Positions 1-39,355 of a stretch of DNA of 39,355 nucleotides are shown here, piece after piece. Source of the DNA: Bacillota bacterium (lineage in GTDB: Bacteria; Bacillota; Sulfobacillia; JAJYWN01); assembly GCA_021791495.1 (NCBI GenBank), contig JAJYWN010000005.1, forward strand, positions 1 through 39,355, given 5' to 3'. The position numbers and the translations under genes are program-made. Each line of letters starts with the position of its first letter. Position 1 is the stretch's first letter. The notes under the pieces are model-generated. The model saw only the letters and a list, made by a program, of their open reading frames with translations, ran no database searches and was not told the origin of the DNA.

Positions 1-348
1 GTCACCGGGGTCCACGAAGGCCCAAACCAGGTGGGAAAGGCCTTCCTTCGAGCCGATGAGGGCCACGACCTCGTTCTTCGGATCGGCAGTCACGCCGAAC
101 CGGCGCTGGTAATAGTCGGCCGCCGCCTGGCGGAATTCCAGAGCCCCCTCGTAATCGGGGTAGCGGTGATAGGTCGCGGCCTCGGCGGCCAGCTTGTCTA
201 CCACATAGGTGGGCGCCGGCTGGTCGGGATCGCCGATGCCAAGGTTGATGATGTCCACACCGCGGGCCTGGGCCTCTTTCCGCTTCTTGTCGATGGTGGC
301 GAAAAGGTAAGGCGGGACGGTGGCGATACGGTCGGCCTTGCGTAGCAT
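1..348 (-). CDS. dapL: LL-diaminopimelate aminotransferase, N-terminal part (runs off left edge)
   Basis: The first 116 codons of a PLP-dependent class I/II aminotransferase, starting at ATG 348-346 and still open at base 1. The N-terminus reads MLRKADRIATVPPYLFATID, followed by the LGIGDPDQPAP motif and a YHRYPDYEG segment, which is the pattern of DapL-type enzymes. DapL converts tetrahydrodipicolinate directly to LL-diaminopimelate using glutamate, bypassing the succinylase and acetylase branches of lysine/peptidoglycan precursor synthesis. It lies 79 bases downstream of dapF on the same strand, and DapF uses its product, so co-transcription is likely. The PLP lysine lies beyond the edge and cannot be checked. 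Another class I aminotransferase is possible, but the dapF neighbour favours DapL. Confidence 0.88.
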   Translation of the reverse strand, partial: MLRKADRIATVPPYLFATIDKKRKEAQARGVDIINLGIGDPDQPAPTYVVDKLAAEAATYHRYPDYEGALEFRQAAADYYQRRFGVTADPKNEVVALIGSKEGLSHLVWAFVDPGD

Positions 349-427
349 GGGTCAGTGCCTCCTGGCGAGAAGATTCTGCTATGCCTAAGGTTTCCTCTGT
401 GCCTGAGATTCCTCGCTTAGTTTCGGC

Positions 428-1291
428 TCAGCGCAGTGGGTAGGTGCCGGTAAAGACCTCCACGGCCGGGCCGGTCATGTACACGTGATCGTCGGCTCCC
501 CACTCGAGTTCCAGGTCTCCCCCTAAGAGGTGGATGGTGGCGCGCCGGGCGGACTTCCTATTCAGGACCGAAGCGACGATGGTGGCGGAAGCCCCCGTAC
601 CGCAGGCCAAGGTAATACCGGAACCGCGCTCCCACACCCGCATGATCAACTCGGTCGGCGAGACCACCTGCACGAACTCAATGTTCGCCCGGCGCGGGAA
701 GTCGGGGTGGTGTTCGAGCTTGGGACCGATGGCGACCACGTCAACCTTCTCCATGTCGTCTACGAAGAAAACTGCGTGCGGGTTTCCCATGGAGACGCCG
801 GTGCCGGTCCAGGGACGCCCGTCCACATCGATAGTGAAACCGACCGCCAGTTCGTCGGGGCCCACAGCCGTGGTGGGGACGTCGCGGCCCCGGTAACGGG
901 GAACGCCCATGTCCACGCGGGCGCCGTAGACCTTGCCATCTCTTTCGATGATCGTCGGGCGGATGATGCCGGCCAGGGTTTCCACAGCCAGTTCCTTCTT
1001 CTTCGTCAGGCCGTGCTCGTAGACGTAGCGGGCCACGCAGCGCATGGCGTTTCCGCACATCTCCCCTTCCGTTCCGTCGATGCAGTTGAACATCCGCATG
1101 CGGAAATCGGCCACTCTGGATGGCAAGATCAAGATGATACCGTCGCCGCCGATACCGAAGTGGCGGTCGCTGGCGCGCCTAGACACTTCGCCGATGGGGA
1201 TTCCCTCGATGGTGTCCTCGGTCACGTCCTCCTCGAAACCGTTGATATAGATGTAGTCGTTCCCGGCACCCTGCATCTTCGTGAAGCGCAC
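428..1291 (-). CDS. dapF: Diaminopimelate epimerase
   Basis: A 287-residue protein of normal DapF length. It isomerises LL- to meso-diaminopimelate, the precursor of lysine and of the peptidoglycan cross-link. The cofactor-independent two-cysteine mechanism is visible: Cys79 in EMCGNAMRC and Cys230 in LACGTGA. Other family signatures are MQGAGNDYIYI at residues 6-16, FGIGGDG at 45-51 and MGNPHAVFF at 168-176. The start is GTG at 1291-1289 (RFTKMQGAGND), with a GGAGG about 10 bases upstream. It is followed by dapL on the same strand, making a two-gene LL-DAP to meso-DAP module. Confidence 0.96.
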   Translation of the reverse strand: MRFTKMQGAGNDYIYINGFEEDVTEDTIEGIPIGEVSRRASDRHFGIGGDGIILILPSRVADFRMRMFNCIDGTEGEMCGNAMRCVARYVYEHGLTKKKELAVETLAGIIRPTIIERDGKVYGARVDMGVPRYRGRDVPTTAVGPDELAVGFTIDVDGRPWTGTGVSMGNPHAVFFVDDMEKVDVVAIGPKLEHHPDFPRRANIEFVQVVSPTELIMRVWERGSGITLACGTGASATIVASVLNRKSARRATIHLLGGDLELEWGADDHVYMTGPAVEVFTGTYPLR

Positions 1292-1696
1292 TTTTCGAGG
1301 ACCTCCGTTCGGCGGAAAACCGCCGGCGTTGCCACCGCGAGCTGTGAAGCGCTACCACAGGTATTCATCTTTGGTGCCAATTTTACCCGCAGAAAACTGG
1401 GGCTACAAGAGAAAAGTATGCATGGAGAACTAGTACGACCCTGGGTCTAGTCGCGTGTATCTTGAATGCACACGTCGGCCAATCGTGTGTCCCGATGCGA
1501 CACACTAGTTCCTCCAGACACAAGCGACGCCGGAACGGTCGAAAGGTCCGAACGCTTATCCCTCTGGCGTGGCGGAAAGTTCGGGAAGCCACCCCCGGCC
1601 CGCCCCCTCCCCGCGACCCAGGTGGGGAAATATCACGTGCCGCCGGCCAGCACCACCCATCAGGCCACCAGGCCATTTAGGAACAGATCTGCTAGT
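1292..1696. other. 405-base intergenic region, no convincing gene
   Basis: Non-coding space between the Ca2+ ATPase stop and the dapF start. It must hold the dapF promoter and the end of the ATPase transcript. One clean hairpin is visible: GTGTGTC at 1485-1491 pairs perfectly with GACACAC at 1499-1505 across a 7-base loop. A short palindrome GACCC-T-GGGTC lies at about 1437-1447. Neither is followed by a U-run on either strand. No lysine riboswitch or T-box core motif was recognised. A 97-codon minus-strand frame covers part of it but has no recognisable family. Confidence 0.5.
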
Positions 1697-4600
1697 CTAG
1701 GAGGATCTCTCAATTCTGACTAAGCGCTCGCGGCCATAGTAGATGAAGATGCGCCGCAGGCCCACCAGGAAGTTGCCCAGGCCCGACGCGACGAGGACCA
1801 CCAGCCACTCCGTCGGGCCCAGGGGGACGGTTTCGAAAACCGGCTGGAGGGGGCGCCAGTGTACGGCGCCCAGAAGCATGACGAACGACAAGAGTGAGGC
1901 GCCCGTCAGCCACCAGTTCGTGAAGGCGCCCATCGCCAGGGGGCCGCGGCTCTCCGATCGGCAGTCGAAAACGTAGATGAGCTGGGCGGTAATGAGGGTG
2001 GCGAAGGCGACGCTACGGGCGTATGGCAAGTCCCCGGGGACGCGGGCCATGGCCCAGAGGAAGGCAGCCAGGGTCGGCAGCCCCACCAGGAGGCCGCGAC
2101 CGAGAATCTTTATGCCGAGGCGCCGCGCGAAGATGCCTTCGTCGGGCGGACGGGGCGGGCGCCGCACCAGGGCGCGCTCGGGCTTCTCCAGACCCAAAGC
2201 CATGGCGGGCAGGCCGTCGGTGACCAGGTTCATCCACAGGATTTGGATGGGCGTCAGGGGCAGGGGCAGCCCGGCGGCCAGAGCGCCGGCCACGGTGATG
2301 ATCTCCCCGAGGTTGCATCCCAGGAGGTAGCGGACGAACTTGCGGATATTGTCGTAGATGGCACGGCCTTCCTCGACGGCGGCGACGATGGAGGCGAAGT
2401 TGTCGTCGGTGAGGACCATGGCCGAGGCTTCCTTGGTGACGTCGGTGCCCGAAATGCCCATGGCCACGCCGATGTCGGCTTCCTTGACCGCCGGAGCGTC
2501 ATTCACTCCATCTCCAGTCATGGCCACGATGTGGCCGTTTTCCTTCAAGGCCCGGACGATGCGGAGCTTGTGGCCGGGTGAGACCCGGGCGTAAACCCGT
2601 ACAGTACGGGCACGGCGGGCCAATTCCCGGTCGTCCAGGCGGTCCAGTTCGGCCCCGGTAAGAAGCATGCCGCCCGGCCCGCCGGCGCGCCCCGGCCCCG
2701 CCGCACTGCCGTTTCCGAGGATTTGGCCGAACAGGCCGATCTCCTCGGCCACCGCGGCCGCTGTGGCCGGGTGGTCACCGGTGATCATCACCGGCATGAT
2801 GCCCGCTCCCAGGCACACCTGGACGGCCCGGTACACCTCCGGCCGCGGCGGGTCCATCATTCCCATCATTCCGGCGAAGACCAGGTCCCGCTCAGCCACA
2901 TCCGCCGTCCAAGCCTCCGTGCCCACCAGACTCCCCTGCGCCGGCGCCACGGGCCGGTAGGCCATGGCCAGGACCCGCAGGGCTTTTCGCGCCATTCCCT
3001 CAGCCTGACGGGCCAGGCGGGACCGGTCGATGGGCAAGATGGGCCGTATGCCGCCGCCATCATCAAGGATGTGGGTGCAGAGGTCGGCGATGGTATCCGG
3101 AGCCCCCTTCACCAGGACCATCAATCCAGTTCGGCCACCGGCCGCCCCGGCCCGGCGGCGGACTTCCGCGGTCCCGCCGCTCCCCTCCCATCTTTCCCCC
3201 TCAGCCCAGCGGTGCACCGTAGACATGCGCCGGCGGGCCGACTCGAAGGGGATCTCGACCACCCGTGGGTAACGGGCAACCGTCTTTCCTTGGCGGACCC
3301 CCCCCTTCGCCGCCGCCGCCAACAATGCCACCTCGGTGGGGTCCCCCTGCCCTCCTTCCGCCAGGCTGGCATTGTTGCACAGGGTAGCGATGAGCAGGGT
3401 CCATTGCAGGGCGGGGGATGCCGCGGTGTCGGCCACGGGTCGGCCCCCGGTCGCGAAACCGCCCGAAAACTCTCCTTCCTTCCCGGAGACAACGTAGGAA
3501 GTCCGGCCCACCACCACTTCGCGCACGGTCATGACGTTTTGGGTCAAGGTCCCGGTCTTATCGGAACAGATGACCGTGGCACATCCCAAGGTTTCCACGG
3601 CCGGCAGCCGCCGGGTGATGGCATGCCTGGCGGCCATGCGTCGCACGCCCAGGGCCAAAGTGATGGTGACAATGGCCGGCAGGCCTTCCGGGACCGCCGC
3701 CACGGCCAGACTGATACCCGCCAGCACCATGGCCAATAGCTTCTCTCCGTGGGCGATGCCCATCACCACCACGGCGGCGCAGATAGCCAAGGAGAGGACA
3801 ATGAGGCTCTTCCCAAGCTGCTCGAAACGGCGCATCAACGGAGTCTCTTCGGATTCCGCCTCCGTAATGAGGCCGGCGATGTGGCCCACCTCGGTGTTCA
3901 TGCCAGTGGCCACCGCCACGGCGCGCGCCCTTCCCCTGGTGACCAGGCTGCCCATGTGGACCATGTTCCGCCGGTCGCCCAGAGCACAGTCCCCGGGGAG
4001 GCCGGTGACCGCCTCCTTCTTCGCGGGCCGGGACTCGCCCGTCAGCGCGGATTCGTCGCAGTACAATTGGCTGGCCTGAAAGAGCCGGGCGTCGGCCGGT
4101 ACCCGGTCACCGGCATCCAGGAGCAGGATGTCTCCCGGCACCAGCCGCGTGGCCGGCAGGCGCGTCTCCACCCCATCCCGCAGCACCACGGCCGTAGGGG
4201 CCGTCATCTGCCGGAGGGCGGCGATGGCCTGCTCCGCCCGGTATTCCTGGAAAACGCCCAAGGCGGCGTTAAGGGCGACGATGGCCAGGATGGCATAGGC
4301 GTCGAGACGCTCGCCGATGAGCCCGGAGAAAGCCGCCGCGGCCAGCAGCATGAGGACCATGGTGTCCTTAAACTGGGCGAGGAAGAGCTTCAGGACGGAG
4401 GCGCGGGGCGGTTCTACCAGGGAGTTGGGCCCGAAGTGTTCCAGGCGCGCCGCCGCCTCCACTTGGGACAGACCGCGTTCCAGGTCGGTCTCACCTTCGC
4501 GGAGGATTTCCTCCATCTGCATGCTGTGCCAGGCCCGCTCCGGCAAATGCCGCACCCCCTGGACGTGGGTGAAGTCTCCCTCCGTCGGCCCTTCCCACAC
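1697..4600 (-). CDS. Calcium-translocating P-type ATPase (SERCA/YloB-like, P2A)
   Basis: A 967-residue cation-pumping ATPase with all P-type landmarks: TGES (187-190) in the actuator domain, phosphorylated Asp347 in [14 protein letters not shown] (498-502) in the nucleotide domain, and hinge motifs TGDH (607-610) and TGDGVNDAP (695-703). The Ca2+-site residues of SERCA are conserved: PEGLP in M4 (Glu305), NLGE in M5 (Asn763, Glu766) and NLVTD in M6 (Asn791, Asp795). This supports Ca2+ export. Gly/Ala-rich loops at about 472-491 and 629-644 are longer than usual. The start is uncertain: GTG 4600 has a weak ribosome site and a start nearer the MQMEEIL segment (about residue 27) is possible. B. 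subtilis yloB, next to the rqcH homologue yloA, is the likely counterpart. Confidence 0.94.
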
Positions 4601-4670
4601 GTCCCAGGAAGTTTATGAGGAACTTTGTCGGAACAGAAGAGCCAGGAGGGTTGGAAGGTCCGCCCTGCTC

Positions 4671-5408
4671 CTACCGGGTCGACCGCTCCCGCGCCCGCTG
4701 GCGCCGGCGCCAGAACCAGAAGATGGCGAAAACCACCCAGGTCGAAATCAGGCTGACGGTGCGGACGAGTCCGAATTCGGGGCTGGTCTCGGGGTAGGTA
4801 GCATGATAGCCCTTGAAGTAGTCCAGATAGTCGTCCACCAAGAACCAGGCCATGGCGAAGAGGAGCGAGTTCCGCGAGGAGGGGTGGCGGCGGAAGAAGA
4901 GAAGGGCCTGGACCAGCATGGCTCCGTGCGACAGGAACAGCATCAGGTCGACCCAGACGAAGGCGCCGCCCATCTTCCAATACAGCCCGATGATGAACAT
5001 GGTCCAGAAGCCGTATTTCACCAGTCCAAGGTAAGCCAGGCCATCGATGGGGGTGTAGGTGCCGGCCGCGTCCGCGCCGTCCCCGTGGCCTATCCGTCCG
5101 CTCCACAGGAGAAGGAGAAGCAATATGGTCAGGTAGAAGGTGGACAAGGGGCTGTCGGCGACGAAGATCCACACCCACGGTGACGTGGTGGCAAGTTGGT
5201 CGCGATACCAGTAGAAGCCGTAAAGGCTGCCCAGAAAGTTGATGACCACCAGGGCCAGGATCAGCGGCCGCTGGTCGGGAATGGACAGGAACCAGTTCCA
5301 GAGCGGAAGGATCACGCCGGCCAGACCCGGCCGGCGCTCGGCCTTGGTTCCGGCCTGAGACCGGGAATTGGACTGGGACTGAGAGTTACCGGCCAACCTG
5401 TCATCCAC
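4671..5408 (-). CDS. DUF1405 family integral membrane protein (YpjA-like)
   Basis: About 245 residues with several hydrophobic helices: roughly residues 48-66 (LALVVINFLGSLYGFYW), 88-101, 125-145, a segment with LSHGAMLVQALLFF, and a last helix near the C-terminus followed by an Arg-rich cytoplasmic tail. The order INFLGSLYGFYWYRDQL ... DSPLSTFY ... KYGFW ... SHGAM ... DYLDYFKG matches DUF1405 proteins such as B. subtilis YpjA, whose function is unknown. The frame is open further upstream, but those codons would run into the divergent MBL gene. The chosen GTG (5408) and a TTG four codons on are the only reasonable starts, and neither has a strong ribosome site. About 70 bases upstream of the ATPase on the same strand. 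Confidence 0.85.
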   Translation of the reverse strand: MDDRLAGNSQSQSNSRSQAGTKAERRPGLAGVILPLWNWFLSIPDQRPLILALVVINFLGSLYGFYWYRDQLATTSPWVWIFVADSPLSTFYLTILLLLLLWSGRIGHGDGADAAGTYTPIDGLAYLGLVKYGFWTMFIIGLYWKMGGAFVWVDLMLFLSHGAMLVQALLFFRRHPSSRNSLLFAMAWFLVDDYLDYFKGYHATYPETSPEFGLVRTVSLISTWVVFAIFWFWRRRQRARERSTR

Positions 5409-5474
5409 TCCCTGTCCAAGAGCATACCACAGGCGGAGGGCGGGGCGAAACCCGGCTGAAGGAGTCAAAAGCAG

Positions 5475-6518
5475 GTGCCAGAGACACGAATCTTGGCAAG
5501 GTATGGCCCTTTGACGGTGATCGGCGGTGCCAATGAAGGGCGTTTCCCTTGGTGCAATACGGTCGTGGTGGGCGGCGCGGCGGTCATCGACCCCGGATGC
5601 GGCACGGATGCCTTGAAACAGGTGGCTTCCGAGATTTGGGGCGGGCGCGGGCCCGAATTCGTCGTGAACACCCACTACCATTTCGACCACGTTTCAGGTA
5701 ACTCGCTATTCCCTGCGGCGCGCTGGCTGAACAACCCGAAGGAAGCGGAAGCCTTCCGGAGCCGGGCGGGGTTAGGCCAGCTTATGGGTGCGGCGGAAGT
5801 CTATGGGGCGGACGTCGCCGCCCAATGGCTGCAGGGCGCCGGCCTGCTGGGCAAACCGCGTCTGGGCCTGGCTCCTTACTATCGTAAGGAATGGTGGGCA
5901 TCCACGGGCCGGGTGGACGGGGTGTACCAGGTGGGCCGCGAGTTCGCCTTGGGCGGCGCCAGCGGCCGCGGCGGCACCGGCGGTGGCGGCACCGGTACCG
6001 GCGGATACCGATCGGGCGTGAAAGTGGTGATGGTGGAAACACCCGGTCACACCCAAGGATTCTGTTGCCCCTATTTCCCGGAGCATGGCGTGGTTTGCAC
6101 CGGTGACTACGACCTGACCTCCTTCGGCCCCTGGTACGCGGGGGCCGACAGCGATTTCGAGGCCATGCGCCGGTCGGCCGGGCACCTCTTGGAGCTGGAC
6201 GCAAGACATTTCGTCACCGGCCACCAGAAGGGCGTCGTAGACCGCTCCCAGTTCGAGGCCGGCCTGCGGGATTTCCTGGCGGTCATCGACCGGCGGCACG
6301 GGGAGTACCTGCGGCTGGTGCGGGAGGGACGCGATTTCGAAGCCATCGTCGCCGCCGGGGTTCTATATCCGCCCCGCTTCCACGTGGACCCCTGGATCGT
6401 AATGTGGGAACGGCTCTCCGCCGCCAAACACCTGCGGCGCCTGGCCGACGAAGGATGGAACGTGCCACCGGTGGAGGTCCGGGCGCCGGCTGATGAGGTT
6501 CCGCCGGAAGGCGATTAG
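5475..6518 (+). CDS. MBL-fold metallo-hydrolase
   Basis: A 347-residue metallo-beta-lactamase-fold protein. The zinc motif is HYHFDH (His67, His69, Asp71, His72), followed by His192 in TPGHTQG, Asp211 in CTGDYD and His250 in FVTGH, so both metal sites look complete. The substrate cannot be told from sequence; glyoxalase II-like or lactonase-like hydrolysis are possibilities. Residues ~160-178 are an unusual glycine-rich insertion between the core and the TPGH strand. The start is GTG at 5475, with AAGGAG about 10 bases upstream. It diverges from the DUF1405 gene. The next gene begins 12 bases after the stop behind AGGAGG, so the two are probably translated from one message. Confidence 0.88.
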   Translation: MPETRILARYGPLTVIGGANEGRFPWCNTVVVGGAAVIDPGCGTDALKQVASEIWGGRGPEFVVNTHYHFDHVSGNSLFPAARWLNNPKEAEAFRSRAGLGQLMGAAEVYGADVAAQWLQGAGLLGKPRLGLAPYYRKEWWASTGRVDGVYQVGREFALGGASGRGGTGGGGTGTGGYRSGVKVVMVETPGHTQGFCCPYFPEHGVVCTGDYDLTSFGPWYAGADSDFEAMRRSAGHLLELDARHFVTGHQKGVVDRSQFEAGLRDFLAVIDRRHGEYLRLVREGRDFEAIVAAGVLYPPRFHVDPWIVMWERLSAAKHLRRLADEGWNVPPVEVRAPADEVPPEGD

Positions 6519-6530
6519 GAGGCGACGGTC

Positions 6531-7337
6531 ATGCCGAATCTCGAGATAGAGGTCATTCGCGTACAGGGCAAGTGCAGCGCCGACCTGCGCGAGGGCGACC
6601 GGTTTGAGGCCCACGGTCCACACATCACACCTGTGGGGCACGACCGCAACTGCCAGGTCGCCCTGGCTTCGGTGGTTCTGAACGCCGGGAGAGCCCTCTG
6701 CTCGGTGGGCGACCCTCGGGGGGGCGGGGCGCGGGGGCGGTCCACATGCATCTCCTGCATGGACCCTGGAACAGGTGACGGCGGCAACGTGCTGTTCCGC
6801 GTGGGGTTGGGGAACTCGAGGGCCGGAGATCTCGCGGCGGAGCCCGGGACCGCCCCCGAGGTCGCTCCCAAGGCTACCCCAAACGGCCGGATGGTTTTCT
6901 TCCAGCCGGTGGAGATCCACGGGACTTGCCCGGCAGGCTTGACGATCAGCCACCGCTGGGCGGTCCGGGGAATGTCTCTTGTCGCGGCGTCCGTCGACGA
7001 TGGACGTATTTGCCTTGCGGCCACCTCCCACTGGCTCCCCAGCCTGTGGCAACTCCAGGGTGGTCGACGGTTCTTCGCCCATACATCGTGCCCGGGGTGC
7101 ATGGTCCCAGGGGGATCGGAGAACCGCGTCGTGTTCCTGGGCGGGCATGCCGACAAGTGGGGGCTGTGTCGGGTCATCTCCGCGTATCTCCGTGCCGTTC
7201 GAGTGATGGGTGAGAACGAGGCCGCCAGGGCCTGCAAGCTGCGGGCCATGGAGATGCAGGATCAGGGAGACTACCGGGGAGCCAGGCGACAAATGGTCCA
7301 GGCGTTGCGCGCGGTCCGCTCCGGGCAGCGACGTTGA
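6531..7337 (+). CDS. TIGR04076-like protein, possibly with two tandem units
   Basis: A 268-residue cytosolic protein with an ATG start and an AGGAGG site just upstream, 12 bases after the MBL gene. The N-terminal ~95 residues resemble small TIGR04076 proteins: an EIEVIRVQGKCSADLREGDRFE opening, a conserved Cys followed by alanine-rich ALAS (residues ~40-50), then CISCMDPGTG and an NVLFRV strand. A second segment (about 125-215) repeats the theme with HGTCPAGL, a mid Cys and a SCPGC pair, suggesting duplication and divergence. The last ~40 residues look helical and charged (ENEAARACKLRAMEMQDQGDY). Function is unknown. No signal peptide. The family assignment is by eye. Confidence 0.55.
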   Translation: MPNLEIEVIRVQGKCSADLREGDRFEAHGPHITPVGHDRNCQVALASVVLNAGRALCSVGDPRGGGARGRSTCISCMDPGTGDGGNVLFRVGLGNSRAGDLAAEPGTAPEVAPKATPNGRMVFFQPVEIHGTCPAGLTISHRWAVRGMSLVAASVDDGRICLAATSHWLPSLWQLQGGRRFFAHTSCPGCMVPGGSENRVVFLGGHADKWGLCRVISAYLRAVRVMGENEAARACKLRAMEMQDQGDYRGARRQMVQALRAVRSGQRR

Positions 7338-7457
7338 CCCCAGTTGAGCTATGGTGCTAAACTTCAACCGACGCCCGACGTCTGACGGCAGACCGCCTTC
7401 CTGCTCGGCGAGGGCACGAATGACGCGGGTACGAATGACAGGAGCACAAATGATCGT

Positions 7458-7475
7458 AGGAGTGGATGAGCGATC
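7458..7475 (+). promoter_or_regulatory. Ribosome binding site and probable ATC start of rqcH
   Basis: AGGAG at 7458-7462 is followed after 10 bases by ATC (7473-7475), which would begin the peptide xALDGLMVRAL, the conserved N-terminus of the NFACT family. An in-frame TGA at 7467-7469 excludes any start further upstream. The TTG at 7488 is 25 bases from this site, too far for it. The same AGGAG is 3 bases from an ATG at 7466 that opens a five-codon reading frame (MSDRP, stop at 7481-7483) in another frame. A base error at 7475 (G read as C) would also explain the pattern. Confidence 0.55.
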
Positions 7476-7487
7476 GCCCTTGATGGC

Positions 7488-9563
7488 TTGATGGTCCGGG
7501 CACTGGAAAAGGAGCTGTCCGCCGCCCTGGTGGGCGGGCGGGTCGAGCGCATCCATCAACCGGACCGGGAAGACCTTGTCATCCTGGTGTACACGCCAGC
7601 CGGACGGCACCGGCTTTTCGTCTCGGTGCGGTCGGACATGCCCCGCTGCTACCTCACCGCTCGGACTTGGGAGAACCCCCCGTCCCCACCCTTCTTCTGT
7701 CAACTTCTGCGCCGCCACCTGGAGGGGGCGCGCATCACCGCCCTCCAGCAGGCCGGCATCGACCGCATCCTGAGCATCGCCGTGACAGCCCGTGACGAAG
7801 TCGGCCGCCCGAGCGGGAAACGGCTCATCCTGGAACTGACCGGACGCAAGAGCAATGTGATCCTCGTGGACGCCGACGACCGGATCGTCGATGCCATCAA
7901 GCGTGTGGACAGCGACGACAATCGCTACCGGGAGATCTGGCCCGGAGTCCCCTACGTCCCTCCTCCCCCGCTGGACAAGATGTTTTTCGGGGCGGCCGGC
8001 ACGTCGTTCTTATCCGAGGCGGCGGCCCGGACTCCTGAAACCAGCCCGGTCCGGCGGCTGATCCTGGACCACCTGGCTGGGCTTGGACCCGTGGTGGCCG
8101 ACGAGGTCTGTTGGCGGGCCGGTGCCGACCCGTCGACGCCCGTCGGGGAAGCCGCGGCCGGCCTGGCTTCGCGCCTGGCCGGCGAACTGTCGCGCCTCGC
8201 ACGGGAGGCGGAGGCGGGTCAATTCCGGCCCAGCCTACTGGAGGCGGCCGACGAGGCCGGCGCCGCGGCGGCTAGTAAGGCCGCCGACAAGGCTATCTGG
8301 GCCGCTATCGAGCTTGGGGCCACCGCGCAAGCCGGCGGTCTAGCCGGTGCCGCCAGCGCCGCCGGTGACGCCGTCCATACCGACGGTGAAAGAAGAGCGG
8401 ACCGTCTACGCCTCTTCGATACCCCCAGCGATATGCTGGACTTCTACTACGCCCAAGTGGAAGCGGTCGACCGCCACCGCCGTCTGGCCGACAGACTGGC
8501 CAAGGCCATCGCCACCGAAAGGGCCCGCGTGGAGCGGCGCCTAGCCGCCCAGGGCGAGAACCTTGCGGCCGCCGCCGAGGCCGAGAACTGGCGGTCCATC
8601 GGGGAGGCCATCCTGGCCAACCTCCAGTCTCCTGAAATGGAAAAGGGCCGGACCAGGGCCACGCTGACCTACTACACCCCTGCCGGCGACCAGCGCACGG
8701 TCGACGTAACCTTGAACCCATCGCTGGGACCCAGTGATAACGCCCAGGCCTTCTTCCGGCGGTACGCCCGGGCCCGGGCCACGCAGCGGGAGGGGCAGCT
8801 CCGCTACGACCAAAGCCGCCGGGACCTTGAGTACCTTGGTTCCCTGGAGGAAGTCCTGGACCGCTTGCGGGAGGAAGGCCGCGAGAACCCTGGGAATCTG
8901 TCCGGCCTAAGGGAATTGGAGGCCGAGATGGCGGCCGAGGGGTTTCTGGGAAGGGCCGCTAAGGCTGCCCGGCGGGTGGCCCCACCCGCCGGCGGAACGG
9001 CCGGCCACAGAAACCAACCGGATCGGGCCAGAAGCAAGGCCAAGGCGAGCTTCGTCCAGGAGAAACCGGCCGGGGGAGGAGCTAAGGGGAAGGCAGGGGC
9101 CGGGACCGGGGCTGAGGGATTGGCTGCGGCCGGAGCCGGTGCCGGAGCGGACTCCGCAGTCCAACGTTCCCGCCCTTATCTGCGTTTTGAGTTGCCTGCA
9201 GGGTTCGTGGCCCTGGTGGGACGGAACAACCGTGAGAACGACAACCTGACTCTGAAAGTGGCGAACCCCGGCGACATCTGGTTTCACACCAAGGATGTCC
9301 CGGGATCCCACGTTATCTTGAGAAGCGCCGCCGGCTCGGCCACCTTCAGCGGCACCGTTCCTGACGCCGCCCTCGAAAGAGCGGCGGAGCTGGCCGCCTA
9401 TTATAGCCAGGCCCGCCATTCGTCGAAAGTGTCGGTAGACTACACCGAGCGCCGCCACGTCCGCAAGCCGCCCGGAGCGCGCCCGGGGATGGTTATCTAC
9501 GATCATCATCAAACGGTATACGTGGAGCCCAGATCGCCGGGAATGACCAGTGAAACCCGATGA
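7488..9563 (+). CDS. rqcH: Rqc2/RqcH homologue, NFACT family (ribosome-associated quality control)
   Basis: A protein of about 691 residues. RqcH binds split 50S subunits carrying stalled peptidyl-tRNA and recruits tRNA-Ala to add C-terminal alanine tails that mark the chain for degradation. Seen: NFACT-N from residue 1, with the tRNA-binding Asp-Arg pair (Asp92-Arg93 in AGIDRIL); a helical coiled-coil middle (~320-500); a Gly/Ala/Lys-rich linker (~505-568); and NFACT-R from about 570 (FVALVGRNNRENDNLTLK, DIWFHTKDVPGSHVILR). The first normal start is TTG 7488, but the conserved ALDGL segment is encoded just upstream from ATC 7473, with AGGAG at 7458-7462. Translation probably begins at 7473, which would place the pair at 97-98 as in B. 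subtilis RqcH. Confidence 0.95.
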   Translation: MMVRALEKELSAALVGGRVERIHQPDREDLVILVYTPAGRHRLFVSVRSDMPRCYLTARTWENPPSPPFFCQLLRRHLEGARITALQQAGIDRILSIAVTARDEVGRPSGKRLILELTGRKSNVILVDADDRIVDAIKRVDSDDNRYREIWPGVPYVPPPPLDKMFFGAAGTSFLSEAAARTPETSPVRRLILDHLAGLGPVVADEVCWRAGADPSTPVGEAAAGLASRLAGELSRLAREAEAGQFRPSLLEAADEAGAAAASKAADKAIWAAIELGATAQAGGLAGAASAAGDAVHTDGERRADRLRLFDTPSDMLDFYYAQVEAVDRHRRLADRLAKAIATERARVERRLAAQGENLAAAAEAENWRSIGEAILANLQSPEMEKGRTRATLTYYTPAGDQRTVDVTLNPSLGPSDNAQAFFRRYARARATQREGQLRYDQSRRDLEYLGSLEEVLDRLREEGRENPGNLSGLRELEAEMAAEGFLGRAAKAARRVAPPAGGTAGHRNQPDRARSKAKASFVQEKPAGGGAKGKAGAGTGAEGLAAAGAGAGADSAVQRSRPYLRFELPAGFVALVGRNNRENDNLTLKVANPGDIWFHTKDVPGSHVILRSAAGSATFSGTVPDAALERAAELAAYYSQARHSSKVSVDYTERRHVRKPPGARPGMVIYDHHQTVYVEPRSPGMTSETR

Positions 9564-9823
9564 CCAGCCACGCCTTCAGATTAGGGCACGTTTAGCCAGT
9601 CCGCAAAGGCCAAAACCGGTTCAATCCCATCCTCGGACCACCCCTGCGCCCCTGCGCCGCGTTTGCGGTCAGGTTCAGCCTCAACCTTCTCTTGCCTGCC
9701 TCGGATTTGCTTCATCGCCTTATGTTAACAAAAGGTGAGTTGTCTGTGACGAAGAACATACGGCCCTCTAGCTGACCTATTATGCGCCAGCCCCCATCAG
9801 GACCATAGGGAGCCGAGGTCCGA
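9564..9823. other. 260-base non-coding stretch left of the transposase remnant
   Basis: No gene is supported on either strand. Part of this may be older insertion-sequence or target DNA, since it is locally less GC-rich around 9705-9790 than the flanking genes. A 77-codon minus-strand frame (9712-9945) overlaps the transposase remnant and has no recognisable family. No clear terminator hairpin with a U-run was seen after rqcH. Confidence 0.35.
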
Positions 9824-10578
9824 ATGCACCCACACCGCCGTCCGAGGAGATTGCTCAGCACCGTCTTGGCAAGCGTCTTGGTCATCGTTAAGGAGATCAC
9901 CGTCGGCGACAGGGAAGCCCGGCGGCGCTTTGTCCTAGTCCGCAACCCCTATGAAGAAGCCCGCGACCGGGAAGAGCGGGAACGCACACTGAAAAAGCTG
10001 GAACAGGAGCTTGAGGGGCACTCCCGCCTGGGCAAAGAGGAACATGGGAAGGCCGTCTGCCGCCTGGTGTCCCACCCCGTCTACGGCCGCTACCTGAAGC
10101 TAGACAAAAGTGGACGGCCGCGGATCGACCAGGCCAAAGTGAAGGCGGAGGAACGGCTGGACGGCAAGTACCTCCTGCGCACTTCCGATGATACCCTAAG
10201 TCCCGAGGACGTTGCCCTGGGCTACAAGCAGCTGCTGGAAGTGGAGGCCGCCTTCCGCACCATAAAGCAGGCCTTGGACCTTCGGCCCGTCTACCATCGC
10301 CTGTCGCGGCGCCTGGAGGCCCACGTCCTCCTGTGCTGGCTGGCTCTGCTCCTGATTCGCGTGGCCGAGACCCGGTGGAAAGAAACCTTGGGGAGCGCCA
10401 CACCTGGCCCCGGCTGAGGGATGAGCTGGACAGGATGCACCTCGGCATTTTCAACGGCCCGGCGGGCACCGCCTGGCAGCGCACCGAGACCACCGCCTTC
10501 CAGCGGCAAATCCTTTCGGCCCTAAGTGTGGAAGAGCCCCCACGCTTCTTCAGATTGGACCCGCGCCAGAGCCTGTAG
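9824..10578 (+). pseudogene. IS1634-type transposase remnant (C-terminal half, frameshifted)
   Basis: From about 9890 the plus strand encodes the C-terminal half of a DDE transposase of the IS1634/IS4 group: a VKEITVG ... FVLVRNPYEEARDREERE helix, DGKYLLRTSDDTLSPEDV, then the YKQLLEVEAAFRTIKQALDLRPVYH block carrying the catalytic Glu, and EAHVLLCWLALLLIRV. Near 10391-10394 a G-run appears one base short. The tail (ERHTWPRLRDELDRMHLG ... EEPPRFFRLD) continues in another frame to the stop at 10578. The N-terminal ~300 residues, with the first two acidic residues, are absent. It therefore cannot make an active enzyme. No terminal inverted repeats or target duplication were recognised. Confidence 0.85.
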
Positions 10579-10874
10579 TTACACGGCATGTTTCGCTGAA
10601 CACATCGCAAAGCCTTGTGGCGTCAGCGTCTACGCTGTATTCATGTGCCCCTGGACTGTCGAAGTCGGGGATCCCAGAGACCAGGAAATGATCAGATATG
10701 GAATCGGTTCCTTTGAGAAGCGGCACCAGCCAAGTCAGCCTGGTTATCTGTTCGGCTTTGAGGATCTTGCCAGCAGATGGAAGGAAGGTCGCCAGACGTG
10801 AGACTCCCTAGAGTTGTGTCACCTGGGCCAGGACGTTCCCCCGGAGTTGGGCAACTTGCCAGGGACCGGGCCGC
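10579..10874. other. Non-coding scar between transposase and GNAT remnants
   Basis: Roughly 300 bases without a supported gene. Short frames exist on both strands (for example 10526-10801 plus) but none has family-like sequence. Probably the junction of the IS remnant with the deleted part of the GNAT gene. Confidence 0.4.
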
Positions 10875-10976
10875 CCACTCGAACTCTGTGAAGTCGTAGA
10901 TGTAGAACTGCATGAGGTTCTCCAGGACCGCCCGGTCGGCGTCCCGCACCTCTTTCAGGGCAATGACGTGTCCCAA
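10875..10976 (-). pseudogene. Truncated GNAT acetyltransferase gene (N-terminal fragment)
   Basis: A minus-strand frame opening at TTG 10976 encodes ALKEVRDADRAVLENLMQFY followed by IYDFTEF, which matches the start of GNAT N-acetyltransferases (…REATPEDRPVLENLMQLYLYDFSEF type). After about 34 residues the similarity stops, and the rest of the open frame (to 10692) is composition-biased with no acetyl-CoA binding motif. The gene has lost its acetyltransferase core. Its position about 300 bases from the transposase remnant suggests disruption by insertion and deletion. Confidence 0.6.
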
Positions 10977-11030
10977 CGCCTCTCAGTCCGGAGTCATCCG
11001 ACCCAGAGCCCAGAACCCCCCGGCGCCTAT

Positions 11031-11663
11031 CTACTTTGCCCCGGCCGTCTTGGGCTTGGTCAGCGGTATCCCGGCTTTGCACCAAGGGCACTCTTCGGGC
11101 AGATAGGACTCTACCTTCAAGGTAACCAGCGATTCCATGCGCACGCCCAGGTTCACCGTGCCACCGCTGCGGTCGGCCAGCGCGCCCACGCCGACCACCT
11201 CGGCCCCGTTCTCACGGACGACGTCCATGGCCAGCTGCACCGAACCACCCGTCGTCAGGGCGTCCTCGACGCACAGGACCCGTTCGCCCGGCCGTAGGGC
11301 AAAACCGCGCCGCAAGGCCATCTTCCCGTTCTCTTTCTCCACAAAGATGGCCCGCGCCCCCAAGGCCCGGCCCACTTCGTAGGCCAGGGTGATGCCACCC
11401 AGGGCCGGTCCGACCACCGTGTCGATCTTCACCCCGGCGAACTTCTCAGCGATGGCCCTCCCAAGCCCCTCCGCTTTTTCCGGCCACTGCATCACCTGGG
11501 AACACTGGAGAAAGACGTTGGAGTGACGCCCGGACGTGAGGAGGAAATGACCTTCCATCAGAACACCTGTGTCCCGGTAGAGTTTAAGGATGTCGTCGGT
11601 GGTCATCGTCTGGGAACCGTTGCCGTTACCTTTGCCTGTTCCGTTGCCGTTCCCTCGGGCCAT
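11031..11663 (-). CDS. pyrE: Orotate phosphoribosyltransferase
   Basis: A 210-residue enzyme that joins orotate to PRPP to give OMP. The PRPP-binding loop is VLCVEDALTTGGSV (residues ~129-142), and TSGRHSNVFLQCSQ (43-56) and GPALGGITLAYEVGRALG are family segments. The C-terminus (YLPEECPWCKAGIPLTKP) belongs to a subgroup of PyrE with two late cysteines. The family start would be near MTTDDILKLYRDTG (residue 20), but the first ATG has GGAGGG about 10 bases upstream inside pyrF and lies 3 bases after the pyrF stop. The Gly-Asn-rich first 19 residues (nt 11607-11663) are therefore probably translated. Last gene of the pyr operon. Confidence 0.95.
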   Translation of the reverse strand: MARGNGNGTGKGNGNGSQTMTTDDILKLYRDTGVLMEGHFLLTSGRHSNVFLQCSQVMQWPEKAEGLGRAIAEKFAGVKIDTVVGPALGGITLAYEVGRALGARAIFVEKENGKMALRRGFALRPGERVLCVEDALTTGGSVQLAMDVVRENGAEVVGVGALADRSGGTVNLGVRMESLVTLKVESYLPEECPWCKAGIPLTKPKTAGAK

Positions 11664-11666
11664 GTG

Positions 11667-12398
11667 TCAGATGCCCTCCATTTCCGCAATGATCCGGCGG
11701 GCCGCCTCTCGAGGCTGACCCGCCGCGGTGATGGGCCGACCCACCACAATGTAAGTTGAACCGTTCTTCAGCGCCTTCGCCGGCGTGACCACGCGGCTGT
11801 GGTCCTGCATGCCTTCGCCCGCCGGCCGGATGCCCGGCGTGACCAGCACCGCCGCCGGGCCGAACCGCGCCCGCAGCATCGCCGCCTCCTGGGCGGAGGC
11901 AACCACGCCCTGTAACCCGCTCTGCAGGGCGAGCCCGCACCACCCGGCCACCACTTCCGGCAACGGCCGTGCCAGCCCCACCTCGTCCCGCAGCGCGGCG
12001 TCGTCCAGGCTGGTCAGTACGGTCACGGCGATCACCTGACACCCAGAGCCGGCCGCGGCCTCCCGTGCCTCGGCCGTCGCCTTAGCCACCGCCTCCGCCG
12101 CCGCTTTCATCATCGCCCGGCCCCCAGCGGCGTGCACGTTGAACATGTCCACGCCCAGGCCGGCAAGGACCGCGGCCGTGCGGGCCACTGTGTTGGGGAT
12201 ATCGTGCAACTTGAGATCCAGGAAAACCCGGCCGCCCGCGGCCTTGATGGCCTTGACCGCCGCCGCTCCCTCCGCTGTGAAAAGCTCCAGGCCGACCTTG
12301 AAGAAAGAAACCTCAGGAGTGAGACTCTCGACCATGCTCATGGCCGACTTTAGATCCGGGAAGTCCAGGGCTACAATGAGGCGGTCCTTTGGTTGCAT
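11667..12398 (-). CDS. pyrF: Orotidine 5'-phosphate decarboxylase
   Basis: A 243-residue TIM-barrel enzyme that decarboxylates OMP to UMP, the last step of the pathway. The catalytic Asp-Lys-Asp cluster is in FLDLKLHDIPNTV (Asp61, Lys63, Asp66). VALDFPDLKSA near the start, VHAAGG, VLVTPGIRP and the late IVVGRPIT phosphate-binding strand are also present. The length is normal for the family. It sits between pyrD (40-base gap) and pyrE (3-base gap), and is co-transcribed with both. Confidence 0.97.
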   Translation of the reverse strand: MQPKDRLIVALDFPDLKSAMSMVESLTPEVSFFKVGLELFTAEGAAAVKAIKAAGGRVFLDLKLHDIPNTVARTAAVLAGLGVDMFNVHAAGGRAMMKAAAEAVAKATAEAREAAAGSGCQVIAVTVLTSLDDAALRDEVGLARPLPEVVAGWCGLALQSGLQGVVASAQEAAMLRARFGPAAVLVTPGIRPAGEGMQDHSRVVTPAKALKNGSTYIVVGRPITAAGQPREAARRIIAEMEGI

Positions 12399-12438
12399 GT
12401 GACACTCCTTTCAGCTTGTCGACTCCTGCCTGTCCGGC

Positions 12439-13449
12439 CTACGGCCTACTCCCCAGAAAACCGGGATTCGCCGCGCCGACGATCTCGGCGACGCCCCGGT
12501 GCCCGTGGGCGGCCAGGTAGGCGGCGATCCCTTCGATAACGTCCAGCGGCGCCAGGGGGTCGGCGAAGTTGGCCGTCCCGATGGACACAGCCGAAGCCCC
12601 TGCCAGGAGGAATTGGATGGCGTCGGGGGCGGTGACGATGCCGCCCAGGCCGATGATGGGCACCTTGACCTGGCGGGCCACGTCCCACACCATTTTCAAG
12701 GCCACCGGCCGCACCGCCGGCCCCGACAGCCCGCCAACGGTGTTCCCGAGGACAGGGCGGCGCCGCTCAATGTCAATGACCATGCCGACCAAGGTGTTAA
12801 TCAAAGAAAGCATGTCCGACCCCGCGTCGACCACGGCCCGGGCCACCTCACCGATGTCCGTTACGTTGGGCGTCAGCTTGGTGATGATGGGTAGCTTGGT
12901 GGCCCGGCGCACCCCGGAGACCACCGCCGCCGCCGAGGGACAGTGGACGCCGAAGGCCATCCCGCCCTGGTCCACATTGGGGCAACTGATGTTGATCTCG
13001 ATGGCCGCGACACCCGGAACACTGTCCAACCGACGGGCTATCTCGCCGTACTCGTCCACGCTGTGCCCGGCGATGTTGACGATGGCTGTGGCCCCCACCG
13101 ATACCAGCCAGGGCAGTTCGGTGCGGATCACCTCGTCCACGCCGGGGTTTTGCAGGCCGATGGCATTCAGCATGCCGGCTGGTGTTTCCACCACGCGGGG
13201 CGGCTTGTTGCCCGCCCGGGGGTGCAGGGTCGTCCCCTTGACCATCACCGCGCCCAACTGTGAAATGTCGTAGAAGCGGTGGAATTCGTGGCCGTAGCCA
13301 AAAGTGCCGGAAGCCACGGTGACGGGGTTTTTCAGAGTCAACCGCCCCAGCTTCGCCGTGAGGTCAACGCCGGCCGGCAAAGTCAGCGCGGGCGAACGTT
13401 CTCCGTCGCCGCCGACGAAAGCGGCCACGGAAGAAGTCATCTCAGGCAT
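12439..13449 (-). CDS. pyrD: Dihydroorotate dehydrogenase, class 1B catalytic subunit
   Basis: A 336-residue FMN enzyme. NISCPN carries the catalytic Cys156, which marks class 1 dehydrogenases. ASGTFGYG (47-54), NAIGLQNPG, and the FMN phosphate region GLGGIVTAPDA ... AGASAVSIGTANF are visible. Together with the PyrK subunit encoded just upstream it should pass electrons from dihydroorotate to NAD+. About 25 residues precede the usual class 1B start (LTAKLGRLTLKNP), making the protein slightly longer than the ~305 typical. The start codon overlaps the pyrK stop region by 8 bases, indicating translational coupling. Confidence 0.97.
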   Translation of the reverse strand: MPEMTSSVAAFVGGDGERSPALTLPAGVDLTAKLGRLTLKNPVTVASGTFGYGHEFHRFYDISQLGAVMVKGTTLHPRAGNKPPRVVETPAGMLNAIGLQNPGVDEVIRTELPWLVSVGATAIVNIAGHSVDEYGEIARRLDSVPGVAAIEINISCPNVDQGGMAFGVHCPSAAAVVSGVRRATKLPIITKLTPNVTDIGEVARAVVDAGSDMLSLINTLVGMVIDIERRRPVLGNTVGGLSGPAVRPVALKMVWDVARQVKVPIIGLGGIVTAPDAIQFLLAGASAVSIGTANFADPLAPLDVIEGIAAYLAAHGHRGVAEIVGAANPGFLGSRP

Positions 13450-14272
13450 CCAGGTCCACCTCCCCTGCGGCGAAGACCGGGCCTTCGTGACACACCCGGA
13501 CCATCTTGACCTCGCCCGCCGCCATTTTCGGCCCCACCTGACGCACCGCGCAGCCCCGGCAGGCCCCGATACCGCAGGCCATCCGTTCCTCCAGACTCAG
13601 GTACACCGGGAGACCGAGCAGGGTGGCCGAAGCTTTCAGGGCCCGGAGCATGGGTGTGGGGCCGCAGGCGTAGACGACGGGAGCCGGGACGCGGCCCGAC
13701 CGAAAGACCACCATGGTGAGCATCTGTTCCAGGAGCGCCACCACCGTGCCGTGGAACCCGGCAGACCCATCGTCCGTCGCTACCTGGACCTTCCCGGCCA
13801 GTTCGCCAGGGGGCGGAAGCTCGGCTGCGTTGCGTGCTCCCACCAAGGAGAGGACCTCGTGCCCGCCGGCCGTCAAGACCTCGGCCAGAAACTTCAGCGG
13901 CGCCAGACCCACTCCTCCGCCGACCAGGATGGACGGACCGGCCGCGCCGGCCGCCTCCAGGAATCCGCGCCCCAGGGGCCCCGTGACCCGGATGGTTTCT
14001 CCGACTGGCACGGAAGCTAGAAGGCGCGTCCCCCGACCCACGACCCGGACCAGAAGCTCGAACGTCCCTTTCTGCTTGTCCACCCCCGCCACCGACAGAG
14101 GCCTGTCCAACAACGGGTCCGCCGCCGTCCCCGGCCCCGGCCAGGCTCTCACCTGCACAAACTGGCCCGGCAGCGACTCCTGGGCCACTGCCGGGCACTG
14201 GATGGTGATGGACACCATGTTCCGGGCGAATTCTCTCTTAGCAGTTACAGTGGCTCTACCGATGTACGGCAC
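13442..14272 (-). CDS. pyrK: Dihydroorotate dehydrogenase electron transfer subunit
   Basis: A 276-residue ferredoxin-reductase-like subunit. The FAD-binding RPLSVAG motif is at 57-63, [14 protein letters not shown] (118-131) is the NAD(P)-side glycine motif, and YACGPTPML (201-209) is the C-terminal reductase signature. A [2Fe-2S] site is formed by Cys233, Cys238 and Cys241 in [11 protein letters not shown] plus Cys261 in VCHEGPVF. It carries electrons from PyrD to NAD+. It overlaps carB by 17 bases upstream and pyrD by 8 bases downstream. Note the start region is read through the carB C-terminus in another frame. Confidence 0.96.
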
Positions 14273-17200
14273 CGGCCGCTTTCCCCTCCTCCGCCAGGTA
14301 ATCCTGGAGCGCCACAGCGGGTAGCGCGCCCACGTCCCCGCCCCTCTCCAGCACCGCCAACATGGCCCGCGCCGTGTCGAGGGAGGTGAGGCAAGCTACC
14401 CCGTGTTCCACCGCCACGCGCCGGATGCGGAATCCATCGCGCTCCGGCGCCTTACCCCTTGTCAAAGTGTTAATGACCAGCCCTATACGCCCTTGCCGCA
14501 GAAGGTCGGCGATGTGGGGCGTGCCCTCCGACAGCTTGTTCACCGTCTCCACGCTCACCCCTGCCTCGGTCATGGCCGCGGCGGTCCCGCGGGTGGCCAT
14601 GATTTTGAAGCCGGCCCGGGCGAAGCCGGTCGCCAACTGCGCTGCTTCAGGCTTGTCGCGGTCGGCTACCGTGAAGAGTACGCTTCCTTTAATGGGCAAG
14701 GTGTATCCGCCCGCCGAAAAGGCCTTGCCGAGAGCGGCGGCGAAGTCGTCGCCCAGCCCCATGACCTCGCCGGTGGACTTCATCTCCGGCCCCAGGACGG
14801 TATCCACCTCGGTCAATTTGGACCAACTGAACACCGGAAGTTTCACGCTGACCCGCCGCGGTTCCGGCGCCAGCCCACCCGCGTAGCCTAGCTCGCGCAG
14901 GCTCTTCCCCAGGCTGACCAAGGTCCCCAGCGTGACCAGCGGCACCCCCGTCACTTTCGACAGGAACGGCACCGTGCGGCTGGACCGTGGGTTGACTTCA
15001 AGGACGTGAACCTTACTGCCCACCACCACGAACTGGATGTTCACCAGCCCTCTTACCCCAATGGCCACCGAGAGGCGCGTGGTGTAATCCAGAATAGTAG
15101 CCCGCACCTCCGGGCTGAGGTTCTGCGACGGGTACACCGCGATGGAGTCGCCGGAGTGGACGCCGGCCCGTTCCACGTGCTCCATGATCCCCGCCACCAG
15201 AACTTCCGTTCCGTCGCTGACGGCGTCGGTCTCCACCTCGCGCCCTTCCACGTAGTGGTCCACCAGCATGGGGTGACCCGGCGAGACCAGCGCCGCCACC
15301 TCAGTGTATTCGCGCAATTCCTTCTCGCTGTAGACGATCTCCATGGCCCGCCCGCCCAGGACGTAGGAGGGACGTACCAAGACGGGATACCCCACCCGGG
15401 CCGCGATGGCCGCCGCCTGGTCGGCCGACATGGCGGCACCGCCCGCGGGCCGGGCGATGTCCAGCTGGTTCAGGATTTCTTCGAAACGGCCCCGGTCCTC
15501 GGCCCGGTCGATGGCTTCGGCCGAGGTGCCCAGAACGTTCACTCCCGCCGCCGCCAGGGGGCCGGCCAGGTTGATGGCTGTCTGCCCGCCGAACTGGCAG
15601 ACGACACCCTCCGGCTGCTCTTTCCGGATGACGTTCATGACGTCCTCGTAGGTCAGGGGCTCGAAATAGAGGCGGTCCGAGGTGTTGAAGTCGGTGCTTA
15701 CTGTCTCCGGATTGTTATTAATGATGATGGATTTCACGCCGGCATCGCGCAGGGCCCAGGCGGCGTGGACGCAGCAGTAGTCGAACTCGATGCCTTGCCC
15801 GATGCGGATGGGCCCCGACCCCAGGACGATGACCTTACGCCCGGGGAGGGGCGGAGCCTCGTCTTCGGCCTCGTAAGTACTGTAGAAATAGGGTGTGGCG
15901 GCGGCGAACTCACCGGCGCAAGTATCCACCATTTTGTATACTGGCTTGACTCCGAGGGCGGCGCGCCGGTCGCCGAAGGCGGCCCCGGATTCCTTCAAGG
16001 TTCGTCCCAGCACGGTGTCGGAGAACCCGAAACGCTTGGCTTCCGCCAGTAACTCGCGGCTCGGCCCGGAACCGTTTCCGTCCCGGGCGGCCGCGCCGTT
16101 TCCGTCTCCCGCGGCCGCAATCCCCATCGCGCCGTTGTCGTTCCCCGCCGTGCCGTTCCCATTTGCCACCACCGCGTTCCACTTGTCCTCGAAGGACACG
16201 GCCCGCCGCAACTTCTCGAGGAAGAACCGGTCTACTCCCCCGCTCATTTCGGCCAGCTCACCGGCGGAGAACCCGCGGCGCAGAGCCTCGGCCAGCATGA
16301 ACAACCGGTCATCGCTGGGCATGGCCACCCGCCGCCTCAGTTCGGCGTCATCGAGTCGGGCCAGCACCGGGCGGCTCAGTCCTTCGTCGCCGGTTTCCAG
16401 AGACCGGACGGCTTTCTGCAGAGCGCCCTCGAAACTCCGGTCGATGGCCATGACCTCGCCGGTGGCCTTCATCTGCGTCCCCAACCGCCGGTTGGCCAGC
16501 CGGAACTTGTCGAAGGGCCAGCGCGGGATCTTCGCCACCACGTAGTCCAAGGCCGGCTCGAAGCAGGCGTAGGTGTTCCCCGTCACCGGGTTCTTAATTT
16601 CGTCCAGCGTAAGCCCCACGGCAATCTTGGCCGCCACACGGGCGATGGGGTAGCCGGTAGCCTTCGACGCCAGGGCCGACGACCGCGACACGCGCGGGTT
16701 CACTTCGATCACGTAATAGTTGTTTCCCCGCGGGTTCAGGGCCAGTTGGACGTTGCAGCCACCCTCGATGCCCAGGGCGTCGATGATCTTCAGGGACGCC
16801 GCCCGGAGCCGCTGGTAGTCCCGGTCGGACAGCGTCTGGCTGGGGGCCACGACGATGCTGTCTCCTGTGTGCACGCCCATGGGGTCGAAGTTTTCCATAT
16901 TGCAGACCGTAATGCAATTCCCGCGGCCGTCCCGCATCACTTCGTACTCGATTTCCTTCCACCCAGCTACACTGCGCTCGATGAGCAACTGGTGGATGGG
17001 ACTGGCGGTGAGGCCGCGCCCCGCGACTTCCTCTAGCTCGTCTGGACCGGCGGCCATGCCGCCGCCCGTCCCGCCCAGCGTATACGCGGGTCGCACCACC
17101 ACCGGGTAACCGATACGCTCCGCAAAGTCGAGAGACCCTTGGATGGAATCGGTGATGGTGCTTTCGGGGACAGGCTGGCCGATGGAAGTCATCAGGTCCT

Positions 17201-17597
17201 TGAAGAGCTGGCGGTCTTCGGCCATCTTGATGGAGCGCAAGGGTGTGCCCAGGAGCCGCACTCCGTAGCGGTCCAGGACCCCGGCCTCGGCCAGGGCCAC
17301 GGCCAGGTTCAGCCCGACCTGGCCTCCCAGCGTCGGGAGAAGGCCGTCGGGACGCTCCTTCCCAATGATCTGCTCCACCACCTCGACCGTGGGCGGGTCA
17401 AGGTAGACGCGGTCGGCCATGTTGACGTCGGTCATGATGGTGGCGGGATTGGCGTTCACCAGCACCACGGAAAGGCCTTCCTCCGCCAGGGAGCGGCAGG
17501 CTTGGGTACCGGCGTAGTCAAACTCGGCCGCCTGGCCGATGATGATCGGGCCTGACCCGATGACGAGGACTTTCTTCAATCCGGGGCGGCGCGGCAA
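14256..17597 (-). CDS. carB: Carbamoyl-phosphate synthase large subunit
   Basis: Makes carbamoyl phosphate from bicarbonate, two ATP and ammonia supplied by CarA. Both ATP-grasp halves are present: [21 protein letters not shown] opens the first and [21 protein letters not shown] the second, with a C-terminal MGS-like allosteric domain ([18 protein letters not shown]). The frame is open to ATG 17639, but the family start is M-P-R-R-P-G-L-K-K, and TTG 17597-17595 lies 6 bases after GGAGG, so TTG is the likelier start (1113 residues). An Asn/Gly-rich insert at about residues 479-512 (nt 16062-16163) interrupts the oligomerisation domain and makes the protein ~40 residues longer than usual. Confidence 0.97.
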
Positions 17598-17695
17598 AGG
17601 TATCCTCCATCCATTTTCCGGTCCACGGTGCTTATTCATCAGAGAGCCGGCCCCTTGTTCGGGTGCCGGCCCCTTGGGAAAAGGCCTTTTTCTCG

Positions 17696-18763
17696 CTACT
17701 GGCGCATCATGTCGAAGAAGCGTTCAAAGAGGTAGGCCGAGTCGGTCGGCCCCGGGCTGGCCTCCGGATGGTACTGGACCGAGAAGACGGGTAGGTTCTT
17801 GTGGGCCAGGCCCTCGACCGTCCCGTCGTTCAGGTTCCGGTGGGTCACTGTCAGTTCACCATCGGGAATAGTTTCTTCCTTCAGCGCGTAGCCGTGGTTC
17901 TGGCTGGTTATGTAAACCCTCTGGGCCTGCTCGTCGCGGACCGGGTGGTTGCATCCGCGGTGGCCGTACTTCAGCTTATAGATCTCGCTTCCCAGCGCCA
18001 GCCCCAGGAGTTGGTGGCCCAGGCAGATGCCGAAGATAGGCACTTTCCCAAGGAGCCCCTGGATGGTTTCGGCGGCGCCGCCAACATCGCGCGGATCGCC
18101 GGGACCGTTGGAAAGGAGGACCCCATCGGGGTCCAGATCCAGAATCTCGTCGGCGGGGTAGGCGGCGGGGACCACGGTGACCTCGCAGTCGTACCCGCGC
18201 AGCGAGCGGAGGATATTCATCTTCACACCGTAGTCGATGACGACCACCCGCGGTCCGTCGCCGAAGATGCGGTAGGGCCGCTCCGTGGTGACTTCCTCGA
18301 CCAGTTTCTCAAGGACCGCGCCGGAGGCCCGGTCGGCGTATTGCTTCGCCTTGCTTTCGTCACCCGGCGTGACGATGGCCCCCATCATGGTCCCCCGCTC
18401 CCGCAGGTGCCTGGTGAGATACCGGGTATCGATGCCGGCCAGGCCGATGATGCCGTTGTCCTTCAGATATCCGTCCAGGTCACCGGCCGCCTCCCAGTGG
18501 TTCGGGGAGAGGCAGTTCTCGCGGACGATGAAGCCCTTGACATGGGGTTTCACGGATTCGAGGAAATACCCGTTGGTGCCGTAGTTCCCGATGAGCGGAT
18601 AGGTCATGGTGACGATCTGGCCACAATATGAGGGGTCGGTCAGGATCTCCTGGTAACCGGTCATACCGGTGTTGAATACCACTTCCCCCACCTGTTCACC
18701 GGCGGCGCCGAATGCCTCGCCGACGAAGGTGAGCCCATCCTCCAAGACCAGCATTCCTTTCAT
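17696..18763 (-). CDS. carA: Carbamoyl-phosphate synthase small subunit (glutaminase)
   Basis: A 355-residue class I glutamine amidotransferase that releases ammonia from glutamine and channels it to CarB. The triad is Cys247 (FGICLGHQ), His332 and Glu334 (QYHPEAS). The N-terminal CarA domain shows [19 protein letters not shown] (28-46) and the [18 protein letters not shown] block. Length is normal. The 98-base gap to carB includes a GC-rich direct repeat of GGGGCCGGC (17647-17672) but no attenuator. It lies 95 bases after pyrC. Confidence 0.97.
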
Positions 18764-18858
18764 CCTTCGACACCCCCCGCCCGGACTAGAGAAACCATTC
18801 GCTCCCGGGCGTTAGCATAAGTATACCATGGCTTGCATCAATATGCACTCGTTTTCAA

Positions 18859-20244
18859 CTATGCTCTCAGAACCCCATCCTCCATGACCAGACGTCCCCC
18901 GAGGACGGTGTGGATGGCTTGTCCCACCAGCTCAAAGCCTTGATACGGTGCGTTTTTGCCCTTCGAGTACCAGGTCGACAGGTCGACCTTGACGCGGGCT
19001 TTCGGGTCCAGCACGGTGACGTCGCCGTCGCTGCCGGGAGCCAGAGAACCCTTCCCTTTCAGGCCCAGGACGCGGGCGGGAGCCGTCGTCATCCTGTCGA
19101 CGAGCTGAGGCAGGGTGAGCACGCCCGGCTCCACCAGCGCCGTGATGGCCAGCGCCAGCGATACCTCGATGCAGGAGAGGCCGTTGGGAGCGTAGCTATA
19201 CTCCACATCCTTCTCGTCGAAGTGGTGCGGGGCATGGTCGCTGGCGATGACGTCGATGGTCCCGTCGGCCAGCGCCTCTTTCAGGGCGGCCACGTCGTCA
19301 CCGGTGCGGAGCGGCGGGTTCACTTTGGTGTTCGTGTCGTATTTCGAGTCGTAGACCGCCTTGTCGGTCAGGGTGACGTGGTTGGGCGTGCACTCGGCGG
19401 TCACGCGGAACGGCCTACCGTGGCCGCCGGCCGCGGCCGTCTCGGCCACCCGCTTCGCCCGCTCTTTCGCCCGGCGGATGAGGTCCACCGAACCGCGCGT
19501 GGAGACGTGGGCCACGTGGATGTGGCCGCCCGTCAATTCGGCCAGGATCAGGTCGCGGGCAATCATCACTTCCTCGGCCGCCGCCGGGATACCGCGCAGG
19601 CCTAGCACCATGGACCAATAACCTTCATGCATCTGGCCGCCTTCGGCCAGGCTCTTGTCCTCGGAGTGGGAGATGATGGGCGCGCCGAAAGGCTTGGCGT
19701 AGGTGAGTGCCTGGCGCATCAGTTCGGAATTCCAAACCGGCAGCCCGTCGTCGGAAAAGGCCACCGCGCCTTCCAACACCATGTCCCCGATCTCGGCCAT
19801 TTCCTCGCCCTTGCTGCCTTTCGACACGGCGCCAATGGGATAGACGTTACAGTAACCGGCCGCCGCCGCCTTCTGGCGGATGTACCGGACGATGGCCTGG
19901 TTGTCCGGCACCGGGTTGGTATTCGGCATGGAGCAGATAGTGGTAAATCCACCGTGGGCCGCCGCCCGCGTGCCCGAGACAATATCCTCTTTGTACTCGA
20001 AGCCGGGGTCGCGCAGGTGGGTATGCATGTCAATGAGGCCGGGGGTCACCACCAGGCCGGCGGCGTCAATCACCCTGGCACCCTTAGCGGCCGGGTGCAC
20101 GGCTACCCCCGCGCCCACCTTGGCCACCTTCCCGTCGACGATGAGCACGTCCGCCCCCGCCAAGTCCAGCCCCTGGGACGGGTCGACGACGCGACCTCCC
20201 TTGATCAACACTGTGGTGTCAAAGTTGGAACCCTTGTTGGCCAT
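18859..20244 (-). CDS. pyrC: Dihydroorotase (class I)
   Basis: A 461-residue amidohydrolase that closes carbamoyl aspartate to dihydroorotate. The metal motif is DMHTHLRDPG (His74, His76). ICSMPNTNPVPDN, a lysine-containing core strand, and the family motif SDHAPHHFDEKD (with the catalytic Asp) follow. The C-terminal composite-barrel strand GSDGDVTVLDP is also present. The start overlaps the pyrB stop (TGATG), so translation is coupled. About 8 extra residues precede the usual first strand. Confidence 0.97.
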   Translation of the reverse strand: MANKGSNFDTTVLIKGGRVVDPSQGLDLAGADVLIVDGKVAKVGAGVAVHPAAKGARVIDAAGLVVTPGLIDMHTHLRDPGFEYKEDIVSGTRAAAHGGFTTICSMPNTNPVPDNQAIVRYIRQKAAAAGYCNVYPIGAVSKGSKGEEMAEIGDMVLEGAVAFSDDGLPVWNSELMRQALTYAKPFGAPIISHSEDKSLAEGGQMHEGYWSMVLGLRGIPAAAEEVMIARDLILAELTGGHIHVAHVSTRGSVDLIRRAKERAKRVAETAAAGGHGRPFRVTAECTPNHVTLTDKAVYDSKYDTNTKVNPPLRTGDDVAALKEALADGTIDVIASDHAPHHFDEKDVEYSYAPNGLSCIEVSLALAITALVEPGVLTLPQLVDRMTTAPARVLGLKGKGSLAPGSDGDVTVLDPKARVKVDLSTWYSKGKNAPYQGFELVGQAIHTVLGGRLVMEDGVLRA

Positions 20245-21176
20245 CAGGCTTCAGCACCTCCCAGAAGCAGGTAGAGGAGGGCCATGCGGATGGCCACGCC
20301 GTTGGTGACCTGCTCTTCGATGACCGCGTGGTCGCTGTCGGCGACCTCGCTGGTGATTTCCACGCCCCGGTTCATGGGGCCGGGGTGCATCACCGTGACG
20401 TCGTCCTTGGCCAGCGCCAGGCGCTCGCGGTTCACGCCGTAGATGCGGCTGTACTCGCGGATGGTCGGGAAAAGTCCTTTCTGTTGCCGCTCTCGCTGGA
20501 GACGCAGGACGTTCACCACGTCGGCGCCCCGGATGGCGTCCTCGACGCGGTCGTGAGCCGTGACGCCGGGGATTTGCTCGATCTCGGGCGGGATGAGGGT
20601 GGCCGGACCGGCCACGTGGACGTCGGCTCCCATCTTGGTCAGGCCCCAGATGTTCGAGCGGGCCACCCGGCTGTGCTGGACGTCGCCGATGATGGCCACC
20701 TTCAGCCCCTCCAAGTGACCGCCTTTGTGCTGCTGAATGGTGAACATATCGAGCAATCCCTGGCTGGGATGTTCATGCATGCCATCGCCGGCGTTCACCA
20801 CCGAGCAGTCGAGGATGCGGGCCAGAAAGTGGCACGAGCCCGAGACTGAATGTCGCATGATGACCATGTCGGCCCCCATGGCCTGGATGGTAAGGGCGGT
20901 GTCTTTCAGGGACTCCCCCTTCACCACCGAGCTGGTGGCCACGGTGATGCTGGAGGTGTCGGCGCTCATGTACTTGCCCGCCATTTCGAAAGAAGTGCGC
21001 GTTCGCGTGGAAGGTTCGTAGAACAGGGTCACGATGCTCTTACCGCGCAGGGTCGGCACCTTCTTGATCTCGCGGGTCAGGATCTCTTTCAGAGAGCCGG
21101 CCGTCTCCAGGATGAGCTGCATATCGGAGACGGGCATCTCTTCAAGGCTCAAGACGTCTTTGCTCGATAATCCCAC
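20244..21176 (-). CDS. pyrB: Aspartate carbamoyltransferase catalytic subunit
   Basis: A 310-residue enzyme that condenses carbamoyl phosphate with aspartate. The carbamoyl-phosphate motif [13 protein letters not shown] (52-64), [12 protein letters not shown] and the aspartate-side [12 protein letters not shown] are all intact. No pyrI regulatory subunit is nearby, as expected for Bacillota, where control is by PyrR. It is preceded by a second PyrR-type attenuator (21211-21313) and followed directly by pyrC. Confidence 0.97.
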
Positions 21177-21210
21177 TCTCGTTCGTCACCCCCGACTTCT
21201 CTCATTCCCT

Positions 21211-21313
21211 CAAACAAAGACCCTCACACCTGCGGCGGCCGGCCGGCAGGCGGAGGGCTTGGGCTTGTCCAAATTCCCGTTCCCTTCCGACCTCGCCGGG
21301 CCGTGTTAAAGGG
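21211..21313 (-). promoter_or_regulatory. PyrR-dependent attenuator between pyrR and pyrB
   Basis: Read on the minus strand, the 185-base pyrR-pyrB gap holds a PyrR-binding-loop-like sequence, CCCGGCGAGGTCGGAAGGG, preceded by CCTTTAA (about 21279-21313). Downstream is a hairpin: CCCTC plus GCCTGC (21257 downward) pairs with GCAGGT plus GAGGG (ending at 21221), followed by TCTTTGTTT. This is the layout of B. subtilis pyr attenuators: UMP-bound PyrR stabilises the anti-antiterminator and lets the terminator form. It would allow extra repression of pyrB and the genes after it relative to pyrR. Confidence 0.75.
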
Positions 21314-21361
21314 CTGGTCTTTCGTCTTTTCTGCCTCTACCGGGCGGCGCCGGTCACCTTG

Positions 21362-22087
<726 letters not shown>

Positions 22088-22094
22088 TCAACTA

Positions 22095-22124
22095 ATGTTA
22101 CCCCCTGCCAAGAAAGCTTGTCAA
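22095..22124 (-). promoter_or_regulatory. Probable sigma-A promoter of the pyr operon
   Basis: On the minus strand a perfect -35 TTGACA (22124-22119) is separated by 18 bases from TAACAT (22100-22095), a 4/6 match to the -10 consensus. Transcription would start near 22088, just upstream of the PyrR-binding loop, giving a leader of the expected length before the pyrR GTG at 21910. Confidence 0.7.
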
Positions 22125-22343
22125 CACAAAGTGCTCAGTTTGAAACGTGGTTTCGACCGCACCCGCCACCGGTTTCGATCCGATCGCGAAAACGCGTGCA
22201 CCACGTAGAATGAGTGCTGAAGCCATTCCTGGTAAGGTCATCCGTCTCAGGAGGATTTACCCAGGACTCCGTGGAACGTAGGCACATTCATAGCCAGAAT
22301 CGTCTGCACTGATAGGTATCTAAGCTGAGGAGGGGATAAATCG
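22125..22343. other. Divergent intergenic region between pyr promoter and ABC operon
   Basis: About 220 bases with no gene. It should carry the promoter of the plus-strand ABC transporter operon, but no convincing -35/-10 pair was recognised there. A strong ribosome site GAGGAGGGG ends about 8 bases before the lipoprotein ATG at 22344. Confidence 0.4.
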
Positions 22344-23975
22344 ATGAGGAGGAATCGATGGTGCTTGTTGGTGGCGCTGGCCCTGATTATCGGCCTGGTG
22401 GCCACCGGCTGCGGGAAGGGTTCCACTTCCGGGACGAGCTCCGGGGCTGGATCGGACAAGCCGGTCAAGGGCGGCACTCTGCACCGGGCTTTCAGCTACG
22501 GAGGCGACCCCGGCAGCCTGGACCCGGCTTTCGTATCCCGCATCGGGCAGTCAACCGTGTCGATGGAGCTTTTCGACACGCTGGTGATGTTCGACCCGGT
22601 CCAGAAGAAGATAATGCCGGGCTTAGCTGAGAAGTGGGAAGCATCTCCGGACTCCAAGGAGTTCGTTTTCCACCTTCGTAAAGGGGCCAAGTTCCACAAC
22701 GGCCGCGAGGTGGAGGCGAAAGATGTCAAGTATACTCTCGAGCGTTTGATCGACCCCGAAACCGGTTCGCCTTCGGTTGGGCGCTGGAAGGATATCGCCG
22801 GCGCCGAGGACATGATCGCCAAGAAGGCGAAGGAAGTGAAGGGCATCCAGACGCCAGATAAGTATACCGTCAAGATTTCTCTGGACCGCTCGAACCCGAT
22901 CTTCCTCATCAGCCTAAGCAGCACATCCGCCGGCATCGTCCCGAAGGAGGCCGTCGACAAGTACGGCAAGGACTTCGGGCACAACCCGGTGGGGTCGGGG
23001 CCCTTCATCTTCGAGAGCTGGAAGATCGACGACCGCATAATCATCAAGGCCAACGACAGCTACTGGGGCGGACGGCCCTACGTCGACAAGGTGGAGTACA
23101 GGGTTCTCCCCGAAGCGTCCACCCGGGAAGCCGAGTTCCTGGCCGGGAACCTTGATTACATCGTCCTTTCTGACGCTCAGTATCGCCAGTACTCCGCCGA
23201 TCCCAAGTGGAAGAACAACCTCCTCGAGGTGGCGGAGCTGTTCACCAGGGAGATTGGTTTCAACGTGACCAAAGCTCCCTTTGACAAGAAGGAAGTCCGC
23301 CAGGCGGTGAACTACGCCATTGACAAGAACGCCATCATCAAGAACGTCCTTGGTGGCAAGGCCTTCCCGGCCACCGGAGTCCTTCCCCCCAGTATCGCCG
23401 GGTATAACCCGGAGTTGAAGGGGTACGAGTACAATGTGGCCAAGGCCAAGGAACTCCTCGCCAAAGCCGGTTATCCCAACGGCTTCGAAGCCGAGATCCT
23501 CTGCACCGATAACAAGTCCTGGGGCCTTCCGGCCGTAGAAGCCACCATGCAGTACTTGAGCGCCGTGGGCATCAAGCTCAAACCGATGCTGATGGACGGC
23601 AACGCCATGACCGACAAACTGCGGCGGGGAGACTTCACCAGCTACATGTATTCTGTTGGCAGCGAGACCCACCCCCTAGCCTACGTCTACTACCGGTTCC
23701 ACTCGAAGAACGCTACCGGGAACTTCATGAAGTACTCGAACCCGGCGGTCGACAAGCTGCTGGATGAGGCCATGGCCACCAGCAGTTTCGACGAACAGGT
23801 GAAGAAGGTCCAGGAGGCCGAGAAGATCATCGTGGAAGATGCTCCCTGGTTCTTCTTCAACTACAACAAGGCCGTGGTGATGTATCAGCCTTGGCTGAAA
23901 GGGTTGAAGCAGACCCCGAACGATATGGACCTCCAGGAAATGAAGGACGTCTGGCTCACCAAGACCAAGAAGTAA
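22344..23975 (+). CDS. ABC transporter substrate-binding lipoprotein, family 5 (peptide/nickel type)
   Basis: A 543-residue extracytoplasmic binding protein. The N-terminus has positive MRRNR, a hydrophobic helix and a lipobox VATGC, with Cys23 to be lipidated, followed by a Gly/Ser linker. The SBP_bac_5 core is clear: GGTLHRAFSYGGDPGSLDPA, LAEKWEASPDSKEFVFHLRKGAKFHNG, NPVGSGPFIFESW and VRQAVNYAIDKNAI. The ligand is probably an oligopeptide, but family 5 also binds nickel, sugars and others. First gene of the operon with two permeases. LspA (27487) in the same window would process its signal peptide. Confidence 0.94.
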   Translation: MRRNRWCLLVALALIIGLVATGCGKGSTSGTSSGAGSDKPVKGGTLHRAFSYGGDPGSLDPAFVSRIGQSTVSMELFDTLVMFDPVQKKIMPGLAEKWEASPDSKEFVFHLRKGAKFHNGREVEAKDVKYTLERLIDPETGSPSVGRWKDIAGAEDMIAKKAKEVKGIQTPDKYTVKISLDRSNPIFLISLSSTSAGIVPKEAVDKYGKDFGHNPVGSGPFIFESWKIDDRIIIKANDSYWGGRPYVDKVEYRVLPEASTREAEFLAGNLDYIVLSDAQYRQYSADPKWKNNLLEVAELFTREIGFNVTKAPFDKKEVRQAVNYAIDKNAIIKNVLGGKAFPATGVLPPSIAGYNPELKGYEYNVAKAKELLAKAGYPNGFEAEILCTDNKSWGLPAVEATMQYLSAVGIKLKPMLMDGNAMTDKLRRGDFTSYMYSVGSETHPLAYVYYRFHSKNATGNFMKYSNPAVDKLLDEAMATSSFDEQVKKVQEAEKIIVEDAPWFFFNYNKAVVMYQPWLKGLKQTPNDMDLQEMKDVWLTKTKK

Positions 23976-23985
23976 GCCTGTAGGC

Positions 23986-24029
23986 AAGGTAGCCCGCCTA
24001 GAGCCTGAACGCCTCGGGCGGGCTGCCTT
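23986..24029 (+). terminator. Intercistronic hairpin between binding protein and permease
   Basis: A 13-bp stem (23986-23998 with 24017-24029, one G-U pair) with an 18-base loop lies between the lipoprotein stop and the permease ribosome site. There is no U-run. Such a stem commonly protects the upstream mRNA or causes partial termination, so that the binding protein is made in excess over the permeases. Confidence 0.6.
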
Positions 24030-24065
24030 ACCCAGCGGCAAAGCCAACGGCGGGAGGGGCCGGTC

Positions 24066-24998
24066 TTGCAGAAGTTCATTTTGCGACGTTTGCTCGCGGT
24101 TATCCCGATCCTGATCGGCATCACCTTGGTGACCTTCTTGCTGATGAACGTCATACCAGGGAGTCCCCTGGCTCTGATGATCGACCCTAAGGCCGGGGAA
24201 CTCGATCCCATGGCGGCGAAGCTCATCCAGGCCAAGTGGGGATTGGACCAGCCCCTCCATATCCAGTACTTGCGGTTCCTGAAAAACGCTCTGCATGGTG
24301 ACCTCGGGTACTCTTACCGTTTCAACCAGGACGTCACCAAGATCGTCCTACAACGGCTGCCGGCCACGGGCAGACTGGCCGTAGCTGCCCTCACGGTGTC
24401 AGTCACCGTCGGGATCCTGGCAGGTGTCGTGGCCGCGGTCAAGCATCAAACCTGGGTCGACTCGGCAGCCATGGCTGTTGCCCTCATCGGGGTCTCCATG
24501 CCGGTGTTCTGGTCCGGTCTGATGTTGATGTACATCTTGGCGGTGAAACTGCGCTGGCTGCCGCCCTCCGGCTATGGGGACGGCGCCTTTCGCTACCTGC
24601 TCATGCCGGCGGTCACCCTCGGCTTTTCCATGGCCGGGGTGATCGCCCGGCTGACAAGGTCCTCCATGCTGAACGTGATTCGGATGGAGTACGTGACCAC
24701 CGCCCGCTCAAAAGGAGTGTCGGAACGAGGTGTGATCTACCGGCACGCTTTCCGCAACGCTATGATCCCGGTGGTCACTCTGGTCGGCGTGCAGACCGGG
24801 GCGCTCCTGTCGGGGGCTGTGGTGACGGAAACAGTCTTCTCCTGGCCGGGAGTAGGGCGCTTGCTCATCGACTCCATCATGTTCCGGGACCTCCCGGTGG
24901 TCCAGGGGTCGGTCATTCTTATCGCCCTCATTTTCCTGACGGTCAACCTTGCCGTGGACATCGTATACGCCTACCTCGATCCACGCATCCGCTATTGA
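24066..24998 (+). CDS. ABC transporter permease, DppB/OppB type
   Basis: A 310-residue membrane protein starting at TTG 24066, six bases after GGGAGGGG. The first helix (FILRRLLAVIPILIGITLVTFLLMNV) and the periplasmic GDLGYSYR segment are typical of OppB. About six membrane helices follow. The cytoplasmic EAA-type loop, EYVTTARSKGVSERGVIYRH, is where the ATPase would dock, and the protein ends in VYAYLDPRIRY as in this family. It pairs with the next permease to form the membrane channel. Confidence 0.94.
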   Translation: MQKFILRRLLAVIPILIGITLVTFLLMNVIPGSPLALMIDPKAGELDPMAAKLIQAKWGLDQPLHIQYLRFLKNALHGDLGYSYRFNQDVTKIVLQRLPATGRLAVAALTVSVTVGILAGVVAAVKHQTWVDSAAMAVALIGVSMPVFWSGLMLMYILAVKLRWLPPSGYGDGAFRYLLMPAVTLGFSMAGVIARLTRSSMLNVIRMEYVTTARSKGVSERGVIYRHAFRNAMIPVVTLVGVQTGALLSGAVVTETVFSWPGVGRLLIDSIMFRDLPVVQGSVILIALIFLTVNLAVDIVYAYLDPRIRY

Positions 24999-25047
24999 TC
25001 TAGGTCGGTGCGATGTACCGCTCAAAGTCCGTTCCCGGAGGGAACAG

Positions 25048-25956
25048 GTGCCAATGACCTTACATGAAGAGAGTCCGTCGGTGGCGGTGAACGCCGAGGA
25101 GACCGAGAAGACCGCCAAGGACCGTTGGGCGCAGACCTGGAGACGGTTCTCAAAGAACAAAGGAGCGGTCATAGGCGCAGCCGTGGCATTATCCATGGTG
25201 CTAGTGGCTATCCTGGCTCCTGTGCTTTCCCCCCACGATCCCGTAAAGTCCACCCTGAGCGACTCGCTCACACCCCCATCACGCCAGTTCCTCATGGGAA
25301 CCGATCAGTTGGGGCGGGACATTCTGACCCGCATCATCTATGGTTCGCGCATCTCCCTGACGGTCGGACTGGTGGTCCAGGGGATCTCCATCACCATCGG
25401 CACCACGGTGGGGCTTCTATCCGGATACCTGGGCGGCAGGGTCGATGACGTCTTGAGTGGTGTCATCAACATCGTCTATGCCTTCCCCAGCCTTCTTTTC
25501 GCCATCGCCGTGCTGGCCGTGCTGGGCCCCGGGATGTATAACGTGTTCATCGCTCTCGGCCTGGTGGGTTGGGCCACGGTGGCCCGCCTCGTGCGGGGCG
25601 AGGTGCTTTCCCTGAAGGAGCGGGAATTCGTCGAAGCCGCCCGGGCACTGGGCGGCAATAACTGGCGGATCGTGGTGCGCCACATCTTGCCGAACTGCTT
25701 CGGCCCCATCATCGTGGTGGGGACCCTCGGCGTGGCCAACGCCATCCTGTCCGAAGCCACGCTGAGTTTCCTCGGATTGGGCACCCGGCCCCCCACCCCC
25801 AGTTGGGGCTCCATGCTCAGCCAGGGCCGGGAGTTCGTGTGGTCGGCCCCTTGGATGACCATCTTCCCGGGGCTGGCCATCTTCGTCACCATTCTGGGGC
25901 TGAACATGCTGGGTGACGGGCTGCGCGACGTGTTGGACCCGCGGCTGCGCCAGTAA
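25048..25956 (+). CDS. ABC transporter permease, DppC/OppC type
   Basis: A 302-residue membrane protein. GTG 25048 is 5 bases after GGAGGG; ATG 25054, two codons later, is the alternative. The longer frame to 24949 overlaps the preceding gene and lacks a ribosome site. The soluble N-terminal tail is followed by one helix (GAVIGAAVALSMVLVAILAPVL), the OppC motif HFLMGTDQLGRDILTRIIYGSR-like segment (residues ~88-108), the EAA loop EFVEAARALGGNNWRIVVRH and the end LGDGLRDVLDPRLRQ. No DppD/DppF ATPase gene follows. Confidence 0.94.
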   Translation: MPMTLHEESPSVAVNAEETEKTAKDRWAQTWRRFSKNKGAVIGAAVALSMVLVAILAPVLSPHDPVKSTLSDSLTPPSRQFLMGTDQLGRDILTRIIYGSRISLTVGLVVQGISITIGTTVGLLSGYLGGRVDDVLSGVINIVYAFPSLLFAIAVLAVLGPGMYNVFIALGLVGWATVARLVRGEVLSLKEREFVEAARALGGNNWRIVVRHILPNCFGPIIVVGTLGVANAILSEATLSFLGLGTRPPTPSWGSMLSQGREFVWSAPWMTIFPGLAIFVTILGLNMLGDGLRDVLDPRLRQ

Positions 25957-25957
25957 C

Positions 25958-25980
25958 CCCGGCCCTCCTACCGGGCCGGG
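25958..25980. terminator. GC-rich hairpin between convergent operons
   Basis: CCCGGCCC (25958-25965) and GGGCCGGG (25973-25980) form a perfect 8-bp stem with a 7-base loop, placed exactly between the stop codons of the plus-strand permease and the minus-strand rluD-like gene. No clear U-run follows on either strand, so it is a terminator by position more than by sequence. It could serve both directions. Confidence 0.55.
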
Positions 25981-25982
25981 TC

Positions 25983-26966
25983 CTACCTGAGCGCCGTTAG
26001 AAAACCCTGGAAATCGCCGGGCAGAGGAGCCGTGAAGGCGAGAGGTTCGCCCGTGCGCGGGTGTTTGAAGGACAGGTGGGCGGCGTGCAGGGCCTGGCCC
26101 TCCAGTAGTTTAATCTCGGGGACCTGCTCGGCCTTGGCTGTGGTGCGCGTGCCGTACAGGGGGTCTTTCACCACTGGGTGGCCGATGAAGGCCATGTGGA
26201 CGCGGATCTGGTGGGTGCGGCCGGTCTCGAGGCGCAGGCGTAGCAGGCTGTAGGCGCCAGCCAGATGTTCCAGAACGCGGAAATGGGTCACCGCCGCGCG
26301 GCCCTCGTCCACCACCGCCATCTTCTTCCGGTCCAGAGGATGCCGCCCGATGGGCGCGTCCACCAGCCCCCGTTCTGGTGTGACCAGTCCGTGCACGACC
26401 GCCAGGTATTCGCGGGTGACTTCGCGCGCCTTGACCATAGCGGCTAGGGTCTTCTGGGCCGCCTCGTTCTTCGCCACCACCATCAGGCCGGTAGTATCCT
26501 TATCGAGACGGTGGACGATACCGGGACGTATGACATCGTTGATAGCACCCAGGTCGGGACAATGGGCGAGGATCGCGTTCACCAGAGTCCCGCTGGCGTG
26601 GCCGGCCGCCGGGTGGACCACCAGACCCCGCTGCTTGTTGATGACCAGCAGGTCGGCATCCTCGTAGGCCACATCCAGGGGGATCGCCTCCGGCGCCAAG
26701 GACAAGTCTTTCGGCTCAGGGATGGTCACAATGACCTGCTCACCCATCTTCACCTTGTGGGATGACCGCGGGACCTGACCGTTCACCAGGACCTGGCTGT
26801 CGCCGATGAGCTTCTGGACGCGGGCCCGCGAGAAGCTGGTCGCCGCCGTCAGGTAGCGGTCCAAGCGGAGTCCATCCCCTTCAGGGCCAACGTGAAGGTG
26901 GATTTCGGAGGCGCCGCCCCCGGCGGCGGTACGAGTGGTCCCGGGCGGGGCGGAGTCGCGGATCAT
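25983..26966 (-). CDS. RluA/RluD family RNA pseudouridine synthase
   Basis: A 327-residue protein with an N-terminal S4 RNA-binding domain (about residues 33-80: LDRYLTAATSFSRARVQKLI) and a RluA-type catalytic domain. The catalytic Asp155 is in the signature HRLDKDTTGLMVVAK. LETGRTHQIRVHMAFIGHPVVKDPLYG is the second family signature. It isomerises specific uridines, probably in 23S rRNA, although the exact sites cannot be read from sequence. Its ATG overlaps the lspA stop by 4 bases. B. subtilis YlyB, in the same place after lspA, is the likely counterpart. The first 20 residues are disordered and rich in Gly/Thr. Confidence 0.95.
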   Translation of the reverse strand: MIRDSAPPGTTRTAAGGGASEIHLHVGPEGDGLRLDRYLTAATSFSRARVQKLIGDSQVLVNGQVPRSSHKVKMGEQVIVTIPEPKDLSLAPEAIPLDVAYEDADLLVINKQRGLVVHPAAGHASGTLVNAILAHCPDLGAINDVIRPGIVHRLDKDTTGLMVVAKNEAAQKTLAAMVKAREVTREYLAVVHGLVTPERGLVDAPIGRHPLDRKKMAVVDEGRAAVTHFRVLEHLAGAYSLLRLRLETGRTHQIRVHMAFIGHPVVKDPLYGTRTTAKAEQVPEIKLLEGQALHAAHLSFKHPRTGEPLAFTAPLPGDFQGFLTALR

Positions 26967-27487
26967 GGGTTACCGTCCCCTGTCCCGGCGGTCACTTTCC
27001 CGGAGAGCGCGGGGTCGAACAAGACAAGAAGGAAGACCAAGATGCCGCCCACCACGATGGAGGAGTCGGCGACGTTGAAAACCGGCCAGACTCGGACGTC
27101 CAGGAAATCCACCACGGACCGGTAGAACAGGCGGTCGTACAGGTTCCCGAGGGCACCACCCAGGACCAGGCCGAGACCCACCCGGAACCAGCGACCGCTG
27201 GTCAAGGGGTGGCGCGACGCCCAAACCACGGCCACGACGACCATGGCACTGATGGCAGCCAGAATAGCGGTGCCGCGCTGGAAGAGGCTGAACGCGGCGC
27301 CCGTGTTATGAACGTAGGTCAGCCAGAGGACGTGGGGAATCACGGAGATGCTCTGAAACTCCGTCATGTGCTTCATGACGGCCAGCTTGCTGAGGCGGTC
27401 GGCGATGACCACGAGGGCCGCGATAACCCAGATAGACCAAACCGGCAAAGCGTCACTTCCAGTCCCTGGCTGGTGATTGGTAACCAA
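26963..27487 (-). CDS. lspA: Lipoprotein signal peptidase (signal peptidase II)
   Basis: A 174-residue, four-helix membrane aspartic protease that cuts prolipoproteins before the lipidated Cys. The catalytic aspartates are Asp118 (GALGNLYDRL) and Asp141 (FNVADSSI), and YVHNTGAAFSLF (58-69) is the third signature. The start used here is TTG 27487, with no good ribosome site. The TTG at LPVWS (residue 14) is an alternative. It lies downstream of the ylyA-like gene and overlaps the rluD-like gene, as in the conserved Bacillota operon. Confidence 0.95.
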   Translation of the reverse strand: MVTNHQPGTGSDALPVWSIWVIAALVVIADRLSKLAVMKHMTEFQSISVIPHVLWLTYVHNTGAAFSLFQRGTAILAAISAMVVVAVVWASRHPLTSGRWFRVGLGLVLGGALGNLYDRLFYRSVVDFLDVRVWPVFNVADSSIVVGGILVFLLVLFDPALSGKVTAGTGDGNP

Positions 27488-27552
27488 CAGTCATTCTAGC
27501 ACGCGCATGGCGCCAGGGGCAAGGAAACCTGGGCCTTACCTTCTCACGGGAC

Positions 27553-28218
27553 TTACCTGCCGTGGGGGCCGCCCTGAGAACGGCCTTCCTTCCGCCAGAG
27601 GTATTCATTCGCGTGGACCAGGGGCTCCCCGTTTTCGTCCACGACCTCCTCCACCAGTTCCACCGCCCCGCGCCTTTCCTGCTCATCGTCATAGTCGCTG
27701 GTGGCCGTCCCGTAGCGCTCCAGTTCCTGCCAGACATCCTCCCCATCGTATCCGAGCTGAGACGGGTCGTCGTCAGTGAAAGTCCGGCCGAAGGGCGGGT
27801 ATAGCACATCCTCCTCGGCGGGCCGCCGCTGCCGCTCGATGGCGTGCCAGTCCTCCCCCCGCGAGCAGTCCACGCACAAGGTGGTCTCCGGGACCGCTTC
27901 CAGCCGCTCGGGGGCGATGGGCCGCCCGCACCGATCGCAAACGCCGTAGGTGCCCTGCTCCAGATGCTCCATGGCCTCGTCCACGGCGGCCAACTGCCGT
28001 TCCAGGTCCCGTTTGAGACCCAGGTCCTTCTCCCGCTCGAAGGTCTCCGTGCCGATGTCCGCCGGATGGTTATCGTACACGGACAGCTCGTCGATGGCGT
28101 TCTTCTCCGACTGCTTGAAAGTGCTCTCCTCTAGCTGGCCATGGATGGCCTCCAACTCCGACCGGCGGTGGCGGAGAAGGCTCCTGGCCCAGTTTTCGTT
28201 CAGACCGGAGTTACGCAT
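27553..28218 (-). CDS. TraR/DksA-type zinc-finger protein (YlyA/YteA family)
   Basis: About 221 residues. A helical N-terminal half (HRRSELEAIHGQLEES ... NHPADIGTETFEREKDLGLKRD) leads to a four-cysteine zinc finger, CDRCGRPI ... TLCVDC, as in DksA/TraR proteins. An acidic C-terminal region of ~100 residues follows (EEDVLYPPFGRTFTDDDPSQLGYDGEDVWQELE). ATG 28218 has GAAGGG 6 bases upstream; ATG 28224 is two codons earlier. The family is common in spore formers. In B. subtilis, YlyA is encoded next to lspA and affects sporulation-stage transcription. Here it precedes lspA and the rluD-like gene on the same strand. Confidence 0.9.
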   Translation of the reverse strand: MRNSGLNENWARSLLRHRRSELEAIHGQLEESTFKQSEKNAIDELSVYDNHPADIGTETFEREKDLGLKRDLERQLAAVDEAMEHLEQGTYGVCDRCGRPIAPERLEAVPETTLCVDCSRGEDWHAIERQRRPAEEDVLYPPFGRTFTDDDPSQLGYDGEDVWQELERYGTATSDYDDEQERRGAVELVEEVVDENGEPLVHANEYLWRKEGRSQGGPHGR

Positions 28219-28259
28219 GGACATCCCTTCCCTTTCCCGAAACCTGTAAGTGCTTCTTG

Positions 28260-28595
28260 TCAGCGCAGGCCCAGATGCCCCTGAACAATCATGACCAGTT
28301 CGGCCACATACCGGCCCAGAACGGGCAGGTGGGACACGAAGCTGCGTGACAGAGCGTAGAGGACCAGGGCGCCGAGGATGGAAAAACCGACGGCGATGCC
28401 GAGGCCGCGCGCCACGCCGGCCAGGAAGTTCAACCACATCAGGCGCCAGGGACGGTCGAAGAGGGCCATGTACTCGGCCAGCTTCATCCGCTCGATGCTG
28501 CGGGATAACTCCTCGACCTTGTGCGCCAGCCACACGACGACGCTCTGCGGCGCCGCAGGCCCTTCGGCCAGTTTCTCCCCCAAGTCTCGACTCAT
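28260..28595 (-). CDS. DUF5665 family membrane protein
   Basis: A 111-residue protein with a charged helical N-terminal half (KVEELSRSIERMKLAEYMALFDRPWRLMWLNFLAG) and a strongly hydrophobic helix near residues 65-85 (GIAVGFSILGALVLYALSR), then PVLGRYVAELVMIVQ. This matches small DUF5665 proteins of Clostridia; function unknown. It lies about 36 bases upstream of the YlyA-like gene on the same strand and likely shares its transcript. Confidence 0.75.
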   Translation of the reverse strand: MSRDLGEKLAEGPAAPQSVVVWLAHKVEELSRSIERMKLAEYMALFDRPWRLMWLNFLAGVARGLGIAVGFSILGALVLYALSRSFVSHLPVLGRYVAELVMIVQGHLGLR

Positions 28596-28687
28596 CCGCT
28601 CGTGCCCCCGTACCTATGCCGCTCCTTGGGTAAGTCTGCCCCGGCGAAAGCAGCGGGAAACTGGAGCGCGCCGCCGGTGGCGTTCGT

Positions 28688-29953
28688 CTACGCCTTGGGC
28701 GCGCGCCACCGGCGCGCCATCCTCGGCGGGACTTGGTGGCGTGCCGCCAGTCGCCTGATCCGCACCCGTGCGGGCGCGCCGGCCGGTCCCGGCCCATCCA
28801 AAGCCAAGAATCGCGCCATGTTTCCGGCGTATAGGCGCGGGACCCAGGGCGCCACCGAAGCCCGGCGCGCCAAGAGCTGCGCCTCTGTTCCAGGACGCAC
28901 GTCCGGCCGTCCGCTTACGTCGACGGCGCAGGTCTGCATGGCCACGCGGCCCAGGACCGGCACGGGCTGCCCCCCGATGAGGACCTGACCGGCCGACGGG
29001 GCGCGGCCGAAAAAGCGCAGGATGTCCAGGGCCAGGGCCCGCCCGAGATGCCGCAAGGTCGACATGGGCCGGACCGCCGCCACCATGAAGCCGTCCGCTA
29101 AGCCCACCGGCAGAATGGCCGCCCGCACGGGCCTCGTAGCTACGAAGTCCCGGCCGTAGCCCAAGCTTCCACCCGACGGGACGTTGCGGATGGAGACCAC
29201 GGTGGTCTTCCAGGCCCAGGGGTTTCGGAGTTCCACCAGAGAGCGTGTGGCGCCCGATGGATGCTCCCCATACAGGATGTTCCCCAGACGCACCGCGTCC
29301 AGCCTGGCCTCGGGCATGAGGAGGGCGGCCGCGCTGTTGGCCATGTGGCACAAGGGAGGCTGAAAGCCGGCTTGGCGGAGTTGGTCCCGGATGCGGAGGA
29401 AAAGGGCCAACTGCTGCCTGGCGAAGGGGCCGTCGGGGGCGAAGGCGGTGGCGAAATGGCTGTAGAGGCCCTCCAGGACCGTGTGCTCGAAACCCTGGGC
29501 TTGGTGGAAGATCTCCGGGACGAGGTGGGGCGGCAGGCCCATGGTGCCCATCCCGGTGTCCACGAAGACGTGAGCGGCCACCATCTGCCCCCTCCGGCGG
29601 GCGCGGTCCTCCAGGAGCTGGGCTTCCTCCAGGCTCCACAGGCTGGGAGTGAGTTCGTTCTCCAGCGCGTCGTCCACATTCTCAGGGAGAAGCGGGCCCA
29701 TGACCAGAATGGGTGGTGTACCGAAGCGACGCAGGCGCGGCCGCAGTTCCACCCCTTCGGAAACCGTGGACACGGCCAGTCCGTAGGCTCCCGCGGCCAG
29801 GGCGGTCAAGGCTATGGCACGGGCGCCGTGTCCGTATGCGTCCGCCTTGACCACGGCGAAGACCGGAACGATATCCCCGATGACCTGGCGGGCCGCCCTC
29901 AAGTTATGGGAGACGGCATCAAGGTCGATCTCCACCCAGCTTGTCGGTTTCAT
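28688..29953 (-). CDS. Alanine racemase-like PLP enzyme (fold type III)
   Basis: A 421-residue protein with the Alr layout: PLP-lysine Lys36 in VVKADAYGHGA, HMANSAAALL, LDAVRLGNILYG and the catalytic tyrosine Tyr267 in GSLGYGRDF. It would interconvert L- and D-alanine for peptidoglycan. Several active-site positions differ from typical Alr: the Arg of DTGMGR is Thr (DTGMGTMG), the MDQ of the substrate loop reads MQT, and the final TISYEI-type motif is missing, replaced by an Arg-rich tail (about residues 370-421). It may be a divergent racemase with other specificity. The start overlaps the femX-like stop by 4 bases. Confidence 0.85.
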   Translation of the reverse strand: MKPTSWVEIDLDAVSHNLRAARQVIGDIVPVFAVVKADAYGHGARAIALTALAAGAYGLAVSTVSEGVELRPRLRRFGTPPILVMGPLLPENVDDALENELTPSLWSLEEAQLLEDRARRRGQMVAAHVFVDTGMGTMGLPPHLVPEIFHQAQGFEHTVLEGLYSHFATAFAPDGPFARQQLALFLRIRDQLRQAGFQPPLCHMANSAAALLMPEARLDAVRLGNILYGEHPSGATRSLVELRNPWAWKTTVVSIRNVPSGGSLGYGRDFVATRPVRAAILPVGLADGFMVAAVRPMSTLRHLGRALALDILRFFGRAPSAGQVLIGGQPVPVLGRVAMQTCAVDVSGRPDVRPGTEAQLLARRASVAPWVPRLYAGNMARFLALDGPGPAGAPARVRIRRLAARHQVPPRMARRWRAPKA

Positions 29954-31200
29954 CGCCGTTCAAGACCGCCAGCGCCGTTACTGCCGTCGGCACCTTCGGG
30001 CGGACCCCCTTGCAACGAGCTGCCCTGTGACGGGCCGCCTTGTAGCGAACCACCTTCGTCGTCGAGCGTCCATCCTGCATCGCCGGCGCCCGCGAAACTC
30101 CCGTCGGGGAGCGGAGCGCGCCGGACCAACCGACCCAACCGCGGGAGCCGGCCCCGCCATCGCCGGTACGCAGGGATTCCCCGCGTCCATGCGAGGTAGA
30201 AGACAGGTTCCAGAGGTAGGTCGAACTCGCCCGCATACTCCACCAGGCGCCCGGAAAACCCCCGCTTGAAGCGGTACAGCCCGTACAGGGGGTTCCCGGG
30301 AGACAGGTCGCCGGACACGCCGCGGAAGTCGTAGACGCGGCAACCCCGCTCCTTCGCCCAGGTGATCATGGCCCATTGCAGAGCGTAGTTCGGCATGACG
30401 TTACGGTGTCGGTTGGAGGACGCCCCATACACATACCAACATTGGTCTCCAAAGAGAAAAGCCAAGGTCCCGGCGATGATACTCCCCTCATACTCCGCTA
30501 GGAACAGCCTCGCCAAACCGTGCTCGACCAATAGGTCCCATAGGCTCTCGAAATAGGTTATCGACCTGACCCGAAAACGGTCACGGACCGCGGTCTCCTG
30601 AAGGATGTCGTAGAAGGTCCGCAAATCTGCCCGCCGGGCCTCGCGGACCACGACTCCGCGGCGCTCCGCCAGGCGGATGTTGTAGCGGGTCTTGGCGCTG
30701 AACGAGGCCAGAATGGCATCGAGGTCGCTTTTCAAAGAGAGCTTGTAGACGAACCGGGGCTGGACTCCCTCGAAGTTCGGCCCTGTCCGCAAACGGCGGA
30801 ACCCCGAATGGCCGATGTTTTCGGTCGCGGACGTCTCAGTCGCCGGAATGGGCGGATCGATCTTTACAAGGATGGCGCGGTGCGCGACCGCTTCCCGGCG
30901 TACCAGGCGCACCCAGTGGCCGAAAGCCTCGCCGTCGCTGAAATCCAAGGCCGGACCGCGCGGGCAGTAGAAAATGGACCGGCCCAGGGGAAGGGCGCGC
31001 TTCAGGATGAGCGAGGCGCCGCGCATGGCGTCGGAGGGGTCCCGGAGCAGAAAGGCCAGGGGCCGCCACCCGGTACGGGCCTTGACTTCACCCCACTCGT
31101 AGCTCTGGAGCAGGTCGGCGGTGGACACGGCGGACGCCAGCCGGTCATAAATCTCCCTTTCCGCCGGCCCCGCCGGAACCAGCCGCCAGACACCCGCCAA
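29950..31200 (-). CDS. FemAB/FemX-like peptidoglycan bridge aminoacyltransferase
   Basis: A 416-residue member of the FemABX family, which adds amino acids from aminoacyl-tRNA to lipid II stem peptides. Paired GNAT-like folds show LLQSYEWGEVKARTGWRP near the start, SIFYCPRGPALDF, FSAKTRYNIRLAERRGVVVRE and VYGASSNRHRNVMPNYALQWAMI ... VYDFRGV ... YRFKRGFSG. It starts at TTG 31200 behind a strong AGGAGGAG. The ~45-residue tail is low-complexity, with two SLQGGP units, and looks disordered. Partner of the racemase-like gene through a 4-base overlap, which suggests joint work on the cell wall. A target residue cannot be predicted. Confidence 0.88.
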   Translation of the reverse strand: MAGVWRLVPAGPAEREIYDRLASAVSTADLLQSYEWGEVKARTGWRPLAFLLRDPSDAMRGASLILKRALPLGRSIFYCPRGPALDFSDGEAFGHWVRLVRREAVAHRAILVKIDPPIPATETSATENIGHSGFRRLRTGPNFEGVQPRFVYKLSLKSDLDAILASFSAKTRYNIRLAERRGVVVREARRADLRTFYDILQETAVRDRFRVRSITYFESLWDLLVEHGLARLFLAEYEGSIIAGTLAFLFGDQCWYVYGASSNRHRNVMPNYALQWAMITWAKERGCRVYDFRGVSGDLSPGNPLYGLYRFKRGFSGRLVEYAGEFDLPLEPVFYLAWTRGIPAYRRWRGRLPRLGRLVRRAPLPDGSFAGAGDAGWTLDDEGGSLQGGPSQGSSLQGGPPEGADGSNGAGGLERR

Positions 31201-31391
31201 GGACCGCTCCTCCTGGTCGCGACAGCCCCAAGGACTTCGTCGCGCAGCGCTTTCAACTAAGGTGCCCGCCCGCTCGACCGAAACATACGATTACGCCGGA
31301 CCCGCTCCGCAGGCGCGCCGGCCTGCGGGCAAAGCCTTTTAGGTCGGCATAGTATGTTATGAAAACTAGGCCACTAGGAACGGGTGGTACC
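31201..31391. other. Divergent intergenic region, femX-like / response regulator
   Basis: About 190 bases between two divergent genes, so it should hold both promoters. The plus strand has an AT-richer patch (CTTTTAGGTCGGCATAGTAT, 31337-31356) that could contain a -10, but no -35/-10 pair is convincing. The AGGAGGAG ribosome site of the femX-like gene is at about 31207-31214. Confidence 0.35.
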
Positions 31392-32081
31392 ATGCGCCAA
31401 ATCAGGGTCCTCATCGCGGACGACAACACGTTACTGCGGCAAGGGCTGCGCAAGATTCTGGAGACCGAACGCGACATTGTCGTGGTGGGCGAGGCGGCCG
31501 ATAACCTTGAACTGGTTCGCCGAGCTCGTGAACTGGCGCCTGACGTCATTCTGATGGACATCACCCTGCCTGGACCGCCCGCCGCCGACACCATCCGCCG
31601 CATCAAGAGCGACAATCCGTCGGCGGAGATCATGGTCCTGTCGATGGCTAACAACCGCGAGTCCATCGTGGCGGCGCTGCGAGCGGGGGCCATCAGCTAC
31701 ATTCTTAAAGAGGTGGAGTCGTCCGAACTCATTCATGCCATCCAAATAGGGTCGACCGGGAAGTCCATCCTCCATCCCAAGATTGCCACCAAACTGGTCA
31801 GCGAGTTTCACAGGTTGTCCGATAATGCCACGGCCCCCGCCGCGCACGAGAGCGGACTGCTATCTAAGCTGACTGCGCGTGAGCGCGAAGTCCTCACCCA
31901 TGTCGCCGCCGGCCTCACCAACCAGGAAATCGCCGCGCGGCTTTTCATTAGTGAGAAGACGGTCCGCAATCATATCAGCAATTTCATGAGAAAACTCGGA
32001 ATCTCGCACCGCACCCAGGCCGCGATCTTGGCGATCAAGGTCGGCCTGGTCCACCTGGACAACAGCGATCTCAGCCGGTGA
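31392..32081 (+). CDS. NarL/LuxR-type response regulator (orphan)
   Basis: A 229-residue regulator. The receiver domain has the acidic pocket Asp10-Asp11, phospho-acceptor Asp56 in VILMDITLP, Ser84 and Lys106. A LuxR-type helix-turn-helix follows: LTAREREVLTHVAAGLTNQE then IAARLFISEKTVRNHISNFM. ATG 31392 begins right at the first beta strand (RQIRVLIADD); an upstream ATG at 31359 would add 11 residues with no better ribosome site. No histidine kinase gene is in the window. Divergent from the femX/racemase pair and convergent with the pseudo-amidase gene, so cell-envelope control is a guess only. Confidence 0.93.
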   Translation: MRQIRVLIADDNTLLRQGLRKILETERDIVVVGEAADNLELVRRARELAPDVILMDITLPGPPAADTIRRIKSDNPSAEIMVLSMANNRESIVAALRAGAISYILKEVESSELIHAIQIGSTGKSILHPKIATKLVSEFHRLSDNATAPAAHESGLLSKLTAREREVLTHVAAGLTNQEIAARLFISEKTVRNHISNFMRKLGISHRTQAAILAIKVGLVHLDNSDLSR

Positions 32082-32187
32082 CCCTAGGCTTCTTGGGTTC
32101 ATGGCCAGACCAAAGCGGCCGCCCGCCGGTGGGGCGAGCGGCCGTCTTGGTGTTGATGGGAGACCGGGCGGGCGGCTCCTACATGGC

Positions 32188-34308
32188 TCACCTGCCGGTG
32201 TACTCGATCAGCGCCTTGGACAACGCCGCCGCCACTTTCTCGCGGTACTCCTCGCTGGCCAAAAGCTCAGCCTCCAGGGCGTTGGACAGATACCCCACAC
32301 GCACTGCGGCGCAGGGGCAGTCCGCACCTTCGAAGACCGCCAACGACGCCGGTCGCAGCCCCCGGTTCGGGCGGTTGGTGCCTTGTACGACTTCGCGGTG
32401 GAGCGTCTGCGCCAGTGACAGGCTCCCCTCGTCACCGGCCGGGTGGTTGACCTCGATGCCCGCCACGGTACTCACCGGGTAGTAGTTGGTCCGGACGTTC
32501 ACATAAAGCGACGGGTGGCGTTTGACGCGCATCCCCCGCCGGTGGTCGGACGAAAGGTTGATGTCGCCTTGGCGGGTCAGGTAGACCACCAGACCATGGC
32601 CGCTGAGGACAAGTGCCGCACGATGGACGATGTCCAAGGTGACATCGGCCTGCCGCAGGCCGCTGGCCGCCACGGCCTCCTTGGCGGTGCCCCCGTGCTC
32701 CGGGTCCAGCATTATGTCGACTTTCCCTTCGGGCGCCTTGGGTACCGGCGATGGTTGTTTGACCGGTTCGGGTTCGGTGGCGGGTTCGGGTGTTGGCTCG
32801 GATCCGGGCAGGGGTGTGGGCTCAGGCACGGGTTCGGGCGCCGCTTCTGGCGCAGGCTCGGGCGCGGGTTCGGGTACGCGGACAGGTTCGGGTACTCGTA
32901 CAGGTTCGGGCGCGGGTCCCGGTTCGGGCACAAGCGCGGAGGCGGACTCAGGGAGAGCAGGCTCCGGCGCTGGTTCAAGGGCACATTCAGTAGCAGGCTC
33001 GGTGGCGTTCACTGGCATGGGCCCAGCGGCCGGTTCGGTTGCTGGCTCCTCTGAGAGTGGCTCCGTAGCGGGTGCAAGAGGGAGCTCGACCGGCGCCTCC
33101 ACCGCCGACGGTTCCTCAGCGGCGGGCTCCTCATGGGCCATTTCCTCGATGGCCAGCTCCTTGACTGCGGGTTCCTCGGCCGCAGGTTCCACCTCAGCCG
33201 GTTCCACGTCAGCCGGTTCCACGAGGGCCGGTTCCACGAGGGCCGGTTCCACAGCCGCTGGTTCTGCAAGGGCTGGTACCGCGGCGACTGGCTCGTCGAG
33301 GGTGGGCTCCTGAACAGCAAGTTCCGCAACATCGATGTCAGGCATGGTCGATCCCTCCCCTGAAGCGGACTCATCCGGGGTTTCTACTGTCGGCTGGGCG
33401 GTGGGCCATTCGTCCACAATCAGTGGTCCGCCCGCGGGCCCAGTACCAGCAGGCTCCTCAGTGACAGGCACCTCGACCACAGGCACCTCGGCTACGGACA
33501 CTTCGGCCACAGGCTTCGCAGTTACGGTCTCTTCGGAGGCAGGTTCCTCAATCACAGGCTCTGCGGAGGTGGTTTCAGCAGCGACGGGCTCGACAGAGAC
33601 GGGCTCCTCAACGACGGGCTCCTCAGAGGTGGACCCATCGGCGATGGGCTGCTCGGCGACCGGCTCCTCGGCCACAGGCTCCGTAGTGACGGGCTCTGCG
33701 GAGGCAGGTTCCTCGATCACAGGCTCTGCGGAGGTGGCTTCAGCAGCGACGACCTCGGCAGCGACGGGCTCCTCGACGGCGGGTTCCCCGCAGGTGGTCT
33801 CCACGTCGATGTGTTCGACGCTAGGTTCAACATCGGCCGATTCCGCTGAGACGCGGGCGGCAACAACGGGTTCAGCCGGTATCTCGGGGGCTACCGGTTC
33901 CTCAGCGCAGTACGAACACGGCTCGGCGATCTCGGGCACCTCGGTCGTTTCACCTTGTTCGTCCGGTCCCAGCACGATGGGGTCTGCACTCATGACCCTG
34001 GCGCCCAGAACCTGCACCAGGAAAGCCAGGGGGGCGTAAAGGGTGGCGTCAATCATGGTCGGGGCGACCGGCATTTCCAGCCGGTCGTTCCGGTACCTTA
34101 CATAACGATACTCCGCCAGAAAATCGAGGTTGGTGTCGTCCTTGACCACTGTGAGCAGGCGGCGTTCGGGACGCCAGAACGCCGCCGCTCCAAGGGTGTT
34201 TGCCAGGTCCATAGCGGGTGCCATGACCACTCCCTGGATCATGAAGGTGTCCATCTCCAGGGAGAGTGGCCGACCCCCGGCCAGCAGGATGCGGACGAAG
34301 GTTTTCAC
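32188..34308 (-). CDS. Degenerate Amidase_3 protein with Cu-amine-oxidase-like domain and Glu-Pro repeat stalk
   Basis: About 706 residues from GTG 34308. Residues 1-120 resemble the copper amine oxidase N-terminal-like domain of cell-surface proteins (LAGGRPLSLEMDTFMIQGVV ... RLLTVVKDDTNLDF). Residues ~130-520 are a Glu-Pro-Val/Ala-rich repeat stalk. From ~525 an Amidase_3 (N-acetylmuramoyl-L-alanine amidase) fold is clear, but of the zinc/catalytic positions only the first His (DPEHGG) remains: the Glu of GLxEKD is Gln (GLRQAD), the His of SIHAN is Arg (NVRTN) and the Glu of LVEVGFLSN is Arg (AVRVGYLSN). It probably binds rather than cuts peptidoglycan. No classical signal peptide is seen at this start. 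Confidence 0.8.
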   Translation of the reverse strand: MKTFVRILLAGGRPLSLEMDTFMIQGVVMAPAMDLANTLGAAAFWRPERRLLTVVKDDTNLDFLAEYRYVRYRNDRLEMPVAPTMIDATLYAPLAFLVQVLGARVMSADPIVLGPDEQGETTEVPEIAEPCSYCAEEPVAPEIPAEPVVAARVSAESADVEPSVEHIDVETTCGEPAVEEPVAAEVVAAEATSAEPVIEEPASAEPVTTEPVAEEPVAEQPIADGSTSEEPVVEEPVSVEPVAAETTSAEPVIEEPASEETVTAKPVAEVSVAEVPVVEVPVTEEPAGTGPAGGPLIVDEWPTAQPTVETPDESASGEGSTMPDIDVAELAVQEPTLDEPVAAVPALAEPAAVEPALVEPALVEPADVEPAEVEPAAEEPAVKELAIEEMAHEEPAAEEPSAVEAPVELPLAPATEPLSEEPATEPAAGPMPVNATEPATECALEPAPEPALPESASALVPEPGPAPEPVRVPEPVRVPEPAPEPAPEAAPEPVPEPTPLPGSEPTPEPATEPEPVKQPSPVPKAPEGKVDIMLDPEHGGTAKEAVAASGLRQADVTLDIVHRAALVLSGHGLVVYLTRQGDINLSSDHRRGMRVKRHPSLYVNVRTNYYPVSTVAGIEVNHPAGDEGSLSLAQTLHREVVQGTNRPNRGLRPASLAVFEGADCPCAAVRVGYLSNALEAELLASEEYREKVAAALSKALIEYTGR
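33535..33750 (-). repeat. Direct repeats in the Glu-Pro stalk coding region
   Basis: Two 51-base copies, 33535-33585 and 33700-33750, differ at about two positions and are 165 bases apart, an exact multiple of three. They encode the repeated TSAEPVIEEPAS block. They sit inside a longer array (about 32740-33900) of degenerate units rich in EEPV, AEPV and VEPA. In-frame gain or loss of units is likely between strains. Confidence 0.75.
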
Positions 34309-34374
34309 GGATGGTCGTCCCCTTTCCGACGTTTCTCCAAAAAGATATGAAAGGGAGACCCGGTGAAAGAACAA

Positions 34375-34421
34375 GACGCCCTTTATCGCGGGCGCCTCAG
34401 CCTGTTGGCAAGGAGGTTGCC
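34375..34421 (-). repeat. Hairpin repeat, copy 1 (leader of the pseudo-amidase gene)
   Basis: On the minus strand AGGCGCCC and GGGCGTCT form an 8-bp stem (one G-U) around a GCGATAAA loop, preceded by a second stem, TTGGCAA-CCTCC-TTGCCAA, extending to about 34423. After the main stem comes TTGTTCTTTC, a weak U-rich tail. It lies about 70-115 bases upstream of the pseudo-amidase start, so it may act as a terminator or attenuator. It is about 85% identical to copy 2 at 34947-34991 in the same orientation. Confidence 0.65.
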
Positions 34422-34553
34422 AATCACAAACCATTTCATTTGAACCGTGTCTTCGGCGGCCGAGAAGGTGCGTGTGCAGTCCGTATCCGGGGTGGGGGGG
34501 TATCCGCCGCCATGGGGTCGCGCGGGTCAATTCGGGATACGCTTCCGAGACCA

Positions 34554-34830
34554 ACAGGGTATCTTGGGTTTACCCACGCCCATTGAGCCGGCTTTCACAA
34601 TTGGGCGGTAGGTCTTTCGAGGTGAGGCTCGCGCAGTCTGGCTTTCCTTCGTGCTGCTAGAAGGCGCGAGTCCAAACTCGTGTTCCCAGGCGGCGCGCTA
34701 GTCCGCGGGAAAGTAGGTTCCGATGGGGCGCGGGGAGGGTTCCGGCAGTTTGCGGTCGAGGTCTGAAGGGCTCTCCAATACCCCCCTAGGGTATGGTTCC
34801 GCGGAGGGAGGTAAACCCAAGATACCCTGT
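34554..34830. repeat. 277-base segment bounded by a perfect 21-bp inverted repeat
   Basis: Bases 34554-34574 (starting ACAGGGTATCTTGGGTTTAC) are the exact reverse complement of 34810-34830. The intervening 235 bases encode nothing recognisable. Both ends are flanked by CCA (34551-34553 and 34831-34833), which could be a 3-base target duplication or chance. The form resembles a small non-autonomous element (MITE-like), but a large RNA stem is also possible. Confidence 0.6.
34778..34794. promoter_or_regulatory. CsoR-like palindrome ATACCC-N5-GGGTAT
   Basis: A perfect 6+6 inverted repeat with spacer CCCTA. The pattern TACCC...GGGTA with a G/C tract resembles operators of CsoR/RcnR-type metal-responsive repressors. 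No copper or metal-transport gene adjoins it in this window, and it sits inside the 21-bp inverted-repeat segment, so its role is open. Confidence 0.3.
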
Positions 34831-34946
34831 CCATTCGCCAAAGGTGTCTGGGATTTACTCCACCTGTGGTTGCTACCGCGCCTTGGCGGAGACCACGGGC
34901 GGAATGGCCCTCAGGGGTCAGTTGTCCCTGATTGTCAACAACCTCA

Positions 34947-34991
34947 GGCGCCCCTTATCGTGGGCGCCTCAGCTTGTTGGCAGAGGTTGGC
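34947..34991 (-). repeat. Hairpin repeat, copy 2 (just after the AOR gene)
   Basis: On the minus strand AGGCGCCC pairs perfectly with GGGCGCCT (8 bp) around an ACGATAAG-type loop. The outer CAACAA and TTGTTG (reaching 34936) extend the stem by 6 bp beyond a small internal loop. It begins 10 bases after the AOR stop, so it is well placed as a transcript-end structure, though no U-run follows. Direct repeat of copy 1. Confidence 0.65.
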
Positions 34992-35000
34992 TTCTGGAAG

Positions 35001-37058
35001 TCAGGTCTGGCTCACGGCCGGTACTCTGCTGACCTCGGCCAGTTCCCTGGCCAGGTCGGGAAGCCCGGTCATTGCCAGGGCGTTGGGAGAGGGCCGCCCA
35101 CTCTCATCCAGCTCTCTCAGACGATAGTACTCTTCGAGCATGGTCGCCATGTCCGGTCGGTAGCCGGCAGCCGGGCCTTCCTTCAGCGCCTCCGTGAACC
35201 TCCGCGGCAGCCGGTCGTCGGCCTTTCTAGCCCCCATAAGGTAGTTGAGGGCGCGTTTGGCCAGCCAGATGCGGCGACCTTCCGCCATCACGTCGTCCGC
35301 CGTCCACCGGCGCCCTGTGGCCGCGGTCAAGGAATCGACCAGGTCCGTGACCGAGTAGGCAAAGCCACCCAAGAGACACACGATGGCGGACGACCCGAGG
35401 ATCATAGAGAGGTCCTCGCTCTTCACCGTCATGGCGCCTTTTCCGACCGAGGATTTTTCGTCGACGGGCCCCTCCAGTCCCACTTCCGGGTAGAAGGAGA
35501 GGCCCGACTCCAGATTCTGATTCAGGTGGGACCGGTGGCAGGCACCACGCGTGGAAATGGCATAGGCCAGAGCCTGCCCGTGGGAGGCGCGCGGGTCGTG
35601 CATGGGGACGGCCAGACCTTTGACGTGGATGGCGAGGTCCTCTGCCCCGGGGCCCAGCTGCTCAACTAAGTGTCGCACGCCACCACCCAGCATCCGACCG
35701 GCTGTACCGCGACGGCGGGCGATCCGGTGGATCAACTCCAGGACCGGCCCCGGGTCCCCCCAGGTCAACCGGCTCCACCCAAAATCCTCACACCCTGCCG
35801 CGCCATCCCCCACCGGTCCCCGTCTCGCCCCCGACCCAAGCAATCCGCGCTCCACGGCTTCGATGGCCGCGGCCACCACACCTCCGGTGCTGATGGTGTC
35901 CAGACCCAGTCGGTTGCACAGGTCATTGGCCTTGGCCACGGCGGCCACGTCGTCTATCATCAGGAGCGAGCCCAGAGCGGCCACGGTCTCGAATTCCGGA
36001 CCAGGTCCGGACAGCGCGAACGGGCCCTCCGCCACCCGCACTTCGCGCTTGCAGCTGACCGGGCAGCCGAAGCATGTAGCCCGGCCATCCCCCAGTCGAG
36101 CCTGATAGGCCCCGGCGCCCAATCGCTCCAAGCCCTCGTCCCAGGCCCCACGGCGCCAGTTCTGCACTGGAATGGTGCCCAAGTAGATGGCGGCGTCGAA
36201 GTTCACGCTGGTGCCGAAGCTACGGATGGCCTGAAGAGGTATGTGATCCTCGATCCGCGGCAGCAACCGGCGGCGCAGAACGAGCAAGGCACCGTGGTCG
36301 ACCGTAGCGGCGCGGCCACCCCCAGACCACACCACCACGGCCTTGAGGTTCTTTGAACCCATCACCGCACCCATGCCGGTCCGGCCAGCCACATGGCGCC
36401 GGTTGTGCACCACCGCGGCGAAAGGTACCAGGTTCTCACCGGCGGGACCGATGGCCAGAACAGAAGGCGGCCGATTACCGCCCGCTCCAACCCCGGCTTC
36501 GCCGCTCCCCTTCCCAGTGAACCTGTCGTACGTCTCGTAAGTGTCCAGACCCCACAGCTCTGGGCACGCCCGGACAGACACTCCCTCCGGTCTAACCTCC
36601 ACCAAGCTCGGCTGTTCGGCCCGACCAGTGACCACCAAGCCCAGATAGCCTGCCTGCCGCAAGTCGGCGGGCGCGAAACCTCCGAGGTTGGACTCGCCCC
36701 ACAACCCTGTCTGGGGAGAGCGGGCGCAAATGACCATGCGGCTGGTAGCGGGGATGGGCGTCCCCGCCAGAGGCCCCGCCGCGAACACCAGCGGGTTGGC
36801 AGGACCCAGGGGATCGGGAAGTGCGGAGCCGTTGTGGGTGCACCGCAAGAAGACGGACAAGGCCAGACCCGCTCCGCCGGGGAAAAAGGGGGTCGTTCCG
36901 CCCCCCGCTACTCCCCGCCCGACCGCCACTCCCTCTCCGGCTACTACTTCCTCACCGGTCGCCAGGTCCACTGAGGTTTCCCCGATGTGGGCCGTGGTGA
37001 GGTCAATCCAGGCCACCTTGGCCGTGGCCCGCCCGGACTCGGGCGCCACCGGCGTCAT
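35001..37058 (-). CDS. Aldehyde:ferredoxin oxidoreductase family protein (tungsten/molybdopterin)
   Basis: A 685-residue AOR-family enzyme, which oxidises aldehydes to acids with ferredoxin, using a tungsto- or molybdo-bispterin and a [4Fe-4S] cluster. The cluster ligands fit: CFGCPVSC (Cys329, Cys332, Cys336) and a distant Cys561 (SSAIVCLLGG). Pterin-side segments are RTGMGAVMGSKNLKAV (226-241) and GLDTISTGGVVAAAIE. A Gly/Val-rich stretch at about 40-63 lengthens the N-terminal domain. The ATG is one base after the SCP2 gene's TAA, so the two are one operon. The substrate is not predictable; anaerobic metabolism is implied. Confidence 0.92.
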   Translation of the reverse strand: MTPVAPESGRATAKVAWIDLTTAHIGETSVDLATGEEVVAGEGVAVGRGVAGGGTTPFFPGGAGLALSVFLRCTHNGSALPDPLGPANPLVFAAGPLAGTPIPATSRMVICARSPQTGLWGESNLGGFAPADLRQAGYLGLVVTGRAEQPSLVEVRPEGVSVRACPELWGLDTYETYDRFTGKGSGEAGVGAGGNRPPSVLAIGPAGENLVPFAAVVHNRRHVAGRTGMGAVMGSKNLKAVVVWSGGGRAATVDHGALLVLRRRLLPRIEDHIPLQAIRSFGTSVNFDAAIYLGTIPVQNWRRGAWDEGLERLGAGAYQARLGDGRATCFGCPVSCKREVRVAEGPFALSGPGPEFETVAALGSLLMIDDVAAVAKANDLCNRLGLDTISTGGVVAAAIEAVERGLLGSGARRGPVGDGAAGCEDFGWSRLTWGDPGPVLELIHRIARRRGTAGRMLGGGVRHLVEQLGPGAEDLAIHVKGLAVPMHDPRASHGQALAYAISTRGACHRSHLNQNLESGLSFYPEVGLEGPVDEKSSVGKGAMTVKSEDLSMILGSSAIVCLLGGFAYSVTDLVDSLTAATGRRWTADDVMAEGRRIWLAKRALNYLMGARKADDRLPRRFTEALKEGPAAGYRPDMATMLEEYYRLRELDESGRPSPNALAMTGLPDLARELAEVSRVPAVSQT

Positions 37059-37059
37059 C

Positions 37060-37479
37060 TTACATCAGGTCCTCGTAGCCTAATTCCTTAATATGGTTCC
37101 GATACATCTCGAAGGCCGGGTTCAGCAGCGGCAGGAGGCGGATGATCCCCTGGATGGGGCCGCGCACTTTCATCTCTCCCCGGTTGATGGCGGCGATCAG
37201 GTTCACCTTCCCAAGCCAGAAGCGATGGGCCACATCGGCCTTCATCGTCATGTAAACATCCACCGGCTCGGGGGACGGGCCCTCGATCACGTCGAAACCC
37301 GCTCCCGATGTTGGGTCCTTCGCGTTCACGGTGATCGTGGCCTCGGGCTCACTGTACGCGAAGCGGACCTTGATCTTCGCCGCGGCCACTTTGGACCTCA
37401 GATTCGGGTCGACCTGGGCCCGCCGGAAGAACCCTCCAATGCACTCGTAAAGCTGGGCGGCGTCGCGGAAGACAGCCAT
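37060..37479 (-). CDS. SCP2 sterol-binding domain protein
   Basis: A 139-residue protein starting at ATG 37479 behind GGAGGGGGA; the longer open frame upstream reads across the next gene. The sequence fits the SCP-2 lipid-binding fold: KVRFAYSEPEATITVNAKD, then VDVYMTMKADVAHRFWLGKV and NLIAAINRGEMKVRGPIQGI, ending in LLPLLNPAFEMYRNHIKELG. It binds a hydrophobic ligand in a tunnel; the ligand is unknown. Directly coupled to the AOR gene (stop to ATG one base), it may deliver or hold a fatty aldehyde or similar compound; that link is inferred from position only. Confidence 0.85.
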   Translation of the reverse strand: MAVFRDAAQLYECIGGFFRRAQVDPNLRSKVAAAKIKVRFAYSEPEATITVNAKDPTSGAGFDVIEGPSPEPVDVYMTMKADVAHRFWLGKVNLIAAINRGEMKVRGPIQGIIRLLPLLNPAFEMYRNHIKELGYEDLM

Positions 37480-37526
37480 GTTCCCCCTCCTATCGCGGCC
37501 GGCGTGCCTCGCGGCCGGTGTACTTG

Positions 37527-39164
37527 CTATGCTCTCGGGGCCACCGTCCCAGCGCTGTAGGCGATGCGGCCGCCGAGCACGGTTAGTTCCACCTTCAGAT
37601 CCTTGATAGCGTACGGGTCGCAAGCAAGCGGGTTACCGGAGAGCACCACCACGTCGCCCAGTTTGCCCGTTTCGAGGGAGCCGCGACGGCCCTCTTCGAA
37701 AGCCGCGTAGGCGCCTCCCAGGCAGAACAAACGGAGGGCCTCCTCCGCGGTGAGTTTCTCGGCCGGGAACCAGCCGCCCGCCGGGCCACCGTCGACCTTC
37801 TCCCTCGTTACGGCGGCATAGATGCCCAGCAAGGGTTCGAGGGGCTCGACCGGGGCGTCCGACCCACCGGCCGTAGGCACGCCGGCGGCGGCCAGAGACT
37901 TCCAGGCGTAGGAGGTGCGGCAGCGGTCCGCCCCCACCCTCTCCTCGGCCCATCGCATGTCCGTCTGGAGGAACCGGGGTTGGATGTCCGCCACCACCCC
38001 CACCCGTGCGAAGCGGGCAATGAGGTCCTCGCTCATAATCTGGCAATGGACGATGCGGTGCCGGTGGTTGGGCCGCGGGTACTTGGCCAGCGCGGCCTCG
38101 ATGGCGTCTAAGGAATTGTCCATGGCCCGGTCACCGATGGCGTGGATGGCCACCTGCATGCCGGCCGCGTGGGCTTCCGTTACCATCTGCGTGAAAGTCT
38201 CCTGGTCATGGATGGTGAGGCCGCGGTTATCATGGGTCCCCAGGTACGGTTCGCGGAGGGCCGCGGACAGGGCGCCAAGGGAGCCGTCGGCAAACAGTTT
38301 GGTGGCGCCGACCTTGTACAGGTCGTCCCCGTCACCCGTCACCAAGCCGCCCTGCCTTAGTTCGGTCAGGGCGAAGTCTGAAACGTCCTGGTAGACTCGA
38401 ATGGCCCGTCCGTCCGCCGCCAGTTCATGGTACAGGCGGGAGGAGGTCTCAAAGCTACCGGAAGTGCGGATGTCGTCGGGATGGACGGCCACCAGGCCCG
38501 CTGCCAGCGCCCGTTCGATGGCCAGGCCCAAGGCACGCTTCTTCTGCTCGTAGTTGGGCTCCGGTATCTTCCCGTTCACCAAGGCCGCGGCCCGGTCGAT
38601 GAGCACACCCGTGGCCCGGCCCGAGGCGTCTCTCTGAATGTGGCCGCCGGGTGGGTCGGCCGTGGCGTCGGTGATCCCGGCCATCTGGAGGGCCAAGCTG
38701 TTGGCCACCGAGGCGTGCCCGCAGCAGCGGGTCAACAACACCGGGTGCCGCGGCGCCACCAGGTCCAGGTCGTCCCGGGTCGCGAAACGCTTCTCGGCGA
38801 AAAAGTCCTGGTCCCAGCCGCGCCCCAGAATCCACTCACCGGCCGGGACCTGGGCTGCCTTCTCGGCTACCAGGCGTTTCATCTCCGCGATGCTCGGGCA
38901 ATCGTTCAGGCGCAGCCGCTGAACGGCGAACCCATAGCTGTGCAGGTGCATGTGGCTGTCGGTCATGCCGGGGATGGCCGTGCGCCCTTCAAGATTGATT
39001 TTCGCCGCTCCCTTGGGAGCGGCGGCCAGGACGGCGGCGTCGCTGCCGGCGAAGGACACGCGCCCTTCGCTGATCAGGACCGCCTGGGTCGTGGTGCTCT
39101 TAGCGTCGAGAGTGATTACCGTACCACCGTAGAGGGCCATGGAATTGCTGGTCGATGTGCTCAC
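37527..39164 (-). CDS. YtcJ-like metal-dependent amidohydrolase (amidohydrolase 3 family)
   Basis: A 545-residue TIM-barrel hydrolase. The metal motif is DSHMHLHSYG (His71, His73). EWILGRGWDQDFF, CCGHASVANS, ATKLFADGSLGA, VAIHAIGDRAMDNSLDAIE, RIVHCQIM and GGSDAPVEPLEPLLGIYAAVTRE are the typical YtcJ blocks. The C-terminal beta-sandwich returns with GKLGDVVVLSGNPLA. Cleaves an amide or related bond in an unknown small molecule. It lies 47 bases upstream of the SCP2 gene on the same strand, so it may lead the operon. About 190 bases remain before the contig end. Confidence 0.92.
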   Translation of the reverse strand: MSTSTSNSMALYGGTVITLDAKSTTTQAVLISEGRVSFAGSDAAVLAAAPKGAAKINLEGRTAIPGMTDSHMHLHSYGFAVQRLRLNDCPSIAEMKRLVAEKAAQVPAGEWILGRGWDQDFFAEKRFATRDDLDLVAPRHPVLLTRCCGHASVANSLALQMAGITDATADPPGGHIQRDASGRATGVLIDRAAALVNGKIPEPNYEQKKRALGLAIERALAAGLVAVHPDDIRTSGSFETSSRLYHELAADGRAIRVYQDVSDFALTELRQGGLVTGDGDDLYKVGATKLFADGSLGALSAALREPYLGTHDNRGLTIHDQETFTQMVTEAHAAGMQVAIHAIGDRAMDNSLDAIEAALAKYPRPNHRHRIVHCQIMSEDLIARFARVGVVADIQPRFLQTDMRWAEERVGADRCRTSYAWKSLAAAGVPTAGGSDAPVEPLEPLLGIYAAVTREKVDGGPAGGWFPAEKLTAEEALRLFCLGGAYAAFEEGRRGSLETGKLGDVVVLSGNPLACDPYAIKDLKVELTVLGGRIAYSAGTVAPRA

Positions 39165-39355
39165 GGGGCGCCCGCCTTTCCTTTCATGTCGAGTCGCTTA
39201 ACCTTTGGCAACTTCGCCACCCCGCCGAGATGTTCCTCCGGCAACCCGTGGCGCCGCTGCCGGGGGGGGGGGGGGGCGGGGGGGGGGGGGGGGCGCGGCG
39301 GCGCGGCGGCCCGGGGGCAGAACCCCGGGGGGCGCCCTGGGCAAGGGACGGGCCC
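39165..39355. other. Contig end with poly-G tracts (probable sequencing artefact)
   Basis: After the amidohydrolase start (39164) about 80 ordinary bases follow. From about 39261 the sequence becomes long G runs (about 15 and 17 in a row, broken by one C) and then GC-only text rich in CGG and GGGGCC. Poly-G is the typical false call of two-colour Illumina chemistry when signal is lost. No gene can be supported there. Confidence 0.8.

Follow-up and report, generated by a model that had tools for sequence, protein, structure and literature searches.

The gene considered here raises the question of whether a protein with an Amidase_3 domain still hydrolyses the cell wall, and whether it is exported at all. 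Domain annotation alone would label it an active secreted amidase. It lies in a stretch of 39,355 nucleotides from a Bacillota genome (contig JAJYWN010000005.1), which was analysed as a whole and is referred to as the window. An original prediction, made from the DNA letters, described a pseudo-enzyme on a long stalk, and the open reading frame has the coordinates given there and lies on the minus strand.

The reading frame of the gene stays open above the GTG start, as far as a TTG at 34554. The GC content by codon position was 0.77/0.50/0.71 in the gene vs 0.63/0.54/0.57 in the open frame upstream; a coding-like pattern was seen below 34308 only, and the first domain starts a few residues after the GTG. 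This domain matched the Cu_amine_oxidN1 profile (PF07833) with 45.1 bits, above the curated cut-off of 24.2, as expected from the Cu-amine-oxidase-like domain proposed earlier. Its AlphaFold2 model shows two beta halves from the start codon onwards (pLDDT 85.7, pTM 0.77). In an alignment with proteins of the same genome, the hallmark Arg of the VPLR motif was gone from both halves, which read MAPAM and YAPLAF. The acidic proline stalk, previously put at about 390 residues, measured 405 and contains 86 Glu, 81 Pro and 71 Ala, with a net charge of -88 and a pI of 4.05. At the DNA level it consists of imperfect tandem units of 12-30 nt. A Pfam match to Extensin was caused by the stalk, fell under its cut-off and was rejected. 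The Amidase_3 profile (PF01520, cut-off 27) matched with 96.1 bits over profile positions 1-173 of 174, in agreement with the good alignment along the full domain that had been seen by eye.

Features of the gene in the window (positions on the forward strand; the minus sign marks the reverse strand).
Feature	Position	Strand	Details
Pseudo-amidase gene	32188..34308	-	GTG start at 34308, stop at 32188; 706 codons, 706 aa
Cu_amine_oxidN1 domain	33994..34275	-	residues 12-105; Pfam E 1.1e-11; complete from the start codon
Glu/Pro/Ala/Val stalk	32734..33948	-	residues 121-525, 405 aa; from composition
Amidase_3 domain	32206..32715	-	residues 532-701; Pfam E 3.2e-27
His538, sole kept zinc-ligand position (PEHGG)	32695..32697	-	alignments
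Gln553, replacing zinc-ligand Glu (LRQADV)	32650..32652	-	Glu in 83/84 homologues; CwlD mapping
Arg606, replacing zinc-ligand His (NVRTN)	32491..32493	-	His in 84/84 homologues; CwlD mapping
Arg670, replacing catalytic Glu (AVRVGY)	32299..32301	-	Glu in 83/84 homologues; CwlD mapping

Amidase_3 domains were gathered from the window's genome, order, class and phylum, and 84 homologues from its class and a phylum sample were used for comparison. An active N-acetylmuramoyl-L-alanine amidase has His/Glu/His as zinc ligands and a catalytic Glu; the four columns were occupied by these residues in 82, 83, 84 and 83 of the homologues, respectively. In the window domain the set is incomplete, as H538 alone is kept. 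The claim that three of the four metal or catalytic positions are changed (Glu to Gln, His to Arg and Glu to Arg) and that only DPEHGG keeps its His was thereby confirmed, and in an alignment with Clostridioides difficile CwlD (7rag) Q553, R606 and R670 stood opposite Glu65, His133 and Glu199 (numbering from PMC8496864). Single mutations of His49, Glu65 or Glu199 abolish the function of CwlD (PMC8496864). The exceptions among the 84 homologues were L113 and L119, which are interrupted there by an in-frame stop, and L123, in which both Glu are missing; all non-stop departures from H/E/H/E were found in this last protein, which is signal-less.

The window domain departs from conserved columns also at G537E, G544E, K554A and S604N. 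Altogether 26 columns were conserved in at least 85% of the homologues and seven of them differ in the window domain, namely 6/10 at most two residues from a catalytic position vs 1/16 farther away (hypergeometric p 0.005; the test is in part circular, since it includes the three catalytic substitutions from which the finding started). When these three were excluded, 3/7 near columns differed vs 1/16 far ones. Far from the active site, 15/16 of the strongly conserved columns show the usual residue. Judging from these substitutions, catalysis has very likely been lost. The original prediction had pointed to orthologues sharing the substitutions as a check, and none with exactly the same ones was found by protein patterns in the genome's contigs, in the order, in 154 class genomes or in a 398-genome phylum sample; only the best-scoring loci were read at residue level in this search, and other degenerate homologues may be missed.

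The AlphaFold2 model of the Amidase_3 domain, built with 50 sequences, reached a pLDDT of 96.0 and a pTM of 0.92. Foldseek gave TM values of 0.91-0.94 to 5emi, 1jwq and 4rn7. The model superposed on CwlV (1jwq) with a Z of 28.7 and an rmsd of 1.4 Å over 176 residues, and Z was 27-29 for C. difficile 4rn7, AmiC2 and CwlD. The Amidase_3 fold is predicted to be intact despite the lost residues.

A different kind of active-site change was observed in seven other amidases (L128, L129, L130, L131, L132, L165 and L202), in which the codon of the first catalytic His is followed immediately by an in-frame stop, TAG in six and TAA in one. They come from the genomes G445, G422, G273, G466 and G328, from the MAG AS02xzSISU_21 and from Paenibacillus sp. 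FSL H7-0326. Their motif, DPGH-stop-X-GG, amounts to a 6-nt insertion vs DPGHGG, and downstream of the stop the sequences share 32-94% identity and are otherwise intact. Pyrrolysine was considered and rejected, as no PylS over the cut-off was detected in G445, G422, G273, G466 and G328. Our guess is readthrough, or a bypass of the stop and one codon that would restore DPGHGG. A narrow full-text search found no paper on amidases with a stop beside the catalytic His.

Export was judged by hydropathy rather than by a trained predictor. By this test there was no signal peptide or transmembrane segment ahead of the first domain, either in the gene or in the open frame above it: the best 16-residue Kyte-Doolittle mean was 1.1, in a stretch that contains His and Arg. 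Proteins of the same genome with an N-terminal Cu_amine_oxidN1 domain reached a mean of about 2 or more, apart from a few that were not judgeable; L236 may also be signal-less. In genome G000 we counted 31 Cu_amine_oxidN1 matches in 4.2 Mb, several of them clustered on contigs C54, C55 and C74.

Signal-less proteins with the same two domains were found in another family of the phylum (L122, L123 and L263, from G177, G343 and G257, all of one order). They share about 60% mutual identity and their genes follow the same order, dnaD-dnaB-yabE type-ksgA-DUF458-amidase. The catalytic set is intact (H/E/H/E) in L122; L123 has lost both Glu (H/G/H/S), and in L263 the first His is missing along with part of the loop behind it. 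The whole-gene dN among the three was 0.33-0.41 with dS saturated, and we concluded that the degenerate relatives are kept by selection. The genome that encodes L123 is 81% complete and its ksgA and dnaB frames look broken, therefore L123 may hold sequence errors. The window domain joins these three proteins in the tree with a support of 85/79, which is under the usual bar, and its branch is the longest of all (1.77 vs a median of 0.51). The N-terminal domain of the window protein is no closer to them than to exported proteins of its own genome. The window protein likely, though not securely, belongs to this signal-less group, on a long branch and with a support of 85/79. It resembles its members in the order of the two domains and in the missing signal peptide, and differs from them in that they are about 300 aa long, have no acidic stalk and lie in a different gene neighbourhood. 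L123 and L263 have lost catalytic residues too, but other ones than the window protein. Taken together, these findings point to a lineage that is not exported and has repeatedly given up catalysis.

Two other placements were rejected. A grouping of the window domain with L014 and L018 (79/63), obtained in a first tree without the G177/G343/G257 group, was not kept by the second tree. Synteny with L051 and L053, which are of the same order, signal-less and intact, was dismissed because selA/selB and a CAP gene lie beside them and not beside the window gene. Signal-less Amidase_3 proteins of the window's order with an intact active site were also seen in L095 (8750-10024) and L096 (8856-10091); they begin with a short beta-like segment, end in a conserved Pro-rich stretch (DTGMPPMP), and adjoin selA, selB and a CAP-domain gene.

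The neighbouring genes in the window encode a response regulator, FemAB, alanine racemase, aldehyde ferredoxin oxidoreductase and an amidohydrolase. FemAB and alanine racemase act in peptidoglycan precursor synthesis; an oppositely oriented gene separates both from the gene studied here. The neighbours do not settle its function. Upstream of it nothing over chance was found among the RNA elements of Rfam, and no sigma-70-like promoter was found on its strand. A MITE-like element with perfect 21-nt inverted-repeat ends occupies 34554-34830, and with 34540-34845 as query about 20 other long copies were detected in the genome (67-82% identity), plus short end fragments. It is flanked by a hairpin-forming 37-nt direct repeat (34374-34410 and 34946-34982, 89% identical), the 26-base core of which occurs nowhere else in the genome.

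That the window protein is an Amidase_3 pseudoenzyme is well supported. That it is, more specifically, a non-exported and catalytically dead one acting by binding is a reading to which we give about an even chance. A role in intracellular binding or regulation is probable because three of four residues are lost, no export signal is present and relatives of the same layout lost residues too. Such a protein would hydrolyse nothing and would reside in the cytoplasm or in a sporulation compartment. In its former active-site groove a zinc ligand and the catalytic Glu have both become arginine; the groove may bind an anionic peptidoglycan precursor, a stem peptide or a partner protein, and the acidic stalk would space the two domains.

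The original prediction placed the protein on the surface or at the wall. Most Cu_amine_oxidN1 and Amidase_3 proteins of the class are indeed exported, and an exported amidase with a Pro-rich stalk (L002) exists in the window genome; as Cu_amine_oxidN1 starts at the start codon, neither the gene nor the open frame above it encodes a signal peptide or transmembrane segment and the relatives are signal-less as well, we regard a stalked surface or wall-binding protein as very unlikely. Still slighter is the chance of a hydrolase that remains active with a shifted metal site. His538 is kept, and M. tuberculosis CwlM is reported, in work cited in PMC4946905, to be active in vitro despite a degenerate site, but in the window protein the catalytic Glu and two zinc ligands have given way to other residues, in two cases to Arg. 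A sporulation protein, signal-less in the mother cell or forespore, binding cortex-side peptidoglycan via the dead amidase fold and anchoring or spacing a spore layer by its stalk, is the least improbable of these alternatives, though we consider it unlikely. Such a role is possible since Spo0A is present in the window genome. The best NCBIfam score of the amidase domain was to the spore model CwlD (equivalog TIGR02883), a test that failed with 79.2 bits, far under the cut-off of 221.55; the signal-less L051 and L053 adjoin a CAP protein, and the CAP protein in G001 matches the spore YkwD model, likewise under cut-off. On the other hand, no recognisable spore gene adjoins the window gene and no sporulation promoter was identified by a scoring directed at sigma-70-like sites.

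A gene in decay, which lost export and then the active site, appears somewhat less probable than a sporulation protein. The branch is the longest in the tree, a repetitive element and the 37-nt duplication lie just upstream, and the hallmark Arg residues of the N-terminal domain are lost as well. However, the 706 codons are without lesion, though at least 12 nucleotide changes are required to produce the seven departures from conserved columns, the conserved columns away from the site are nearly all unchanged and purifying selection acts on the relatives that lost residues. A neutral simulation at 0.1 hits per site still left about 39% of the domains stop-free, so a recent decay retains some probability. 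As the window protein has no close orthologue, the case for selection on it draws on distant relatives and on its own unbroken frame. What stands of the earlier view is the conserved scaffold and a selection for something other than hydrolysis, which the far columns, the fold model and the relatives indicate; its surface or wall-binding part is not supported.

Beyond the single protein, we tentatively propose, as a possibility less likely than not, a non-exported Cu_amine_oxidN1-Amidase_3 lineage outside Actinobacteria, of non-CwlM architecture, in which wall hydrolysis was repeatedly abandoned and the proteins took on binding or regulation inside the cell as part of peptidoglycan metabolism, with the window protein as a stalk-bearing member. 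If true, this would add a second case, independent of the first, in which a peptidoglycan amidase became an intracellular non-enzyme, and would suggest that new peptidoglycan regulators can arise repeatably when export is lost first and the zinc site afterwards.

Among known systems, the catalytic domains of CwlV, AmiC2 and CwlD (1jwq, 5emi, 7rag) have the same fold over the full domain, but keep the zinc and catalytic residues. Exported amidases of the class, e.g. L001 of the window genome, have the same two domains in the same order and differ by a signal peptide, an intact active site and the lack of a 405-residue acidic stalk. Another parallel is CwlM (Rv3915) of mycobacteria, an amidase homologue without a secretion signal, in which the zinc His is degenerate to Arg and which activates MurA, its role being regulatory rather than enzymatic (PMC4946905); its actinobacterial homologues are all signal-less, with active sites intact or degenerate (PMC4946905). 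The window protein, signal-less by hydropathy, shares the His to Arg change, and by the same principle, a cytoplasmic amidase homologue regulating peptidoglycan synthesis, it may have a parallel role. CwlM keeps the acidic residues of the zinc site, whereas the window protein loses acidic ones and keeps the first His. CwlM has two peptidoglycan-binding domains and a phosphorylated tail, whereas Pfam shows in the window protein Cu_amine_oxidN1 and Amidase_3, joined by the stalk, and no such pair. The window protein resembles CwlM and is no member of the CwlM family.
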